Positions 1 through 64,000 of a stretch of DNA of 64,000 nt are shown here, piece by piece; the stretch's first letter is position 1; each line of letters starts with the position of its first letter. The notes below the pieces were generated by a model. It did not search any database, was not told the DNA's origin, and saw only the letters and a program-made list of their open reading frames with translations. This DNA is from Pseudarthrobacter sp. BIM B-2242. Its GTDB lineage: Bacteria > Actinomycetota > Actinomycetes > Actinomycetales > Micrococcaceae. The stretch lies in contig NZ_CP061721.1 of the NCBI RefSeq assembly GCF_014764445.1, forward strand, positions 1,674,001 to 1,738,000, written 5' to 3'. Position numbers and translations under genes: made by a program.

Positions 1-412
1 CGGCGTACAGCCACACACCCTCATCGGCGAGGTCATCGCGGGCCACACCGGTCACGGTGGCGTAGCGCAGCTGCATGGCCTGGACACTCCGGGCCACCTT
101 GGTGGGCTCGAACATGTCCACCGGGGAGGGCTTGCCGGTATCGATCTGGCAGAAATCACAGCGCCGGGTGCACTCGGACCCGCCGATCAGGAACGTGGCT
201 TCCTTGTCTTCCCAGCACTCAAAAATGTTCGGGCAGCCGGCCTCTTCACAGACCGTGTGCAGGCCTTCCTTTTTGACCAGGTTCTTGAGCTGGACATACT
301 CAGGACCCATCTGGACCTTGGCCTTGATCCACTCCGGCTTCCGCTCCACGGGTACAGCGGAGTTACGCTGCTCAACGCGCAGCAGCTTCCGGCCTTCTGG
401 TGCCAATGTCAC
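1..412 (-). CDS. lipA: Lipoyl synthase LipA, N-terminal part (runs off the window edge)
   Basis: Radical-SAM enzyme that inserts two sulfurs into protein-bound octanoyl groups to make lipoyl cofactors. Only the first 137 residues lie in the window. The translation shows both cysteine sets of the family: [12 protein letters not shown] for the auxiliary cluster and CTRRCDFC for the radical-SAM [4Fe-4S] cluster. The start is GTG at 412-410, which overlaps the TGA of lipB by 4 bp (GTGA), so the two are almost certainly translationally coupled. The lipB-lipA order fits the pathway: LipB loads octanoate, then LipA adds sulfur. The likely clients here include SucB encoded at 8748-10502. The identification is firm; the C-terminal end cannot be judged. 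Confidence 0.96.
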
Positions 413-1077
413 AGGAGCGCTCCTTCGGGGTTTGAAACGAGCGCTTCTTCGTGTTTGCGGAACTCGTCCATAAACCGTTCGGCGATATCGCTCGGGTTGA
501 TGTTTTTGCCGGCTTCGATGGACATCGTGGTAACGCCGGCGTCCGTGATGCCACAGGCGATGATCTGGCCATAGGGTGCCAGGTCATTGTTGCAGTTGAT
601 GGCGACCCCGTGCATGGTGACGCCGTCCAGGACACGGATGCCGATGGCGGCAATCTTCCGGTCCGGACCCTTGGTGTCCGCGGGGATCCACACTCCGGCG
701 CGTCCCTGGATGCGCCCGGCGTTAATGCCATAGTCCGCCATGACGGCAATCATGACGGCCTCGAGCCGCTCAACATAGTCGCGGATGCCCGAGCGGTTCT
801 TCAGTTTGAGGATGGGGTAGGCGATCAGCTGGCCGGGGCCATGCCAGGTCAGCTTTCCGCCGCGGTCCACTGGCACCACGGGGGTGCCGTCCAACGGGCG
901 CTCGTGCTCTTCTGTGAGCTTGCCGGCCGTGTACACAGCCGCATGTTCGAGGACGAGAACTGTGCTGGGCGCTTGGCCCGCGACGACTTTGGCGTGGATT
1001 TCGCGCTGTAGGTCCCAGCCGCGGACGTAGTCAACGAAGTCCGGGGCGAGACCCACCTGTGAAAACTCAAGAGTCAT
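409..1077 (-). CDS. lipB: Octanoyltransferase LipB
   Basis: Transfers octanoyl from acyl carrier protein to lipoyl domains, the first step of lipoate biosynthesis. At 222 aa it has the usual family length. Visible motifs are [13 protein letters not shown] at residues 72-84, the catalytic lysine in RKIAAIG (about K141) and the catalytic cysteine in IIACGI (about C175). It overlaps lipA by 4 bp. The start has no Shine-Dalgarno sequence; TAAGCT lies 7 nt upstream of the ATG, which fits a leaderless actinobacterial transcript. Confidence 0.96.
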
Positions 1078-1084
1078 GGCATCC

Positions 1085-1090
1085 AGCTTA
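1085..1090 (-). promoter_or_regulatory. Putative -10 box for a leaderless lipB transcript
   Basis: On the minus strand TAAGCT is followed by 7 nt and then the lipB ATG. It matches the TANNNT hexamer spaced 6-7 nt from leaderless starts in actinobacteria. No purine-rich ribosome site precedes the start. The motif was seen in the sequence; the leaderless reading is inference. Confidence 0.5.
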
Positions 1091-1216
1091 GACCCCGGTT
1101 TGTAAGGGGTCCGATATAAGTGGCGGACCTCTCATACACTGCCGGCCACTGCACTGGACGGGGCAGCCCTGTGGATAACTTCTGCAGGCTTCCGCGGAAT
1201 CCGCTAGACATGACCC

Positions 1217-3010
1217 ATGGATGATTTCACTGCTCCGGACGTGCCCGGCTTTATGGTGGGACGGGTGCTGGGCAGAGGCGGAAGTTCAACCGTTTGGCTG
1301 GTCACCGAGGAAAGGTCCGGCCGCGACTTTGCGTTGAAATGCCTTGGCGTCAAACACGGCCGGCGGGCCGCCGATCCCTGGCCAGCGGGTGCAGCAGCAG
1401 ATGAGGGCCTCCGCCGGGAAATCCGGATCCTGTCCGTACTCGACCATCAGCATCTTATTAAGGCCCATGACGCCGTCAGGTTCACGCCGAAACCGGGGCC
1501 GGCAGGGACCGCGGAAACGGGCGCCGGCGGAATCGGCCTGCTGCTGGACTATGCGCCCGGCGGCTCGCTTGCAGAGCTTGTGGGAGGCCGGCGCAAACTT
1601 CCCGTGGGGGAGACGGTGACGGTGCTGACCCCTATCGCCCAGGTACTGGGCTACCTGCACGCCAAGGGTTTCACTCACGGCGATGTCTCGCCGGGAAATG
1701 TCCTGTTTACCGGGCACGGCAAACCGATGCTGTCCGACGTCGGCATTGCCAGGATGGTAGGCGACGCCGCGGCAGTGCCGGACTGCGGCACGGCTGGCTT
1801 TATGGACCCGGCCCCGGTGGACGCCATCCGGGCCGGACTCCAGCCGGAACGCGACGTGTACTCGCTGGCGGCGCTGGGGTGGTACTGCCTTACGGGTGAG
1901 CCGCCGCGCCGGACCGCGGAGCGGCCGCCCCTGTCCCTCCTCCTCCCGGATGTGCCGCCGGAGCTGGCCGCCGCCCTGGAGGCAGGCCTTAACGAGGACC
2001 GGCGGCTGCGGCCCGGTGCCGTGGAGCTGGCGACGGCGATCTACCGCAGCGCGCCACCCTTGCCCATAGATCTCGCGTCCTCCGTCCATGCCACCGTTAT
2101 CCCGCAGCTTCTGACCCGGCGTCGTGTCCCGGAACATCCCGAGGGGGCCGTCCGGAGCGGCCTGCGGGCCTGGGGACGCAGGCTGTCGACGTCGCGCTGG
2201 TCCGGGCTGGTCGGGGCGCGCCAGAAGCTGCCGTTCCCGGAAAGCGATAAGCCCGTGCCGCGGGGAAAGCACGCAGTGGTTCCGGGTGAAACGCGGCGGG
2301 CGAAGAACCTGGGACCCATGAAGCCCGGCGCTGAACCATCCGGGCCCGATCGCAGGAGCAATGTGGTGCCGAAGGCAGGGCAAAGGCGCGGGACGCTTCT
2401 GCTGGCGGCAGGCGCTGTGGCCGTGGCGGCCGGCACCATCTGGACGGCCGGCGCGTTTGGCCCGGGCGGACCGCTGGAAGGCCCGGCCGGGGCAGGACCA
2501 CAGATAGTCGGCACTGAGCTGGCGGACAGCACGCAGAGTGGTCCGGGCGGGAACACTGACGGGCCGGCGGCACCTGGCAATGCTGACACGGGGATTCCGG
2601 CAGCCGTCGCGGCGCAGCTCGGTTCGACTGACCCGGCCGAGGCAGTCCGCGCGCTGGCTGCCGTGCGGTCGCTGGCGTTCAGCTCCGGCAGGCTGGAGCT
2701 CCTGGACCTTGTTAACGCGCCGGGCTCCACGGCGGCCGCCGCCGATGCGCGGCTCAAAGACGAGCTGCAGGCATCCGGGCGGCTCCTGGCCGGTTTCTCC
2801 AGCACGGTCTCCAACATCGAGGTCGAGCAGGGACGTTCAGCCAGCCAGGCGGTAGTCGGCGTGACGTCGGCAACCTCGTCCTATGTGGAACAGGACAGTG
2901 CGGGCCAGGTGCTGGCCGCCGGCGCCCCTGGCACGGAACAGGTCCTTCGGCTCGTGCTCGTTTTCCTGGACGGGCAGTGGCGGATTACGGATGTTCTGCC
3001 AGGCTCCTGA
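1217..3010 (+). CDS. Membrane-anchored serine/threonine protein kinase with C-terminal extracytoplasmic region
   Basis: 597 aa. An N-terminal Hanks-type kinase domain covers about residues 10-270: glycine loop GRGGSSTVWLV, ATP lysine about K41 (FALKCLG), catalytic loop HGDVSPGN (D156, N161) in place of HRDLKPEN, and metal-binding DVG (D174) in place of DFG. The catalytic Lys, Asp, Asn and Asp are all kept, so activity is plausible despite the divergent loop. A basic and proline-rich juxtamembrane region follows, then one membrane segment near residues 390-412 and an Ala/Gly-rich outer domain of about 180 residues without PASTA repeats. The ligand and substrates are unknown. TAGACA lies 6 nt before the ATG, a weak leaderless-type -10 box. 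It ends 21 bp from the convergent gene at 3032. Confidence 0.85.
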   Translation: MDDFTAPDVPGFMVGRVLGRGGSSTVWLVTEERSGRDFALKCLGVKHGRRAADPWPAGAAADEGLRREIRILSVLDHQHLIKAHDAVRFTPKPGPAGTAETGAGGIGLLLDYAPGGSLAELVGGRRKLPVGETVTVLTPIAQVLGYLHAKGFTHGDVSPGNVLFTGHGKPMLSDVGIARMVGDAAAVPDCGTAGFMDPAPVDAIRAGLQPERDVYSLAALGWYCLTGEPPRRTAERPPLSLLLPDVPPELAAALEAGLNEDRRLRPGAVELATAIYRSAPPLPIDLASSVHATVIPQLLTRRRVPEHPEGAVRSGLRAWGRRLSTSRWSGLVGARQKLPFPESDKPVPRGKHAVVPGETRRAKNLGPMKPGAEPSGPDRRSNVVPKAGQRRGTLLLAAGAVAVAAGTIWTAGAFGPGGPLEGPAGAGPQIVGTELADSTQSGPGGNTDGPAAPGNADTGIPAAVAAQLGSTDPAEAVRALAAVRSLAFSSGRLELLDLVNAPGSTAAAADARLKDELQASGRLLAGFSSTVSNIEVEQGRSASQAVVGVTSATSSYVEQDSAGQVLAAGAPGTEQVLRLVLVFLDGQWRITDVLPGS

Positions 3011-3031
3011 CGGTCCGGCCCCGGGCTTCGC

Positions 3032-3922
3032 TCAGCGGGCGGCCACCCACGCCGCAGCTTGGGTGAGGGACGGATGCTGCCACTGGAATCCGGCGGCTTC
3101 CAGCACTGCCGGCTCCATCCGTTTGCCGGACAGGAGGAGTTCGTTGGCCATTTTGCCCATGACCAGCCGGAGTGCCGGTGCCGGCACCCGAAAGAAGGCC
3201 GGACGGTGCAGCGCCGAGGCCAGCGCTCCGATCAATGAGTTCACGTCCGCTTCCTGGGGGGCGCACACGTTCACCGGGCCGTGAATGTCCGAGCGTGCCA
3301 GGAACTCAAAGACGGCGCAGATGTCCGGCAAAGTAATCCAGGGCCAATACTGCCTGCCATTGCCCAGGGGACCGCCTACGCCGAGCCGAAGCAGCGGCAA
3401 CAGCCGCCCCATGGAGCCCCCCGAGCGGCTGAGGACAATCCCGGAACGGGTGGTGACCACGCGGACGCCGGCCGGCGCCTCGTGCGCGGCGGCCTCCCAC
3501 TCCACGCAGATCCGGGCGAGGATGCCGGAACCCGGCGAGGCATCTTCGCGAAGCTGCGCGGACCCCGAATCGCCGTAGAAATCGGCCCCGGACTGGCTGA
3601 TGAATGTCCGCGGCGGGTTTTCGAGCTTACCCATGGCCTCAACCAGGGTGCCCGTTGCCCTGAGCCGTGAACTGAGCAGCTCCCTGATCCGGGAACTGGT
3701 CCAGGGACGGTCGCCTATCCCAGCTCCTGACAGGTTGATCACGGCGTCAGCGCCGGCCAGCGCCGCCGGGTCGAGGCGGTGAGCTTCGGGATCCCACTGT
3801 ATTTCAGCGGGAGAGGCGGGCTTGCGGCGAACCAGGGTGACTACCTCGTGGCCGGCCTGCCGCAGCGAAGCTGACAACGGGGTCCCGATCAGGCCGGAGG
3901 CGCCGGAGATGACGATGTGCAT
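3032..3922 (-). CDS. TIGR01777-type NAD(P)-dependent epimerase (SDR superfamily, DUF1731)
   Basis: 296 aa from the chosen ATG. The Rossmann nucleotide-binding motif GASGLIGTPL sits at the very N terminus (MHIVISGASGLIG), which supports this start; an in-frame GTG at 3946 would add eight residues and has no support. The C-terminal RVPAPALRLVMGKMANELLLSG region is typical of the DUF1731 part of the family. The substrate is unknown; the relative YfcH is also uncharacterised. It converges with the kinase gene and is transcribed divergently from the tricorn gene at 4005, so the 82-bp gap holds both promoters. Confidence 0.88.
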   Translation of the reverse strand: MHIVISGASGLIGTPLSASLRQAGHEVVTLVRRKPASPAEIQWDPEAHRLDPAALAGADAVINLSGAGIGDRPWTSSRIRELLSSRLRATGTLVEAMGKLENPPRTFISQSGADFYGDSGSAQLREDASPGSGILARICVEWEAAAHEAPAGVRVVTTRSGIVLSRSGGSMGRLLPLLRLGVGGPLGNGRQYWPWITLPDICAVFEFLARSDIHGPVNVCAPQEADVNSLIGALASALHRPAFFRVPAPALRLVMGKMANELLLSGKRMEPAVLEAAGFQWQHPSLTQAAAWVAAR

Positions 3923-3992
3923 GGTCCATCTCACCACGGCGGACACCCTGACGGAACCGTACTACCTCCCGTCGACGTCAGCGCAGGTTGAC

Positions 3993-3998
3993 TATGAT
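3993..3998 (+). promoter_or_regulatory. Putative -10 box (TATGAT) for leaderless tricorn mRNA
   Basis: TATGAT is followed by six nucleotides and then the ATG at 4005. There is no ribosome-binding site between them, so transcription would start at or next to the A of the ATG. It is a close match to the actinobacterial TANNNT box. Confidence 0.55.
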
Positions 3999-4004
3999 CG
4001 AACG

Positions 4005-7000
4005 ATGACTTCTTCGAGCTACTTCCGATTTCCGCATGTCCACGGCGATCTGGTCACGTTTGTGGCGGAGGACGACGTCTGGATTGCGCCCCTCAGCGGT
4101 GGCCGGGCGTGGCGTGTTTCTTCCCTGCAGCTGCCCGCCCGCAACCCGCGCTTCACGCCTGACGGCAAGCGTCTCGTCTGGACTGTCATCCAGGGCACCG
4201 CGCCGGAAGTCGTATCGGCGGAAGTGGATGGCGGCGGCTACCGGCAGCTGACCTATTTCGGCCACAGCAGCACCAGGGTCAAGGGCTTCACCGCCGGCGG
4301 CGACGTGGTGGTGACCAGTGCCTTCCGCCAGGCCGAGAGCCGGCACACGTATGCCTACACCGTCCCCGTTGACGGCGGCTGGGCTGAGGAACTCCCGTTC
4401 GGGCCTGTCGAATCAGTGGCATTCGGCCCCGAAGTCGGCGACGAGCGCCCGGTTGTCCTGGCCAGTGTTCTCTCGCGCGAACCTGCCTGGTGGAAGCGGT
4501 ACCGCGGCGGGACAGCCGGCAAGCTCTGGATTGATGCCGACGGAAACGGCGAGTTCGAACGGCTTGTTCCTGAGCTGGAGGGAAACCTTACCGATCCCCT
4601 TTGGGTTGGCGGCCGGATCGCGTTCCTGTCAGACCACGAAGGGTACGGAAATCTTTACTCCGTGCTTCCCGGCGGCAGCGACCTGCGCCGCCACACGGAC
4701 CACGAGGACTTCTACGTCAGGCACGCCGCCAGCGACGGCGAGCGGGTCATCTTCGAATCCGCGGGTGAGCTCTGGGTCCTGAACGATCTGTCGTCGGATG
4801 CGGTGCGGCTGGACATCACCCTGGGCTCGGCCTCGCAATCACGGCGCCCGGCCCTTCTGAAAGCAGCCAGGCATCTGGGCGAGGCCGTTCCCGACGCCGG
4901 CGGTTCCGCCAGTGCCGTCGAGGCCCACGGCACCGTGCACTGGATCCGGCACAAGGACGGCCCCTCCCGCATTGTGGAGGCCACACCCGGCGTCCGGGCA
5001 CGGCTGCCCCGGCCGGTCGACGGCGGCCGGCTCGCCTATGTGGCCGACCACGACGGCGTAGAGGCCATCTACATCAAGGAAATCGCGGCCGAGGTTACCG
5101 CCCCGACAACTACTGCTGCACACGCTCCTGCCGGCACAGCATCTCCGAACGCAGCCCCCGGTACGGCCCGGACCGAGGCTCCGGCCGGACACCAGGCGGC
5201 GGCACTGCCCCGGCCGGTGCCTGCCGCGGGCAAGGCAGCTGTGGCGACTGCCGACGTCGTGGTCCCGGTGGCCGACGACGCGGGCTCAGACGATGCCGCT
5301 GCTGAGTCCGGTGCGGTGGCTGTTCGCCAGGCCACGGGCGCCGCCGCTGCCGACGTACAGCGACCTGAAACCACCCGCATCGCCTTCCCCAAGCCGACAC
5401 GGGCCAGCGCACTGGAAGCAAGCCCGGACGGCAAGTGGCTGGCCGTGGGAACCTCCTTCGGCGATGTGTATGTGGCGAACACGTCAACGGGCGTGCTGTC
5501 GCTGGTCACCAGCATCGGCGAGGGAACCATTGAGGAACTGGCATGGTCGCCGGACTCGCAGTGGCTGGCCTGGTCTGAGCCGGTCACGTCGTTCGGTTCC
5601 AGAAGCCGGCTGCGGCTTGCCAGCGTCACGGAACCAGGCGGCAGCCCGGTGGAGGTCACCGACGGCCGCTTCTGCGACCAGTCGCCAAGCTTCACGCCCG
5701 ACGGAAAATTCCTGGCCTTCCTGTCCAACCGCAGCTTCGACCCTGTTTATGACGGCCACTCGTTCGACCTGTCTTTCCCGAGCCCCATCAAGCCGTACCT
5801 CGTGGCACTTGCAGCCACCACGCCTTCGCCCTTTGGCCCGGCAGTGGACATGGCGCCCGCCGCAGGCATCGACGAAGAAACCGGCGGGGCAGACGTTGCC
5901 CCGGTCCGGGTGGACTCCGAAGGACTGGCCCACCGTGTCATCGGTGTCCCGGTGCCGCAGGGCAACTACACCGCGCTGAGGGCCACGGACGGTGCCCTGC
6001 TGTGGCTGGACTGGGCCCTCGCGGGCGTCACCGGTGACGGCAAGGCCAGCAAGGAAGACAAGGACGCCCGCCCCAGCCTGGTCCGGTTTGACCTCGCCCG
6101 GCGCAAGCCGGCCACACTGGTTGAAGCCCTGGACAGCTACCGGCTCTCCGGGGACGGCAAGAAGGTGGTGCTGATCAGCGACAAGCAGGTCAGTGTTGTT
6201 CCTGCGGATGCCAAGGCCGATGAAGAATCAGGCCAGCTGGTCAAGGTTGACCTGGGCAGGATCCGCGTGATGATGGACCCGCTCAGCGTCTGGGGCCAGG
6301 CCTTTGACGAGGCATGGCGCCTGCAGCGCGACTTCTTCTGGGCGGAGGACATGGCCGGCCAGGACTGGGAGTCGGTCCACAAGCGTTACCGCCCGCTGGT
6401 GGACAGGCTGGGTTCGCATGACGACCTGGTGGACCTGCTCTGGGAACTCCACGGCGAACTGGGCACGTCGCATGCGTACGTCAAGCCGGCCATGGTGACG
6501 GAAAACGGCAGCAACGGCCAGGGCCGTCTGGGCGCGGACCTGGCTTTGACCCCCGAGGGCTGGGAAATCACCCGCATCCTGGCGGGGGAGTCCTCCGATC
6601 CGTTGGCCACCTCTCCGCTCACCCGGCCGGGCGCTGCCGCCATGGCCGGGGACGTTCTCCTGGCCATTGACGGCGTGCCCCTGTCCGATTCCGTGTCGCC
6701 GGCCATGCAGCTGGTGGGCGCCGCCGGGCGGGCCGTGGAGCTGACCCTCCGGAACGGGGCAGGACACGGAGCCGAGGCAGGCAAACAGCGGCGCATCGCG
6801 GTTGTCCCCGTCAGGGACGAGGAGCGCCTCCGCTACCAGGAGTGGGTCGCGGCAAACCGCAGGACCGTCCGGGAGGCCTCCGGCGGGCGCTACGGGTACC
6901 TGCACATTCCGGACATGATGGCGAACGGCTGGGCCCAGCTGCACCGGGACCTGGACACCGAAACAGCGCTGGACGGGCTGATCGTGGATGTCCGCCGGAA

Positions 7001-7526
7001 CCGTGGCGGGCACACGTCCCAGCTTGTTGCCGAGCTGATCGGCCGCAAGGTTACCGGCTGGAGCATGCCGCGCGGCGAACGCCCCCGGACCTACCCGCAC
7101 CACGCCCCGCGCGGCCCGGTGATCATCCTCGCCGATGAGTTCGCAGGGTCCGACGGCGACATCATCACCCAGGTGTCCAAGCTGCGGGGAATCGGCCCCG
7201 TGATCGGCACCCGCACCTGGGGCGGCGTGGTGGGCATCGACAACAGGTTCGCCCTTGCCGACGGCACGGGCGTGACGCAGCCCCGGTATGCCAACTGGTT
7301 TGCCGGCGGCGTGGGATGGTCCGTGGAGAACTACGGCGTTGACCCGGATATCGAGGTCACCTTCCCCCCGCACGCCTACGCCGCGGGCACGGATCCGCAG
7401 CTCGAATACGGCATCGGGGCACTCAAGGAAATGATTCAGGAGCTGCCCACGGACAAGCCCCCGGCACGGGAAGGCTACCGCCTCCTGCGGCCGGCCCCGC
7501 TCCCGGCCCGCCGGAACGGCGCCTAA
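4005..7526 (+). CDS. Tricorn protease homologue (S41 family)
   Basis: 1173 aa from ATG 4005. This start was chosen because it opens with the conserved propeller sequence (SYFRFPHVHGD); earlier in-frame codons overlap the divergent gene. Tricorn is a large cytoplasmic protease that shortens peptides released by the proteasome. The N-terminal half carries WD40/PD40-type propeller blades (FTPDGKRLVWT, SPDGKWLAVG, SFTPDGKFLAFLS). A PDZ-like segment lies around residues 850-920 and the S41 core follows. The likely catalytic residues are Ser-His in GTSHAYV (about 821-822), Ser in FAGSDGD (about 1049) and Glu in SVENYGVDPD (about 1108), equivalent to the known tetrad. Residues about 361-455 form an Ala/Pro/Thr-rich insert between the propellers. 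A leucyl aminopeptidase that could finish degradation lies at 12260-13783. Confidence 0.93.
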   Translation: MTSSSYFRFPHVHGDLVTFVAEDDVWIAPLSGGRAWRVSSLQLPARNPRFTPDGKRLVWTVIQGTAPEVVSAEVDGGGYRQLTYFGHSSTRVKGFTAGGDVVVTSAFRQAESRHTYAYTVPVDGGWAEELPFGPVESVAFGPEVGDERPVVLASVLSREPAWWKRYRGGTAGKLWIDADGNGEFERLVPELEGNLTDPLWVGGRIAFLSDHEGYGNLYSVLPGGSDLRRHTDHEDFYVRHAASDGERVIFESAGELWVLNDLSSDAVRLDITLGSASQSRRPALLKAARHLGEAVPDAGGSASAVEAHGTVHWIRHKDGPSRIVEATPGVRARLPRPVDGGRLAYVADHDGVEAIYIKEIAAEVTAPTTTAAHAPAGTASPNAAPGTARTEAPAGHQAAALPRPVPAAGKAAVATADVVVPVADDAGSDDAAAESGAVAVRQATGAAAADVQRPETTRIAFPKPTRASALEASPDGKWLAVGTSFGDVYVANTSTGVLSLVTSIGEGTIEELAWSPDSQWLAWSEPVTSFGSRSRLRLASVTEPGGSPVEVTDGRFCDQSPSFTPDGKFLAFLSNRSFDPVYDGHSFDLSFPSPIKPYLVALAATTPSPFGPAVDMAPAAGIDEETGGADVAPVRVDSEGLAHRVIGVPVPQGNYTALRATDGALLWLDWALAGVTGDGKASKEDKDARPSLVRFDLARRKPATLVEALDSYRLSGDGKKVVLISDKQVSVVPADAKADEESGQLVKVDLGRIRVMMDPLSVWGQAFDEAWRLQRDFFWAEDMAGQDWESVHKRYRPLVDRLGSHDDLVDLLWELHGELGTSHAYVKPAMVTENGSNGQGRLGADLALTPEGWEITRILAGESSDPLATSPLTRPGAAAMAGDVLLAIDGVPLSDSVSPAMQLVGAAGRAVELTLRNGAGHGAEAGKQRRIAVVPVRDEERLRYQEWVAANRRTVREASGGRYGYLHIPDMMANGWAQLHRDLDTETALDGLIVDVRRNRGGHTSQLVAELIGRKVTGWSMPRGERPRTYPHHAPRGPVIILADEFAGSDGDIITQVSKLRGIGPVIGTRTWGGVVGIDNRFALADGTGVTQPRYANWFAGGVGWSVENYGVDPDIEVTFPPHAYAAGTDPQLEYGIGALKEMIQELPTDKPPAREGYRLLRPAPLPARRNGA

Positions 7527-7547
7527 CCAGCGTTCCGAACCCACAGC

Positions 7548-7592
7548 AAAGGCCCTGCCCCGTCCGGTCATCCGGGCGGGGCAGGGCCTTTT
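7548..7592. terminator. Hairpin terminator between tricorn and osmC-like gene
   Basis: Perfect 15-bp arms (7548-7562 and 7577-7591) with a GC-rich stem ending in AAA/TTT, so U residues follow the stem on either strand. It sits between convergent genes and probably works in both directions. Confidence 0.85.
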
Positions 7593-7626
7593 CCATGACC
7601 AACGGCGGTTTACACCGCCTGCCGGA

Positions 7627-8055
7627 TCAGGACTGCAGGGAAGCGTCCAGGGTGATCTTGATGCTGGCGAGGGCACCGGAGACCGGGCAGCCGGTCTTGG
7701 CCTCGCCGGCGATCCGCTGGAACTCCTCTTCGGAGAGGCCAGGGACCCTCGCGGACACCGTCAGGTGGCTTCCGGTGATGCCGGTGCCCGGCACGAAAGT
7801 GACGTCCGCTTTGGTGTTGATTTCCTCGGGGGCGTGACCGGCCTGGGCAAGCATGTTGCTGAACGCCATCGAGAAGCAGCTGGCGTGGGCTGCGGCGATC
7901 AGCTCTTCGGGGCTGGTCTTGCCCTCGGCCGCTTCGGTGCGCGCCTTCCAGGTGACGTCGAAGGTGCCCAGGCCGGAGCTGTCCAGGGTCGTCTGACCCG
8001 ATCCTGACATCAGGTCGCCGTTCCATACTGTGTGCGCGCTGCGTGTTGCTGCCAT
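7627..8055 (-). CDS. OsmC family peroxidase-like protein
   Basis: 142 aa. OsmC/Ohr proteins reduce organic hydroperoxides with two cysteines. The conserved HASCFSMAFS motif around residue 57 carries the first cysteine, and the second is in TGCPVSGAL near residue 121. Family features TWKARTE and KTSPEELIAAAHA are present, so it belongs to the OsmC rather than the Ohr branch. The ATG at 8055 is preceded by GAGGAG at suitable spacing; an in-frame GTG at 8061 would overlap that ribosome site and was rejected. It converges with the tricorn gene. Confidence 0.93.
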   Translation of the reverse strand: MAATRSAHTVWNGDLMSGSGQTTLDSSGLGTFDVTWKARTEAAEGKTSPEELIAAAHASCFSMAFSNMLAQAGHAPEEINTKADVTFVPGTGITGSHLTVSARVPGLSEEEFQRIAGEAKTGCPVSGALASIKITLDASLQS

Positions 8056-8191
8056 GTCCACTCCTCAAAGTCGATTCGAACCGGGGCGGCCATTGCCGTG
8101 CCCCGCCGGTTCCCATCCTAGGGATTCCGGTGCACGCGTGCACCGGGTGTCCGCTCTCAGTGGATTATGACTGCAGAAGGTGCTTAAAGCG

Positions 8192-8230
8192 CGACGGCGG
8201 CGCTCCCGGATGAGGGGAGCGCCGCCGTCG
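8192..8230 (-). terminator. Hairpin after the small membrane protein gene
   Basis: Perfect 16-bp inverted repeat (8192-8207 and 8215-8230) with a 7-nt loop, 20 bp beyond the stop of the minus-strand gene ending at 8250. The T run is short. It is the likely terminator for that gene and may also insulate osmC. Confidence 0.75.
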
Positions 8231-8249
8231 TTCGTGGTGCTGCGGGCAG

Positions 8250-8600
8250 TCAGTTCCAGATGGTGGCGATGGCGATGTTGAGCAGGGCAAGTCCGCCAAC
8301 GCCGTGGGCGAGGCCCTTGCTGATGTCCTCACCGTTCTTGTACTTGCGCCGGCCGATGAAGGCGAGCACGCCGACAGCCAGGGCGATGGCGAACTTCACG
8401 CCGAGCTTGAAGTAGTTCGCGTCCATATCCAGCGCCGGGATCAGGCCCATCAGCACGATGCCCGTCAGGAGCTGAAGCATGGCACCATCAAACTGCCGCG
8501 GGTGGACGGTGGGCTTCTTCATGTTCCCGATCCAGATGCCCACGATCATGGCGGCGCCGACGATGTGCAAAAAGACCACGATGTTGTAGACGATAATCAT
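8250..8600 (-). CDS. Small four-helix membrane protein of unknown function
   Basis: 116 aa with about four predicted membrane segments: an N-terminal helix (IVVFLHIVGAAMIVGIWIG), one around LLTGIVLMGLIPAL, one around FAIALAVGVLAFIG and a C-terminal one (GVGGLALLNIAIATIW). The first helix carries a histidine, reminiscent of small membrane proteins that bind haem or act as CopD-like units, but no family assignment is made. It stands alone. TAGACT lies 6 nt before the ATG and there is no ribosome site, so the mRNA is probably leaderless. Confidence 0.8.
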   Translation of the reverse strand: MIIVYNIVVFLHIVGAAMIVGIWIGNMKKPTVHPRQFDGAMLQLLTGIVLMGLIPALDMDANYFKLGVKFAIALAVGVLAFIGRRKYKNGEDISKGLAHGVGGLALLNIAIATIWN

Positions 8601-8606
8601 GGGTTC

Positions 8607-8612
8607 AGTCTA
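8607..8612 (-). promoter_or_regulatory. Putative -10 box (TAGACT) for a leaderless transcript
   Basis: On the minus strand TAGACT, then GAACCC (6 nt), then the ATG of the gene at 8250-8600. The same hexamer and spacing precede the DinB gene at 31925. Confidence 0.55.
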
Positions 8613-8682
8613 GCCAGACCCTTCTACGGCATGTAGCAAAGCCACGCAGGCGGGTGCCGCGAAAACCGGACGGGACAACAAA

Positions 8683-8724
8683 GCGGGGCAGGAGCCGGTG
8701 GTTTCCCACCGGCGCCTGCCCCGC
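8683..8724 (-). terminator. Terminator downstream of sucB
   Basis: Inverted repeat with 19-nt arms (8683-8701 and 8706-8724), one mismatch and a 4-nt loop, followed on the minus strand by a short T-rich stretch (TTTGTT). It begins 24 bp after the sucB stop. Confidence 0.85.
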
Positions 8725-8747
8725 CGTCGTTCGCTGAAGCCTGCGGG

Positions 8748-10502
8748 TTACAGCCCCAGGTCGGCTTCGAAGGCGCCTTCTTCAAGGCGGGCCTTCAGGG
8801 TCTGCAGGAACCGGCCGGCGTCCGCGCCGTCCACCAGGCGGTGATCGTACGTGAGCGACAGGTACATCATGGAGCGGATAGCGAGTGAGTCGTCACCGTT
8901 CTCGTCAGCAACAACCACGGCACGCTTGACGATTGCGCCGGTGCCGAGGATTCCCACCTGCGGCTGGTTGATGATCGGGGTGTCGAACAGCGCACCAACG
9001 GACCCGATGTTGGTGATGCTGAAGGTACCGCCGGACAGCTCGTCCGGGCCGATCTTGCCGTCGCGGGTGCGTCCGGCGACATCGGCGATCTTGCCGGCGA
9101 GGCCGGCCAGGTTGAGGTTGCCCGCATCGTTGATGACGGGAACCAGCAGGCCCTTGTCCGTGTCAACGGCAATCGCGAGGTGCTCGGCGTTGTGGTACGT
9201 GATTTCCTGCTTGTCCTCGTCGTACGCAGCGTTGAGCTTCGGGTGCTGCTTGAGGGCCTCGGCAACGGCCTTGGCGATGAACGGCAGGAAGGTGAGCTTG
9301 ACGCCGTTCTGGGCCTGGAACGAATTCTTGGCCTTCAGGCGGAGCTTGGCCACCTTGGTCATGTCCACTTCGTGCACCTGCGTGAGCTGGGTGGAGACCT
9401 CAAGGGACTCGCGCATCCGGCGGGCGATGACCTGGCGGATGCGGGGAGCCTTCTGCGTGGTGCCGCGCAGCGAGGAAGCAGCCGGGCCGGACGCTGCCGG
9501 GGCAGAAGCTGCAGCTGACGGCGCTGCCGCGGGAGCGGCCTTGGCCTCAGCCGCCGCGAGTACGTCCTGCTTACGGATGCGGCCACCGACCCCGGTGCCG
9601 GACAGCGAGGAGACGTCCACGCCGTGCTGGTTGGCCAGCTTGCGGACCAGCGGGGTCACGTAGCCGGATTCGCCGCCGGCGGCGGGCTCTGCAGCGGGTG
9701 CCGGTGCTGCCGGCGGAGCAGCAGGGGCGGGTGCAGCAGCAGGAGCCGGTGCAGCAGGAGCGGCAGCCGGAGCTGCCTCTTCCTTGGGTGCGGCAGGTGC
9801 AGCCGGTGCGGGAGCCGCAGCAGGCTCAGCGGCAGGCGCCGGGGCGGGAGCAGCAGCTGCGGGGGCGGCCGCGCCGGAGCCGATGACGGCCAGGACTGCG
9901 CCTACCTCGGCGGTCTCGTCTTCGTTCACGCGGATTTCCTGGAGCGTGCCGGCAACGGGGGAGGGAATCTCGGTGTCAACCTTGTCGGTGGAAACCTCAA
10001 GGAGCGGCTCATCCACGGCAACGGTGTCGCCCACGGCCTTCAGCCAGCGGGTTACGGTGCCTTCGGTCACGCTCTCGCCCAGGGCGGGCAGGGTGACATC
10101 GTGGCTTTCGCCACCGGACGCGGCAGGGGCAGCGGGGGCTTCCGCAGCGGGTGCTTCTTCAGCCGGCGCGGCGGGGGCTTCGGCTGCGGGTGCGGGTGCT
10201 TCCTCGGCCGGAGCCGCCGGCGCTTCTGCTGCCGGGGCTGCTTCGGGGGCGGAGCCGCCGCCGGAGCCGTCACCGATGCGGACCAGGGGAGCGCCGACTT
10301 CGGCGGTCTCGTCTTCGGCCACGAGGATTTCCTCGATGATGCCGGCTACGGGAGAGGGGATTTCGGTGTCTACTTTGTCGGTGGAAACCTCGAGCAGCGG
10401 TTCGTCCACCTCTACCCGGTCACCTACCTGCTTGAGCCAGCGGGTGACGGTTCCTTCGGTGACGCTCTCACCGAGGGCGGGCAAGTTAACGGATTCAGAC
10501 AT
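8748..10502 (-). CDS. sucB: Dihydrolipoamide acyltransferase (E2) of the 2-oxoglutarate dehydrogenase type
   Basis: 584 aa. E2 enzymes pass acyl groups from a lipoyl arm to CoA. Two N-terminal lipoyl domains each contain [17 protein letters not shown] with the modified lysine, separated by long Ala/Pro/Glu linkers. A peripheral-subunit-binding domain follows ([20 protein letters not shown]), and the C-terminal catalytic domain ends with [13 protein letters not shown], holding the active His-Asp. The two lipoyl coding stretches are clearly similar at DNA level, a recent-looking duplication. It lies downstream of lpdA (E3) on the same strand. Whether it serves 2-oxoglutarate, pyruvate or branched-chain dehydrogenase cannot be settled here; the [14 protein letters not shown] lipoyl form and general actinobacterial annotation favour SucB. 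Confidence 0.92.
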
Positions 10503-10561
10503 GTCGTCCCCGTTCTCCTTATTGTTCTTTAGTGCGGATGATTGCTGCCTTGTCGAGCTTA

Positions 10562-10590
10562 GTGCACCCGGCAGATTGTGCCGGGTGCAC
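10562..10590 (-). terminator. Hairpin between lpdA and sucB
   Basis: Perfect 12-bp arms (10562-10573 and 10579-10590) with a 5-nt loop in the 123-bp gap between lpdA and sucB. No T tract follows on the minus strand, so it may be a partial terminator or an mRNA-processing or stability element that sets the E3:E2 ratio. The function is inference. Confidence 0.6.
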
Positions 10591-10625
10591 CAAACCCTGA
10601 TGTCTTGCGGTAAAACGGGGGGCTG

Positions 10626-12008
10626 TTAGCCGTGCAGGGCCTTGCCCGCCAGGGCGAGGTGGGCTTCGCCCAGGGACTCGTTCTGGGTGGGGTGGGCGTG
10701 CACGAGCTGTGCAACATCCTCCGGGTAGGCTTCCCAGTTCACGATGAGCTGGGCTTCACCGATCTGCTCGCCCATGCGGGCGCCGATCATGTGCACGCCC
10801 ACCACGGGGCCGTCCTTCTGGCGGACCAGCTTCACGATGCCGCTGGTGCCCAGGATGGAGCTCTTGCCGTTTCCGGCCAGGTTGTACTCCTGGGTTTCCA
10901 CCTGGTCGTCGCCGAACTTTTCCTTGGCGCCCTTTTCGGTGTAGCCGACGGTCGCGATTTCCGGTTCGGAGTACGTGACCTTGGGGATGTTGACATCCTC
11001 CACAACGACGGGCTTCAGGCCGGCGATTTCCTCAGCCACGAAGATGCCCTGCTGGTAGCCGCGGTGGGCCAGCTGAACGCCCGGGACGATGTCGCCCACG
11101 GCGTAAACGTTGCCGACGCCGGTGTGCAGGCGCTCGTTGGTGATGACGAAGCCGCGGTCAATGGTCACGCCGGCTTCCTCGTAGCCGAGGTTGGCGGTGA
11201 CGGGGCCACGGCCCACGGCCACGAGGAGAAGATCGGCCTCGAACGTCTTGCCGTCCACCAGGGTGACCTTGACGCCGTCGTCGTTCTGTTCCACACCCTG
11301 GAAGAAGACTCCGGTGGAGAACTTGATGCCGCGCTTCTTGAAGGCGCGTTCGAAGTTCTTGACGATGGTCGCGTCTTCGTTCGGGACAAGCGAGGGCAGT
11401 CCTTCAACGATGGTGACGTCCACGCCGAAGGACTTCCAGACCGAAGCGAACTCGACGCCGATCACGCCGCCGCCGAGGATGATGGCGCTCTTGGGGATGT
11501 AGTCCATGGTGAGGGCTTCGTCGGAGGTGATGACCTTGCCGCCGATTTCCAGGCCCGGCAGTGTGCGGGAGTAGGAGCCGGTGGCGAGCACGATGTTCTT
11601 GCCCTTGTAGGCCGTGCCGTTGACCGTGACGGTATCCGGGGCGGTCAGCTTGCCTTCGCCTTCGATGACAGTGATGCCCTTGGACTTGATCAGTCCCTGC
11701 AGGCCCTTGAACTTGCCGGCGATGATGCCGTCCTTGTAAGCGTTGACAGCGGTGATGTCGATGCTGTCCAGGGTGACGTTCACGCCGTACTTTGCGGAGT
11801 CACGGGCGTGGTCGGCCAGTTCTGCGGAGTGCAGCAGCGCCTTGGTGGGGATACAGCCGTTGTGCAGGCAGGTACCACCCAGTTTGCCTTTCTCAACCAG
11901 ACCAACGGTGAAGCCAAGCTGAACGGCACGGAGGGCGGTGGCGTAGCCGCCACTTCCACCACCGAGTACCAGGATGTCGAATTCTTGCGCAGTTGCCTGA
12001 TCGGCCAC
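10626..12008 (-). CDS. lpdA: Dihydrolipoyl dehydrogenase (E3)
   Basis: 460 aa FAD enzyme that reoxidises dihydrolipoyl groups of 2-oxoacid dehydrogenases. It shows the N-terminal FAD motif GGGSGGYATALRA, the redox disulfide GGTCLHNGCIPTK around residues 45-57, the NAD motif GGGVIGVEFAS around 180 and the C-terminal catalytic HAHPTQNE. The start is GTG with a GAGGGAG ribosome site upstream. It is followed by sucB 123 bp downstream on the same strand. Confidence 0.95.
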   Translation of the reverse strand: MADQATAQEFDILVLGGGSGGYATALRAVQLGFTVGLVEKGKLGGTCLHNGCIPTKALLHSAELADHARDSAKYGVNVTLDSIDITAVNAYKDGIIAGKFKGLQGLIKSKGITVIEGEGKLTAPDTVTVNGTAYKGKNIVLATGSYSRTLPGLEIGGKVITSDEALTMDYIPKSAIILGGGVIGVEFASVWKSFGVDVTIVEGLPSLVPNEDATIVKNFERAFKKRGIKFSTGVFFQGVEQNDDGVKVTLVDGKTFEADLLLVAVGRGPVTANLGYEEAGVTIDRGFVITNERLHTGVGNVYAVGDIVPGVQLAHRGYQQGIFVAEEIAGLKPVVVEDVNIPKVTYSEPEIATVGYTEKGAKEKFGDDQVETQEYNLAGNGKSSILGTSGIVKLVRQKDGPVVGVHMIGARMGEQIGEAQLIVNWEAYPEDVAQLVHAHPTQNESLGEAHLALAGKALHG

Positions 12009-12194
12009 TTAGACGCTCCCTCGCGTGAACGATGACGCGAGCTTTGCGCATCATCTGGTCTTGGAACTTGTACTGCCGTGATTATGCCAGCAGGCAGGTT
12101 CGCTTTCATTTGTCACTACCGTGGTTCACCTTAGCGAACCACTTAACCATGCTCCACCTCGCCGCCGCGTTTGTGGCGCGCTTGTGGTGAGTGT

Positions 12195-12243
12195 CACGCG
12201 GCTTTGTGGCCAAGGGATCAGCCCGGTGTCACAAAGCCGCGTG
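12195..12243 (-). terminator. Long hairpin downstream of pepA
   Basis: Perfect 14-bp arms (12195-12208 and 12230-12243) with a 21-nt loop, starting 17 bp after the pepA stop. No T run. The gap 12009-12259 also has a smaller inverted repeat (GGTTCGCT at 12097-12104 and AGCGAACC at 12133-12140) upstream of lpdA. It is a likely terminator for pepA. Confidence 0.6.
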
Positions 12244-12259
12244 TGCATGCATTGATGGC

Positions 12260-13783
12260 TCAGGCCGCCGCGGCAACATCTTCCACGTAGGCCAGCAGGG
12301 TCCGGACGGTGCAGCCTGTGGCCTGCTTATGCGTGTAGCCGTACGGGCTGCCGTTGTTGAAGGACGGGCCGGCAATATCAATGTGGGCCCACGGGATCTG
12401 CTCGCCGTCCTTGCCCTTGCCCACGAACTCGCGCAGGAAGACCGCGGCGGTCATCATGCCGCCGTGCCGCTCGCCGATGTTCGCAAGGTCCGCCACCTGG
12501 GAGTCGATGCTGGCGCGCAGTTCCTCGGGCAGCGGCATGGGCCACACCAGTTCGCCGGCGCGGTCGGCGGCTGCCTTGAGCGGACCGGTGACGCTGTCGG
12601 AACCCATAACCCCGGCTGTCCGGTTGCCAAGGGCAATAAGCTGCGCGCCGGTGAGCGTGGCGACATCGATGATGGCGTCAGGGTACTCGCGGCTTGCGGC
12701 GACGATCCCGTCCGCCATGACCAGGCGGCCCTCGGCGTCGGTGTTCAGCACCTCAACAGTCTTGCCGCCAAACATGGTGAGGACGTCGGCGGGGCGGGAT
12801 GCAGCGCCGCCGGGCATGTTTTCGGCGATGCACAGCCACGCGGTGGCTTTCACGGGCAGGCCAAGCCGTGCGATCGCGAGCACCGTGTTAAGGACGACGG
12901 CGGCACCTGCCATGTCGCTTTTCATGTCGCCCATGCCGAGGGCCGGCTTAAGCGAAATGCCGCCGGTGTCGAAGGTGATGCCCTTGCCGACCAGCGCGAT
13001 CTTCTTCGTTGCCTTGGCGGGGGAGTACTCCACCTTCACCAGGCGCGGCTGGCGGGTGGAGCCCTTGCCCACGCCCATGATGCCGCCGAAGCCTTCCTTT
13101 TCCAGGCGCTTTTCATCCCAGACCGTCACCTTGACGGGAAGGCCCTTGGACAGCTCCTTCGCCGCCTCGGCGAACGACTCAGGGAAGAGGTGGCTGGGCG
13201 GCTGGTTGACCAGCGACCGGGTGGCGTTAACTGCCTGGCCGAGCAGGCCGGCGCGCTTCAGGGCCGCATTGAGCTTGTCAGTGGCGGCCACGTCCGTATA
13301 AATAACGGCATTGCGGACCGGGTCCTTGAGTCCGTCGCTGCTGGACCGGTGCTCAGTGAAGGAGTACGCACCCAGCGCGGCACCCTCGGCGACTGCTGCG
13401 ACGTCGGCGGGTCCCGCCGTCGGGAATGCCAGCACCACGGTAGGCAGGCCGGACAGCTGGCGCACGGCGGACCCGGCAGCGCGGCGGAGCGCCTCCTCGG
13501 AAAGGGGCTTGCCGGCGGCTATTTTGCCAACACCGGCGAGCACCAGCACCCCGGCCCCCGTTTCGGGCAGCCCCGGAAGCCGGACCACCTGGTCCGCAGC
13601 GCCGGTTACGCCCAGGGCTTTGAGGGAAGCGGCCAGGGCTTCGGCCGACTTGGCGGTCAGCGGGTTCTCCAGCAGCACGGGGCCGTCCGGTCCCTGGCCC
13701 ACACCGATGACAATGGCATCGCCAGCGGCCTTCTTCAGGTCCTTGGCGAGGGTACTAAGGTTGATTTCAGTATTCTTGACCAC
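12260..13783 (-). CDS. pepA: Leucyl aminopeptidase (M17)
   Basis: 507 aa cytosolic dizinc aminopeptidase that removes N-terminal residues from peptides. The C-terminal catalytic domain has KGITFDTGGISLKP, DMKSDMAGAA and the M17 signature NTDAEGRLVMAD, which supply the metal ligands. The start is GTG at 13783, with GAGGA 8 nt upstream; the open frame runs further back but has no family similarity there. The length matches bacterial PepA. It is divergent from the PAC2 gene at 14041, with a 257-bp gap. Confidence 0.93.
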   Translation of the reverse strand: MVKNTEINLSTLAKDLKKAAGDAIVIGVGQGPDGPVLLENPLTAKSAEALAASLKALGVTGAADQVVRLPGLPETGAGVLVLAGVGKIAAGKPLSEEALRRAAGSAVRQLSGLPTVVLAFPTAGPADVAAVAEGAALGAYSFTEHRSSSDGLKDPVRNAVIYTDVAATDKLNAALKRAGLLGQAVNATRSLVNQPPSHLFPESFAEAAKELSKGLPVKVTVWDEKRLEKEGFGGIMGVGKGSTRQPRLVKVEYSPAKATKKIALVGKGITFDTGGISLKPALGMGDMKSDMAGAAVVLNTVLAIARLGLPVKATAWLCIAENMPGGAASRPADVLTMFGGKTVEVLNTDAEGRLVMADGIVAASREYPDAIIDVATLTGAQLIALGNRTAGVMGSDSVTGPLKAAADRAGELVWPMPLPEELRASIDSQVADLANIGERHGGMMTAAVFLREFVGKGKDGEQIPWAHIDIAGPSFNNGSPYGYTHKQATGCTVRTLLAYVEDVAAAA

Positions 13784-14040
13784 AGGGTAAGTCCTCAATT
13801 CTCGAAAGGCTGTTCGCGCAGGAATGGATGTCTGGCGCTCGGCCACATCCGGCGGCCGTCCGATCGGGACGTAGCCGGGGTACCGGCGAAGGTCGTCCGG
13901 CAGGCCATTTGTCGATCGTAGCCGCTGGGGGCCGGGGGAGCGGAATCCCGTGAGACCTGCACCACACCGGCCGCTGGAATGCCGGACGGCCGAACAGCGT
14001 TGTACACCGTATCCATCCAAATTCTCGAAAGGAAGACGCC

Positions 14041-14979
14041 GTGCTTGAACGGATTTCCGGCTCACTGCTGGACCCCGATGCGCTCTATGCGAGCAACATC
14101 GAGCTGTTCCACAGCCCGGCGCTCCGCGGGCTGAACCTGGTGATGGGGTTCACCGGTTTCGCCGATGCCGGCCATGTGGTGAAGCAGATCAATGCGGAGC
14201 TGCTGGACACACTCGACACTGAAACGGTGGCAGTTTTCGATGCCGACCAGCTCATCGATTACCGGTCGCGAAGGCCGCACATCTCCTTTGTGGAGGATCA
14301 CCTCCAGGACTACCAGGCGCCCAAGCTGGCCCTCTACAAGCTGAAGGACGGGCTCGGGAATCCCTTCCTCCTGCTGGCAGGCTTCGAACCTGACCTTCAG
14401 TGGGAGCGCTTCGCACGCGCCGTCGTCGGCATCGTGGAAAAGCTTGACGTCAACCTGGTGACCTGGATCCACTCGATTCCCATGCCGGTGCCGCACACGC
14501 GCCCGGTGGGCGTGACGGTCCACGGCAACAGGCCTGAACTCATCGAGGGCATCTCCGTGTGGAAGCCCACCGTTGATGTTCCGGCCGCTGTGGGCCACAT
14601 CCTGGAACTGCGGCTGACGGACGCCGGGCGCAACGTCGCCGGCTACGTGATCCACGTTCCGCATTACCTTGCCGAAGCGGAGTACCCCACGGCCGCCGTT
14701 GCCGGGCTCGAATTCCTGGGCGCGGCTACCTCCCTCATGCTGCCCACCGACAGGCTTCGTGAAGCCGGCAGGGAAGTGGGCCGCCAGATCGCCGAACAGG
14801 TGGAAGCCTCGGATGACGTTCGCCAAGTGGTAGCCCGGCTGGAGGAACGGTACGACGAGAAGGCCGACGGCACCGTCCGGCGCTCACTCCTGGCCGACGA
14901 AAATGACGAACTTCCGAACGGGGATGAACTGGGCGCCGCCGTGGAGGCGTACCTGGCCCGCGAGAACCCCGGCGCTTAG
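14041..14979 (+). CDS. PAC2 (proteasome assembly chaperone) family protein
   Basis: 312 aa, GTG start with AAAGGAAG upstream. The sequence has the PAC2-family core (LVMGFTGFADAGHVVKQI, FDADQLIDYRSRRP, AGFEPDLQWERF) and a charged C-terminal helix. Bacterial PAC2 proteins occur widely in proteasome-bearing actinobacteria, but their role there is not established. No proteasome gene is in the window. Its position beside pepA and not far from tricorn is suggestive of proteolysis only. Confidence 0.88.
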   Translation: MLERISGSLLDPDALYASNIELFHSPALRGLNLVMGFTGFADAGHVVKQINAELLDTLDTETVAVFDADQLIDYRSRRPHISFVEDHLQDYQAPKLALYKLKDGLGNPFLLLAGFEPDLQWERFARAVVGIVEKLDVNLVTWIHSIPMPVPHTRPVGVTVHGNRPELIEGISVWKPTVDVPAAVGHILELRLTDAGRNVAGYVIHVPHYLAEAEYPTAAVAGLEFLGAATSLMLPTDRLREAGREVGRQIAEQVEASDDVRQVVARLEERYDEKADGTVRRSLLADENDELPNGDELGAAVEAYLARENPGA

Positions 14980-14987
14980 CCGCCCTG

Positions 14988-15009
14988 GCCGGGGCGGGCG
15001 GGCCCCGGC
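14988..15009 (+). terminator. GC-rich hairpin after the PAC2 gene
   Basis: 8-bp arms (14988-14995 and 15002-15009) with a 6-nt loop, 9 bp after the PAC2 stop. No T run follows, so it is a weak candidate. Confidence 0.45.
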
Positions 15010-15058
15010 TGTGTGTCCGTTGGGCAGACGGGTGCCCGGGTCAGAGCTGAGGCCCGGG

Positions 15059-15064
15059 CATAAT
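15059..15064 (+). promoter_or_regulatory. Putative -10 box (CATAAT) ahead of the MFS gene
   Basis: CATAAT is followed by GAGGGA (6 nt) and GTG at 15071. The purine run abuts the start codon, too close to act as a ribosome site, so a leaderless mRNA is the better reading. Confidence 0.45.
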
Positions 15065-15070
15065 GAGGGA

Positions 15071-16420
15071 GTGACTTCCCCCCGAGCCTGGCTGATCTGG
15101 ACCATCGGTATTTTTGCGTATCTGGTGGCCGTCTCCCAGCGCACCTCGTTCGGCGTGGTGGGGCTTGAAGCGACCGAACGGTTCAACGCCAGTGCCTCCG
15201 CCATCTCCTTCTTCACTGTGCTGCAACTGCTCGTCTATGCCGGCCTGCAGATTCCGGTGGGTGTCCTGGTGGACCGCTTCGGCTCGCGGGCCATGATCGC
15301 CGGCGGTGCCATCCTGATGGGTCTCGGGCAGCTTCAGCTGGCCTTCGCGGACAGCATCCCCGGGGGCGTGGCGGGGCGGGTGCTGGTGGGCGCCGGCGAT
15401 GCCATGACCTTCATTTCCGTGATCCGGCTGATCCCCTTGTGGTTCGCGCCGGGGCGGGTCCCCCTGGTGACCCAGCTGACCGGCATGTCCGGCCAGCTGG
15501 GCCAGCTGTTCAGTGTCCTGCCGTTCGCGTTCGTCCTGCATTCCTTCGGCTGGACGCCCGGTTTCCTGATGCTGGCCGGGATGTCAGGGGTGGCGGTGGT
15601 CCTGGTGGCAGTGCTCCTGAAAGACCACCCGCCCGGAACCGAGACCCCGGACGTCCAGCGCGGCCTGCGGGCCACCGGCGTTTCCCTCGCCAGCGCCTGG
15701 CGCCAGCCGGGGACACGGCTGGGCATGTGGAGCCACTTCACCATCCAGTTCAGCGGGACGGTGTTCGCCATGACCTGGGGTTATCCGTTCCTCATCTCTG
15801 GTCAAGGGCTGGAGGCCGGAACCGTGGCCGGACTCATGACGCTCTACGTGGCCGCCGGACTCGCCGCCGGACCTTTCATCGGCAGCTTTGTGGCCCGGCA
15901 TCCACTCCGCCGGTCCACCATGGTGCTGCTGATCTCCGCCGCCACGGCTGCGGCCTGGGCCGCAGTCCTGCTGATGCCGGGCCGGTCCCCGCTGTGGCTG
16001 CTGGCCATCCTGGTGGTGGTGCTGGCCATTGGCGGACCGGGGTCCATGATCGGCTTCGATTTCGCCCGGACGTTCAACCCGGCACACAGGATCGGCACCG
16101 CCACGGGGATTGTTAATGTGGGCGGATTCATTGCCGCCCTGGTGGCGATCTTTATGATCGGCCTTGTGCTGGACCTCCTGCTGGCCAGCGGCTATTCCCA
16201 AGGGGTCCTCTACGGGCTCGAGCCGTTCCGGATTGCCCTGAGCGTCCATTTCCTGCTGTTGGGGTTCGGGGCCATCATGATGCTGGCCTGCCGGCGCAAG
16301 GTCCGGCGCCAGATGGCTACCGAAGGTGTGGTGGTTCCGCCGCTGCTCCAGGCCATGGCCCGGCAGCGCAAGGCGAACCTGGCCCGCCGGCGGCAACGGG
16401 ACCGCGCAGACAAAGACTGA
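15071..16420 (+). CDS. Major facilitator superfamily transporter
   Basis: 449 aa with about 12 hydrophobic segments. The loop after helix 2 has VGVLVDRFGSRAMI, close to the MFS A motif. The N-terminal sequence (IWTIGIFAYLVAVSQRTSFGV) resembles the nitrate/nitrite-porter and cyanate-type MFS group, but the substrate is not identified. The C terminus is highly basic. GTG 15071 is chosen because the first helix begins directly after it; the frame stays open upstream into the PAC2 gene. Confidence 0.85.
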   Translation: MTSPRAWLIWTIGIFAYLVAVSQRTSFGVVGLEATERFNASASAISFFTVLQLLVYAGLQIPVGVLVDRFGSRAMIAGGAILMGLGQLQLAFADSIPGGVAGRVLVGAGDAMTFISVIRLIPLWFAPGRVPLVTQLTGMSGQLGQLFSVLPFAFVLHSFGWTPGFLMLAGMSGVAVVLVAVLLKDHPPGTETPDVQRGLRATGVSLASAWRQPGTRLGMWSHFTIQFSGTVFAMTWGYPFLISGQGLEAGTVAGLMTLYVAAGLAAGPFIGSFVARHPLRRSTMVLLISAATAAAWAAVLLMPGRSPLWLLAILVVVLAIGGPGSMIGFDFARTFNPAHRIGTATGIVNVGGFIAALVAIFMIGLVLDLLLASGYSQGVLYGLEPFRIALSVHFLLLGFGAIMMLACRRKVRRQMATEGVVVPPLLQAMARQRKANLARRRQRDRADKD

Positions 16421-16513
16421 CACTTCTCCTCAACACCGCTCTTCCCGGCGCGGTTGTTCACATAGTGGATGTTGGCGCTTCAGCCCCGACGCGGATGCGC
16501 GAAAGCTGGAGTC

Positions 16514-17788
16514 ATGAAACCTCCAGAACACCTGACCGTCCGGAGCCCTGAAGACATCCTCGGGTTCATTCCACATTCCCTGGGCTATTGGCCGGCAGAC
16601 AGCCTGGTGGCCATGACCATGCACGGTAAACGGCTGGGGGCCACGCTCCGGCTTGACCTCCCCGGCCCGGCAACCCTTGCTGACCCGCGCGCCTACGCCC
16701 GGACTGTGCGCGACTACCTTGCGGCGGACATAGATGCCGACGGCGCCCTGCTGGCCATCTTCACCAACGACGGCTGGTCCGAACAGCCCGGCACCTACCA
16801 GGGGCTGATTGACGCCTTGGAAGCCCGCCTCGGTGCCTCGGGGATGACCGTGCGGGACGCCTGGTACGTGGGAGACACCTACTGGCGCGATGCCCACTGC
16901 ACTGACCTGGCGTGCTGCCCGGCCCGGGGCAAGTCCGTTCAGGCCATCCGGGACAGCATGCTGAATGCCGAAATGGTCTACCGCGGCAGCAGTGTGGGGC
17001 CGTCGCCGGAGAACGGAACCCGTCCGGTGGCTGCGGTGTCCGACGAGGAACGCGCCGCGGTGCTGGCGTCGGAGGCGGCATGGGCGGCGCAACTGGACCG
17101 GCGCCGGGGGAGCCGTGAACAGTTCGGCATCCTCCTGGACCTGTGGGAGTCCGTGCTGACCAACGATGCCGGGCACCTGCTGCCGGCAAACGATGTAGCG
17201 TTCCTCCGGGCCTCACTCAGTGTGCCGGCCTGGCGCGACGCAGTCCTGGTCATGGCTGCGGCCGGGACACCTGCGGCCTTGGCGGGAGCCGAAGCCTTCG
17301 GCATCTTCGAACCCGGCAGTGCCCTTGCGCCGGTGGGACCTGTCCGCCCGGGCCACGGGACCGCTGGTGAAGCCGACGGCACCAGCAGGGCAGAAGCTGC
17401 CGTCGCCGGCCGCTGCCCGGGCAGCGGGGACGCCGCCCGGATAGAAACCTCTGCCGGGCGGGACGTTCCCGGGTATGGCGAGGTCCTGCTGGGGCTCGAG
17501 CCGTATATTCCCGCGTGGGACAGACTGAACAGCCTGGATGCCGTCATGGCACAACTCTCGGCCTACGGCGGGCTGCCGGGTGCTGCTGCGCTGACCGGAA
17601 GGGGCTGGATTGCCTGGTGCCGGGGCCGTGGATCCTACGCTGCCGCCTATCTCGGGCAGGCGCTCGAGGACGTTCCGGGCTACCGGTTGGCGGAACTCAT
17701 GCTGGAACTGGTGCGGCGTGGAACCATCTGCGGCTGGGCTGCACGGAAGGAGGCCGCGTGGCGGCGCTTCGAACCTGACGCGGCCTAG
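16514..17788 (+). CDS. DUF4192 domain-containing protein
   Basis: 424 aa. The N-terminal part (TVRSPEDILGFIPHSLGYWPADSLV) is the hallmark of DUF4192, an actinobacterial family of unknown role. The middle is Ala/Gly-rich and probably a flexible linker; the C-terminal 100 residues have a tetratricopeptide-like helical pattern (AWCRGRGSYAAAYLGQALEDVPGY). ATG 16514 begins the conserved part, with GGAG just upstream. It lies ahead of sigA on the same strand, but a 242-bp gap with its own promoter motifs separates them. Confidence 0.85.
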   Translation: MKPPEHLTVRSPEDILGFIPHSLGYWPADSLVAMTMHGKRLGATLRLDLPGPATLADPRAYARTVRDYLAADIDADGALLAIFTNDGWSEQPGTYQGLIDALEARLGASGMTVRDAWYVGDTYWRDAHCTDLACCPARGKSVQAIRDSMLNAEMVYRGSSVGPSPENGTRPVAAVSDEERAAVLASEAAWAAQLDRRRGSREQFGILLDLWESVLTNDAGHLLPANDVAFLRASLSVPAWRDAVLVMAAAGTPAALAGAEAFGIFEPGSALAPVGPVRPGHGTAGEADGTSRAEAAVAGRCPGSGDAARIETSAGRDVPGYGEVLLGLEPYIPAWDRLNSLDAVMAQLSAYGGLPGAAALTGRGWIAWCRGRGSYAAAYLGQALEDVPGYRLAELMLELVRRGTICGWAARKEAAWRRFEPDAA

Positions 17789-17888
17789 GTCCTGCTGCGT
17801 CTTGAGCCCGGTCAGGGAAAACCGTGAGACAATGGTTGCCGAGACCCGGTTGGGTCCGTGTATCAAGTGCGTGTAATAGTGCCCTTTC

Positions 17889-17915
17889 GGGAACATTACA
17901 GCCTCCCCGGCAGTT
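17889..17915 (+). promoter_or_regulatory. SigR/SigH-type promoter motif upstream of sigA
   Basis: GGGAAC (17889-17894), 18 nt, then GTT (17913-17915). This fits the consensus for redox/heat ECF sigma factors of the SigR/SigH group (GGGAAY-N18-GTT). In Streptomyces the principal sigma gene hrdB has a SigR-dependent promoter, so the placement is sensible. It lies about 115 bp before the sigA start. No experimental support. Confidence 0.5.
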
Positions 17916-18030
17916 CTACTTGTAGACTCTGCCGGCCGTGGTCGCACCTGATGTTGATCACGGACTTGACAGGGTCATAGTGGTGTTGCCCGTATGGTGA
18001 TTCCACAGACCGCCGCTAGAAAGGTTTTCT

Positions 18031-19350
18031 GTGACCCCGTCTTCCGCGAAGAAGGATCCCGCCGCCCAGGACTTGTCCCCTGAGGAGAAGCAGGCTGCAA
18101 CGAACGCTAAGCGAGCAGCAACGCGGGCAGCCAATAAAGCCGTCAAGGACGCCACCGGTGACAGCGCCGTGGACGGCAAGCCTGAGCCCAAGAAGCGCGG
18201 GCCTAAGCCCGGCGCCAAAGCTGCTGCCGAAGCTGCCGGTAAAGCCGCGCGTGGCGCATCGGATTCCGATGAGGATGATATCGAAGATCCCGATGACATC
18301 ATCCTCGAAGGCGCCGACGCCGTCGATGACGGCGAAATCGACGTCGCCAAGGCCGCTTCAGCAGCCACAGGCAAGGGTTTTGTCTACTCGGATGCCGATG
18401 ACGACGATGCACCTGTCCAGCAGGTAATGTCCGCCGGCGCCACGGCAGACCCTGTTAAGGACTACCTCAAGCAGATTGGTAAGGTCGCGCTGCTCAACGC
18501 CGAGCAGGAAGTCGATCTCGCACTCCGTATCGAGGCCGGCCTTTTTGCCGAAGAGAAGATCAACGCCGACGACGGTTCGATGGACCCCAAGTTCAAGCGT
18601 GAGCTTGAGTTTGTCATCCACGACGGCAAGCGTGCCAAGAACCACCTGCTCGAAGCCAACCTCCGCCTCGTGGTTTCGCTGGCGAAGCGCTACACGGGCC
18701 GCGGCATGCTCTTCCTGGACCTGATCCAGGAAGGCAACCTTGGCCTGATCCGTGCAGTGGAGAAGTTCGACTACACCAAGGGCTTCAAGTTCTCCACGTA
18801 CGCCACGTGGTGGATCCGCCAGGCCATCACCCGCGCCATGGCCGACCAGGCGCGCACCATCCGTATCCCGGTGCACATGGTGGAAGTCATCAACAAGCTG
18901 GCCCGTGTCCAGCGCCAGATGCTGCAGGACCTCGGCCGCGAACCCACGCCCGAGGAGCTTGCCCTCGAACTGGACATGACCCCGGAAAAGGTCGTCGAAG
19001 TCCAGAAGTACGGCCGCGAGCCGATCTCCCTCCACACCCCCCTTGGCGAGGACGGCGACTCCGAGTTCGGTGACCTCATTGAGGACTCCGAGGCCGTGGT
19101 TCCCGCCGACGCCGTGAGCTTCACCCTGCTGCAGGAACAGCTGCACTCGGTGCTTGACACGCTCTCCGAACGCGAAGCCGGTGTGGTGGCCATGCGGTTC
19201 GGCCTGACTGACGGCCAGCCGAAGACTTTAGACGAAATCGGCAAGGTATACGGCGTCACGCGTGAGCGTATCCGCCAGATAGAGTCCAAGACCATGTCCA
19301 AGCTCCGCCACCCCTCGCGGTCGCAGGTGCTCCGGGACTACCTGGACTAG
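18031..19350 (+). CDS. sigA: Primary RNA polymerase sigma factor (sigma-70 group 1)
   Basis: 439 aa. An acidic and Lys/Ala-rich N-terminal extension of about 130 residues is followed by region 1.2 ([20 protein letters not shown]), region 2 ([20 protein letters not shown], then [19 protein letters not shown]), region 3 ([13 protein letters not shown]) and region 4 with the helix-turn-helix [20 protein letters not shown]. This is the housekeeping sigma factor (RpoD/HrdB/SigA). GTG start. Possible housekeeping promoter elements (TTGACA at 17966, TATGGT at 17993) are 21 nt apart, which is too far to be convincing. Confidence 0.97.
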
Positions 19351-19485
19351 ATCAGGGCCCACGCAACGCGGGGTCAGCTCCCGCCCGGCATTTTCGGATG
19401 CACGGGCCGGAACTGACTCCGCGTTTCTTTTGTGTACTACGGTCAGGGCCCCCACCGGGCCTGCCCCGTCTTGGGGCTGAACGCA

Positions 19486-19530
19486 GAACAGGACCCCCTC
19501 CCGAAGGGAGGAGGTCCTGTTCTTGTGCTT
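19486..19530. terminator. Terminator between sigA and the small zinc protein gene
   Basis: 18-nt arms (19486-19503 and 19506-19523, one mismatch, tight loop) followed by TTGTGCTT. It lies between convergent genes and probably serves both. Confidence 0.85.
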
Positions 19531-19536
19531 GTCAGG

Positions 19537-19758
19537 TCAGTCGACGGCTACGGGAGCCTTCTCGTGAAGCCTGCCTGTCTCATCGTGCCAATCGGAGCTC
19601 AACGGCCTGAGCGTCGCCTCGATTGCACGGGCATGGTGGCCGCAGAAGAGCAGCTCACCGCCGGAGGTCTCGAGTACAACGCGGACGTATGCTTGAGCCC
19701 CGCAACGATCGCACCGGTCCAGTGCGTTGAGTGTGCGGTCTGCCACTGCTGTAGTCAT
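19537..19758 (-). CDS. DUF7455 small zinc-binding protein
   Basis: 73 aa. CDRCGAQAYV near the N terminus and LFCGHHAR near residue 38 supply a Cys/Cys/Cys/His-His set suited to one zinc ion. Small proteins of this type are commonly found beside sigA or topoisomerase genes in actinobacteria; their function is unknown. A strong AAGGAGG ribosome site precedes the ATG. It converges with sigA and is divergent from the topoisomerase B gene. Confidence 0.88.
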   Translation of the reverse strand: MTTAVADRTLNALDRCDRCGAQAYVRVVLETSGGELLFCGHHARAIEATLRPLSSDWHDETGRLHEKAPVAVD

Positions 19759-20015
19759 GTCGGCCTCCTTAGTAGATCTGTATGTCTATATAACCAGCAT
19801 TCGTATCAAACCCATTGCAAGGACGGGTCAAGTTCGCTGTCCGCGTAGCCACAAGAACGTCTCAAGACGCAGGTTCGTGTCACGGAACCATTACGAGTGG
19901 CCCTGCCCACAGCCTCGGTGAGGTGTGGCTAGGAGGCTCCCCGCTGCCGCTCCGACTAGGCTTGAACGTGCGTCCGCAGCGCCAGATGTTCCGTCACTGA
20001 AGGAGTTCACAACCC

Positions 20016-22124
20016 GTGGCACCAAGTTCTGATTACACCGCCCGGCACCTTTCTGTCCTGGAAGGCCTCGAAGCCGTCCGCAAGCGCCCCGGCATGTACA
20101 TCGGCTCCACCGACTCCCGCGGCCTGATGCACTGCCTGTGGGAGATCATCGACAACTCTGTGGATGAAGCGCTGGCGGGCTTCGGTCACGACATCAAAAT
20201 CATCCTGCACGCGGACAACTCGGTGGAAATCCACGACGACGGCCGCGGCATTCCCGTGGACGTGGAACCCAAGACGGGCCTTACCGGCGTCGAGGTGGTC
20301 TTCACGAAGCTGCACGCCGGCGGCAAGTTTGGGGGCGGCTCCTACACCGCCTCCGGCGGCCTGCACGGCGTGGGTGCCTCCGTGGTTAACGCGCTGTCCG
20401 CCCGCCTGGACGTCGAGGTGGACCGCGGCAGCAAGACCTACAAGATGTCCTTCCGGCGCGGTGAACCCGGACGCTTCCAGGACCAGGGCAGCAAGATTGA
20501 CCCGGCAGCGGTGTTTGCCCCGTTCGTGGACGGCTCCGTGCTCGACGTGGTGGGCAAGGCCAAACGGGGTGTGACCGGAACGCGGATCCGCTACTGGGCA
20601 GACCGCCAGATCTTCACCCCTGACGCGAAGTTCTCGTATGACGAACTTGCTGCCCGGGCACGGCAGACGTCCTTCCTGGTGCCGGGCCTCAAGCTGACTG
20701 TCCGCGATGCGCGCCGGCTCGCCGGCACCCCCGGCGAAGCGGGTCCCCACGAGGAGGTTTTCCACCACGACGGCGGCATCTCCGAGTTTGTCGAATTCCT
20801 CGCCGCCGATCCCGCCGTCACCGACGTCTGGCGGCTCCACGGTTCAGGGAAGTTCAAGGAAACCGTCCCGGTCCTCGATGAGCGCGGCCACAGCCAGCTC
20901 GCCGAAGTGGAGCGCGACTGCGAAGTGGATGTGGCCCTGCGTTGGGGCATCGGCTATGACAGCACGGTCCGCACCTTTGTGAACATCATTTCCACCCCCA
21001 AGGGCGGAACCCACCAGTCGGGCTTCGAGCAGGCCCTGGTCAAGACCTTCCGTAAAGCGGTGGAGGCCAACGCCCGCAAGCTCAAGGCGGGCAACGACAA
21101 AATCGAGAAGGATGACATCTTCGCGGGGCTGACGGCAGTCCTGACCGTCCGCCTGGCCGAGCCGCAGTTTGAAGGTCAAACCAAGGAAATCCTCGGCACC
21201 TCCGCTGTGCGGGCCATCGTGTCGAAGGTGGTGGAGCGGGAGATCACGGCGAAGCTGAATTCCGCCAACCGCAACGACAAGGCCCACTCGGCGCTGCTGC
21301 TCGAAAAGATCGTCAGCGAGATGAAGTCCCGCATTTCCGCGCGCGTCCACAAGGAGACCCAACGGCGCAAGAATGCACTGGAAACGTCCTCCATGCCCAC
21401 CAAGCTCGCTGACTGCCGGACGGACGACGTCGAACGCTCCGAGCTGTTCATCGTCGAAGGTGACTCAGCGCTGGGTACGGCCAAGCTGGCCCGGTCCTCG
21501 GACTTCCAGGCCTTGCTGCCCATCCGCGGCAAGATCCTGAATGTCCAGAAGGCTTCCGTGGGGGACATGCTCTCCAACGCGGAATGCGCGGCCCTGATCC
21601 AGGTGGTGGGTGCTGGTTCGGGCCGCAGTTTCGACATCAGCGCCGCACGGTACGGCAAGGTCATTCTGATGACCGACGCCGACGTCGACGGCGCCCACAT
21701 CCGGACGCTGCTGCTGACCCTGTTCTTCCGGTACATGCGGCCGATGATCGACGAGGGCCGCGTTTTCGCCGCCGTCCCGCCGCTGCACCGGGTTGAAGTG
21801 ATCAACGCGGGCCAGAAAGCCAACGAAATGATCTACACCTACTCCGAGGCCGAACTTCATGTGCTGCTGGCCCGGCTCGCCAAGGAAGGCAAGCGCTACA
21901 AGGAACCGATCCAGCGGTACAAGGGCCTGGGTGAAATGGATGCGGAACAGCTCGCGGAGACCACCATGGATCCGCGCCACCGGACCCTGCGCAAGGTGGG
22001 AATCGAGAACGCCAAGCACGCAGAGGACACGTTTGACCTGCTGATGGGCTCGGACGTCGCCCCGCGCAAGGACTTCATCATCGCCGGTGCCTCCAGCCTG
22101 GACCGGGAACGCATCGACGCCTGA
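20016..22124 (+). CDS. Type IIA DNA topoisomerase subunit B (GyrB/ParE-like)
   Basis: 702 aa. The GHKL ATPase domain has EIIDNSVDEALAGFG and the DDGRGIPVD loop; the transducer follows; the TOPRIM domain has FIVEGDSALGTAK and DADVDGAHIRTLLL; the C-terminal part has RYKGLGEMDAEQL. Its partner subunit A gene is at 31935-34442 on the other strand. The pair is separate from the usual gyrB-gyrA near the origin, so it is probably the topoisomerase IV-like decatenase, but the sequence alone does not decide. GTG start with AAGGAG 10 nt upstream. The 257-bp upstream gap shows no other gene. Confidence 0.92.
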   Translation: MAPSSDYTARHLSVLEGLEAVRKRPGMYIGSTDSRGLMHCLWEIIDNSVDEALAGFGHDIKIILHADNSVEIHDDGRGIPVDVEPKTGLTGVEVVFTKLHAGGKFGGGSYTASGGLHGVGASVVNALSARLDVEVDRGSKTYKMSFRRGEPGRFQDQGSKIDPAAVFAPFVDGSVLDVVGKAKRGVTGTRIRYWADRQIFTPDAKFSYDELAARARQTSFLVPGLKLTVRDARRLAGTPGEAGPHEEVFHHDGGISEFVEFLAADPAVTDVWRLHGSGKFKETVPVLDERGHSQLAEVERDCEVDVALRWGIGYDSTVRTFVNIISTPKGGTHQSGFEQALVKTFRKAVEANARKLKAGNDKIEKDDIFAGLTAVLTVRLAEPQFEGQTKEILGTSAVRAIVSKVVEREITAKLNSANRNDKAHSALLLEKIVSEMKSRISARVHKETQRRKNALETSSMPTKLADCRTDDVERSELFIVEGDSALGTAKLARSSDFQALLPIRGKILNVQKASVGDMLSNAECAALIQVVGAGSGRSFDISAARYGKVILMTDADVDGAHIRTLLLTLFFRYMRPMIDEGRVFAAVPPLHRVEVINAGQKANEMIYTYSEAELHVLLARLAKEGKRYKEPIQRYKGLGEMDAEQLAETTMDPRHRTLRKVGIENAKHAEDTFDLLMGSDVAPRKDFIIAGASSLDRERIDA

Positions 22125-22148
22125 CCGGCGGCAGGGTCAGCCTGATCC

Positions 22149-22208
22149 ATCGACTGCTCCGCAAACGCCCTTTTGAGCGCTCAAAAGGGCGCTTGCGGAG
22201 CAATCGAT
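22149..22208. repeat. 60-bp near-perfect palindrome, possible REP-like element or terminator
   Basis: Two 30-nt arms (22149-22178 and 22179-22208) meet with no loop at GAGCGCTC. There are only two mismatches, and both become G-U wobbles in a minus-strand transcript, so the hairpin is fully paired for mRNA of the M56 gene that ends at 22242. It lies between convergent genes. No T run follows, so it may be a repetitive extragenic palindrome and not a simple terminator. Confidence 0.7.
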
Positions 22209-22241
22209 GAGCCTCTGTGTCAGCCCAGCGGCCCGGCTGTG

Positions 22242-23225
22242 TCAGCCCAGCAGGCCGGGCACGATCAGTAGCGCCGTGGGCACGGCAAGGAGCAGGACGC
22301 AGCACGCCAGCACTGCCCCGCGGGCAATCGCAGACAGCGGGGGCCGGGGCGAGAGCAGCCGGCTGACGCGCGAAGCCGTGGTGCGGAACGAGTCCGAGCC
22401 GGTGACACCGGCCGCCGTTTCCAGTCCCTCCAGTGCAAGGCCGGCCTGGCCGCCGGGCGGAAAACCTCCGCCGGCTGAACCGCTGGCCACAATCGCGATT
22501 GCCTTGATGAGCGTTGCCTTGCTCTCAGTCTTCAGCGCTACGTCGTCGGCCAGCATCTCGATCAGTGAGTTGACTGATTCCTGGGCCAGCCGGGTGGTGG
22601 GAAGCCAGGGGAGTGCCTGACGCCAGGCCGCGAAGGCCCACAGCAGGAGGTGGTGGCGCTGGTTGAGGTGGGCATTCTCATGGCTGAGCACGGCCCGCAG
22701 TTCGGCCGGTTCAAGGGCGGCCATCAGGCCGTCCGAAAGCACAGTCACGGACCGTGCGCCGCCGGGCAGGCAATAGGCCACCGGTGAGTCGTGGCTGATC
22801 ACCACGGTGCCCGTCCCTTCCGCGGAAGGTGAGGCCAGGAGCGCCAGCAGTTCACGGTGCCGCCGCCGCTGCCGCTGGATCTTGTAATACGTCAGCAGCA
22901 GGGTGAAGACGAGGTGTGCGGTCAGCAGGGCTGCTGCGGAGAGGGCAAACAGGTGCCAGAAACCAAGGGCCGTGGTGGGCGCGTTAAAGAGCACCATTCC
23001 CGCGAGTGCCCGCAAGCCGGCGATGAGGTTGTCGCCCACCGGCTCGAGGCCGTAAACCAGCATGGCCCCGATCATGGACAGCCCGCCGGCGAGGGCAATG
23101 GCCTGCCAGAGGAGCATCGCGGTAAACGGCGACCGGGCAGGCCACTGGGCACGGGAAAGAAAGACAGGCACTGGCCACGCCAGGACTATCGCAAGGACCG
23201 CCAGCAGGTATGAGGTCCAGAACAT
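22242..23225 (-). CDS. M56 family membrane metallopeptidase (BlaR1-like, no sensor domain)
   Basis: 327 aa. About three membrane segments in the first 115 residues, then a cytoplasmic zinc-protease domain with HENAH (H182-E183-H186) and a likely third ligand in SLIEMLADD, and a last membrane segment near the C terminus. In BlaR1/MecR1 this protease domain triggers loss of the BlaI/MecI repressor; here no penicillin-binding sensor domain is present, so the signal is unknown. The start lies 7 bp after the blaI stop, so the two are co-transcribed. Confidence 0.88.
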   Translation of the reverse strand: MFWTSYLLAVLAIVLAWPVPVFLSRAQWPARSPFTAMLLWQAIALAGGLSMIGAMLVYGLEPVGDNLIAGLRALAGMVLFNAPTTALGFWHLFALSAAALLTAHLVFTLLLTYYKIQRQRRRHRELLALLASPSAEGTGTVVISHDSPVAYCLPGGARSVTVLSDGLMAALEPAELRAVLSHENAHLNQRHHLLLWAFAAWRQALPWLPTTRLAQESVNSLIEMLADDVALKTESKATLIKAIAIVASGSAGGGFPPGGQAGLALEGLETAAGVTGSDSFRTTASRVSRLLSPRPPLSAIARGAVLACCVLLLAVPTALLIVPGLLG

Positions 23226-23231
23226 GGCCCG

Positions 23232-23618
23232 CTAGACGTGGCCGAGCAGTTTGCGCAGTGTTTCGGCTTCACTTTCCGTAACGGACCCGATGAACCGTGC
23301 CAGGACCGCCTCACGGTCCGGGGCGGAGCCCAGGACTTCGTGCATCAGCTCGGCAGTGTGTTCTTCCCGGCTGGAAACAGCCTGGTAGCGGTGCGGCCTG
23401 GTACCGCGCTCCCGCTCAACGAGGCCCTTCTTCTCCAGCCGTGAGAGGACGGTGAGCACCGTGGTGACGGCAAGTTCCTTGCCTTCATGGCCTGCGGCGT
23501 CCCCTTTTGCCTCGGTGGTTGTTGCCAGTTTGTCACGCAGGGTATTTGCGGTGGCTGCTTCGTGGCCCGCCCAGAGCAGATCCATCACTGCCCGTTCCAG
23601 TTCCCCAAGACTTGCCAT
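23232..23618 (-). CDS. blaI: BlaI/MecI/CopY family transcriptional repressor
   Basis: 128 aa. The N-terminal winged helix (LGELERAVMDLLWAG, then VTTVLTVLSRLEKKGLVERE) and the C-terminal dimerisation and cleavage part (VLARFIGSVTESEAETLRKLL) match the BlaI family. The start has AAGGA upstream. It is followed by the M56 protease gene, the usual partner. Divergently placed is cydAB-cydDC, and the gap holds three palindromes of BlaI-operator type, so it likely represses both its own operon and cyd. Confidence 0.92.
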   Translation of the reverse strand: MASLGELERAVMDLLWAGHEAATANTLRDKLATTTEAKGDAAGHEGKELAVTTVLTVLSRLEKKGLVERERGTRPHRYQAVSSREEHTAELMHEVLGSAPDREAVLARFIGSVTESEAETLRKLLGHV

Positions 23619-23721
23619 TGCCTACATCCTTCTTATTTCCGCATCCGGCGGCTGGTCGCCGCGGTGCCTGCACATGATCGCTACAGATACATAACCAAAT
23701 TTACCTGTTTTTTTGCTGAGT

Positions 23722-23738
23722 TTCTACGTACGGTAGAA
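23722..23738. promoter_or_regulatory. BlaI-type operator, site 1
   Basis: TTCTAC-N5-GTAGAA, perfect 6-bp half sites, 104 bp upstream of the blaI start. It is placed to allow autoregulation of blaI-M56. Confidence 0.75.
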
Positions 23739-23790
23739 CACCTGGCGCGCCGCCGCCTTGTGGAAGCCGTTGTGAGCTGGAACTCTTGGT

Positions 23791-23820
23791 TTAACACTGC
23801 CCCCGGCGGTGTTCTACACT
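23791..23820 (+). promoter_or_regulatory. Predicted cydA promoter
   Basis: TTAACA (23791-23796), 18-nt spacer, TACACT (23815-23820). The -10 hexamer lies inside operator site 2, and the expected start of transcription falls just before site 3. Seen in the sequence; the assignment is inference. Confidence 0.6.
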
Positions 23821-23828
23821 CTGTAGAA
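23812..23828. promoter_or_regulatory. BlaI-type operator, site 2 (over the cydA -10 box)
   Basis: TTCTAC-N5-GTAGAA with perfect half sites. It overlaps the predicted cydA -10 box and is 24 bp centre to centre from site 3, so binding would block polymerase. Confidence 0.78.
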
Positions 23829-23835
23829 GTTATTG

Positions 23836-23852
23836 TTCTACAAACCGTAGAA
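23836..23852. promoter_or_regulatory. BlaI-type operator, site 3
   Basis: TTCTAC-N5-GTAGAA with perfect half sites, 28 bp before the cydA GTG and just downstream of the predicted transcription start. Together with site 2 it suggests paired dimers. Confidence 0.78.
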
Positions 23853-23880
23853 GAGTTGAACGCCAACCCGAGGGACTGCT

Positions 23881-25482
23881 GTGGAAGCTCTGGAAATCGC
23901 ACGCTGGCAATTCGGCATCACCACCGTCTACCACTTCATGATGGTGCCCCTCACCATCGGCCTTGGCCTGGTGGTGGCCGTGATGCAGACAATCTGGCAT
24001 CGCACCGGCAAGGACGAATACCTCAGGATGACCAAGTTCTGGGGCAAGCTGTTCCTGATCAACTTCATCATGGGCGTAGCCACCGGCATCGTCCAGGAGT
24101 TCCAGTTCGGCATGGCCTGGAGCGAATACAGCCGGTTCGTGGGTGATGTCTTCGGGGCTCCGCTCGCCCTCGAATCGCTGTTGGCGTTCTTCGTTGAGTC
24201 CACCTTCCTGGGACTGTGGATCTTCGGCTGGAAGCAGCTGAAGCCCGCCATCCACCTCGCCTGCCTGTGGATCGCGGTCATCGGCTCGGTCTTTTCCGCC
24301 TACTTCATCATCGTGGCCAACAGTTGGATGCAGCACCCCGTCGGCGCAGAAATCATCGACGGGCGGCCCGTCATGACGGACGCCTGGGCCGTCTTCACCA
24401 ACAACACCGCATTGGTGGCCTTCCCGCACACGCTGATGGGAGCGCTGGCCGTAGCCGGCGGCTTCCTCCTGGGCATCGCCTGGTACCACCTCTGGCGCCG
24501 GCGCAAGGACGGCATCGACACCATCGGGCCCGACGGCAAGGTTGTTCCCGGGGAAGCGGCCATTCCCGGCCGCGACCGGACCGACTACAACGTCTGGATC
24601 CGCTCACTGCGGATCGGTGCGGTCGTCGCCATGATCTCCTTCGCCGGAACCTCCCTCACGGGTGACCTGCAGGGAAAGCTCATGTTCGAGCAGCAGCCCA
24701 TGAAGATGGCCGCGGCCGAGGGCGCCTGCCATGACGGCACCGGTTTCTCGGTCCTCAGCGTCGGAAACCTGGGGTCCAAGAACTGCGATGACATCGTTGC
24801 CGTGATCGAGATCCCCGGCATCCTGTCCTTCCTCGCCAACGGCGACTTCACCACCGAGGTCAGGGGCGTCAACGGTCTCCTGGACCAGTACAAGGCCGAT
24901 TACGGAACGCACCTGCCGGACAGCCCGATCTACGGCGAGCGGGCCGGCCAGGAAATCGAGTACGTCCCGGTCATGGAAGTTACGTACTGGGGCTTCCGGA
25001 TGATGATCGGCTTCGGCGGCCTGGCCGCGCTGGCCGCCCTGGTGGCGCTCTGGCTGACGAGGAAGGGCACCGTCCCCGCATCGCCGTGGCTGATGCGCCT
25101 GGCAGTGTTCGGCATCCTGGCCCCCTTCGGCGCCAACGCCGCGGGCTGGATCTTTACCGAAATGGGCCGGCAGCCCTTCGTGGTGGCACCGAACCCGGAC
25201 CTGAACGGCATTGACCAGGTGTTTATGTTCACCGCGGCCGCAGTGTCGCCCGGAGTGTCGGCCGGTGAACTGCTGACCTCCCTGATCGTGCTGACCCTCG
25301 TTTATGCCGCTCTGCTGGTGGTGGAGGTCAAACTCCTCGTCACGTACGTCCGCGGCGGCGTGGTGTCCGCCATGCCGGAACTGGCGCATGCCCCCGTGGA
25401 CGAAAACGAGGACGCCACGCCGGGACCCGATGGCACCGGCACCACAAAGTCCGCGGACGACGTCCTGGCATTCGCCTACTAA
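23881..25482 (+). CDS. cydA: Cytochrome bd quinol oxidase subunit I
   Basis: 533 aa membrane protein, the haem-bearing subunit of the high-affinity bd terminal oxidase. The N-terminal helix has RWQFGITTVYHFMMVPLTIG with the haem b595 ligand histidine at about H18; WMQHPVGAE and AFPHTLMGAL (second haem histidine) follow, and EMGRQPF is the GRQP-type motif of the family. The quinol-binding loop is short. GTG start. First gene of cydA-cydB-cydDC and probably controlled by BlaI through the three upstream operators. Confidence 0.96.
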   Translation: MEALEIARWQFGITTVYHFMMVPLTIGLGLVVAVMQTIWHRTGKDEYLRMTKFWGKLFLINFIMGVATGIVQEFQFGMAWSEYSRFVGDVFGAPLALESLLAFFVESTFLGLWIFGWKQLKPAIHLACLWIAVIGSVFSAYFIIVANSWMQHPVGAEIIDGRPVMTDAWAVFTNNTALVAFPHTLMGALAVAGGFLLGIAWYHLWRRRKDGIDTIGPDGKVVPGEAAIPGRDRTDYNVWIRSLRIGAVVAMISFAGTSLTGDLQGKLMFEQQPMKMAAAEGACHDGTGFSVLSVGNLGSKNCDDIVAVIEIPGILSFLANGDFTTEVRGVNGLLDQYKADYGTHLPDSPIYGERAGQEIEYVPVMEVTYWGFRMMIGFGGLAALAALVALWLTRKGTVPASPWLMRLAVFGILAPFGANAAGWIFTEMGRQPFVVAPNPDLNGIDQVFMFTAAAVSPGVSAGELLTSLIVLTLVYAALLVVEVKLLVTYVRGGVVSAMPELAHAPVDENEDATPGPDGTGTTKSADDVLAFAY

Positions 25483-25503
25483 GAAGAGCAGAGGATATTC
25501 GAG

Positions 25504-26553
25504 ATGGAACTGCTGCCCACTATCTGGTTCATCGTCATCGCGGTGCTCTGGACCGGCTACCTCTTCCTTGAAGGCTTTGACCTCGGCGTAGGAATGCTGA
25601 TGAAGCTGTTCGCCCGGAACAATACCGAGCGCAGGGTACTGCTGAACACTGTTGGTCCGGTCTGGGACGGCAACGAGGTCTGGTTGATCACGGCCGGGGC
25701 CGCCACTTTCGCGGCATTCCCGCTCTGGTACGCATCGCTGTTTTCCGCCCTCTACCTCCCGCTTCTGGTGGTGCTGGTGGCCCTCATTTTCCGTGCGGTG
25801 GCTTTCGAATACCGCGGGAAGGTAGACAGCGCCAGCTGGCGCACCCGCTGGGACTGGGCCATTGCGCTGGGTTCCTTCTTCGCCGCGTTCGGTGTGGGCG
25901 CTGCCCTTGCACTGACCACCACCGGCCTGCCGCTGAACGCCAACGGCGACCGTGAAGGCGGTGCCATGGCCTGGTTCAGCGGATACGCCGTCCTGGGCGG
26001 GCTTGCCGTGGTGGGGTTCTCCCTGCTGCATGCCCTGGCATTCCTGGCCCTGAAGACCGACGGCGACGTGCGGCACCGTGCCCGCGCCTGGTTTGTCCGG
26101 CTCCTGCCGGTCCTGTTGCTTCCCATCGCGGCCTGGGCACTGACCATCCAGTTCCTGGAAGGCAAGCCGTGGACGTGGGCGGCGGTGCTTGTTGCGGTCG
26201 TGGCGGCCGTGGCCTCCTGGTTCCTGGCACGCCGTGGAGCTGAAGGCAGGGCATTCATCGCGATGGGGGCCTTCCTCCTCCTGGGCAGCGCGTCCATCTT
26301 CGGCGCGGTGTTCCCGGTGGTGCTGCCCTCGACGCTTGACCCGGCGTTCGACCTGACCATCGCCAACGCCTCGTCCTCCGACTACACGCTCGGACTGATG
26401 AGCGTGGTGGCCGCCGTGGGCCTGCCCCTGGTGATCGTCTACCAGGCATGGACGTACTGGGTGTTCCGCCGCCGTGTCAGCGCCGCCCACATTCCCGCCG
26501 CCCACAGTTTCCTGCCGGCCATCGCCGTCAGGGCCTTCACCACAAAGGGCTGA
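25504..26553 (+). CDS. cydB: Cytochrome bd quinol oxidase subunit II
   Basis: 349 aa with about eight membrane helices. The N terminus TIWFIVIAVLWTGYLFLEGF and the loop VGPVWDGNEVWLITAG are characteristic of CydB. AGAGGA lies upstream of the ATG, 21 bp after cydA. It pairs with CydA to form the oxidase. Confidence 0.96.
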   Translation: MELLPTIWFIVIAVLWTGYLFLEGFDLGVGMLMKLFARNNTERRVLLNTVGPVWDGNEVWLITAGAATFAAFPLWYASLFSALYLPLLVVLVALIFRAVAFEYRGKVDSASWRTRWDWAIALGSFFAAFGVGAALALTTTGLPLNANGDREGGAMAWFSGYAVLGGLAVVGFSLLHALAFLALKTDGDVRHRARAWFVRLLPVLLLPIAAWALTIQFLEGKPWTWAAVLVAVVAAVASWFLARRGAEGRAFIAMGAFLLLGSASIFGAVFPVVLPSTLDPAFDLTIANASSSDYTLGLMSVVAAVGLPLVIVYQAWTYWVFRRRVSAAHIPAAHSFLPAIAVRAFTTKG

Positions 26554-26559
26554 CCCGGT

Positions 26560-29500
26560 TTGCGCCCGGATTTTCCTGCCGGACCGGCCACCCGTTCCGC
26601 CATCTACTGGCTCGGCCTGCTCGCAGCACTGAAGGCCCTCTCCCTGGTCCTGATGGGGCAGGCGGTGGCTGCGATGCTCGCCGGCCTGGCCACCGGCAAC
26701 GGCTCGTGGCAGGACCAGCTGACCTGGGGGCTGGCCGGCGTTGTCCTGAGGTCCGCCACGGTGTGGGCGCAGGGCATCGCCGCGCGCCGCGCAGCCCTGG
26801 GCATCAAGGAGGAACTCCGGTCAGAGCTGCTGGCACGCGCCCTGCGGAACGGTGCCCGCAGCACCGGTCCTGCCGACGGCGGCCTGGCGGTCCTGGCCAC
26901 AAGGGGACTTGATGCGCTGGACAGCTATTACACGCAGTTCCTTCCGGCCCTCGTGAACTGTGCCACGATCCCGCTGCTGCTCGGGGCGCGTATCCTCTTC
27001 GCTGACTGGGTCAGCGCCGTGGTGGTTGTGCTGACGGTTCCGCTCGTCCCGCTGTTTATGGTGCTGATCGGCCGGTACACCGAGGACCACGTCCGCGAAG
27101 CCCAGGAAACACTCACCCGCCTGTCCGCCCACATGCTGGAGCTGGCCAAGGGACTGCCCGTCCTGGTGGGCCTGGGCCGTGCCACATCGCAGCGCAAGGC
27201 CCTTGAGGAGATTTCCGAGGAATACCGTTCCCGGACCATGGGGACGCTGCGCACCGCGTTCCTGTCCGCGCTCGCCCTGGAACTCATAGCCACCATCTCG
27301 GTGGCTGTGGTGGCCGTTTTCATCGGCGTCCGCCTGGTGCACGGTGACATGGCCCTCGAAGCAGGCCTGCTGGCCCTCATCCTGGCCCCGGACTGCTACC
27401 TTCCGCTCCGTGAGCTGGGCACCGCGCACCACGCCAGCGATGACGGCCGGGCTGCGCTCGCCGCCACGCGGGCGGTCACCGATGCGCCCGAACCGCAGCC
27501 GCTGCCTGCCGATGGTGTGGAACCGGCCGCGGATGCCGCGGCTGCCGTTGCAGCGCACGACGACGGCGGCAGCCTCTCCGCTCCCGCCCCGCCGGGAGTG
27601 GTGGTCACCGGCCTCACGGTCACGTATGCAGGACGGTCCGCTGCCGCCGTCGGGCCCCTGAGCTTTACCGCCCCGCTGGGTCAGATCACGGCGCTGGACG
27701 GGCCCAGCGGTGCGGGCAAGAGCACTGTCCTTGGTGTGTTGGCCGGAACCGTGGGCGACGGCGGCGGAACCGCTGTGGCCGGGCGTCTTGCCGGACTGGA
27801 CCGTGAGTCCGTTGCATGGGTTCCGCAGCACCCGGTCATGGTCGCGGAATCCGTCCTCGACGAGATCATCCTGTACGTGGGTGGCGGAACAGGCAACCGC
27901 CGGGCAGGAGCTGCTGCGGCCGGCGCGGACGAGCGGCTGGTTGAGGAAACCGCCCGGGAATGCCTGGCCGCGGCTGCTGCTGGCCACCTTGCCCGCCACC
28001 ATCCGGCTGAACTGAGCCCGGGGGAGCTGCGCCGCGTGGCGCTGGCGCGTGGGCTGGCGCGGCTGCGTGCGGGGGCCACCGTCCTGCTGCTTGACGAGCC
28101 GACCGCCCACCTGGACGGCGCGTCGGCGGCGCTGGTGCAGGACTCAATCCGTGCGCTCCGGGGACAGGTCACTGTCATCCTGGTGGCCCACGATCAACAG
28201 ACCCGCGAACTGGCTGACCATGTGGTGCCCGTCTCTGCCCGCGGCGTCACGGCACCGTCCGGCGTCACCGGAATGCCGGGCCCCGCCGGGCAGCACCCGG
28301 GCCATGACAGTGCAGCGGAGGATGGCTCCGGGAACCATCACAGCCCCGCGGCTGCCCCGCACGCACTCCAGCCGGTGGCCGGTACACGGGCTGTGCGTAC
28401 AAACCGGCTTCTGGCCGGGCTCCTGGCACCCGTCGCGGGCCGGTTCACCGCCGCAGCGGTCGTCGGGACCTTTGCCGCCATCTTCGCCGTGGCCCTGTCC
28501 GGGCTCTCCGGCTGGCTCATCATCAGGGCCAGCGAGCAGCCACCCATCCTGTACCTGCTCACGGCCATCGTCGGCGTGCGGTTCTTCGGCATCGGCCGGG
28601 CCGTCCTGCGCTACTGGGAACGGCTCCTGCTCCATGACGCAGTCTTTGGGGCCCTCACCCGGCTCCGGGGCCGGCTGTGGGAATCCCTGAGCCGGAAGGC
28701 GTTGTCGCTGCGGCGGCTCCTGCAGGGCGGCAACGTCCTCGGCACGGTGATTGACGACGTCGATACCGTCCGGGACCTGCTTCCGCGCGTTGTGCTGCCG
28801 CCCGTCACGGCGCTCGCCGTGGGCGGCTCTGCGCTCCTGGCCACAACGCTGGTGGCCCCGGCCGCACTGCCGGCCGTTGCCATCGCGGCCGGACTGAGCC
28901 TGATAGGGGCGCCCCTGGCGGCGCTGTGGGGCGACCGCCGCTCGGCCACCGCTGAACAGCGGCTGCGGGCCGGCGTCCTTCGCCGCACCTCCGCCGCCCT
29001 GGACGCGAGGGCTGAACTGCACGCCAACGGCATCGCCGCGGCAGTGCTTGCCGCGCTCCGTGCGGAGGACCGTGCGGCCACCAAAGCCTCGCAGCGCTCT
29101 GCCTGGGCCGAAGGCCTCGGCCAGGCCATCACGGTGGCGGCCTGCGGAACGGCGGCCCTGGCCGCGGCCGTACTGACCGCGCCCCAGGTCATCGCCGGCA
29201 CCATGGAGCCCGCCACGGCTGCGGTCATCGTGCTCCTGCAGCTGGCCCTGGTGGAACCCTACGCCGCCATGACGACGGCGGTCCGCCAGTACCCCGCGCT
29301 GCGTGCAGTCATGCGGAGGGTGGCCGAGTCCGGCGTGCTGGATGCCGGCGCTGCGGATTCCAGAACCTCGGATTCCCGAACTTCGGGTTCGGGTACAGGG
29401 GATTCGGGGACAGCTGCCTCCGGCGCAGCGGACGCCGCGGAAGTCGACGGTATCCATGCGGTTCCGTCCCGCCCGGGTGCGGTTCCCGGCGTGGAGCTGA

Positions 29501-30324
29501 CACAGCTCAGTGCGGCGTGGCCGGGCGGTGCGCCGGTGTTCGCCGGTGTGTCGGCCACGGCCGGGCCAGGCAGCTGGCTGGCAGTCACCGGACCGTCCGG
29601 CTCCGGCAAGTCCACCCTGCTCGCCGTATTGCTCGGCTTCCTTCCGGCCTCGACCGGCCGGGCCGCGGTGACCGGCACGGCAGCCTGGTGCCCGCAGGAG
29701 GCACACCTGTTCGATTCGACCCTTCGCGGCAACCTGCTGCTGGGCCTCCCGGCGGGCAGGAAGGACACTTCGTCCGGTGGCGCCACCGCCGGCGGAGGCT
29801 CCGGCACAGCGGGCACCGGCACGCGAGGCTCCGGCACAGCGGGCACCGGCACGCGAGGCTCCGGCACAGCGGGCACCGGCACGCGAGGCTCCGGCACAGC
29901 GGGCACCGGCACGCCGGGCTCCGGGACTCCCGGCAGCGGTGACGCCGAGCTGGCAGCTGCGTTGACCGCCGTCGGCCTCGATGCCCTGGTGTCGCGGCTG
30001 CCGGACGGGCTGGACACCCGGATCGGTCCGGGCGGCTCGTTCCTCAGCGGCGGCGAACGGCAGCGGCTTGCCGTGGCCCGGACCATCCTGACAGGCGCCG
30101 AGGTGATCCTGCTGGACGAGCCCACGGCCCACCTGGACGCGGAAGCAGGCCGGGACATGCTGGCTGACCTGCGCGCCGGCCTCAAGGACCGGACGGTGGT
30201 TATGGTCACCCACAACCCGGCCGACATCAACCCGGCCGACACGCTCCTGGACTTATCCGCAGCCTCACTGACCGGTGCCGCGGGCAAGGCGCGGCTTCTG
30301 CAACCGGAAGAGAGCGTGCGCTAG
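26560..30324 (+). CDS. cydDC: Fused CydD-CydC thiol/haem ABC exporter
   Basis: 1254 aa joining both half-transporters in one chain, as known in Streptomyces. CydDC exports reduced thiols or handles haem and is needed to assemble the bd oxidase. Half 1: membrane domain to about residue 300, then an ATPase with GPSGAGKSTVL, LSPGELRRVALARG and VLLLDEPTAHLD. Half 2: membrane domain from about 620, then GPSGSGKSTLL, Q-loop CPQEAHLF, signature LSGGERQRLAV and VILLDEPTAHLD. Between the Q-loop and signature of half 2 there is a Gly/Thr/Ser-rich insert made of tandem decapeptides (GSGTAGTGTR). TTG start 7 nt after the cydB stop. A second Ser/Thr/Gly-rich linker precedes the second ATPase domain. Confidence 0.93.
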   Translation: MRPDFPAGPATRSAIYWLGLLAALKALSLVLMGQAVAAMLAGLATGNGSWQDQLTWGLAGVVLRSATVWAQGIAARRAALGIKEELRSELLARALRNGARSTGPADGGLAVLATRGLDALDSYYTQFLPALVNCATIPLLLGARILFADWVSAVVVVLTVPLVPLFMVLIGRYTEDHVREAQETLTRLSAHMLELAKGLPVLVGLGRATSQRKALEEISEEYRSRTMGTLRTAFLSALALELIATISVAVVAVFIGVRLVHGDMALEAGLLALILAPDCYLPLRELGTAHHASDDGRAALAATRAVTDAPEPQPLPADGVEPAADAAAAVAAHDDGGSLSAPAPPGVVVTGLTVTYAGRSAAAVGPLSFTAPLGQITALDGPSGAGKSTVLGVLAGTVGDGGGTAVAGRLAGLDRESVAWVPQHPVMVAESVLDEIILYVGGGTGNRRAGAAAAGADERLVEETARECLAAAAAGHLARHHPAELSPGELRRVALARGLARLRAGATVLLLDEPTAHLDGASAALVQDSIRALRGQVTVILVAHDQQTRELADHVVPVSARGVTAPSGVTGMPGPAGQHPGHDSAAEDGSGNHHSPAAAPHALQPVAGTRAVRTNRLLAGLLAPVAGRFTAAAVVGTFAAIFAVALSGLSGWLIIRASEQPPILYLLTAIVGVRFFGIGRAVLRYWERLLLHDAVFGALTRLRGRLWESLSRKALSLRRLLQGGNVLGTVIDDVDTVRDLLPRVVLPPVTALAVGGSALLATTLVAPAALPAVAIAAGLSLIGAPLAALWGDRRSATAEQRLRAGVLRRTSAALDARAELHANGIAAAVLAALRAEDRAATKASQRSAWAEGLGQAITVAACGTAALAAAVLTAPQVIAGTMEPATAAVIVLLQLALVEPYAAMTTAVRQYPALRAVMRRVAESGVLDAGAADSRTSDSRTSGSGTGDSGTAASGAADAAEVDGIHAVPSRPGAVPGVELTQLSAAWPGGAPVFAGVSATAGPGSWLAVTGPSGSGKSTLLAVLLGFLPASTGRAAVTGTAAWCPQEAHLFDSTLRGNLLLGLPAGRKDTSSGGATAGGGSGTAGTGTRGSGTAGTGTRGSGTAGTGTRGSGTAGTGTPGSGTPGSGDAELAAALTAVGLDALVSRLPDGLDTRIGPGGSFLSGGERQRLAVARTILTGAEVILLDEPTAHLDAEAGRDMLADLRAGLKDRTVVMVTHNPADINPADTLLDLSAASLTGAAGKARLLQPEESVR
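29797..29916 (+). repeat. 30-bp tandem repeat (four copies) inside cydDC
   Basis: Four head-to-tail 30-bp units at 29797-29826, 29827-29856, 29857-29886 and 29887-29916. The first three are identical; the fourth differs at its last codon. Each unit encodes GSGTAGTGTR. It lies in frame in the helical subdomain of the second ATPase domain. Exact identity suggests recent expansion and possible copy-number variation between strains. Confidence 0.95.
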
Positions 30325-30386
30325 GCCGGTTCGAAGGCCGGGTGTCTTCGCCGGAGGCCTTCGCCGGATGTCACCGCCTCATGGCA

Positions 30387-30392
30387 TAGCCT
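30387..30392 (+). promoter_or_regulatory. Putative -10 box (TAGCCT) for a leaderless GNAT transcript
   Basis: TAGCCT, then GTTGCC (6 nt), then the ATG at 30399. No ribosome-binding site is present. Confidence 0.55.
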
Positions 30393-30398
30393 GTTGCC

Positions 30399-31391
30399 AT
30401 GAACCAGGAGCCAAGGGTGGACTTTCCGCAACTGCAGTGGCGGCCGGCGGCAGCGTCCGACGTCCCGGGGTGGGCGGCCCTGATCGCCCGGACCGCCGCC
30501 GTCGAGACCCCCGTCTGGTACGAGCGGGAAGCGGACCTGCAGCAGCACGTTGCCTCCCGGAAGAACCCCGTGGCCAGCCACACGGTCCTCGGCGTGGACG
30601 GCGACGGCGTCATCCGCGCTTATGCCAGGATCTCGAAAAACCCGGGCGGGGACAAAGCACACGGCTTTGGGTGCGTTGACCCGGCTTGGCAGCGCCGCGG
30701 CGTGGGAACGGCACTGCTTGGCTGGCTGGAGGAACGGACCCGGGAGCGGTTCGCCGACGACGCTGCCGGCAGCCCGGCGCAGGGACCGCCCCGCCTCAGG
30801 ATCGGGACCGAGCAGCAGCACGGTCACCAGGCCCGGCTGCTGGAAACAGGCGGCTATACGGTGGTCCGGTATTTCAATGAAATGCACAGGCCACTGGACC
30901 AGCCGCTGCCCGCTGCCGTCCTGGACCGCGGACTGGAGCTGGCCGCCATGGCGCCGGAGCTGCACGAACAGGTCCGGCTGGCACACAATGCGTCCTTCCT
31001 CGACCATTGGGGCAGCGAACCGCGCGACGAGGAATCCTGGTCCTTCACCGTAAGCAACCCGCAGGCGCGTCCGGACCTCAGCGCCGTCGTCTTGGACAGC
31101 GCTACCGGTGAGGTGGCCGGTTACCAGCTCGCAAGCCACGATCCGGACATCGCGGTCCAGCGCGGATACCGCGAAGGCTACACCGAGCTGCTCGGGGTAC
31201 GGCGGGAATACCGGGGACGCGGCATCGCCCAGGCGCTGCTGGCCGATGCCATGCGCCGTTTCACGGCTGCCGGAATGCACGTTGCATCACTGGATGTCGA
31301 TTCGGAGAATCCCACCGGAGCCCTGGCCCTGTACACCAAGATGGGCTACCGCGCGGTCAACCAAAGCATGGCCTGGGACAAGGCTCTGTAG
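30399..31391 (+). CDS. Tandem-GNAT acetyltransferase
   Basis: 330 aa with two GNAT folds. The first has an acetyl-CoA loop WQRRGVGTALLGWLEE; the second has RREYRGRGIAQALLADAMRR and the C-terminal DSENPTGALALYTKMGY. Tandem GNATs include mycothiol synthase, but the middle sequence NASFLDHWGSEPRDEESW fits a different actinobacterial GNAT group, so MshD is not assigned. The substrate is unknown. It stands alone after cydDC. Confidence 0.85.
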   Translation: MNQEPRVDFPQLQWRPAAASDVPGWAALIARTAAVETPVWYEREADLQQHVASRKNPVASHTVLGVDGDGVIRAYARISKNPGGDKAHGFGCVDPAWQRRGVGTALLGWLEERTRERFADDAAGSPAQGPPRLRIGTEQQHGHQARLLETGGYTVVRYFNEMHRPLDQPLPAAVLDRGLELAAMAPELHEQVRLAHNASFLDHWGSEPRDEESWSFTVSNPQARPDLSAVVLDSATGEVAGYQLASHDPDIAVQRGYREGYTELLGVRREYRGRGIAQALLADAMRRFTAAGMHVASLDVDSENPTGALALYTKMGYRAVNQSMAWDKAL

Positions 31392-31406
31392 TCAGCCGTC
31401 CACGAC

Positions 31407-31925
31407 TCAGCCGTCCACATCGTGGAGGTGATGGACCACGTCGTGCAGGAAGTACTGTGCCAGCGTCAGGACGGTGAACTCCGAGCCGTTGCTGCGCAGG
31501 CCCTTCCTGCCCCATTCCGACTCGCGGACGCCCGCGAACGACGCAGCGATCTGCTCGCCCTCGGCCGTCAGTTCGGCGCTGACCACCGCAGGATCGGCAT
31601 TGGCGTAGTCCTGCTCGACGGCGGTGAGGTCCTGGTCCCAGTCCGCGAACCGCGCGTCCTCGGATTCGAGCATCAGGTTCAGCCGCTGGTCGAACAGGGC
31701 AAAAACGTCGCGGACATGGCAGGCGTACTCCAGGGCCGACCACGTGTCCTCGTCCGGGCGTTCCGTCACCTCGGGCCGGCGGAGGAGGGCCCGCCAGCGT
31801 GGCAGCATGCTTTCCACGGTGCCCGGCACGGTGGACGGGGTGACCGTGGAAGCGTCGAAGGAGCACTCCGGGCACGGCCGCGAGAGCACCCAGGTCCAGT
31901 CCTTCTGATCAGGAATGATAGGCAT
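31407..31925 (-). CDS. DinB superfamily protein
   Basis: 172 aa. DinB-type four-helix metal-binding fold is suggested by WSALEYACHVRDVFALFDQR near residue 63 and the C-terminal LAQYFLHDVVHHLHDVDG; the histidines in these segments are the expected metal ligands. The N terminus also has CPECSFD. Members often act as thiol-dependent transferases, including mycothiol-dependent ones, but the reaction here is unknown. TAGACT lies 6 nt before the ATG. Confidence 0.85.
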   Translation of the reverse strand: MPIIPDQKDWTWVLSRPCPECSFDASTVTPSTVPGTVESMLPRWRALLRRPEVTERPDEDTWSALEYACHVRDVFALFDQRLNLMLESEDARFADWDQDLTAVEQDYANADPAVVSAELTAEGEQIAASFAGVRESEWGRKGLRSNGSEFTVLTLAQYFLHDVVHHLHDVDG

Positions 31926-31931
31926 GGCAGC

Positions 31932-31937
31932 AGTCTA
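31932..31937 (-). promoter_or_regulatory. Putative -10 box (TAGACT) for a leaderless DinB transcript
   Basis: On the minus strand TAGACT, then GCTGCC (6 nt), then the ATG. It is within 10 bp of the stop of the upstream topoisomerase A gene, so it lies in that gene's end region. Confidence 0.5.
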
Positions 31938-34442
31938 GGACGGATCCGTCCGCGCCATGCCAGGGCCCACCACGTCCACGGCCTGGGACAGGGGAATCCC
32001 CGACCCGTCACGCCTGCCGTGTTCCTGCGGCAGCGACCTGGCAACACCGGCCAGTGAAGATGCCTTGGCCGGTCCATGCCCCGCCCAGCCGAGCAGCAGT
32101 GTGTCTTCACCCTTGAGGAACCGGTGGGCGCGGACACCGGCTGTGGCGCGGCCCTTGGCAGGGTATTCGGCGAAGGCCGTCACCTTGGCTGCACCGGGCG
32201 CGGTCCCCGGCAGGGCGCCGTCGGTACCGGCGATGGTGACCACGACGGCGGCGTCATCGTCGGGCGCCACGGCACCGAAGAAGATCACATGGTCTCCCGT
32301 GCCGAGTTTGATGCCGGCCATGCCGCCTGCTGTCCTGCCCTGCGGGCGGACGTTGGCGGCGCTGAACCGGAGCAGCTGCGCTTCCCGCGTCAAAAACACG
32401 AGGTCGGTGTCCTCGGACCCGGCCGGGGCCACGCCTACCACCACGTCTTTGTCCTTGAGCGCAATCACTTCCCAGTCTTCACGGTTCAGGGGGTAGTCCG
32501 GCTGGACGCGTTTGACCACACCCTGGGCGGTGCCGATGGCCAGGACTTCATCCAGCGGCGCGAACGCCACCAGCGCTTCACCTTTGAGCAGGGTGATGAA
32601 GTCCTTCGCCGGGACACCGCCGGCAAGGTTGGGCAGGCCGGACATCGGCGGCAGGACCGGCATGTCCATGACCTGGAGCCGCAGCATCCGCCCCTGCGAA
32701 GTGACAGCGGCGATCTCACTGCGGGCGGAAGTTTTGACCACCGAGCGGAAGACGTCGTGCCGGGTACGGGGACCCGCTTCAGCGAGCGGTTCCTGGTTGG
32801 AGGTCCGCGCGATCTGCCCGGAGGCTGTCAGGATCGCCCAGCAGGGATCGTCTGCGATCTCCAGGGCCAGCGGGGCTGCTTTGCCGTTCCGGCCGGGGGC
32901 CGCGGCCAGGGCGGCGACGGTCGGGGAGACGGCCTCCGATTCAAGCAGGACGGTCCGGCGGGGTGTGCCGTACTTTTCGGCGATGTCGCCGAGTTCGGCG
33001 GACACGAGTTCGCGCAGCCGCTGCTCCGAGCCGAGGATGGCTTCGAGTTCGGCAATCTCGCGGCGCAGCTCGTCCTGTTCCTTCTCCAGCTCAATCCGTG
33101 AGTACTTGGTCAGCTGGCGGAGCCGCAGTTCCAGGATGTAGTTGGCCTGGATTTCGGTGAGGTCGTAGATGGACATCAGCCGTTCGCGTGCTGCCGGGAC
33201 CTCATCCGAGGAGCGGATGATCTGGATGACCTCGTCGATGTCCACGATGGCGATGAGGAGGCCCTCGACCAAATGGAGGCGGTCCTTCTTCTTCCCCAGC
33301 CGGTAGGACGTGCGGCGGCGCACCACGTCGATGCGGTGGCCGACGTAGACGGACAGCAGAGCCACGAGCCCGAGGGTCTGCGGCTGGCCGTCCACCAGCG
33401 TCACGTTATTGATGCCGAAGGAGTCTTCCATGGGGGAGTAGCGGTACAGCTGCTGGAGAACGGCGTTCGGGTTGAACCCGTTCTTCAGTTCGATGACCAG
33501 GCGCAGGCCGTGCTTGCGGTCCGTGAGGTCAACGATGTCGCTGATGCCGGTCAGTTTTTTGCTGTTGACCGCATCCTTGATCTTCTCGATCACCTTCTCC
33601 GGGCCCACCATGTACGGCAGTTCCGTGACCACCAGGCCGGTGCGCCGCGCGGAAAGCTGCTCGACCTCCACCTTGGCCCGGGTCTTGAAGGAACCCCGGC
33701 CTGTGGCGTAGGCGTCACGGATCCCGTCAAGGCCCACGATGCGGCCGCCCGTGGGCAGGTCCGGACCGGGAACAAACCGCATGAGGTCATCCAGCGTGGC
33801 GTCCGGGTGCGCGATCAGATGCCGCGCGGCGGAGATGACCTCCACCAGGTTGTGCGGGGCCATGTTGGTGGCCATGCCGACGGCGATGCCCGTGGCGCCG
33901 TTGACCAGCAGGTTGGGAAACGCTGCCGGCAGCACGTCCGGCTGGGTCAGCTGGTTGTCGTAGTTGGGGACAAAATCCACCACGTCTTCGTCGAGGTGGT
34001 CCGTCAGCGTCAAAGCCGCCGCGGCGAGGCGGGCTTCGGTGTACCGGGGAGCCGCCGGCCCGTCGTCGAGCGAGCCGAAGTTGCCGTGGCCGTCAATGAG
34101 CGGCAGCCGCAGCGAGAAATCCTGGGCCATGCGCACCATGGCGTCGTAGATGGCGGTATCGCCGTGGGGGTGGAGCTTACCCATCACCTCGCCCACCACG
34201 CGCGCACTCTTGACGTGGCCGCGGTCCGGGCGGAGGCCCATCTCGCTCATCATGTACAGGATCCGGCGCTGCACCGGCTTGAGTCCGTCCCTGGCGTCCG
34301 GCAAGGCCCGGGAGTAGATCACCGAATAGGCGTACTCCAGGAAGGAACCTTCCATCTCGGACGTGACATCGATGTCCACGATGTTTTCGACGAAGTCCTG
34401 GGTGGCTTCCCCCGCAGGGGCTGGGCTTTGGCGGCGGGCCAT
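31935..34442 (-). CDS. Type IIA DNA topoisomerase subunit A (GyrA/ParC-like)
   Basis: 835 aa. The breakage-reunion domain has [20 protein letters not shown], the quinolone-region sequence [20 protein letters not shown] (T96 and D100 at the usual resistance positions) and the active-site tyrosine in APRYTEARL (Y134). A coiled-coil tower ([20 protein letters not shown]) is followed by a C-terminal beta-pinwheel. The GyrA-box motif was not recognised in the pinwheel, which favours a topoisomerase IV role. It is the partner of subunit B at 20016-22124. Confidence 0.9.
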
Positions 34443-34553
34443 GGGGCTGGTGGATCCTTCTGGGTAACTGGTGGTGCTCTGGATGAGCGCAGGTTTTTGG
34501 GCAGTTTCCTGCCCCGAGGCTAAACGGCTGGGCCTGCGCCGTCAGTTTGTGGT

Positions 34554-34566
34554 TAGGCTAAGCCTA
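34554..34566. promoter_or_regulatory. Palindrome TAGGCT-A-AGCCTA over the start of the Pat gene
   Basis: Perfect 6-bp half sites with one central base. The left half is also a TANNNT -10 box 6 nt before the ATG, so it overlaps the predicted transcription and translation start. The wider sequence GGTTAGGCTAA resembles part of an IdeR/DtxR iron box (about 14 of 19 positions by eye). Confidence 0.5.
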
Positions 34567-37250
34567 TGGTGGATCAGCCCGGGGACGGCGAATATCCGGA
34601 ACATTGGGAAGCCGATGTCGTGCTCCGTGACGGCGGCACCGCGCACCTGAGGCCCATTCACCCCAGCGATGCGGACGCCGTCCAGGCCTTCCACGCCGGA
34701 CAGTCGCAGAACTCAATCTACATGCGGTTCTTCACCTTCAAAGCCCGGCTGTCCAGCAAGGAGCTCAAACGCTTCACGGAAGTGGACTACAAGGACCGGG
34801 TGGCGCTGGTCATCACCTTCGGCGGCGAAATCCTGGGAATCGGCCGCTACGACAGGCTCGATGACCCCACTGAGGCCGAGGTCGCCTTCAACATCTCCGA
34901 CGCCCACCAGGGCAGGGGACTCGGCTCCATCCTCCTGGAGCACCTCGCCGCCGCCGCGCACGAAAACGGCATCCGCCGGTTCACCGCCGAAGTGTTGCCG
35001 GAGAACCGCAAAATGCTCATGGTTTTCGCTGACGCCGGCTACGACGTCACACGCCATTTCGATGACGGTGTGGTGAGCCTGGAGTTCAACATCGGCCCCA
35101 CCGAAAAATCGCGGGCCGTCATGGAGTCACGCGAGCACCGCGCGGAGGCGAGGAGCGTCCGGGACCTGCTGACGCCGTCGTCCGTTGCGGTCATCGGCGC
35201 CAGCCGCAAATGGGGGACCGTGGGGCACCAGCTGCTCGAACATGTCATCGAGGGCGGCTTTGCCGGGCCGGTCTACGCCATCAACCCCGAGGCCCTGGAA
35301 CTGGCCGGCATGATGTCCTACGGCCGCCTGTCCGAGGTCCCGGATCCGGTGCAGCTAGCCGTCATTGCCGTTCCGTATGAGGAAGTACCGGGGGTGGTGG
35401 ATGACTGCGCCGCGGCAGGAGTCAAGGGGCTGGTGATCGCATCGTCCGGTTTCGCGGACGACGGCGAACGCGGTCTGGCACGGCAGCGGGACCTCGTCCG
35501 GAAAGCGCGGGCCAACGGCATGCGCGTGATCGGGCCGGCGTCGCTGGGAATCGTCAACACCCACCCGGCCGTGATGCTCAACGCGTCAATGGCGCCCGCC
35601 ATGCCGCGGCGCGGCGGACTGGGGCTGTTCAGCCAGTCGGCCGCTATCGGAGTTTCCCTCTACGCGGCGTCAAGCCGGCGGCGGCTGGGACTCTCCACCT
35701 TCCTCTCGTCCGGCAACAGGGCTGACGTTTCCGGCAACGACATGATGCAGTTCTGGGAGGACGACGCCGACACCACCGCAGTGGGCCTGTACCTGGAGTC
35801 GATCGGAAACCCCCGCAAATTCTCCCGGATCGCCCGGCGGCTCGCCCGCACCAAGCCGGTGGTGGTCGCCAAGTCCGAGACCATGGGACTGCGGCTGCCG
35901 CCCGGCCACGCCGTCCGGACCACGCAGGCGCCCGCCGGGGCACTGGACGCGATGATGCGCCAGTCCGGCGTCATCAGGGTCCAGACCATCGAAGAGCTGA
36001 TGGACGTCACCCAGATCGTGGCGGGCCAGCCCCTGCCCGGAGGGCCCCGCCTGACGATCTTCAGCAACTCCCAGGCGCTGGGCAAAGTGGTGGCCGACGC
36101 CGCCGAAGCGCATGGCCTGACCGTGGACGGCATCGTCACGGGCGTGAATCTTGAGGCCGGGATGTCCCTCGCCCTGCCGGCCCTTCGCCGCAGCCTCCAG
36201 GAGACGCTCGCTTCGGAGTCCGTGCATGCCGTGGTGGCCGCGCTGCTGCCCGTCCGGGGCCTGACCGTTGACCACATTGCCGAGGTCCTGGCCGAGTGCT
36301 CCGCGGCCGCCGGCAAGCCGGTGATTGCCGCGTTTACCGGCATCCTGGACGCCTCCATCTACGTCGAAGGGATGGTGGGGTCCGAAGGGCGCGCTGTCCC
36401 GTGCTTCTCCAACCCTGGCGCGGCAGTGGCGGCGCTCGCCGCCGTGGTGCGGTATTCCGAATGGCTGGCACGGGACCCGGGCCACTTCGTGGAACCCGCA
36501 GGCTGCGATCCGGAAAGCGCGGACGCCCTCCTGGACGATCTGCTCCGCGATGTCCATGGCGCTGAACTGAAGGCCCTGGACCCGGCGTCTACGGCGTCAC
36601 TTCTGGCACACTATGGAATTCCCGTGCTGCCATCCGCACGGTTTGATTCCGCGGACGAGGCAGTTGAGGCTGCAGAGCGGCTGGGCTGGCCGGTTGCGCT
36701 GAAAACGACGGACCCCTCACTTCGCCACCGCCTGGACCTGGGCGGGGTGCGCCTGGACATCGAGGATGCCGACTCGCTGCGGCGGAACATCGCTCAGATG
36801 CGGCGTGCGCTGGCACCCTACGGTTCGTCCTCCCTGGAGGTGCAGTCCATGGCCCCGGTGGGGCAGGCCTGCACATTCCGTGCCATTGAGGATCCTTTGC
36901 TTGGACCAGTGATCTCCTTCGGGCTGGCAGGTGACGCCGTCAACCTGCTGGACGACTGGGCGCACCGCGTGCCGCCGCTGTCCGCCGCGGATGTCAGGGA
37001 CTTCGTCCGTGCACCGCGGGCCGCCCGCAAGCTCCTGGGCTACCAGGGCCTGCCGGCCGTCGACATGGAGGCCCTGGAGGATCTGGCCGGCCGGCTGGCC
37101 TGGCTGAAGGACAACCATCCGGAAGTAGCCTTGGTCGAATTCAACCCTGTCCTCTGCGGCGCCCGGGGCCTGTCCATCCTGGCCGCGGAGATCCGGATCG
37201 GCAACGCTGCCCGCCGCACGGACAGCGCCCGCCGCGCCATGCTGGGCTGA
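34566..37250 (+). CDS. Pat-type protein acetyltransferase: N-terminal GNAT fused to acyl-CoA synthetase-like domains
   Basis: 894 aa. Residues about 15-180 are a GNAT domain (acetyl-CoA loop AHQGRGLGSILLEHL). Then comes a CoA-binding Rossmann domain (SSVAVIGASRKWGTVGHQLL), a succinyl-CoA-synthetase-like flavodoxin region, and a C-terminal ATP-grasp domain (WPVALKTTDPSLRHRLDLGG). Enteric Pat has the GNAT at the C terminus; the reversed order is known for Streptomyces PatA. Such enzymes acetylate and switch off acetyl-CoA synthetase and related enzymes. It could alternatively be an active ADP-forming acyl-CoA ligase; no clear catalytic phosphohistidine was identified by eye, so regulation is favoured. 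Confidence 0.85.
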   Translation: MVDQPGDGEYPEHWEADVVLRDGGTAHLRPIHPSDADAVQAFHAGQSQNSIYMRFFTFKARLSSKELKRFTEVDYKDRVALVITFGGEILGIGRYDRLDDPTEAEVAFNISDAHQGRGLGSILLEHLAAAAHENGIRRFTAEVLPENRKMLMVFADAGYDVTRHFDDGVVSLEFNIGPTEKSRAVMESREHRAEARSVRDLLTPSSVAVIGASRKWGTVGHQLLEHVIEGGFAGPVYAINPEALELAGMMSYGRLSEVPDPVQLAVIAVPYEEVPGVVDDCAAAGVKGLVIASSGFADDGERGLARQRDLVRKARANGMRVIGPASLGIVNTHPAVMLNASMAPAMPRRGGLGLFSQSAAIGVSLYAASSRRRLGLSTFLSSGNRADVSGNDMMQFWEDDADTTAVGLYLESIGNPRKFSRIARRLARTKPVVVAKSETMGLRLPPGHAVRTTQAPAGALDAMMRQSGVIRVQTIEELMDVTQIVAGQPLPGGPRLTIFSNSQALGKVVADAAEAHGLTVDGIVTGVNLEAGMSLALPALRRSLQETLASESVHAVVAALLPVRGLTVDHIAEVLAECSAAAGKPVIAAFTGILDASIYVEGMVGSEGRAVPCFSNPGAAVAALAAVVRYSEWLARDPGHFVEPAGCDPESADALLDDLLRDVHGAELKALDPASTASLLAHYGIPVLPSARFDSADEAVEAAERLGWPVALKTTDPSLRHRLDLGGVRLDIEDADSLRRNIAQMRRALAPYGSSSLEVQSMAPVGQACTFRAIEDPLLGPVISFGLAGDAVNLLDDWAHRVPPLSAADVRDFVRAPRAARKLLGYQGLPAVDMEALEDLAGRLAWLKDNHPEVALVEFNPVLCGARGLSILAAEIRIGNAARRTDSARRAMLG

Positions 37251-37292
37251 CCGCGGTTAGCATGTCCCCGGCTGATCTGTGAAAATGGGGGA

Positions 37293-38036
37293 ATGAGCTC
37301 ACAGCCTTCCCAGTCGACGCCATCCACGCCCGGCAATGACAACCAGGCACCCCGACCCCACAGCTCACACAGCCACACGCCCCAGGCCCAGACCCTGGAC
37401 GGCGCCCTCCAAAAGGCCGGCTTCTACCCGCGCCTGGTGGCCGACGTCGTAGACGACGCCCTGGACGGCCGCGAATGCGTGGCCCACCTGGTGCACCTCG
37501 AAACCCACTTTGACCGGGCCGAGGTCCGCCGCCACATCACCGTGCTGGTCCTCACGTCCGACATGCTGGTCATCACCCATGTGGACGATCAGCAGCTCGA
37601 TGAAGCCGGCGAACAGATCGTCGCCCAGATCTCCACCGAGTCCGTACCCGTGGCCCAGATCCGCTCCGTGGTTCTCAGCTACATGTACTCCCAGCCGCAG
37701 GACTACAAGCCCTCGGACCCGGTCCGGGAGGTTACCCTCGCCATCGCCTGGTCCGGCGGCCAGCGGCTGGACATGGGACCCGCGAGTTGCGGCGATCCCC
37801 AGTGCGAGGCCGACCACGGCTACAGCGGCACCATTGCCCAGGAAGACATCGTCCTGCGCATCAGCGCCGAAGCGGACGGCCCCCAGGCAGTACAGGACGC
37901 CAAACTCTTCGCCCGCGCCCTGCGGGCCGTGAACACCGGCTCCACAACGCCGGCCCCGCACTCCGGCCAGACACTCCCGCCCCGCCCGCGCACAGGCGTG
38001 TTCGGCAACCGGCTCAGCCGCGGGCACCAGCGCTGA
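37293..38036 (+). CDS. DUF5998 family protein
   Basis: 247 aa. A disordered Ser/Pro/His-rich N terminus of about 35 residues is followed by a conserved domain (ALQKAGFYPRLVADVVDDAL, VLVLTSDMLVITHVDD). It contains GDPQCEADHGYSG with Cys and His residues. The family is of unknown function in actinobacteria and often precedes the phosphatase gene, as here (1-bp gap to the next start). ATG start preceded by GGGGGA. Confidence 0.82.
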   Translation: MSSQPSQSTPSTPGNDNQAPRPHSSHSHTPQAQTLDGALQKAGFYPRLVADVVDDALDGRECVAHLVHLETHFDRAEVRRHITVLVLTSDMLVITHVDDQQLDEAGEQIVAQISTESVPVAQIRSVVLSYMYSQPQDYKPSDPVREVTLAIAWSGGQRLDMGPASCGDPQCEADHGYSGTIAQEDIVLRISAEADGPQAVQDAKLFARALRAVNTGSTTPAPHSGQTLPPRPRTGVFGNRLSRGHQR

Positions 38037-38037
38037 G

Positions 38038-39270
38038 ATGCCGGTTTCAGGAAAAACAAGCGCTTCCGCAGCCCCCTTCGAAGGAATCACTCGGCCACAG
38101 AACCTGCCGTCCGCTCCCGCGTTCGGGCAACGTTCCGTCGCTGAGGTCCTGACCAGCGCCGCGGCAAGCCTCGGCGTCCCGGGATTCACCAACACCCTTG
38201 GCCTGCCGCCGGCGTCGCGCGTCTGCGTGGTCCTGGCCGACGGCCTCGGCCGGAACCTGCTGAAGCAGAAGTCCGCCCACACACCCTTCCTGCGCGGCGT
38301 GATGCAGGCGGGGCAGGGTGAAATCCCCGTGTGGCTGGACTCCACGTTCCCGTCCACCACGGCCGCGGCCCTGGCCAGTTTCGGCACCGGGCTCCCGCCC
38401 GGCCAGCACGGCATGGTGGGCTACGACGTCCTGGACCCGGACCAGGACAAAGTGGTCAACATGCTGGGCAACTGGGACGCCAAAGTCGACCCCGGTACCT
38501 GGCAGCCCTTCCCCACAGTGTTCGAGCGCGCCGCTGAGACCGTCAGCGTGACCACCGTCAGCCTGCCGCAGTTCGGCAACTCGCCCATGACCCAGGCGGC
38601 CCTCCGGGGCGGGGAATTTGTGTCCGCCGTGACGTCCCACGCCCGCACCGCGGCCGCCGCCGAAGCCATGGCTGCGGCCGGTCCGGCGCTGATGTACTTC
38701 TACGTCAACGAACTGGACAAGGCAGGACACCGCCACGGCTGCCAGTCCGAACAGTGGGAACACCAGCTCGAAGAGCTCGACGCCACGGTCAAACGGCTCA
38801 GCACGTCGCTTCCTGCCGGCACCACCATCCTGCTCACCGCGGACCACGGCATGCTGGACGTACCGGAACAGCAACGGATCGACTACGCGGCTGACACCTC
38901 ACTCATCGAAGGCGTGCGGCATACCGCTGGGGAACCGCGGATGGTGCACCTCTACCTGGAGGACCCTGCCGATGCTGCGGGCCGTGAACGGCTCCTGCAG
39001 GCCTGGCGGGCGCGCTTCGGCGACAGGATCTGGGCCTTCACCCGGGATGAAGCCATCGCCGGCGGACTGTTTGGGCCGCTGCGCCCGGCCGTCGGCCCCC
39101 GGATTGGTGACGTGATGATCGCCGCCCGGGACGCCCTGGCCCTTTACGACACGCGCCGGGTCCGGCCTGCCGCCATGGAAGTGGTGGGCCAGCACGGCTC
39201 GCTGACCAAAGCCGAACGCGAAGTTCCGTTCCTGTGCTTCACCGCCGAAGGCAAGGCCCGGGGACGCTAA
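38038..39270 (+). CDS. Alkaline phosphatase superfamily protein (nucleotide pyrophosphatase/phosphodiesterase type)
   Basis: 410 aa. Metal-dependent hydrolase with VCVVLADGLGRNLLKQ at the first metal site, the nucleophile threonine likely in FPSTTAAALASFGTGLPPG, the second site NELDKAGHRHG and TADHGMLDVPEQ near residue 265. No secretion signal is obvious. The substrate is unknown; relatives act on phosphodiesters or pyrophosphates. It is nearly fused to the DUF5998 gene and converges with sepH, with a 4-bp gap. Confidence 0.88.
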   Translation: MPVSGKTSASAAPFEGITRPQNLPSAPAFGQRSVAEVLTSAAASLGVPGFTNTLGLPPASRVCVVLADGLGRNLLKQKSAHTPFLRGVMQAGQGEIPVWLDSTFPSTTAAALASFGTGLPPGQHGMVGYDVLDPDQDKVVNMLGNWDAKVDPGTWQPFPTVFERAAETVSVTTVSLPQFGNSPMTQAALRGGEFVSAVTSHARTAAAAEAMAAAGPALMYFYVNELDKAGHRHGCQSEQWEHQLEELDATVKRLSTSLPAGTTILLTADHGMLDVPEQQRIDYAADTSLIEGVRHTAGEPRMVHLYLEDPADAAGRERLLQAWRARFGDRIWAFTRDEAIAGGLFGPLRPAVGPRIGDVMIAARDALALYDTRRVRPAAMEVVGQHGSLTKAEREVPFLCFTAEGKARGR

Positions 39271-39274
39271 AGCC

Positions 39275-40666
39275 CTACTCCCGCTTGGTCCCGAAGACGA
39301 TCTCATCCCAGCTGGGCACTGTTGACCGCTTCGGCTTGGCCGGCTGCCTCTCCGGCTGGTCCGAATCGGCGCTGTAGTGGTCGCCGGACCCGGACTCGTC
39401 GGGGCCGGCCGCATAGGCTGCCCGGCGGGGGCTTCCGCCGCCCAGCAGTTCGTCCAGGCCCACGCTCGGACCGGCCTGCCCGGATTCCACGGGCGGTTCA
39501 GCCGGGGCACCCGGCGGAAGCGGACGAGCCGGGGACGCCACAATGGTGACTTCCCGTGTGTCGGTACTGACGCCGTCGTGCAGTTTCAGGTTGTCGTGAT
39601 CGTCATCATGTCCGCGGTGCGGCGGAATCATGCTCAGGCGGGACAGCATGGACGGCCGGCCGTCTCGCTTGCGTGTGTGGGGATCCAGGGCGGCAGCCGG
39701 GGCCGCGTTGTCCGATTCGGTGCCGTCACCGGCAGCCGGGTCCCGGGTGTCCCGTGCAGCGTCCTCCACCGGAGTGTGTGGACGTTCGGCTACAACCTCA
39801 GACGGGCGGGGATGCGCGGCGGGGACACCATGGGTCAGCAGCAGCGCCAAGGCATCGTCCGCATCCTCGTCCACACCCAGGCGCTGGCCACGGCGGGAGC
39901 GCAGCATGTCCAGGAGCCCATCGGATTCCTTGGCGGCCTGGAGAACGGGCTGCGGGCCGGTGGCATTGCGGGCCGCCGCTTCGGCATCGGCTTCGAAGTC
40001 AAAAGGCCGGTCCGAGACGGCCGTCAGCCTGCGGGCGGGGACAGGACCGTCCAACGGTTCCAGTTCGCTGAGCTGCTGGGCCCACCGGTTGGCGTTCTGC
40101 AGGGCCCTGCGGGCGGGGCTAAACGTCCAGAGTGCCGGGGGTTCCTCGCCGATGCCTGCCGTGCCCGTTTTCTTGGGCTCAAAGCTGGCCGCGACAGTCC
40201 AGCTGCCGTCCTGCCGCCGCCACGAGTCCCACTGCACCGTGGACGGTTCAATCCCGTGGGCTGCGAGGCGGTGGTTGACCATGTCATTCAGCGTGGCAGG
40301 GTTCTCACCAAAGACGGAGCGGTACGTGTCATGACCCGGCGAGGGCGATGCCACTTCAACCTTCCGCGCCTGCTGGGCCACGTACTCCCGTTCGGCCTGG
40401 ACCGGACCCTCGTACCTCTCCACCTTGGCGAGCGGAAGCCCCGAAAGCTCTGCCACCTCCGCAGCGGTGGCACCGCTGCGGATCCGCGCCTGGATGTCCC
40501 GCGGGGACATGGCAATGGGCGCAGCCGTGCTTACGGCTTTCGCCGTCGACCGGCTGGCCGCCCGCAGTGCTTCATCGATCGGCAGCTGGAACATCTCGCC
40601 GCCGGCACCGCTCAACAGGAGATGCACTCCGTCGTCGTGCACGCCTACAAGCCGTAGATCCTGCAT
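39275..40666 (-). CDS. sepH: Septation protein SepH (DUF3071)
   Basis: 463 aa from ATG 40666, preceded by GGAGG at 7 nt; the frame runs further back without support. SepH binds FtsZ and promotes its assembly in Streptomyces and mycobacteria. The N-terminal conserved domain (MQDLRLVGVHDDGVHLLLSG) contains the helix-turn-helix (SPRDIQARIRSGATAAEVAE). The remaining 250 residues are charged, Pro/Ala-rich and probably disordered. Divergent from the DUF4193 gene. Confidence 0.93.
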   Translation of the reverse strand: MQDLRLVGVHDDGVHLLLSGAGGEMFQLPIDEALRAASRSTAKAVSTAAPIAMSPRDIQARIRSGATAAEVAELSGLPLAKVERYEGPVQAEREYVAQQARKVEVASPSPGHDTYRSVFGENPATLNDMVNHRLAAHGIEPSTVQWDSWRRQDGSWTVAASFEPKKTGTAGIGEEPPALWTFSPARRALQNANRWAQQLSELEPLDGPVPARRLTAVSDRPFDFEADAEAAARNATGPQPVLQAAKESDGLLDMLRSRRGQRLGVDEDADDALALLLTHGVPAAHPRPSEVVAERPHTPVEDAARDTRDPAAGDGTESDNAAPAAALDPHTRKRDGRPSMLSRLSMIPPHRGHDDDHDNLKLHDGVSTDTREVTIVASPARPLPPGAPAEPPVESGQAGPSVGLDELLGGGSPRRAAYAAGPDESGSGDHYSADSDQPERQPAKPKRSTVPSWDEIVFGTKRE

Positions 40667-40848
40667 ACAAATCCTCCACCCTGGCATTACTATCAATCGA
40701 AACTCTGCCACTCGCGGGCGGTGTTTTGGGTGAGGAGCGAGGGCGCGCCGCGATATTCCGGGACTTTGTGCGCCGGGGCACAAACCGGAGCCGCGCTGCG
40801 TTATGAAGGTGAAGCCCGCCGACGCGAAAGGAACGGGGTTGAGCGGAG

Positions 40849-41148
40849 ATGGCCACCGACTACGATGCGCCACGCAAATCTGAAGAAGACCTCAACGAGG
40901 ATTCCCTGGAGGAACTGAAGTCCCGGCGGACAGACAAACCGACGGCAGTAGTGGAAGAGGACGAAACCGACCTCGCCGCAGGCTACGAGCTTCCCGGAGC
41001 CGACCTCTCCGGCGAGGAACTGCTGGTCACGGTGATCCCGCCGCAGCCCGACGAATTCACCTGCGCGTCATGCTTCCTGGTCCGTCACCGCTCACAGATC
41101 GCCAGGGAAAAGGACGGCCACTTCTACTGCAGGGAATGTGAAAGCTGA
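40849..41148 (+). CDS. DUF4193 zinc-ribbon-like protein
   Basis: 99 aa. An acidic N-terminal half is followed by FTCASCFLVRHRSQ and HFYCRECES, a CxxC...CxxC pair that should bind one zinc. It is the counterpart of M. tuberculosis Rv2699c by context and family (from memory). The function is unknown. ATG with GCGGAG upstream. The 182-bp gap to sepH contains both promoters. Confidence 0.9.
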   Translation: MATDYDAPRKSEEDLNEDSLEELKSRRTDKPTAVVEEDETDLAAGYELPGADLSGEELLVTVIPPQPDEFTCASCFLVRHRSQIAREKDGHFYCRECES

Positions 41149-41194
41149 CCCCGCTGCGTCCCGGACGATACTGCGTGCAGACAATTCAGTTCAG

Positions 41195-41683
41195 TTACTT
41201 ACCGGTCAGGGCGGCAGCAAGTTCCTCGGGCCGCCGGGTAGAGGTCAGCCAGTACGGAGTCCGGTCGGACGGGTCGGTAATCTCGATCCGCACCACGGGG
41301 TCGATCCAGCCCCGGATGCACAGGTAGGCAAGGCCGTTGAGCCTGGTCCCGCGCTGGGCCGTGGCTTCCTTCTCACGAAAGGTTTCCACTGCGCCGATAA
41401 AGCGGCGTTCGATGGTGGCCCGGCCCACGGTCAGGGTATCCCCGGTAACCACGATGCTCGGGGTGGAGACCACCAGCAGGACGGAGATGATGACGAACAG
41501 CACTCCAGCGGCTGTATAGCCCGCTGCCCAGGTGATGGGCGCGAAGACAAGGATGCCCGCACTCGAGACGCCCGCCGCGATGATCCACATCCAGACGTTT
41601 GGCCACAGCCTTTCCTGGAAGATTGCCGGGGTGCCGGCGGAAGGGGTGTTGGGGACAGGTGCGGCGGAACTGGATTCGGGCAT
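41195..41683 (-). CDS. DUF3093 membrane protein
   Basis: 162 aa. Two adjacent hydrophobic segments (about residues 30-50 and 54-74) are followed by a beta-rich cytoplasmic domain (VTGDTLTVGRATIERRFIG, YLCIRGWIDPVVRIEITDP, YWLTSTRRPEELAAAL). It matches the DUF3093 family, Rv2698 in M. tuberculosis. Start ATG 41683 is the first residue of the family-like region. It is divergent from dut. Confidence 0.87.
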   Translation of the reverse strand: MPESSSAAPVPNTPSAGTPAIFQERLWPNVWMWIIAAGVSSAGILVFAPITWAAGYTAAGVLFVIISVLLVVSTPSIVVTGDTLTVGRATIERRFIGAVETFREKEATAQRGTRLNGLAYLCIRGWIDPVVRIEITDPSDRTPYWLTSTRRPEELAAALTGK

Positions 41684-41837
41684 GCCATCAGCTTTCCATC
41701 TTTGGGCGGCTAATTCATCTTGGCCGTCCCGGCAACGGATTCGTATCCCGGCGCCCCTGCCCGGTCCCTCTAAGCCGTGCCCGCGCCCGGCTGCCTTCCG
41801 TTGTCTAGGCCGCAGCTGCGGCGGGGCGTTAGAGTGA

Positions 41838-42377
41838 GTGACTGTGACTGACGAACTTGCCACCTTGAAGACCGTTCCTGACACTGCGCCCACCGGTGCT
41901 GTACCGGTGGCCTACGGTGCCCCCACGCTGCAGGTGCAGCTGAAAATGCTCGACGCCGGACTCGAGGCGCCGTCCTACGCGCACCCCGGTGACGCGGGAG
42001 CCGACCTCCGTGCAAGGGAGGATGTGGTGCTGCAGCCGGGGGAGCGGAAGCTGGTGCCCACGGGCGTCTCCATCGCCCTCCCGGACGGCTTTGTTGCCCT
42101 GATCCACCCGCGTTCAGGGCTGGCCACAAAACACGGATTAACCATCGTCAACGCCCCGGGGACGGTGGACGCCGGATACCGCGGCGAAATTTCCGTCACC
42201 CTGTTGAATACTGATTCGCGGGACGCCGTCGAGCTGCGGCGCGGCGATAGAATTGCACAGATGGTGATCCAGCGCGTGGAGTACGCGCAGTTTGTCCCTG
42301 TCAACGATTTGAGTGAATCGGTCCGGGGTGCCGGCGGATTCGGTTCCACCGGCGGCTTCACGCCGGGCAACGCCTGA
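41838..42377 (+). CDS. dut: dUTP diphosphatase
   Basis: 179 aa. Trimeric dUTPase that hydrolyses dUTP to dUMP and keeps uracil out of DNA. The five motifs are visible: HPGDAGADLRA, HPRSGLATKHGL, NAPGTVDAGYRGE (catalytic Asp), RRGDRIAQMVIQ and RGAGGFGSTGG at the C terminus. A 30-residue N-terminal extension precedes the core. Starts GTG 41838 or GTG 41844; neither has a ribosome site, and TAGAGT lies 8 nt before the second, so the second is possible. It leads the DUF3710/OB/DUF3159 set. Confidence 0.94.
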   Translation: MTVTDELATLKTVPDTAPTGAVPVAYGAPTLQVQLKMLDAGLEAPSYAHPGDAGADLRAREDVVLQPGERKLVPTGVSIALPDGFVALIHPRSGLATKHGLTIVNAPGTVDAGYRGEISVTLLNTDSRDAVELRRGDRIAQMVIQRVEYAQFVPVNDLSESVRGAGGFGSTGGFTPGNA

Positions 42378-42482
42378 CACTAGCCACGAGGTGGCAGCCC
42401 GGGACTGTCTGACTGCGGCAGCGAAGATTTTGGCGGGACCCAGCGGCCGGCCGGGCACTTTCACAACTAAGGAGACAACCCC

Positions 42483-43235
42483 ATGGTTTTTGGGCTCGGC
42501 AGGAAATCCAAGAAGGACCAGGCCGGCGAGCCGGAAGAGTCCTCGGCGGCAGCGGAATCAGAGGACACGGCCGGGAAGGGTTCCCAGGACACCGGCCGGC
42601 GGGCCAACGGCCCCTTTGATGTTTCCGAAGTCTCCAGCCGCGACGGCTACGTGGACCTCGGAGCGCTGCTCATTGCCCCGAGTGAGGGGCTTCAGCTCCG
42701 GCTGGAGGTGGAGGAAGCCACGCAGCGGGTGGTTGCTGTGACCATGGACCTGAACGGCTCCAGCCTTCAGTTGCAGGCGTTCGCCGCACCCAAGACCGAG
42801 GGGCTCTGGGACGAAATCCGCGAGCAGATCGGCCAGTCCGTGGGAAGCCAGGGCGGCCAGGTCGAAGAGGTGCAGGGTGCCTTCGGAACCGAACTCGTGG
42901 CGAAGCTCCCCGCCGGCGCCCCGGACGGAAGCCAGGGCTACCGGGTGGCACGGTTCATCGGCGTTGACGGACCCCGGTGGTTCCTGCGCGGCGTCCTGGG
43001 CGGAGAAGCCGCGATGGAGCGTGAGGCCGCCGCTCCGCTGGAGGACTTGTTCCGCCGGATCGTGGTGATCCGCGGCGACAGCCCCATGCCTCCGCGCGAC
43101 CTGCTGCAGTTGCGGCTGCCCAAGGACGCCAGCGCTGCTCCGCCTCCCGGGGCCTCCGAATTCAAGGAACCTGAGGTCAGGGAGCCCGAATTCAAGGGGC
43201 CCGAGCGCGGCCCGGAAATCACCCAGATTGGCTGA
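42483..43235 (+). CDS. DUF3710 family protein
   Basis: 250 aa. A charged N terminus of about 40 residues is followed by the conserved domain (GPFDVSEVSSRDGYVDLGAL, VAVTMDLNGSSLQLQAFAAP, GPRWFLRGVLGGEAA). Corresponds to Rv2696c in synteny. Function unknown. The C-terminal tail is repetitive in Pro/Glu/Phe-Lys. AAGGAG lies upstream of the ATG. It overlaps the next gene by 8 bp. Confidence 0.88.
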   Translation: MVFGLGRKSKKDQAGEPEESSAAAESEDTAGKGSQDTGRRANGPFDVSEVSSRDGYVDLGALLIAPSEGLQLRLEVEEATQRVVAVTMDLNGSSLQLQAFAAPKTEGLWDEIREQIGQSVGSQGGQVEEVQGAFGTELVAKLPAGAPDGSQGYRVARFIGVDGPRWFLRGVLGGEAAMEREAAAPLEDLFRRIVVIRGDSPMPPRDLLQLRLPKDASAAPPPGASEFKEPEVREPEFKGPERGPEITQIG

Positions 43236-43587
43236 TTCCGGGCAACGCCCCCCGGGCCCGCACGGTCATGGGGTGCCGGTCAGCCAGCTCCCGGAAAGGG
43301 GCCGGGTGATGTGCCACGGGTACGTTGAATCGGTAACCTATGTGCCCGCGGACCAGAATCCGGCGTTCACCGCCATCCTCTCCGACGCTGAAGTCCTGCA
43401 CCCCGGCGCCGGACCGGTACCTGGCAGGAACGCGCGCCTGCGGGTGGTGTGGCTGGGGCGCCGCAAAGTGCCGGGGATCGATGCCGGCACGGAAGTCAGC
43501 GTCAACGGCATGCTGACCCAAAGCCATGGACTGCCCACCATGTTCAATCCGCGCTACGAAATACTTTCCCGCCAGGAGCACGAATGA
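43228..43587 (+). CDS. OB-fold nucleic-acid-binding-like protein
   Basis: 119 aa. A short beta-rich protein (MCHGYVESVTYVPAD, FTAILSDAEV, LRVVWLGRRKVPGIDAGTEV, FNPRYEIL) with OB-fold character, equivalent to Rv2694c by position. The TTG start overlaps the DUF3710 stop by 8 bp; a later ATG at the core (RVMCHGYV) is the alternative. No partner or ligand is known. Confidence 0.8.
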   Translation: MADSGQRPPGPHGHGVPVSQLPERGRVMCHGYVESVTYVPADQNPAFTAILSDAEVLHPGAGPVPGRNARLRVVWLGRRKVPGIDAGTEVSVNGMLTQSHGLPTMFNPRYEILSRQEHE

Positions 43588-44390
43588 CCTCGCCCCAGCT
43601 GCCCGAACCGCACTCCGGATCGGGCCATCGCTCTCCGGAACCATCCGGACCGCAGCCCGCCAGCCCCGAACCGTCCCCCGGGGAACCCTCTCCGATGGCG
43701 GGCCTCGCGGCGGACTACGCGGCCAAAGCCGGCCTGCACCGCACGCACGACGGCCGGATTGATGTCCTCAAGACCGCCGGCGGGGTCCAGGGCATCGCGG
43801 AGAGCATCGTGCCGGGCCTGTTGTTCCTGGTGGCCTTCACAATCACCCGGGACCTCACGCTGGCCCTGGTCGCAGCGCTGGCATCGGCCGCCGCGTTTAC
43901 GGTGGCCCGGCTCATCCAGCGGCGCCCGCTGACCCAGGCGCTTGCCGGCGTTGTGGGCGTGGGCATTTCAGCCTGGCTCGCAAACACCACCGGGAAAGCG
44001 GAAGATTTCTATCTTCCGGGCTTCTTCACCAACGCCGCCTACATTGTGGCGATGGTCATCTCCATCGCCATCAAATGGCCGGTGGCGGGACTCTTGTTCG
44101 GTTTCATCCGCAATGAAGGCCTTGACTGGCGCAAGAACCCGGCACGGCTCAAGGCCTACCGCCTGGGCACCTGGGTCATCGTGGCGGTCCTGGTCCTGCG
44201 GCTGGTGGTCCAGGTACCCCTTTACCTGATGGGCGAGGACGGACTGGCTGCACTCGCCACCACCCGGCTGATCATGGCTGCCCCGCTGTACATCCTGGGC
44301 GTCTGGGTCGCGTGGCTGATCACCCGGCCGGCGCCGGCCGGGGCTGACCCTGGCGCTCAGCCGTCGAAGCCGTCGTCTTCCGGAGCCTGA
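43584..44390 (+). CDS. DUF3159 membrane protein
   Basis: 268 aa. A Pro/Ser-rich N-terminal tail of about 45 residues is followed by about six membrane segments, with the family features VQGIAESIVPGLLFLVAF and FFTNAAYIVAMVISIAIKWP. Corresponds to Rv2693c. ATG overlaps the previous stop by 4 bp (ATGA), so it is coupled to the OB-fold gene. Its last 34 bp overlap the end of the convergent TrkA-like gene. Confidence 0.87.
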   Translation: MTSPQLPEPHSGSGHRSPEPSGPQPASPEPSPGEPSPMAGLAADYAAKAGLHRTHDGRIDVLKTAGGVQGIAESIVPGLLFLVAFTITRDLTLALVAALASAAAFTVARLIQRRPLTQALAGVVGVGISAWLANTTGKAEDFYLPGFFTNAAYIVAMVISIAIKWPVAGLLFGFIRNEGLDWRKNPARLKAYRLGTWVIVAVLVLRLVVQVPLYLMGEDGLAALATTRLIMAAPLYILGVWVAWLITRPAPAGADPGAQPSKPSSSGA

Positions 44391-45100
44391 ACCTCGGCGG
44401 GCTGAACACCTTCGGGCCCGGCCGCATCGTCAGCCGTGGCCGATTCCGCGGACAGCAGCGCCCGCAGCTCATCTTCTGCGGCGATGGTGGTGACGAAGAA
44501 CAGTTCGTCGCCGCCGTCAATCACGTCGTCGCGGCTGGGAGTGATCGGGGCATGGTCCCGGAGGATCGCCACCAGCGTTGAATCCTCGGGCCACCGGATA
44601 TCTCCAACGGTCAGGCCAATGACATGGGAATCGTGCGGGACCGTGAACTCCACCAGCGAGGAAACGCCGGTCTGAAGCGTCAGGAGCCTGACCAGGTCAC
44701 CGATCTCCACTGCCTCTTCCACCAGCGCAGTCATCAGCTGGGGGGTGTTCACCGCCACGTCCACCCCCCAGGAATCGTTGAACATCCAGTCGTTCTTGGG
44801 GTTGTTGACCCGGCCCACAGTGCGGCCCACGCCGAATTCTGTCTTGGCCAGGAGTGAGACGACGAGGTTCACCTTGTCATCCCCGGTGGCTGAAACCACG
44901 ACGTCGGCTTCCTCCACTTTTGCCCCCTGCAGGGTGCTGAGCTCGCAGGCATCGCCCACCAGCCAGTGCGCGCCGCGCAGCCCGCTGCGTCCGATGACCT
45001 CAGGCTTGAGGTCGATCAGCAGGATGTCGTGTTTGTGGGCCAGCAGTTCCCTGGCGATGGATGAACCGACGCTGCCAGCGCCAACAATCACTACTTTCAC
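44357..45100 (-). CDS. TrkA/RCK-type potassium channel regulatory protein (second of pair)
   Basis: 247 aa, GTG start with AAGGAG 5 nt upstream. N-terminal Rossmann RCK_N domain with VIVGAGSVGSSIARELL, then a TrkA-C domain (DSHVIGLTVGDIRWPEDST). These cytosolic proteins bind NAD(H) or nucleotides and gate potassium transporters. Corresponds to CeoB/CeoC of mycobacteria. The C-terminal tail of about 30 acidic residues is unusual. Its start shares one base with the stop of the upstream RCK gene (TAGTG). No TrkH/KtrB membrane subunit is nearby. Confidence 0.9.
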   Translation of the reverse strand: MKVVIVGAGSVGSSIARELLAHKHDILLIDLKPEVIGRSGLRGAHWLVGDACELSTLQGAKVEEADVVVSATGDDKVNLVVSLLAKTEFGVGRTVGRVNNPKNDWMFNDSWGVDVAVNTPQLMTALVEEAVEIGDLVRLLTLQTGVSSLVEFTVPHDSHVIGLTVGDIRWPEDSTLVAILRDHAPITPSRDDVIDGGDELFFVTTIAAEDELRALLSAESATADDAAGPEGVQPAEVQAPEDDGFDG

Positions 45101-45771
45101 TACGACTCCTTGGCGGGTGCTTTGGCCAGGACCTGGGCCACCTGGGAACTGCGGTCTACCGGAACCATGGCGTGCACGGTGTCGCCGTCCTGGTACGACG
45201 TGCCGGCCTCGGGGAGCATCCCCTCGCCGAACCGGGTCAGGTAGGCGACCCGGATGGCTGCGACTTTCTCGATTTCGCTGACCCTGTGGCCGATCCAGCC
45301 GGCGTCGAGGTCCACCTCGGTGAGCACCAGCCGGCCGGAAGGCTCGCGGAAATCGCCCGCGAGGTGCTGTTCGGGAAGGATGCGGCGCAGCACCTGGTCG
45401 GCGCTCCAACGCACGGCGGCCACCGTGGGGATGCCCAGCCGCTGGTAGATCTCTGCCCGGCCCGGATCATAGATTCTGGCTACAACGTGGGGAACATGGA
45501 ACGTCTCGCGAGCCACGCGGGTTGCCAGGATGTTTGAGTTGTCTCCGCTGGACACGGCCGCGAAGGCGTAGGCGTCAGCCACGCCGGCCTGCTGGAGGGT
45601 GTCCCGGTCAAAGCCCACACCCGTGACTTTGCGTCCGGTGAAGCCTTGGCGGAGCCGGCGGAACGCCCGGTCGTCCTGGTCGATGATCGCGACGGAATGG
45701 CCCGCGTCCTCCAGCGTGTGTGCCAGAGTTGCCCCCACCCGGCCACATCCCATGATCACGAAATGCGCCAC
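45100..45771 (-). CDS. TrkA/RCK-type potassium channel regulatory protein (first of pair)
   Basis: 223 aa, GTG start. The N-terminal NAD-binding motif VIMGCGRVGATLAHTLED is followed by the TrkA-C part (GWIGHRVSEIEKVAAIRVAY). It is translationally coupled to the next RCK gene. The pair probably forms a hetero-complex; the divergent KimA-like permease at 45890 is the only membrane transporter nearby, so a functional link is plausible but not shown. Confidence 0.9.
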   Translation of the reverse strand: MAHFVIMGCGRVGATLAHTLEDAGHSVAIIDQDDRAFRRLRQGFTGRKVTGVGFDRDTLQQAGVADAYAFAAVSSGDNSNILATRVARETFHVPHVVARIYDPGRAEIYQRLGIPTVAAVRWSADQVLRRILPEQHLAGDFREPSGRLVLTEVDLDAGWIGHRVSEIEKVAAIRVAYLTRFGEGMLPEAGTSYQDGDTVHAMVPVDRSSQVAQVLAKAPAKES

Positions 45772-45877
45772 CGTGTTTCCTTACCTTCCGTCGCCCGTTG
45801 CTGCTGCTAGAACTCTACCGGCAGGCCGCCTGCCGCAGCCGCCTGGCCGCCGTCATGACACGGGCCGCGAATCAGAC

Positions 45878-45883
45878 TAGCTT
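45878..45883 (+). promoter_or_regulatory. Putative -10 box (TAGCTT) for a leaderless permease transcript
   Basis: TAGCTT, then TGTGGA (6 nt), then GTG 45890. GTGGAG directly abuts the start and is too close to serve as a ribosome site. Confidence 0.5.
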
Positions 45884-45889
45884 TGTGGA

Positions 45890-47866
45890 GTGCTGACAAT
45901 ACTGAATGCCGTTAAACGGGTGCTGGTGGGCAGGCCCTTCAGGAATGACAGGCTCGCCCACACGCTGTTGCCCAAACGGATAGCACTTCCGGTGTTCGCC
46001 TCAGACGCGCTGTCATCGGTGGCCTACGCCCCGGATGAAATCCTGCTGACGCTGGCCCTCGCCGGCATCAGCGCCGTAGCCTTCTCGCCCTGGGTGGGCC
46101 TGGCTGTCATGGTGGTGCTCCTGACAGTGGTGGCGTCCTACCGGCAGAACGTGCACGCGTATCCCTCCGGGGGCGGCGACTACGAGATCGCCAACGAAAA
46201 CCTCGGCAAGTTTTCCGGGCTGACAGTTGCCTCGGCCCTGTTGGTGGACTACGTCCTGACCGTGGCGGTCTCGATGTCTTCGGCGGCCACTTACCTCACC
46301 ACGGCCATACCCGCCCTCCATGGGCAACAGGCGCTCATCGCCACCATCGGCGTGGTCATCCTCGCCTTGGTCAACCTGCGGGGGGTCAAGGAAGCCGGGA
46401 CCCTTTTCGCGGTCCCCACCTACATCTTTATGGCCTCCATCCTGGGCATGACGGCCGTGGGCATTTTCCAGGCGGTAACAGGCCAGTTGGGCCAGGCGCC
46501 GTCCGCGGCCTTCACGATTGTTCCGGCGCCCGGCTTCGACGAAGGGCTGGTGGGCCTGGCGGGGGCCTTCCTGCTGCTGCGGGCCTTTTCCTCGGGCGCC
46601 GCCGCCCTGACCGGTGTTGAAGCCATCAGCAACGGCGTGCCCAACTTCAAGGTACCTAAGAGCAAAAACGCGGCCACCACCCTGTTGCTTCTAGGCACGA
46701 TCGGCGCCGCCATGCTGGCTGGAATCATGTTCCTGGCCAACGCCACCAAGGTCCATATTGTGCTGGACCCGGCCACGGAATTCCTCCTGAACGGGCTGCC
46801 GCTGCCCGAAGAATATATCCAGACCCCGGCGATCAGCCAGATCGCGCAAACCATCTTCGGACCCGGCTCCATACTGTTCTACGTTGTGGTGGCCGCGACG
46901 GGCGTGATTCTGGTGTTCGCAGCGAACACCGCGTTCAACGGCTTTCCCGTGCTCGGTTCCATCCTGGCCCAGGACGGCTACCTTCCCCGCCAGCTGCGGA
47001 CCAGGGGTGACCGCCTGGCGTTCAGCAACGGCGTCCTGGCCCTGGCCGGCGGAGCGCTGGTGCTGATCATTTCGTTCAACGCCGATGTCACCAAACTGAT
47101 CCAGCTCTACATCGTGGGCGTCTTTATCTCGTTTACGCTCAGCCAGTTGGGCATGGTCAGGCACTGGGGGAGGCACCTCAAGCTTGCCAAGGACAAGACC
47201 GTCCGACGCCGAATGGTCAAGTCCCGCACCATCAACAGCATCGGCTTCGGCATGACAGCCCTGGTGCTGGTGATCGTCCTGATCACCAAATTCACCCAGG
47301 GGGCCTGGCTTGCGCTGCTCGCGATGGTGGTGCTGTTCCTGATCATGTGGAGTATCCGGGCGCACTACGACAACGTGGCAAAGGAACTGGCCGTGGACGA
47401 GGATTCCTCCCCGCGGGCCCTGCCGTCCCGGGTCCACGCGGTACTCTTGGTTTCCCACGTGCGGAAGCCCGTGCTGCGTGCCTTGGCGTATGCCCGGGCG
47501 TCACGGCCGTCGCGGCTTGATGCCATTACGGTGGACATCAACGCCGAAGAGACAGCGCAGACAGTTGCCGACTGGGACAAGCTCGACATCCCCGTGCCGC
47601 TCACGGTCCTTGCCAGCCCATACCGGGAAACCATCACCCCGATCATGGAGTACGTCAAAAACATGCGGCGCGATTCGCCCCGCGACCTCGTCGTCGTCTA
47701 CATCCCCGAGTACGTAGTGGGCAAATGGTGGGAACAACTGGTTCACAACCAGACGGCGCTGCGCATCAAGACCCGGCTGCACTTCGAACCTGGCGTGATG
47801 GTGGCCAGTGTCCCGTGGCAGCTTAAATCATCCGAAGAAGCAAAGAACCTGCAGGATATTCAATGA
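45890..47866 (+). CDS. APC-superfamily permease, KimA-like potassium transporter
   Basis: 658 aa. About 12 membrane helices in the first 490 residues, then a cytoplasmic domain of about 150 residues with a universal-stress-like fold (VHAVLLVSHVRKPVLRALAY). The first helix region FASDALSSVAYAPDEILLTL resembles the B. subtilis KimA (YdaO) motif, whose cytoplasmic domain binds c-di-AMP. Annotated in many genomes as an amino-acid permease; its place next to two RCK potassium regulators favours K+. Equivalent to Rv2690c. It overlaps the next gene by 4 bp (ATGA). Confidence 0.82.
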   Translation: MLTILNAVKRVLVGRPFRNDRLAHTLLPKRIALPVFASDALSSVAYAPDEILLTLALAGISAVAFSPWVGLAVMVVLLTVVASYRQNVHAYPSGGGDYEIANENLGKFSGLTVASALLVDYVLTVAVSMSSAATYLTTAIPALHGQQALIATIGVVILALVNLRGVKEAGTLFAVPTYIFMASILGMTAVGIFQAVTGQLGQAPSAAFTIVPAPGFDEGLVGLAGAFLLLRAFSSGAAALTGVEAISNGVPNFKVPKSKNAATTLLLLGTIGAAMLAGIMFLANATKVHIVLDPATEFLLNGLPLPEEYIQTPAISQIAQTIFGPGSILFYVVVAATGVILVFAANTAFNGFPVLGSILAQDGYLPRQLRTRGDRLAFSNGVLALAGGALVLIISFNADVTKLIQLYIVGVFISFTLSQLGMVRHWGRHLKLAKDKTVRRRMVKSRTINSIGFGMTALVLVIVLITKFTQGAWLALLAMVVLFLIMWSIRAHYDNVAKELAVDEDSSPRALPSRVHAVLLVSHVRKPVLRALAYARASRPSRLDAITVDINAEETAQTVADWDKLDIPVPLTVLASPYRETITPIMEYVKNMRRDSPRDLVVVYIPEYVVGKWWEQLVHNQTALRIKTRLHFEPGVMVASVPWQLKSSEEAKNLQDIQ

Positions 47867-49290
47867 ACCCCCAGTCCCAGTCCACGTCCCGGACAGCCCC
47901 CGCACAGGAAGCCGCCGTCGAGCTGGTGCTCGACGTCGGACCCATAGCCCACGGCGGCCACTGCGTAGCCCGCCACGAGGGCAGGGTGATCTTTGTCCGC
48001 CACGGGATTCCCGGCGAAAAAGTCCGCGCCCGCCTGACCGATGCGGGGGAGTCAGCGAAATTCTGGCGGGCAGACGTGGTGGAGGTCCTGGCCGCATCCC
48101 CGGACCGGGTGGAACCCTTCTGGCGCCCGGCCGACTCCCTCCGTTCCTGGCAGCACGGACACCCGCCGGTAGGCGGTGCCGAGTTCGGGCACATCGCCCT
48201 GCCCAGCCAGCGCGAACTTAAGTCCGCGGTACTGGCTGAACAGCTCAAGCGGCTCGCCGGCGTCGACCGTCTGCCCGATGGCCGGGACACACTCAACCTG
48301 GTGGAGGCAGTGGGGGCGCATGTTCCGGGCGCGGATCCCGCGTCCGGCACGGATGCGGCGTACGACGCCGGCACGGGCCTCGGGTGGCGGACGCGCGCGA
48401 GTTTCTCGGTCACCCCCGGCGGAAAACTCGGCATGCACGCCCACCGGTCGGACCAGATCATCCCTGTCCGGGAAATGCCGCTCGCAACGGAGCGCATCAA
48501 TGGGCTGCGGCTCTGGGATATCGACCTGCAGGGCATCGAACGTGTTGAGGTGGCAGCGCCGTCAAACGGTTCCCGCCCCCTGGTACTGCTTGCACCTGCT
48601 CCCGGAACAAAGCCCAAACGGCTCAGTGCCATCGCGGCGCAGCTCCCGGACGACGTCTCGGTGGCCACTTTGGATCCCCTCAGCGGGGACGTCACGCCGT
48701 TGCGTGGCCGGACCTGGGTCCAGGAGTCTGCAGCAGGCCATGACTACCGGGTCACCGGCGCAGGTTTCTGGCAGATCCACCGCGACGCGCCCGGGACGCT
48801 TGTGAGGGCGGTCACATCCTTCCTTCACGAGGGCGGATTCCTGGCAGCCGGTTCCGTGGTTGCCGACCTGTACGCCGGAGCCGGGCTGTTCACGGCACCG
48901 CTGGCTGACGCGGTGGGCGAAACCGGGTCCGTTCTTTCCGTCGAAGGCGCGCCCGGGACCAGCCGGGACGCCCGGAAGAACCTGCATGAGGCGCCTCAGG
49001 TGGAGATCGTCCAGGGGCGGGTTGAGCGCATTCTCCGCCAGAAACCGCGGAATTTCGACGCCGTTATCCTGGATCCTCCGCGGGCGGGAGCGGGGAAGGC
49101 CGTGGTCAGCCAGCTGGTTGCCGCCGGTCCCCGGGCCGTTGCTTACGTATCCTGTGATCCGGCATCCTTTGCCAGGGATGTGGGGTACTTCCAGCAGGCA
49201 GGGTGGGCGCTGGCGGGCCTGCGCGCCTTTGACCTCTATCCGCATACCCACCACATGGAGACTGTCGCACTGCTGACGCCGGCCCGGTGA
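47863..49290 (+). CDS. TrmA/RlmD-type RNA (uracil-5-)-methyltransferase
   Basis: 475 aa. N-terminal TRAM RNA-binding domain (VELVLDVGPIAHGGHCVARH), a middle region and a C-terminal SAM-dependent methyltransferase with VVADLYAGAGLFTAPL, VILDPPRAGAGKAV, and the nucleophile and general-base motif VSCDPASFARD; the tail has YPHTHHMETVALL. It likely methylates uracil in tRNA or 23S rRNA; the exact base is not predictable. The four cysteines of RumA's iron-sulfur cluster were not seen. Equivalent to Rv2689c. Confidence 0.9.
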   Translation: MNPQSQSTSRTAPAQEAAVELVLDVGPIAHGGHCVARHEGRVIFVRHGIPGEKVRARLTDAGESAKFWRADVVEVLAASPDRVEPFWRPADSLRSWQHGHPPVGGAEFGHIALPSQRELKSAVLAEQLKRLAGVDRLPDGRDTLNLVEAVGAHVPGADPASGTDAAYDAGTGLGWRTRASFSVTPGGKLGMHAHRSDQIIPVREMPLATERINGLRLWDIDLQGIERVEVAAPSNGSRPLVLLAPAPGTKPKRLSAIAAQLPDDVSVATLDPLSGDVTPLRGRTWVQESAAGHDYRVTGAGFWQIHRDAPGTLVRAVTSFLHEGGFLAAGSVVADLYAGAGLFTAPLADAVGETGSVLSVEGAPGTSRDARKNLHEAPQVEIVQGRVERILRQKPRNFDAVILDPPRAGAGKAVVSQLVAAGPRAVAYVSCDPASFARDVGYFQQAGWALAGLRAFDLYPHTHHMETVALLTPAR

Positions 49291-49386
49291 TGCTACTAGG
49301 ATGGCGGTAGTAATCCCACGTCGCGCACCGTATTAACGGCTGAGTATTCATGGCTGACCTCCTGCAACATATCTGGCCAGCACTAA

Positions 49387-49400
49387 TTAGGCCTGCCTAA
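49387..49400. promoter_or_regulatory. Palindrome TTAGGC-CT-GCCTAA upstream of acnA
   Basis: Perfect 6-bp inverted repeat, 57 bp before the aconitase start. It shares the TAGGC/GCCTA core with the palindrome at 34554-34566 and resembles an IdeR/DtxR box half site. Likely operator; the regulator is unknown. Confidence 0.55.
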
Positions 49401-49456
49401 CTAGCAAGCCGTCTACCGCGCGACAAAGATGAAACTGTTGCGAGAGGAGTCCTGCG

Positions 49457-52267
49457 ATGAGCACAGTGGACAGCTTCGGTTCAAAAGGCAAACTTAATGT
49501 AGCCGGAACCGAATACGAAATTTTCCGGTTGAACTCCGTTGAAGGTGCAGAAAACCTTCCGTTCAGCCTCAAGGTATTGCTTGAAAACCTGTTGAGGACC
49601 GAGGACGGCGCGAACATCACTGCCGATCACGTGCGTGCCTTGGCTGGCTGGGATCCCAATGCCCAGCCCGATACAGAAATCCAGTTCACGCCTGCCCGCG
49701 TGATCATGCAGGACTTCACCGGCGTCCCCTGCGTGGTGGACCTGGCGACCATGCGTGAAGCGGTCAAGGAACTCGGCGGTGACCCCAAGCGGGTCAACCC
49801 GCTGGCTCCTGCGGAAATGGTCATCGACCACTCCGTCCAGATCGACGCTTTCGGTAACTCCGGCGCACTGGAGCGCAACATGGAGATCGAATACCAGCGG
49901 AACGGTGAGCGTTACCAGTTCCTGCGCTGGGGCCAGACGGCATTCGATGACTTCAAGGTGGTTCCCCCGGGAACCGGCATTGTGCACCAGGTCAACATCG
50001 AATACCTGGCGCGCACGGTGATGACCCGCGAAATTGACGGCGTAGTCCGGGCCTACCCCGACACCTGCGTTGGCACCGACTCGCACACCACCATGGTCAA
50101 CGGCCTGGGTGTCCTCGGCTGGGGCGTTGGCGGCATCGAAGCCGAAGCGGCCATGCTGGGACAGCCCGTCTCCATGCTCATCCCGCGCGTTGTCGGCTTC
50201 AAGCTGACCGGGTCCATCCCGGCCGGCGCCACTGCCACCGACGTTGTGCTGACCATCACCGAGCAGCTCCGCAAGCACGGTGTCGTGGGCAAGTTCGTGG
50301 AATTCTACGGCGAAGGTGTTGCAGCGGTGCCGCTGGCCAACCGCGCCACCATCGGCAACATGAGCCCGGAATTCGGTTCCACGGCCGCAATGTTCCCGAT
50401 CGACGACGTCACATTGGATTACCTGCGCCTCACCGGCCGCTCGGACGAAAATGTGGCACTCGTGGAGTCCTACGCCAAGGAACAGGGCCTCTGGCACGAT
50501 CCGTCGCGTGAGATCAAGTTCTCCGAGTACCTTGAACTGGACCTCTCCACGGTTGTTCCGTCCATCTCCGGCCCCAAGCGTCCGCAGGACCGCATTGAGC
50601 TGACGGATGCCAAGGAGCAGTTCCGCAAGGACATCCACAACTACGTCGCCATCGAAGACGGCAGCGTGGACGAGTCCCTGGACGAGTCGTTCCCGGCCTC
50701 GGATGCCCCGTCCTTCACGCACGCCGACTCGCACACCACCGAGACCAGCCGTGTTGTGTCCGCAGCGAACGGCGCCAACGGGCGTCCGAGCAGCCCGGTG
50801 CACATCAAGACCGAAGACGGCCGCGAGTTCGAACTGGACCACGGAGCGGTGTCCATCGCCTCCATCACGTCCTGCACCAACACGTCCAACCCGTCTGTGA
50901 TGCTGGCAGCCGCGCTGCTGGCGCGCAACGCCGTGGACAAGGGCCTCATGTCAAAGCCGTGGGTCAAGACCTCCGTGGCTCCCGGTTCCAAGGTAGTCAC
51001 CGACTACTACGAGAAGTCCGGCCTGACCCCCTACCTGGAGAAGCTCGGCTTCTACATTGTGGGCTACGGCTGCGCAACCTGCATCGGCAATTCCGGCCCG
51101 CTGGACGCTGAAATCTCCGAGGCCATCCAGGCCAACGACCTTTCCGTCACCGCAGTGCTCTCCGGTAACCGCAACTTCGAAGGCCGGATCAACCCGGACG
51201 TGAAGATGAACTACCTGGCCTCCCCGCCGCTGGTCATCGCTTACGCCCTGGCCGGTACCATGGACTTCGACTTCGACACCGATTCCCTCGGCAAGGACGA
51301 AGCAGGCAACGACGTCTTCCTGAAAGACATCTGGCCCAACCCGGTTGAGGTCCAGCAGGTCATCGATTCCTCGATCGACAAGGACATGTTCGCCCGCGGC
51401 TACGAGGGTGTCTTCGATGGCGACGCACGCTGGAAGGCGCTTGACACGCCCGCCGGTGACACCTTCGCCTGGGATCCGAACTCCACCTACGTCCGGAAGC
51501 CCCCGTACTTCGAGGGCATGAAGGCGCAGCCCGAGCCCGTCCGGAACATCACCGGCGCACGCGTGCTGCTCAAGCTGGGCGATTCGGTCACCACGGACCA
51601 CATCTCCCCGGCCGGTTCCTTCAAGTCGGACACCCCTGCCGGTCAGTACCTGCTGGCCAACGGTGTGGAGCGCAAGGACTTCAACTCCTACGGCTCACGC
51701 CGTGGCAACCACGAAGTCATGATCCGCGGCACGTTCGCGAACATCCGTATCAAGAACCAGCTGCTGGACGGCGTCGAAGGTGGCTTCACCCGCGACTTCA
51801 GCCAGGCTGACGGCCCGCAGGCTTATGTCTACGACGCCGCGCAGAACTACCAGGCAGCCGGCACTCCGCTGGTGGTCCTGGCAGGCAAGGAATACGGGTC
51901 CGGATCCTCCCGTGACTGGGCTGCGAAGGGCACGGCGCTTCTGGGCGTCAAGGCCGTCGTTGCTGAAAGCTACGAGCGCATCCACCGTTCCAACCTGATC
52001 GGCATGGGCGTCCTGCCGCTGCAGTACCCGGCCGGCGAGTCCGCAGCCACCCTGGGCCTGACCGGCACGGAAACCTTCGCGGTTGAGGGCGTCACCGCCC
52101 TGAACGAAGGCACCACGCCCAAGACCCTCAAGGTCACCGCCACCGCAGAAGACGGTTCGGCCAAGTCCTTCGATGCAGTACTCCGCATCGATACCCCGGG
52201 CGAAGCCGACTACTACCGCAACGGCGGCATCCTGCAGTACGTCCTGCGCCAGATCTCCGCAAACTAG
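49457..52267 (+). CDS. acnA: Aconitate hydratase
   Basis: 936 aa. TCA-cycle enzyme converting citrate to isocitrate; AcnA/IRP type. It has the [4Fe-4S] cysteines in [14 protein letters not shown] and [13 protein letters not shown], plus [19 protein letters not shown] and the swivel-domain motif [16 protein letters not shown]. An extra acidic/Ser-rich segment around residues 405-450 is typical of actinobacterial aconitases. Strong GAGAGGAG ribosome site before ATG. Followed by a terminator. Confidence 0.97.
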
Positions 52268-52294
52268 CGGAGAGCTGAACTACGCAGCACCCTT

Positions 52295-52340
52295 CCGAAG
52301 CCCCGGCCGGTCACCGACCAGCCGGGGCTTCGGCTTTGCA
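52295..52340 (+). terminator. Terminator after acnA
   Basis: Perfect 13-bp arms (52295-52307 and 52321-52333) with a 13-nt loop, then CTTTGCATT. It starts 28 bp after the acnA stop. Confidence 0.85.
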
Positions 52341-52396
52341 TTTCACCCAAGGCGTTAGAGTTAACAGGCACGTCTACCACCCGAAGGAGGGGTCAT

Positions 52397-54370
52397 TTGG
52401 GAATCTTGGACACCATCCGGAATCCGCAGGACCTGAATGGGCTGTCCCAGGGACAGCTCGAAGAACTGGCTGATGAGGTCAGGAGTTTCCTGATCACGAA
52501 TGTCTCCCAGACGGGTGGGCACCTTGGCCCCAATCTCGGTGTTGTGGAACTGACGCTTGCAGTGCACCGCATCTTCGATTCGCCGCGGGACAGCATCGTC
52601 TTCGACACGGGCCACCAGTCCTACGTGCACAAGCTTTTGACGGGCAGGCAGGATTTCAGCACGCTGCGCCAGCAGGGCGGGATGTCCGGTTACCCGTCCC
52701 GCGCCGAGTCCGAGCACGACGTCGTGGAAAGCTCACACGCGTCCTCATCATTGTCCTGGGCTGACGGCATTTCCCGCGCCCGCCAGCTCACCGCGGAAGG
52801 CGACCGCTATGTCGTCGCCGTTGTAGGCGACGGCGCCCTGACCGGCGGCATGGCCTGGGAAGCCATCAACAACATCGCAGCTGACAAACGCCGCCGTGTG
52901 GTCATTGTTGTTAATGACAACGGCCGTTCCTATGCGCCCACCGTGGGCGGTTTCGCGGACTACCTTGCTTCTCTTCGTCCCACCATTGACTCGTTCCGTG
53001 CCGCCCCGGCCTACGAGGGCACCCTGGACTGGTGGAAGAAGAAACTCCAGAACGGCGGCCCGGTAGGCCAGTTCACCTACAAGAGCCTGCATGCCATGAA
53101 AAAGGGCATCAAGGACTGGTGGGCGCCGCAGGGGATGTTCGAGGGCCTCGGCATGAAGTACATCGGCCCCGTTGACGGCCACAACCTCCAGGCCATGGAG
53201 CACGCGCTTTCCACGGCCCGTAACTTTGCCGGGCCTGTGATTGTCCATGCAATGACCGAAAAGGGGCATGGCTACGCCCCCGCCCGGGCACATGAAGCCG
53301 ACCAGTTCCATGCCGTAGGGATCATCGACCCCGAAACCGGTGAACCCACCGGAGCGTCAGGGGCCCAGTCCTGGACGTCCGTCTTTGCCGACGAGATCGC
53401 TGCCATCTCCGATGAACGTGCCGACATTGTGGGCATCACGGGTGCCATGCTGATCCCCGTGGGCCTGCACAAGTTCGCTGCCAAGCACCCGGACCGCGTC
53501 ATCGACGTCGGTATTGCCGAGCAGCACGCCCTGACCTCGGCTGCGGGCATGGCCTTCGGCGGCCTCCACCCGGTGGTGGCCGTCTATGCCACCTTCCTCA
53601 ACCGTGCCTTTGACCAGTTGCTGATGGACGTGGCCCTGCACAAGGCCGGCGTGACCATCGTCCTGGACCGCGCCGGCGTGACCGGGCCTGACGGCGCAAG
53701 CCACCACGGCATGTGGGACATGGCCATGGTGCAGATTGTCCCCGGGCTGCACCTCGCTGCTCCGCGTGACGCCTCCCGGCTCCGCGAAGAACTCCGCGAG
53801 GCCGTGGCCATCAGCGACGCCCCCACCGTGGTGCGGTTCTCCAAAGGCACCGTCGGCGCCGAAGTGGAGGCCATCGAACGGCTCAGCGACGGTGTGGACG
53901 TCCTGGCGCGCCGTCCCGCCGGTTCCACCGAAAACGATGTCCTGATCGTCAGCGTCGGGGCAATGTCGGAACTCGCTTTGGACGTCTCCAACCGGCTCGG
54001 CGCCCAGGGCATCAGCACCACGGTGGTTGATCCGCGCTGGGTCCTGCCTGTGCGGCGTTCCATCATCGCCTTGGCTTCCCACCACAGGCTTGTTATCTGT
54101 ATCGAGGACGGCGTGAGGGCCGGCGGCGTCGGATCGCGGATCCGGCAGGAGATGCGCGCAGCCGGCGTCGACACCGCACTGAACGAAGTGGGGCTGCCGG
54201 CCGAGTTCCTGGATCACGGTACCCGCAGCCAGGTCATGGAACGTGTGGGGCTGACTGCACAGCAGATAACGCACGACGTCGTCGCCCAGGTTTTGGGGAC
54301 AAAAGTCCCCTTCGCGCGTCCCCTGCCCGGCCAGGAACACCCCACCACCGGCAGTCTTCCGATTCTGTGA
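52397..54370 (+). CDS. dxs: 1-deoxy-D-xylulose-5-phosphate synthase
   Basis: 657 aa. Thiamine-diphosphate enzyme that joins pyruvate and glyceraldehyde 3-phosphate, the first step of the MEP isoprenoid pathway. TPP motif [18 protein letters not shown] at about residues 140-157, the catalytic HQSYVHKL and [12 protein letters not shown] near the N terminus, and [16 protein letters not shown] in the second domain. TTG start with a strong AAGGAGG 6 nt upstream. The stop overlaps the next start by 4 bp (GTGA). Corresponds to Rv2682c. Confidence 0.96.
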
Positions 54371-54984
54371 GGGAAGAAGACGCACTGAAGTTTCCGGGCG
54401 CCGTCGGGGAGGCCGGCCCGGAACGGCACACCAGTACCACCCGTGTTCCCGCCGGCCTGCAGCCGGGACAGCTGGTGGTGGCGCGGAACCGGAAATGGAA
54501 CGGCAAAGCCCACTGGGTGGTCCCGGGCCGCTATATCGGTGAAGACCGGCACGGCTGGTGGATCTTCCAGGGGACCAATGAGTTCTGTTCGCGCCCCGGA
54601 GCCGCGTTCTACACCCGGTCCGACGCCGTGCTGCTGGTACCGCGCTCGGGGGACTGGGTTGCCACCTTCTACGATTCAGACCACCCCAACGGTGTGCGGG
54701 TCTACGTTGACCTGGCTGTCGCCCACGAGTGGACGGAAATCCGGCCGGCGGTCACCGAGTTCCATGTGATCGACATGGACCTGGACGTGATCCGGATGGC
54801 CGGGCGCGACGTCTTCATCGACGACCAGGATGAGTTCGCGGAACACAGGATCGCCATGAATTACCCGGACCTGCTGGTGGATGACATCCAGGCAGCCGCG
54901 GATGAGCTTTATCACGCCGTCAAGGCACAGCAGGCACCGTTCGACGGCACCGATGTCGGATGGTTCACGAAGGGACGGTCATGA
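54367..54984 (+). CDS. DUF402 family protein
   Basis: 205 aa, GTG start overlapping the dxs stop by 4 bp. The conserved DUF402 core is visible ([67 protein letters not shown]). Relatives include nucleoside diphosphatase/phosphatase-type enzymes, but the role here is unknown. It is coupled to dxs and to the next gene by 4-bp overlaps. Confidence 0.87.
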
Positions 54985-55541
54985 GCGGAATTATCAGGGT
55001 TTACAAACGGGACGACGAGGGAGTGCTGCACTTCCGCGAGGGCTGGTTCGATGAGGACTACAGCCAGTTCGTGATGAACTACGGCGTGGTGGGGCACCAG
55101 AGCAAAACCGAAGAGACCGACGTGGCTGACGCCGCTGCTGTTGAGGGCCTCATGGACGCCTTTGCTGTCCAGTGCGCCGAGGACGGCTACGCCGAAATCC
55201 CCGATGAAGAGCAGTTCTGGGTGGTGGCCCAGTTCGCCCTCAAAACCAGGGAAGGAACCGAGAGGGACCGCTACCTTGAGGAAAAGGCGAAGGATGCGAT
55301 CATCAGCCACCTTGCCTGGCGCGGGCTGGGTACCGTGGAACGCTCAGAGTTCAGTGACTACAAGCTGAACATCTTTTGCCTCTGCCCCGACGTGAACAAG
55401 GCTGTCAATGCCATCAAGGTCTGCAGCCGTGGCGAGGACCTGGACTTCACCAAGCTCAGCATCGGCGCCGCGCCGTTCAACGAACCGGACAACTTCAAGC
55501 TCAAGCACTCGGCCAAACCAGCCAACAGCTTCAGCGTCTAG
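54981..55541 (+). CDS. Conserved hypothetical protein, possible WGR-like N-terminal region
   Basis: 186 aa. I do not recognise a family with confidence. The N terminus (IRVYKRDDEGVLHFREGW, then FVMNYGVVGHQSKTEE) loosely resembles a WGR domain. The remainder is mixed alpha/beta, with FCLCPDVNKAVNAIKVC near residue 140. ATG overlaps the DUF402 stop by 4 bp, so dxs, DUF402 and this gene are probably one translational unit. Confidence 0.7.
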   Translation: MSGIIRVYKRDDEGVLHFREGWFDEDYSQFVMNYGVVGHQSKTEETDVADAAAVEGLMDAFAVQCAEDGYAEIPDEEQFWVVAQFALKTREGTERDRYLEEKAKDAIISHLAWRGLGTVERSEFSDYKLNIFCLCPDVNKAVNAIKVCSRGEDLDFTKLSIGAAPFNEPDNFKLKHSAKPANSFSV

Positions 55542-55549
55542 GAGATTCT

Positions 55550-56527
55550 GTGACTGAATACCGCCGCCTCGGTAAATCCGGGCTGACCGTCTCCGTCGTG
55601 GGCCTTGGCTGCAACAACCTGGGCCGCGCCAATACGGTGACCGAGTCGCAGGAGGGGACAGACGCCGTCGTCCACGCCGCCCTCGACGCCGGCGTGACGC
55701 TGTTCGATGTTGCCGACAACTACGGCAAGGAACCAGGCCTCAGTGAAACGATGCTCGGCAAGGCCCTCGGGAGCCGCCGCGACGACGTGGTGGTAGCCAC
55801 CAAGTTCGGTATGAACATGCGCGGCGCCAACGGGCCCGATTTCGGTGCCAGGGGGTCCCGCCGCTACATCGTCCGGGCAGCCGAGGCCTCGCTGCGCCGG
55901 CTCGGCACCGACTGGATCGACCTGTACCAGTTCCATACACCGGACCCGCTGACGCCCATCGAGGAAACCCTGTCGGCGCTTGACGACCTCGTCACCAGCG
56001 GCAAAGTCCGCTATATCGGGCACTCAAACCGCGCCGGCTGGCAGATCGCCGAAGCAGAGTTTGTAGCCCGTGCCGCGGGCGGCACGCGTTTCATTTCCAC
56101 CCAGAACCACTACAACCTCCTGGACCGGCGGGCCGAGCTCGAAGTCACCCCGGCCGCGGAAGCCTACGGCCTGGGCGTCCTGCCGTACTTCCCCCTGGCC
56201 AACGGGCTTCTGACCGGCAAATATTCGCCGGACACGGCACCCGAGGGCTCCCGGCTCAGCCACACCCGGACCCACATGGTGCACGACGCCGACTGGGACC
56301 AGCTGGGGCGGTTCAGCGCGTTCGCGGCCGAGCGCCAGCTGTCCGAAATCCAGGTGGCTTTCTCCTGGCTCGCGGCACAGCCTTCGGTGGGCAGCGTGAT
56401 CGCCGGGGCCACGAAGCCAGGGCAGATCCGCCAGAACGCAGAGGCCGTCGCCTGGGTGCCCTCGCCTGCCGAGCTGGACGAGCTCGACGGGATCTTCCCG
56501 GCGGTCCCCAAAGTCGCACTCTTCTAG
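55550..56527 (+). CDS. Aldo/keto reductase
   Basis: 325 aa. NADPH-dependent (beta/alpha)8 oxidoreductase. Catalytic residues are visible: LFDVADNYGKEPGLSE (Asp and Tyr), VVVATKFGMN (Lys) and LYQFHTPDP (His). C-terminal cofactor segment SVIAGATKPGQIRQNAEAV. The YghZ/voltage-gated beta-subunit group is likely; the substrate is unknown. The start GTG is 9 nt after the previous stop, with GGAG between. Confidence 0.92.
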   Translation: MTEYRRLGKSGLTVSVVGLGCNNLGRANTVTESQEGTDAVVHAALDAGVTLFDVADNYGKEPGLSETMLGKALGSRRDDVVVATKFGMNMRGANGPDFGARGSRRYIVRAAEASLRRLGTDWIDLYQFHTPDPLTPIEETLSALDDLVTSGKVRYIGHSNRAGWQIAEAEFVARAAGGTRFISTQNHYNLLDRRAELEVTPAAEAYGLGVLPYFPLANGLLTGKYSPDTAPEGSRLSHTRTHMVHDADWDQLGRFSAFAAERQLSEIQVAFSWLAAQPSVGSVIAGATKPGQIRQNAEAVAWVPSPAELDELDGIFPAVPKVALF

Positions 56528-56538
56528 GGGGACTGACC

Positions 56539-57564
56539 ATGACCAGGCTCCTGCTGGACGTTGACACCGGGATCGATGACGCCGTGGCGCTGGCTTACCT
56601 GGCCTCGCTGCCGGACGTGGAGTTCGTGGCGGTCACGGCCTCGCCCGGGAACGTGGACGCGCACCAGGTGGCACGCAACACCTTGGCCGTCCTGGAGCTG
56701 TGCGGGCGCACGGGTGTGGAGGTCGCCGTCGGCGCGGAAGCTCCGCTCGCCATCCCGCTGGTGACCACGCCCGAAACCCATGGACCACAGGGAATAGGCC
56801 ACGCCGAACTGCCGCCGCCGGCCGGGACGGTGTCAGCGCGCCACGCCGCCGACCTGTGGGTGGAAGCGGCGCGTGCCAACCCGGGGGAGCTCACAGCCCT
56901 GATCACGGCACCGCTGACGAACTTCGCACTGGCCATCCGCCGGGAACCGCGGCTGCCCGCACTGCTGGGCAAGGTGGTGATCATGGGCGGCAGTTTCTAC
57001 CACCAGGGCAACACCACGCCCACCGCCGAGTGGAATACGCACGTGGATCCGCACGCGGCGAAGGAGGTCTACGCGGCCTACCGGGGCATGCCGGCGGACC
57101 GGCTGCCTATTGTGTGTTCCCTGGACACCACGGAACGGATCGAGCTGCGGCCCGAGCACGTGCTGCGGCTGGCGGAGGCTGCCGGCTGTGCGGAGCGGGA
57201 GCTCGTCCTGCCAAAACAGCCTGAAGGGCTGCGGAGCACCGCGGACAGTCCGCTGGTGCGGCACTTGTCCGATGCGCTGCGCTTCTATTTCGAGTTCCAC
57301 CGGCTCCACGGCCAGGGCTACCTGGCGCACATCCACGACTATTTCGCCGCCGGCGTGGCGGCAGGGACGCTCGACTACGCAACCCGCCTGGCCACCGTGG
57401 ACGTTGAAGTGGACTCGCCCTTGCTGATGGGGACCACCGTGGCCGACTACCGGAACCTGTGGAAGCACCCGCCCACCGCGCGGATTGTCGCGGACAACAA
57501 CCCGGAGCAGGCCTTCCAGGAACTGATCCGGTCCATCGGCGGCCTCGCGGCACGGCTGCGCTGA
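56539..57564 (+). CDS. Nucleoside hydrolase (IUNH family)
   Basis: 341 aa. Cleaves N-glycosidic bonds of ribonucleosides. The calcium-binding signature is DVDTGIDDAVAL at the N terminus; VIMGGSFYHQGNTTPTAEWN supplies the substrate-binding loop and HIHDYFAAG the late catalytic region. It sits close to an ECF transporter operon (59218-62328), with the mycothione reductase gene between, so the transporter might import a nucleoside or base. Substrate specificity is not predictable by eye. Confidence 0.92.
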   Translation: MTRLLLDVDTGIDDAVALAYLASLPDVEFVAVTASPGNVDAHQVARNTLAVLELCGRTGVEVAVGAEAPLAIPLVTTPETHGPQGIGHAELPPPAGTVSARHAADLWVEAARANPGELTALITAPLTNFALAIRREPRLPALLGKVVIMGGSFYHQGNTTPTAEWNTHVDPHAAKEVYAAYRGMPADRLPIVCSLDTTERIELRPEHVLRLAEAAGCAERELVLPKQPEGLRSTADSPLVRHLSDALRFYFEFHRLHGQGYLAHIHDYFAAGVAAGTLDYATRLATVDVEVDSPLLMGTTVADYRNLWKHPPTARIVADNNPEQAFQELIRSIGGLAARLR

Positions 57565-57587
57565 ACCGTCCCTTCCCGGCGGGGCGC

Positions 57588-59012
57588 CTACAGCGGCGCG
57601 CTCTCAGGCACGTCCACGTCCAGGGCGAGCAGGGCGTTTTCCACCACCTCCGTCAATGCCGGGTGAATCCAGTAGGGTCCCCGCGCGAGCGTGGCCACAG
57701 GGGTGGACAGGGCGATCGCCTGGACCAGCGGCTGGATGAGGATGGACGCCTCGTGGCCCACAATATGGGCCCCCAGCAGCCGGCCTGTGGATTTTTCCGC
57801 GATCAGTTTGACGATTCCCTCAGAGTCCTCCATGGCCCAGCCGTACGCCGTGCTCCCGTATTCCTGGACCGCAACCACGATGTCCGTGGCGTCCGCGGCA
57901 TCCTTCCGGGCTTCGTCTTCCGTCAGTCCGACGGCGGCCACCTGCGGATTGCTGAACACCGCAAACGGAACGCCCGTGTAATCGATGCTCCGCGGCCGGT
58001 CCGGGTTTTCGAGGTTGTGGGCCACCACCCGCGCTTCCCGGTTGGCGACATGCTTGAGCTGAAAGCGGTTGGCAATATCGCCCAGTGCGTAGACGCCTTC
58101 CAGCGGCTCGCCGTTGGACAGAATCCTCAGCCGTGCGTCGACTGAGAGCGTCTTGTCAGCCTCCAGGTCGAACCCTGCGGCATCGGCACCCAGCCGGTCG
58201 GTGTTGGGCACGCGACCGGTGGCCAGAAGCACAATGTCCGTTTCGAGGCGCAGCTGCTTGCCGTCGCCGTCGTCGAACACCGCGGTGACCCTGCCCTCCC
58301 CGGTGTCCTCCACGACCTGCAGGAAAAAACCAAGCTCAAGCTTCCAGCGGCGGGCGGCTGCCTCGGCGAAGTGCCGCGCGATGTCCTCGTCGTTGCCACG
58401 GAGGAGGCGCCCTGACCGGTTGACCTGGACCACTTCGGACCCGAAGCCGTGGAAGATGGCTGCGAATTCCGCGGCGATGTAACCGCCGCCAACCACCACA
58501 ACCTGGCTGGGCGGGCCGTCGATGCGCATCACGGTGTCCGAGGTATGGACCTGGGGGAGATCCATGCCGGGGACATCAGGTTTCACCGCGCGGGACCCGG
58601 CGGCCACCACCACCTGGTCTGCGGTGATGTCGGTTCCGGATTCGGTTGTCATCGTTCGGGGCCCGGTGAAGCGGACGAATTCCTCGTAAAGGTCCACGTT
58701 GTCCAGCTCCTCGGCCCGGTAGCGCCGGCCGCTCTCGGAGATGGCGTCGATACGGCCGAAGATCCGGTCGCGGATTGCATTCCAACGCACTGTGTCCCGG
58801 GTCAGCTCCACGCCCAGGCGCGACGCTTCGGCGGGGACAGCGGCCAGGCCCGCGGGGTAGGCGAACATTTTTGTGGGGATGCAGCCGACGTTCACGCAGG
58901 TGCCGCCGAATACGCCGCCGTCGATGAGGGCCACCCGCTTGCCGTCCCAAAACGGAGTGATCAGCGAGTTTCCGGATCCTGAACCGAGGATGGCGAGATC
59001 GTAATGGGGCAT
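57588..59012 (-). CDS. mtr: Mycothione reductase
   Basis: 474 aa. NADPH-dependent FAD enzyme that reduces mycothiol disulfide, the actinobacterial glutathione-reductase equivalent. The N-terminal HYDLAILGSGSGNSLI motif is characteristic; the redox disulfide is GGTCVNVGCIPTK; VVVVGGGYIAAEFAAIFHG is the NADPH motif; the C terminus has HPALTEVVENAL. Start ATG 59012 was chosen as the first residue of the FAD domain; AAGG precedes it. It converges with the nucleoside hydrolase gene. Confidence 0.93.
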   Translation of the reverse strand: MPHYDLAILGSGSGNSLITPFWDGKRVALIDGGVFGGTCVNVGCIPTKMFAYPAGLAAVPAEASRLGVELTRDTVRWNAIRDRIFGRIDAISESGRRYRAEELDNVDLYEEFVRFTGPRTMTTESGTDITADQVVVAAGSRAVKPDVPGMDLPQVHTSDTVMRIDGPPSQVVVVGGGYIAAEFAAIFHGFGSEVVQVNRSGRLLRGNDEDIARHFAEAAARRWKLELGFFLQVVEDTGEGRVTAVFDDGDGKQLRLETDIVLLATGRVPNTDRLGADAAGFDLEADKTLSVDARLRILSNGEPLEGVYALGDIANRFQLKHVANREARVVAHNLENPDRPRSIDYTGVPFAVFSNPQVAAVGLTEDEARKDAADATDIVVAVQEYGSTAYGWAMEDSEGIVKLIAEKSTGRLLGAHIVGHEASILIQPLVQAIALSTPVATLARGPYWIHPALTEVVENALLALDVDVPESAPL

Positions 59013-59095
59013 CGGTGGGCCTTTCGGAAGGTCAGGGAGGGTGCGCCGGCGGGTGTCAGGGAGTCTACTCTTCATTCCGGCCTGCTTCGTCCCGG

Positions 59096-59200
59096 TAGAC
59101 TGATCCGCGGACCGGGCCGGCGCAGACGCCCCCGGCTGCCGCCGAGGTGACATAGGCGGCGTTCCGCACCGCCCGGGCTTTCCGGGCGGCAGAGCCTGCA
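59096..59200 (+). promoter_or_regulatory. Structured leader ahead of the ECF transporter operon
   Basis: TAGACT at 59096-59101 is a candidate -10 box. Between it and the ATG lie several inverted repeats: GCCGCC/GGCGGC (59138-59143 and 59155-59160) and CCGCCCGG/CCGGGCGG (59169-59176 and 59182-59189), plus a weaker GCCGG/CCGGC pair before them. It may be a riboswitch-like element, but no known family was recognised. High GC alone favours hairpins. Confidence 0.4.
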
Positions 59201-59217
59201 TCCCTAGAAGGAACGCC

Positions 59218-60024
59218 ATGTCATCGCCCTCCCTCACGCTGCCGCCCCAAACGCCGGCCAACGCCCGGAACCGTCGCCTGCTGGAAGTCCTTGGAGCCCT
59301 GGCCATCGCAGGAACGTACATCTACCTGGTCCTCAACCAGCCCGCTGACATCACCGGCGGGCCGGGCAGTGCCGCGGCGTTGATCGCCCTCTCCGGGTTC
59401 CTGGCGGGCGCTGTCCTGCTGATTGTGGCCGTGCTCCCGACACTGCCGGTCTCCACGCTGGTGCTGATTCCGGTTGCCCTGGTGCTGAACATCGTCCTGG
59501 GCCAGTTCGTCGGCAGCACCCTGGTGCCCTTCTACCTCGACGCCATCGGCACGGTGCTGATCGCGGTCCTCGCCGGACCGGCGGCGGGGGCGGCCACCGG
59601 TGCCCTCAGCAGCATCGTCTGGTCCTTCTTCAATCCCACCGTCCTGCCCTTCGCCGCCGGCGCGGCCCTGATCGGCTTCCTGGCGGGCCTCGCCGCACGC
59701 CACGGCCTGTTCCGTCGGTTCTACCTGATTCCCGTGGCCGGCTTCCTGACAGGCATCATCGGCGGCGTGGTCTCCGCACCCGTGGCAGCCTTCGTCTTCG
59801 GCGGCACTTCCGGCCTGGCTACCGGCGCCATCGTGAGCGCCTTCCGTTCCATGGGGGACACCCTGCTGGCCGCCATCACCAAGCAGGCCCTGATCTCGGA
59901 CCCGATGGACAAGGCCATTGTTTTCACCCTTGTGGCCCTTCTTGTGTACGCGTTGCCGCGCCGCACCAGGCTGCAGTTCGCGTTTGTCCGCCGGCACCGC
60001 GTGCTGGCCGGCAAGGACTCCTGA
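59218..60024 (+). CDS. ECF transporter substrate-binding (S) component
   Basis: 268 aa with about 7 hydrophobic segments; the middle part FVGSTLVPFYLDAIGTVLIA and AGPAAGAATGALSSIVWS resembles S components. It captures a vitamin or similar small molecule; the substrate is unknown. A good AGAAGGA ribosome site lies just upstream. Next are the T and A components, making a complete dedicated transporter. Confidence 0.85.
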   Translation: MSSPSLTLPPQTPANARNRRLLEVLGALAIAGTYIYLVLNQPADITGGPGSAAALIALSGFLAGAVLLIVAVLPTLPVSTLVLIPVALVLNIVLGQFVGSTLVPFYLDAIGTVLIAVLAGPAAGAATGALSSIVWSFFNPTVLPFAAGAALIGFLAGLAARHGLFRRFYLIPVAGFLTGIIGGVVSAPVAAFVFGGTSGLATGAIVSAFRSMGDTLLAAITKQALISDPMDKAIVFTLVALLVYALPRRTRLQFAFVRRHRVLAGKDS

Positions 60025-60034
60025 CCCGCCACTG

Positions 60035-60781
60035 ATGCGCCTCCACCCCCTGACGTCCCTGGCCGCCGCCGGCAGCACCGCGGTGATCACGACGGCGGCC
60101 GGCAGCCTGCCCCTGTCTGTCGCCGTCTGTGCCGCCGCCGTGGGGTTCTCCTTTGTGGTCGGAACTGCCAAGCGGCTGCTGCCGGCCGCCGCCGCCGTCC
60201 TGGTTCCCCTGGGGCTGTCCCTGCTGGTGCTGCACGGCCTGTTTTTCCCGGAGGGCACCACCGTGCTGGCAGCGTGGGGGCCGGCACGGGTGACATCCGA
60301 GGGCCTCCGGTTCGCCGCCGAACGTGCCGCGCAGCTTTCGGCCGCCGTCCTGGCCCTGCTGCTCTTCTCCTTCAGCGTCAGCGTTCCCGACCTGGTGACG
60401 GCTTTGTCCTCGCGGGGAGCCAAGGGGCGGTTCGGCTACGTCCTCGCGTCAACCCTCACCTTGTTGCCCGCCATCAGCGCGCGGGTGCAGCGGATCAGGC
60501 GGGCGCAGGAATCCCGTGGCCTGGTGATCCGCCGGGGCTGGTTTAGCCGGGTGATCGCTTTCCGCCTGCAGGCCGTCCCGCTGGTCCTGTCCCTGGTGGA
60601 TGATGCGGGGACGCGCGCCCAGGCGCTGGAGGCCCGGGGATTCAGCAACCGTGGCCCCCGGACCAGCTTCCGCGAGGTTCCGGATCCGCCCCTGCAGCGT
60701 GTACTGCGGTCAGTGCTGCTCCTGGCCGCCGTTGCCGCCATCGCCGCCCGGCTGTGGTTCCCGACGGCGGGCGCCCGGTAA
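60035..60781 (+). CDS. ecfT: ECF transporter transmembrane (T) component
   Basis: 248 aa. About four to five membrane helices; the coupling motifs QESRGLVIRRG and ALEARGFSNRG match the two Ala/Ser-Arg-Gly motifs that contact the ATPases. ATG 60035 was chosen 10 nt after the S-gene stop; the frame extends upstream within the S gene without support. It shares one base with the next gene (TAATG). Confidence 0.88.
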   Translation: MRLHPLTSLAAAGSTAVITTAAGSLPLSVAVCAAAVGFSFVVGTAKRLLPAAAAVLVPLGLSLLVLHGLFFPEGTTVLAAWGPARVTSEGLRFAAERAAQLSAAVLALLLFSFSVSVPDLVTALSSRGAKGRFGYVLASTLTLLPAISARVQRIRRAQESRGLVIRRGWFSRVIAFRLQAVPLVLSLVDDAGTRAQALEARGFSNRGPRTSFREVPDPPLQRVLRSVLLLAAVAAIAARLWFPTAGAR

Positions 60782-62328
60782 TGCCCGGCACGCTGGCTCC
60801 CGTCCTGTCCGCCCGCATTGGACACTTCACTTATCACGGTGATCCGGCCCCGGCCTTGCACGGGATCAGCCTGTCCCTGGCGCGCGGAACTTTGACAGCA
60901 GTCCTGGGCGGTTCGGGCAGTGGCAAAACCACCCTGGGACGGCTCCTGGCCGGCTGGCTGCGCCCCGGCAGCAGTGGCGTTTTCGAGGGATCACTGGGCC
61001 TGGCCGGGACCCGGCTGGAGTTCCAGGGAGTACCGGAAGACCCCCGGATCGACCCTTCCGCCTGGTGCCGCCAGGTGGGATTTGTCCCGCAGGATGCGGG
61101 CGCGGCGCTGTCCACCGTCCGTTCCACGGTGGCCGAAGAGCTGGCGTTTGGCCTGGAGAACCTGGGGACGGCCCGGCCGGAGATGCACGCAGCCGTCCGC
61201 AGGGTGGCGTCCCTGACCGGGCTGGACCAGCTTTTGGACCGTGATCCGGCCAGGCTCTCAGGGGGTGAGCTTCGCCGCCTGGCCATCGGCTGTGCCGTCA
61301 TCACCGGCCCCGCCGTGCTGGTTCTCGATGAACCTTTCGCCTCGTTGGATACCGGCGGCGCGGCAGCCCTGACGGCCCTGGTGCGGAACCTCATGGCAGG
61401 CGGCACCGCGGTTGTGGTCTTGAGCCAGGCGGTGGATGCCCTGGTGTCCTGCGCGGACCACTGGACGGTGCTGAACAACGGCGCGTCAGTAGGTGCGGGT
61501 GCGCCGGAGCAATTGGCCAGGTCGCCCAAGCTCCGGGCCGCCGGCGTCGTTGAGCCCGGAACCCGCCGGGACGGCGAACCGCAGCTCCCGTCAGTGCCGG
61601 CCCGTCCGGCCGGTAAGGGGTTTGTGCCGGCGGGAGTCCCCGCGCTGGAACTCCGCGATGTCGGTTTCGCCTACGGCAGGCCGCCGGCGCGGAGCCGGTT
61701 CCGTAGGGCCGCTGCTGCAGGCACGGTGAAGCCCGCCGTCCTGGACGGCGTCAGCCTGTCAGTCCATCCGGGTGAGATCGTCGCCGTCACGGGCCCGAAC
61801 GGCGCCGGAAAGTCCACCCTGCTGCGGCACCTTAACGGTCTGCTCCAGCCAGTGGCCGGCAGTGTCCGGATCAACGGGCAGGATATCGCCGGGCTGCTCC
61901 CGGGTATGGTTGCGGCAGATGTCGGCCTGCTCTTCCAGGACCCCCGGGACCAGCTGTTTGAGCGGACCGCGGAGCGGGAAGTCGGTTTTGGGCTCGCGGC
62001 GGGCCCGGCAGCCTCAGCCTCGGTGCAGCGCGCCTTGGCAGCCGTCGGCCTGGCGGAAACAGGTGGCATTCATCCCGCAGAACTGCCGGCCTCCCGGCAA
62101 CGGCTCCTCGCGCTGGCCACGGTCCTGGCCAGGCGGCCTCACGTGCTTGCCCTGGATGAACCGACAATAGCCCTCGACCGCCACGGCCTGGCGAGGCTGG
62201 ACACCGCGGTGCGCCGCGCTGCACAGGAGGGCACCGCCGTCGTCCTCGTGACGCATGACGTGGCGTACGCCCGGTCACTGGCGCACCGTACGGTGGTCCT
62301 GGCCGGCGGAAAGCTGAGGGCCGGCTGA
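60781..62328 (+). CDS. Fused ECF transporter ATPase (two ABC domains)
   Basis: 515 aa, two ATP-binding cassettes in one chain. Domain 1: GGSGSGKTTLG, LSGGELRRLAIG, VLVLDEPFASLD. Domain 2: GPNGAGKSTLLRH, VLALDEPTIALD, but the signature motif is ELPASRQRLLALA in place of LSGGQ. This asymmetry is like heterodimeric ABC ATPases with one degenerate site. Together with EcfT and the S component it forms a complete transporter. The gap of 76 bp to the next gene shows no clear terminator. Confidence 0.92.
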   Translation: MPGTLAPVLSARIGHFTYHGDPAPALHGISLSLARGTLTAVLGGSGSGKTTLGRLLAGWLRPGSSGVFEGSLGLAGTRLEFQGVPEDPRIDPSAWCRQVGFVPQDAGAALSTVRSTVAEELAFGLENLGTARPEMHAAVRRVASLTGLDQLLDRDPARLSGGELRRLAIGCAVITGPAVLVLDEPFASLDTGGAAALTALVRNLMAGGTAVVVLSQAVDALVSCADHWTVLNNGASVGAGAPEQLARSPKLRAAGVVEPGTRRDGEPQLPSVPARPAGKGFVPAGVPALELRDVGFAYGRPPARSRFRRAAAAGTVKPAVLDGVSLSVHPGEIVAVTGPNGAGKSTLLRHLNGLLQPVAGSVRINGQDIAGLLPGMVAADVGLLFQDPRDQLFERTAEREVGFGLAAGPAASASVQRALAAVGLAETGGIHPAELPASRQRLLALATVLARRPHVLALDEPTIALDRHGLARLDTAVRRAAQEGTAVVLVTHDVAYARSLAHRTVVLAGGKLRAG

Positions 62329-62404
62329 CGGGCCGCCTGCCCGGCCAACCGGCCCCCTCCAACTACTTCGTGCGCTTCGGCGCCTAAGCCCGGACGCCGG
62401 GCTC

Positions 62405-64000
62405 CTAAACCGCAGCGGCGCCGGAGGCTACCCCCGGTGCATGGAACCGCTTGCCGTTCACGCGCTCCGACGCGCCAACCCGGTCCAGGTACGGTGTGAT
62501 GCCACCCAGGAACATAGGCCAGCCCGCGCCGAGGATCATGCACAGGTCGATGTCCTCGGGGCCTGCCACAACGCCCTCGTCCAGCATCAGGCCGATCTCC
62601 TCGGCGAGGGCATCCTGCACCCGGTGCAGCACCTGGTCGCCGGTGGAAGCCGACGTGCCTAAGGACATCAGCGCGAGTGTGGACGCGGGGATTTCCTGGC
62701 TGCCGTCAGCGGCGGGGGCCCAGAGCGACTTAACGCCGTTGTCGATCAGCTTCTGCAGGTTGGCGGACACCTCGAAGCGGTCGCCGAATGCGGCGTGCAG
62801 GGATTCCTGGACGTGCTGCGCCACAGGCAGGCCCACCATGGCGCCCAGCGTGAACGGGGTCATCGGCAGGCCCATGGGGCGCAGGGCGTTATCGGCAATG
62901 TCCGCCGGAGTGCCTTCGTCAAACGCCGCCACCACTTCGCCCATGAGCCGCAGCAGGACCCTGTTCACCACAAACGCGGGGGCATCCTTGACCAGGACTG
63001 CGGTCTTCTTTAGTCCCTTGGCCAACTCAAACGCCGTGGCCAGAACGGCGTCGTCCGTCCTGGGCGCGCGCACGATTTCGAGCAGCGGCATCACCGCCAC
63101 CGGGTTGAAGAAGTGGAAGCCCACCAGCCGCTCCGGGTGCCGAAGATCCTCGGCCATGGCGGTGACGGAGAGGGAGGAGGTGTTGGTGGCGAGGATGCAG
63201 TCCGGCGTGACGATGGCTTCCACCTCGGCGAAGACCTGCTTCTTGACGTTCAGCTCTTCGAAGACGGCCTCAATGACAAAGTCGGCGTCGGCGAAGGCCT
63301 CCTTGGAGACGGATCCGGTGACCAGGGCTTTGGTGCGGTTGGCTGCGTCCGGGCTGATCCGCTTTTTGCCCAGCAGCTTGTCCACCTCTGCATGGACGTA
63401 GCCCACGCCTTTGTCCACGCGGGCGTGGTCGATGTCCGTCATGACGACGGGGACCTTGAGCTGGCGGGCGAACAGCAGGGCGAGCTGGCTTGCCATCAGT
63501 CCCGCTCCCACGACGCCGACCTTGGTGACCGGACGGGCGAGCTTCCGGTCCGGTGCCCCCGCCGGCCGCTTGGACCGCTTCTGGACCAGGTCCAGGAAGG
63601 CGTAGACAGTGGAGCGGAATTCATCACTCTGCATCAGGCCGGCCAGGGTCTCGCACTCGAGCGCGGCGGAATCAGCCTGGCTCATGGTGCGGTTGGCCGC
63701 CAGGATGTCCAGGACTTTGGCCGGCGCGGGGGACGCGTTGGACGTCTTGGCCTCCACAAAGGCCCGGCCGGCTTTGATGGCCGCTGACCAACGGGCCGCG
63801 ACGGCGGGGTCTGCGGGATCGACCGCGTTGGTCCGCCCGGGAACCACCTCCCCGGCGATCACCTTTGCCGCCCAGAGGAGGGACTGCTCCAGGAAGTCGG
63901 CCGGTTCGAACAGGGCGTCTGCGATGCCCAGTTCGAAGGCCTGCGGGCCGGTCAGGGTCCGGTTGTTGCTCAGGGGATTCTCGATCATCACCCTGACGGC
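62405..64000 (-). CDS. 3-hydroxyacyl-CoA dehydrogenase / fatty-acid oxidation multifunctional protein (FadB-like), truncated by the window edge
   Basis: 531 codons in the window; the N-terminal part, expected to be an enoyl-CoA hydratase domain, is beyond the edge. The visible part begins with the end of that domain (TGPQAFELGIADALFEPADF), then a Rossmann NAD motif (VGVVGAGLMASQLALLFA) and the 3-hydroxyacyl-CoA dehydrogenase core (ATNTSSLSVTAMAEDLRHPE, VGFHFFNPVAVMPLLEIV, DAPAFVVNRVLLRLMGEV). It performs the middle steps of beta-oxidation. The start is not in view. Confidence 0.92.
   Translation of the reverse strand, partial: AVRVMIENPLSNNRTLTGPQAFELGIADALFEPADFLEQSLLWAAKVIAGEVVPGRTNAVDPADPAVAARWSAAIKAGRAFVEAKTSNASPAPAKVLDILAANRTMSQADSAALECETLAGLMQSDEFRSTVYAFLDLVQKRSKRPAGAPDRKLARPVTKVGVVGAGLMASQLALLFARQLKVPVVMTDIDHARVDKGVGYVHAEVDKLLGKKRISPDAANRTKALVTGSVSKEAFADADFVIEAVFEELNVKKQVFAEVEAIVTPDCILATNTSSLSVTAMAEDLRHPERLVGFHFFNPVAVMPLLEIVRAPRTDDAVLATAFELAKGLKKTAVLVKDAPAFVVNRVLLRLMGEVVAAFDEGTPADIADNALRPMGLPMTPFTLGAMVGLPVAQHVQESLHAAFGDRFEVSANLQKLIDNGVKSLWAPAADGSQEIPASTLALMSLGTSASTGDQVLHRVQDALAEEIGLMLDEGVVAGPEDIDLCMILGAGWPMFLGGITPYLDRVGASERVNGKRFHAPGVASGAAAV

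Follow-up and report, generated by a model that had tools for sequence, protein, structure and literature searches.

The BlaR1-BlaI and MecR1-MecI systems of staphylococci and bacilli, which have autoregulated operators, pair a winged-helix repressor with an adjoining membrane gluzincin peptidase, and the locus described here shares this pairing. Unlike those systems, it has no penicillin-binding sensor domain, and no beta-lactamase or PBP2a gene lies at the sites that we assigned. The copper repressors CopY and TcrY belong to the fold family of BlaI, but the BlaI group considered here nearly lacks Cys, and the BlaI of this locus matches the CopY model (TIGR02698) weakly, far below the cut-off (26 of 122 bits). 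HrrSA of Corynebacterium glutamicum is a two-component system, whereas the regulator considered here is a BlaI-protease pair. In the accessible part of a report on HrrSA, one regulator likewise ties heme to terminal-oxidase ranking (PMC7337898).

In Mycobacterium tuberculosis, BlaI (Rv1846c) is coupled to BlaR (Rv1845c), a protease partner that is likewise sensorless. The available portions of two reports name cyd as a BlaI target (PMC5473688) and describe gel shifts of BlaI on ftsQ and on Rv1303, a gene transcribed together with ATP synthase (PMC12565901); the former states that the trigger of sensorless BlaI-BlaR pairs is unknown for M. tuberculosis. The ATP synthase target, which an earlier reading made from the letters of this DNA (the sequence-only reading) had named, is thus in print, and respiratory BlaI targets are not new in kind, because cyd and atp have already been reported. 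Set against the available part of the M. tuberculosis target list, the present system differs in that blaI faces cydA, with two cydA operators and one for blaI, and in that its candidate targets extend to heme synthesis, cytochrome c maturation, aa3 oxidase, and assembly genes. No description of such a regulon in Micrococcaceae was found in the open literature searched, and its novelty could be overstated. As far as searched, two elements are new: (i) the head-to-head blaI-M56/cydA module, whose operator code extends across the class, and the joint absence of operator and BlaI and (ii) a regulon of heme, cytochrome, and aa3 assembly genes that includes a small membrane protein.

The blaI-cydA locus and its operators

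The window (i.e., the whole 64-kb stretch of DNA analyzed) contains the following features.

22242..23225, minus strand: M56/M48-like membrane zinc peptidase (327 aa, HENAH motif), BlaR1-like without the sensor domain
23232..23618, minus strand: blaI, BlaI/MecI-type winged-helix repressor (128 aa)
23722..23738, no strand: operator 1, TTCTACGTACGGTAGAA, on the blaI side; it remains at blaI when cydA has moved away
23791..23820, plus strand: predicted cydA promoter (consensus match), TTAACA-18-TACACT
23812..23828, no strand: operator 2, TTCTACACTCTGTAGAA, overlying the predicted cydA -10
23836..23852, no strand: operator 3, TTCTACAAACCGTAGAA, just past the expected cydA transcription start
23881..25482, plus strand: cydA, cytochrome bd oxidase subunit I
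25504..26553, plus strand: cydB, cytochrome bd oxidase subunit II
26560..30324, plus strand: cydDC, single-frame CydD-CydC fusion, ABC exporter

The peptidase gene and blaI, both on the minus strand, are separated by 6 nt. Site 1 begins 104 nt upstream of the blaI ATG. On the cydA side, the consensus match places the -35 element TTAACA at 23791 and the -10 element TACACT at 23815-23820, inside site 2, and site 3 begins 16 nt past this predicted -10; the layout is the one that the sequence-only reading had described. The genome has a single BlaI match (E <=1e-5) and a single CydA match, so the assignment is not confused by paralogs.

The three exact copies of TTCTAC-N5-GTAGAA in the blaI-cydA gap (23722, 23812, and 23836), claimed earlier as perfect palindromes, are accompanied in the window by a further copy with one mismatch at 8622. 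With up to two mismatches allowed, 0.26 copies per window are expected, and four copies were attained in 0 of 100 shuffles. A genome-wide search, which the sequence-only reading had proposed together with a survey of Micrococcaceae, found nine exact copies in 4.78 Mb and none of a reversed control pattern. At up to two mismatches, the palindrome is rarer than the control (74 versus 174 copies); degenerate copies alone are therefore no proof and were accepted only where conserved. Given this ratio, the degenerate sites at sucC (L011) and at L012, L013, L016, L017, and L019 are not claimed. The gene after mca (L012) has, by eye, a like-placed counterpart with an exact site in another genome of the family (G012, L226), and no respiratory gene was seen in the 2 kb that follow the palindrome located after ctaG (L017).

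The arrangement is conserved in relatives. Among 80 loci of genomes named Arthrobacter, Pseudarthrobacter, Paenarthrobacter, or Micrococcaceae, 77 carry three exact palindromes and one (L100) carries two exact palindromes plus one with a mismatch; absence of the palindromes at cyd in such relatives, which would have spoken against the earlier proposal, was not what we found. Two loci without cydA in the fetched stretch (L066 and L069) keep one site at blaI. In another two (L063 and L068), the distance between blaI and cydA is 3.8 and 3.5 kb, respectively, rather than ~260 nt, and site 1 has stayed with blaI, sites 2 and 3 with cydA. In an alignment of 77 intergenic stretches (the window and 76 short-gap loci), the half-sites are 99.8 to 100% identical, compared with 53.5% for the remainder of the gap. 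Spacer identity is 51, 87, and 40% for sites 1, 2, and 3, respectively, the best-conserved spacer being that of site 2, which holds the predicted -10 TACACT. Such a layout is that of a repressor operator.

The peptidase matches PF01435 (M48) above the cut-off and PF05569 (M56) at 21.9 bits (cut-off, 31) and shows no other domain; 31 of 31 relatives match M56 at an E value of <=0.01. In an alignment of 138 proteins, residues H182, E183, H186, and E223, corresponding to HExxH and a downstream Glu, are conserved at 95% or more. The chain is hydrophobic near residues 10-17, 43-51, 98-104, and 304-318. Pfam detected no penicillin-binding sensor domain in the protein, in which the peptidase is followed only by one C-terminal hydrophobic stretch; both the domain content and the hydrophobic profile bear out the sensor's absence noted earlier. 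Of 142 loci compared, some of them from one genome, 137 have the gene beside blaI in the same orientation. No significant match to the protease was found among the sequences of solved structures, and its AlphaFold model was too poor for use (mean pLDDT, 46; pTM, 0.29).

Coupling of the palindrome to BlaI

The named relatives indicate that the window's family is Micrococcaceae. In a sample of 120 genomes from 32 genera of this family, which are not independent owing to kinship, BlaI was found in 108 and the exact palindrome in 108, the two sets not being identical. The 101 genomes with a close BlaI (E <=1e-28) hold 554 palindrome copies (1 to 15 each), compared with 45 for the reversed control; in seven genomes whose BlaI is distant or truncated there are 11, of which 6 are in a single genome with a partial BlaI match (G087); and the 12 genomes without BlaI hold one exact copy in total (in G059). 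At blaI itself, an exact site lies within 400 nt upstream in 30 of 30 family loci.

At cydA, an exact site was present in 41 of 42 distinct BlaI-bearing genomes examined, and the site of the remaining genome (G090) has one mismatch. These 42 genomes combine the 30 best CydA loci, all of which have at least two exact sites upstream, with 13 BlaI-bearing genomes picked as distant, unlinked, or weak, of which all except G090 have an exact site (G035 belongs to both sets). Where cydA is unlinked from blaI, it has two exact sites in G035 and G004 and one in G011, G041, and G088 (distant BlaI). Seven genomes (G011, G041, G065, G088, G044, G061, and G103) have a single exact copy genome-wide, which is at cydA in all six fetched. 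The palindrome was not found at cydA in seven of seven BlaI-less genomes that retain the gene, where the best candidates have 3 to 6 mismatches. The proposal that the palindromes are BlaI operators at cydA and blaI thus gains from their co-occurrence with BlaI and from the way they follow each gene when the pair is split, and these comparisons strongly support a link between BlaI and cyd.

The BlaI of the window matches PF03965 (Penicillinase_R) at 75.6 bits (cut-off, 22.6). The sole solved chain found for it, 2g9w (E = 7e-16), is labeled "conserved hypothetical protein" and is presumably Rv1846c of M. tuberculosis. Only 1 of 139 aligned BlaI sequences contains Cys, making a thiol switch unlikely. 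The recognition helix contains residue 55, a Leu in 111 of 111 family rows (including a few duplicates). Outside the family, all nine proteins whose sites are of the TTCTAC type have Leu at this position, and all 10 whose sites are of the TACTAC type have Met, so that Leu55 occurs in 120 of 120 TTCTAC-grouped rows and Met55 in 10 of 10 TACTAC-grouped rows; the grouping was made by hand, several sites are imperfect, and the proteins are related and hence do not form an independent count. The pattern suggests that residue 55 (Leu or Met) acts as an operator-recognition code.

The palindromes might instead be sites of another regulator, RNA hairpins, or products of chance. A TGTGA-type block, presumably CRP/GlxR-like, lies beside the palindrome in hemQ promoters of the window's genus, and one exact copy occurs in a BlaI-less genome, as such an origin would allow. 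However, the sites are missing where BlaI is missing, vary with its recognition helix, stand at blaI in 30 of 30 family loci, and outnumber the reversed control (554 versus 45). RNA hairpins and chance are rejected because the palindromes are linked to BlaI, and we regard this whole class of explanation as highly improbable.

Candidate targets beyond the bd oxidase

We compiled all 67 exact sites outside the blaI-cyd locus from 13 of the 120 genomes; these represent four genera and comprise six genomes of the window's genus and five of genus g32, for which the site places were listed in full, and G008 and G012, which were included for their many copies. Gene names have Pfam or NCBIfam support, except that AtpI had no Pfam match and was named by its place before atpB. 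Sixty-two sites were assigned; the five left out are L187, L192, L199, L221 (followed by a DnaJ-C28-like protein), and L234. The following targets were found: (i) hemQ, which has an exact site in all 13 genomes, in 12 of them 53 to 56 nt before the start; (ii) a small membrane protein of 120 to 140 aa with no assigned function, also in 13 of 13; (iii) cytochrome c maturation, with eight sites, six of them called by the first gene, which encodes a histidine phosphatase, L009 being the only locus in which the operon was read, with genes for a TlpA-like thioredoxin and ResB; (iv) the flavohemoglobin gene hmp (six sites); (v) a 115-aa membrane protein (five sites) and a PNPOx-family protein (four sites); (vi) ABC-ctaA and ctaC (two exact sites each); and (vii) one exact site each at atpI, hemA/hemE, copC, SURF1, sdhC, ctaB (UbiA family), isocitrate lyase or a divergent membrane gene, the gene after mca, and a lipoprotein gene. 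In all, 37 of the 67 exact sites are at known respiratory, heme, copper, or NO genes.

Less perfect sites recur at core components of the chain. Before ctaC, CTCTAC-N5-GTAGTA is present in 30 of the 30 nearest genomes, and a site within two mismatches is present in 22 of 30 further BlaI-bearing genomes and in 0 of 10 BlaI-less genomes with CtaC; a conserved block, TAAG-CT, which may be a -10 element, runs into the palindrome. The eight genomes missing the ctaC site (G016, G110, G021, G061, G103, G011, G044, and G049) have a BlaI with an E value of >1e-36. G043 and others have an equally distant BlaI and keep the site. At atpI, TTCTAT-N5-GTAGAA (one mismatch) occurs in 26 of 30 genomes, the four without it belonging to one genus (g31). 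Sites within two mismatches lie before ctaE in 14 of 30 genomes, where the control gives none, and before qcrC in 11 of 30, where the control gives one; neither was found in the three BlaI-less genomes of the set (G005, G014, and G033). The bc1 complex is the least sure target, because the qcrC window overlaps coding sequence.

Six BlaI-bearing genomes without a CydA match at an E value of <=1e-30 (G012, G025, G053, G057, G089, and G107) have 5 to 15 sites each. Three of them belong to genus g12, which is the richest in copies (9 to 15, with 15 in G012); the other two genomes of this genus have a distant CydA. That CydA-less genomes keep BlaI and its sites argues against a simple oxidase switch, in which BlaI would control only blaI-M56 and cydAB-cydDC, the bd oxidase would be turned on when the main oxidase fails, and the other palindromes would be incidental. 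The operators are indeed strongest and most widely conserved at cydA, where the lone copies of single-copy genomes also lie, but hemQ and the small membrane protein have exact sites in every genome of the set, and the sites at ctaC and atpI are conserved from genus to genus. We therefore reject a pure oxidase switch, the regulon being wider, and see little chance that it is correct; the choice between terminal oxidases, as the sequence-only reading had framed it, is too narrow for an operator that also stands at aa3, ATP synthase, cytochrome c, and heme genes and persists in genomes lacking CydA. The palindrome set looks like a respiratory-chain assembly regulon that would extend beyond the bd oxidase.

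The target list also bears on a classical beta-lactam response, in which cell-wall damage would be sensed and the respiratory genes would be secondary targets. Family descent is in keeping with it, as are the induction of blaI-blaR and cydAB by amoxicillin-clavulanate in M. tuberculosis (available part of PMC5473688) and the binding of M. tuberculosis BlaI to the ftsQ promoter (available part of PMC12565901). Here, however, the protease has no sensor domain, and no beta-lactamase or PBP gene was found when 62 of the 67 exact sites in the 13 genomes were assigned; such a response is unlikely.

Wider distribution and proposed mechanism

In a class-wide sample of 118 genomes, 61 have BlaI homologs (E <=1e-8). 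Outside the family, the stretch upstream of blaI has a perfect site in 8 of 28 loci, an imperfect one by a loose criterion in 11, and none in 9. CydA was present in 13 of 14 BlaI-bearing class genomes, and the 13 best cydA promoters match TWCTAC-N5-GTAGWA exactly in six cases, with one mismatch in six, and with two in G206. In G212, G224, G190, and G144, representing three further families, blaI faces cydA across an exact palindrome; because the module recurs in this way, the blaI-M56/cydA core appears to be old. Second cydA copies in G213, G159, and G228 have no site. In G213, the second copy follows blaI in the same orientation at a distance of ~1.1 kb and could be transcribed from the blaI promoter. 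Exact sites also precede hemE and copC-copD in G206 and G190 (CopD was checked in G190 only), and one adjoins a Rieske protein gene in G228. No convincing BlaI-like site was seen at 11 atp promoters outside the family. On this genomic evidence, the core is old, and the wide regulon is seen at the family level only.

The copC sites in G012, G206, and G190 are relevant to direct ligand sensing, in which BlaI itself would respond to heme, copper, or another metal in a CopY-like manner and the protease would be accessory or unrelated. The targets are heme and copper enzymes and the fold family is shared with CopY (weak TIGR02698 match), but the near absence of Cys leaves no thiol or CopY-like Cys metal site, and the HExxH protease adjoins blaI in nearly all loci. 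We consider ligand sensing a minority possibility.

Our preferred explanation, which we hold to be probable, is that the BlaI-protease pair governs a respiratory-chain regulon through the palindrome. A BlaI dimer would bind TTCTAC-N5-GTAGAA operators and repress its own operon (blaI and the M56-like protease) and the bd oxidase operon, together with heme and cytochrome c synthesis, aa3 subunits and assembly factors, ATP synthase, and probably bc1. Repression is the most likely mode of action, because site 2 overlies the predicted cydA -10 and the possible ctaC -10 runs into its site. The putative operators would be strong at blaI-cydA (perfect, in two or three copies), single and perfect at hemQ, the cytochrome c maturation operon, hmp, and the small membrane protein, and weaker at ctaC, ctaE-qcr, and atp; such unequal strengths would give graded control. 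By analogy with BlaR1, the sensorless membrane protease would respond to an impaired membrane or electron-transport chain by cleaving BlaI, and removal of BlaI would raise respiratory capacity as a whole. From the nature of the target genes, we infer that the signal is lost electron-transport or cytochrome capacity. Repression of essential aa3 and ATP synthase genes would be odd, and control there might be partial or positive.

A broader reading, which we put forward tentatively and at somewhat less than even chances, is that oxidative phosphorylation in this actinobacterial class was ancestrally under the master control of sensorless BlaI-M56, with blaI-M56 facing cydA as its core and the protease monitoring the membrane electron-transport chain; control of beta-lactamase would then be a later side branch, and the small membrane protein either a respiratory-chain part or the protease's signal partner.

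The operator code, the target list, and the natural BlaI-less relatives make the question of the trigger directly testable in harmless soil strains. If the preferred explanation is true, one protease-repressor pair would co-ordinate heme supply, cytochrome assembly, both terminal oxidases, and ATP synthase, and the conserved small membrane protein would be flagged as a likely new respiratory part. Respiration would then be controlled at the level of the system, with a bearing on tolerance to respiratory inhibitors.

Membrane proteins downstream of the palindrome

The exact BlaI palindrome (TTCTAC-N5-GTAGAA), assigned to genes in 13 genomes (six of the window's genus, five of genus g32, G008 and G012), lies 5' of a gene for a 120- to 140-aa membrane protein in all 13 (loci L010 [site 2820], L160, L168, L171, L176, L179, L183, L184, L189, L194, L197, L216, and L223). 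The copy from the window's genome had no match among Pfam and NCBIfam profiles, and nearly all named homologues among the 120 listed (of 525) are annotated as "hypothetical protein." A 115-aa membrane protein without known function likewise has an exact site in the five g32 genomes examined (L181, L186, L188, L195, and L198), approximately 15 kb from blaI judging by coordinates.

Sequence features of the protease, BlaI, and CydDC

Protein alignment revealed a conserved AYCxPG motif in the protease (window positions 22242-23225, minus strand), shortly N-terminal of the HExxH region. Its cysteine (Cys152), kept in at least 95% of 138 aligned proteins, is a candidate redox- or metal-sensing residue. 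The family's BlaI (23232-23618, minus strand) has approximately 12 added residues (33-44) compared with most BlaI proteins elsewhere in the class. Three further features were located in the window:

22151-22210, inverted repeat, long and almost perfect, that lies between the gyrB-like and protease genes, recognized by eye and perhaps a terminator common to both
29797-29920, tandem in-frame GSGTAGTGTR-like repeats within the CydDC fusion
8622-8638, palindrome with one mismatch, 3' of a sucB-like gene (named by eye)

Palindromes at respiratory and heme genes

The highest exact-site count (n = 15) belongs to G012 (loci L222-L235), a genome without CydA (no match at E values up to 1e-30), and includes sites at SURF1, ctaB, sdhC, and copC. 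Comparison of six hemQ promoters (L008, L162, L166, L169, L175, and L180) revealed a conserved CRP/GlxR-like block, TGTGA..T....CAC, which abuts the BlaI site; this arrangement suggests possible double control of heme synthesis. In locus L005, hmp has both a BlaI palindrome (site 2720) and an adjoining regulator gene:

2794-3474, Rrf2-family regulator gene, NsrR-like by eye

Given this neighbor and the palindrome, nitric oxide control and respiratory control may therefore converge at hmp.
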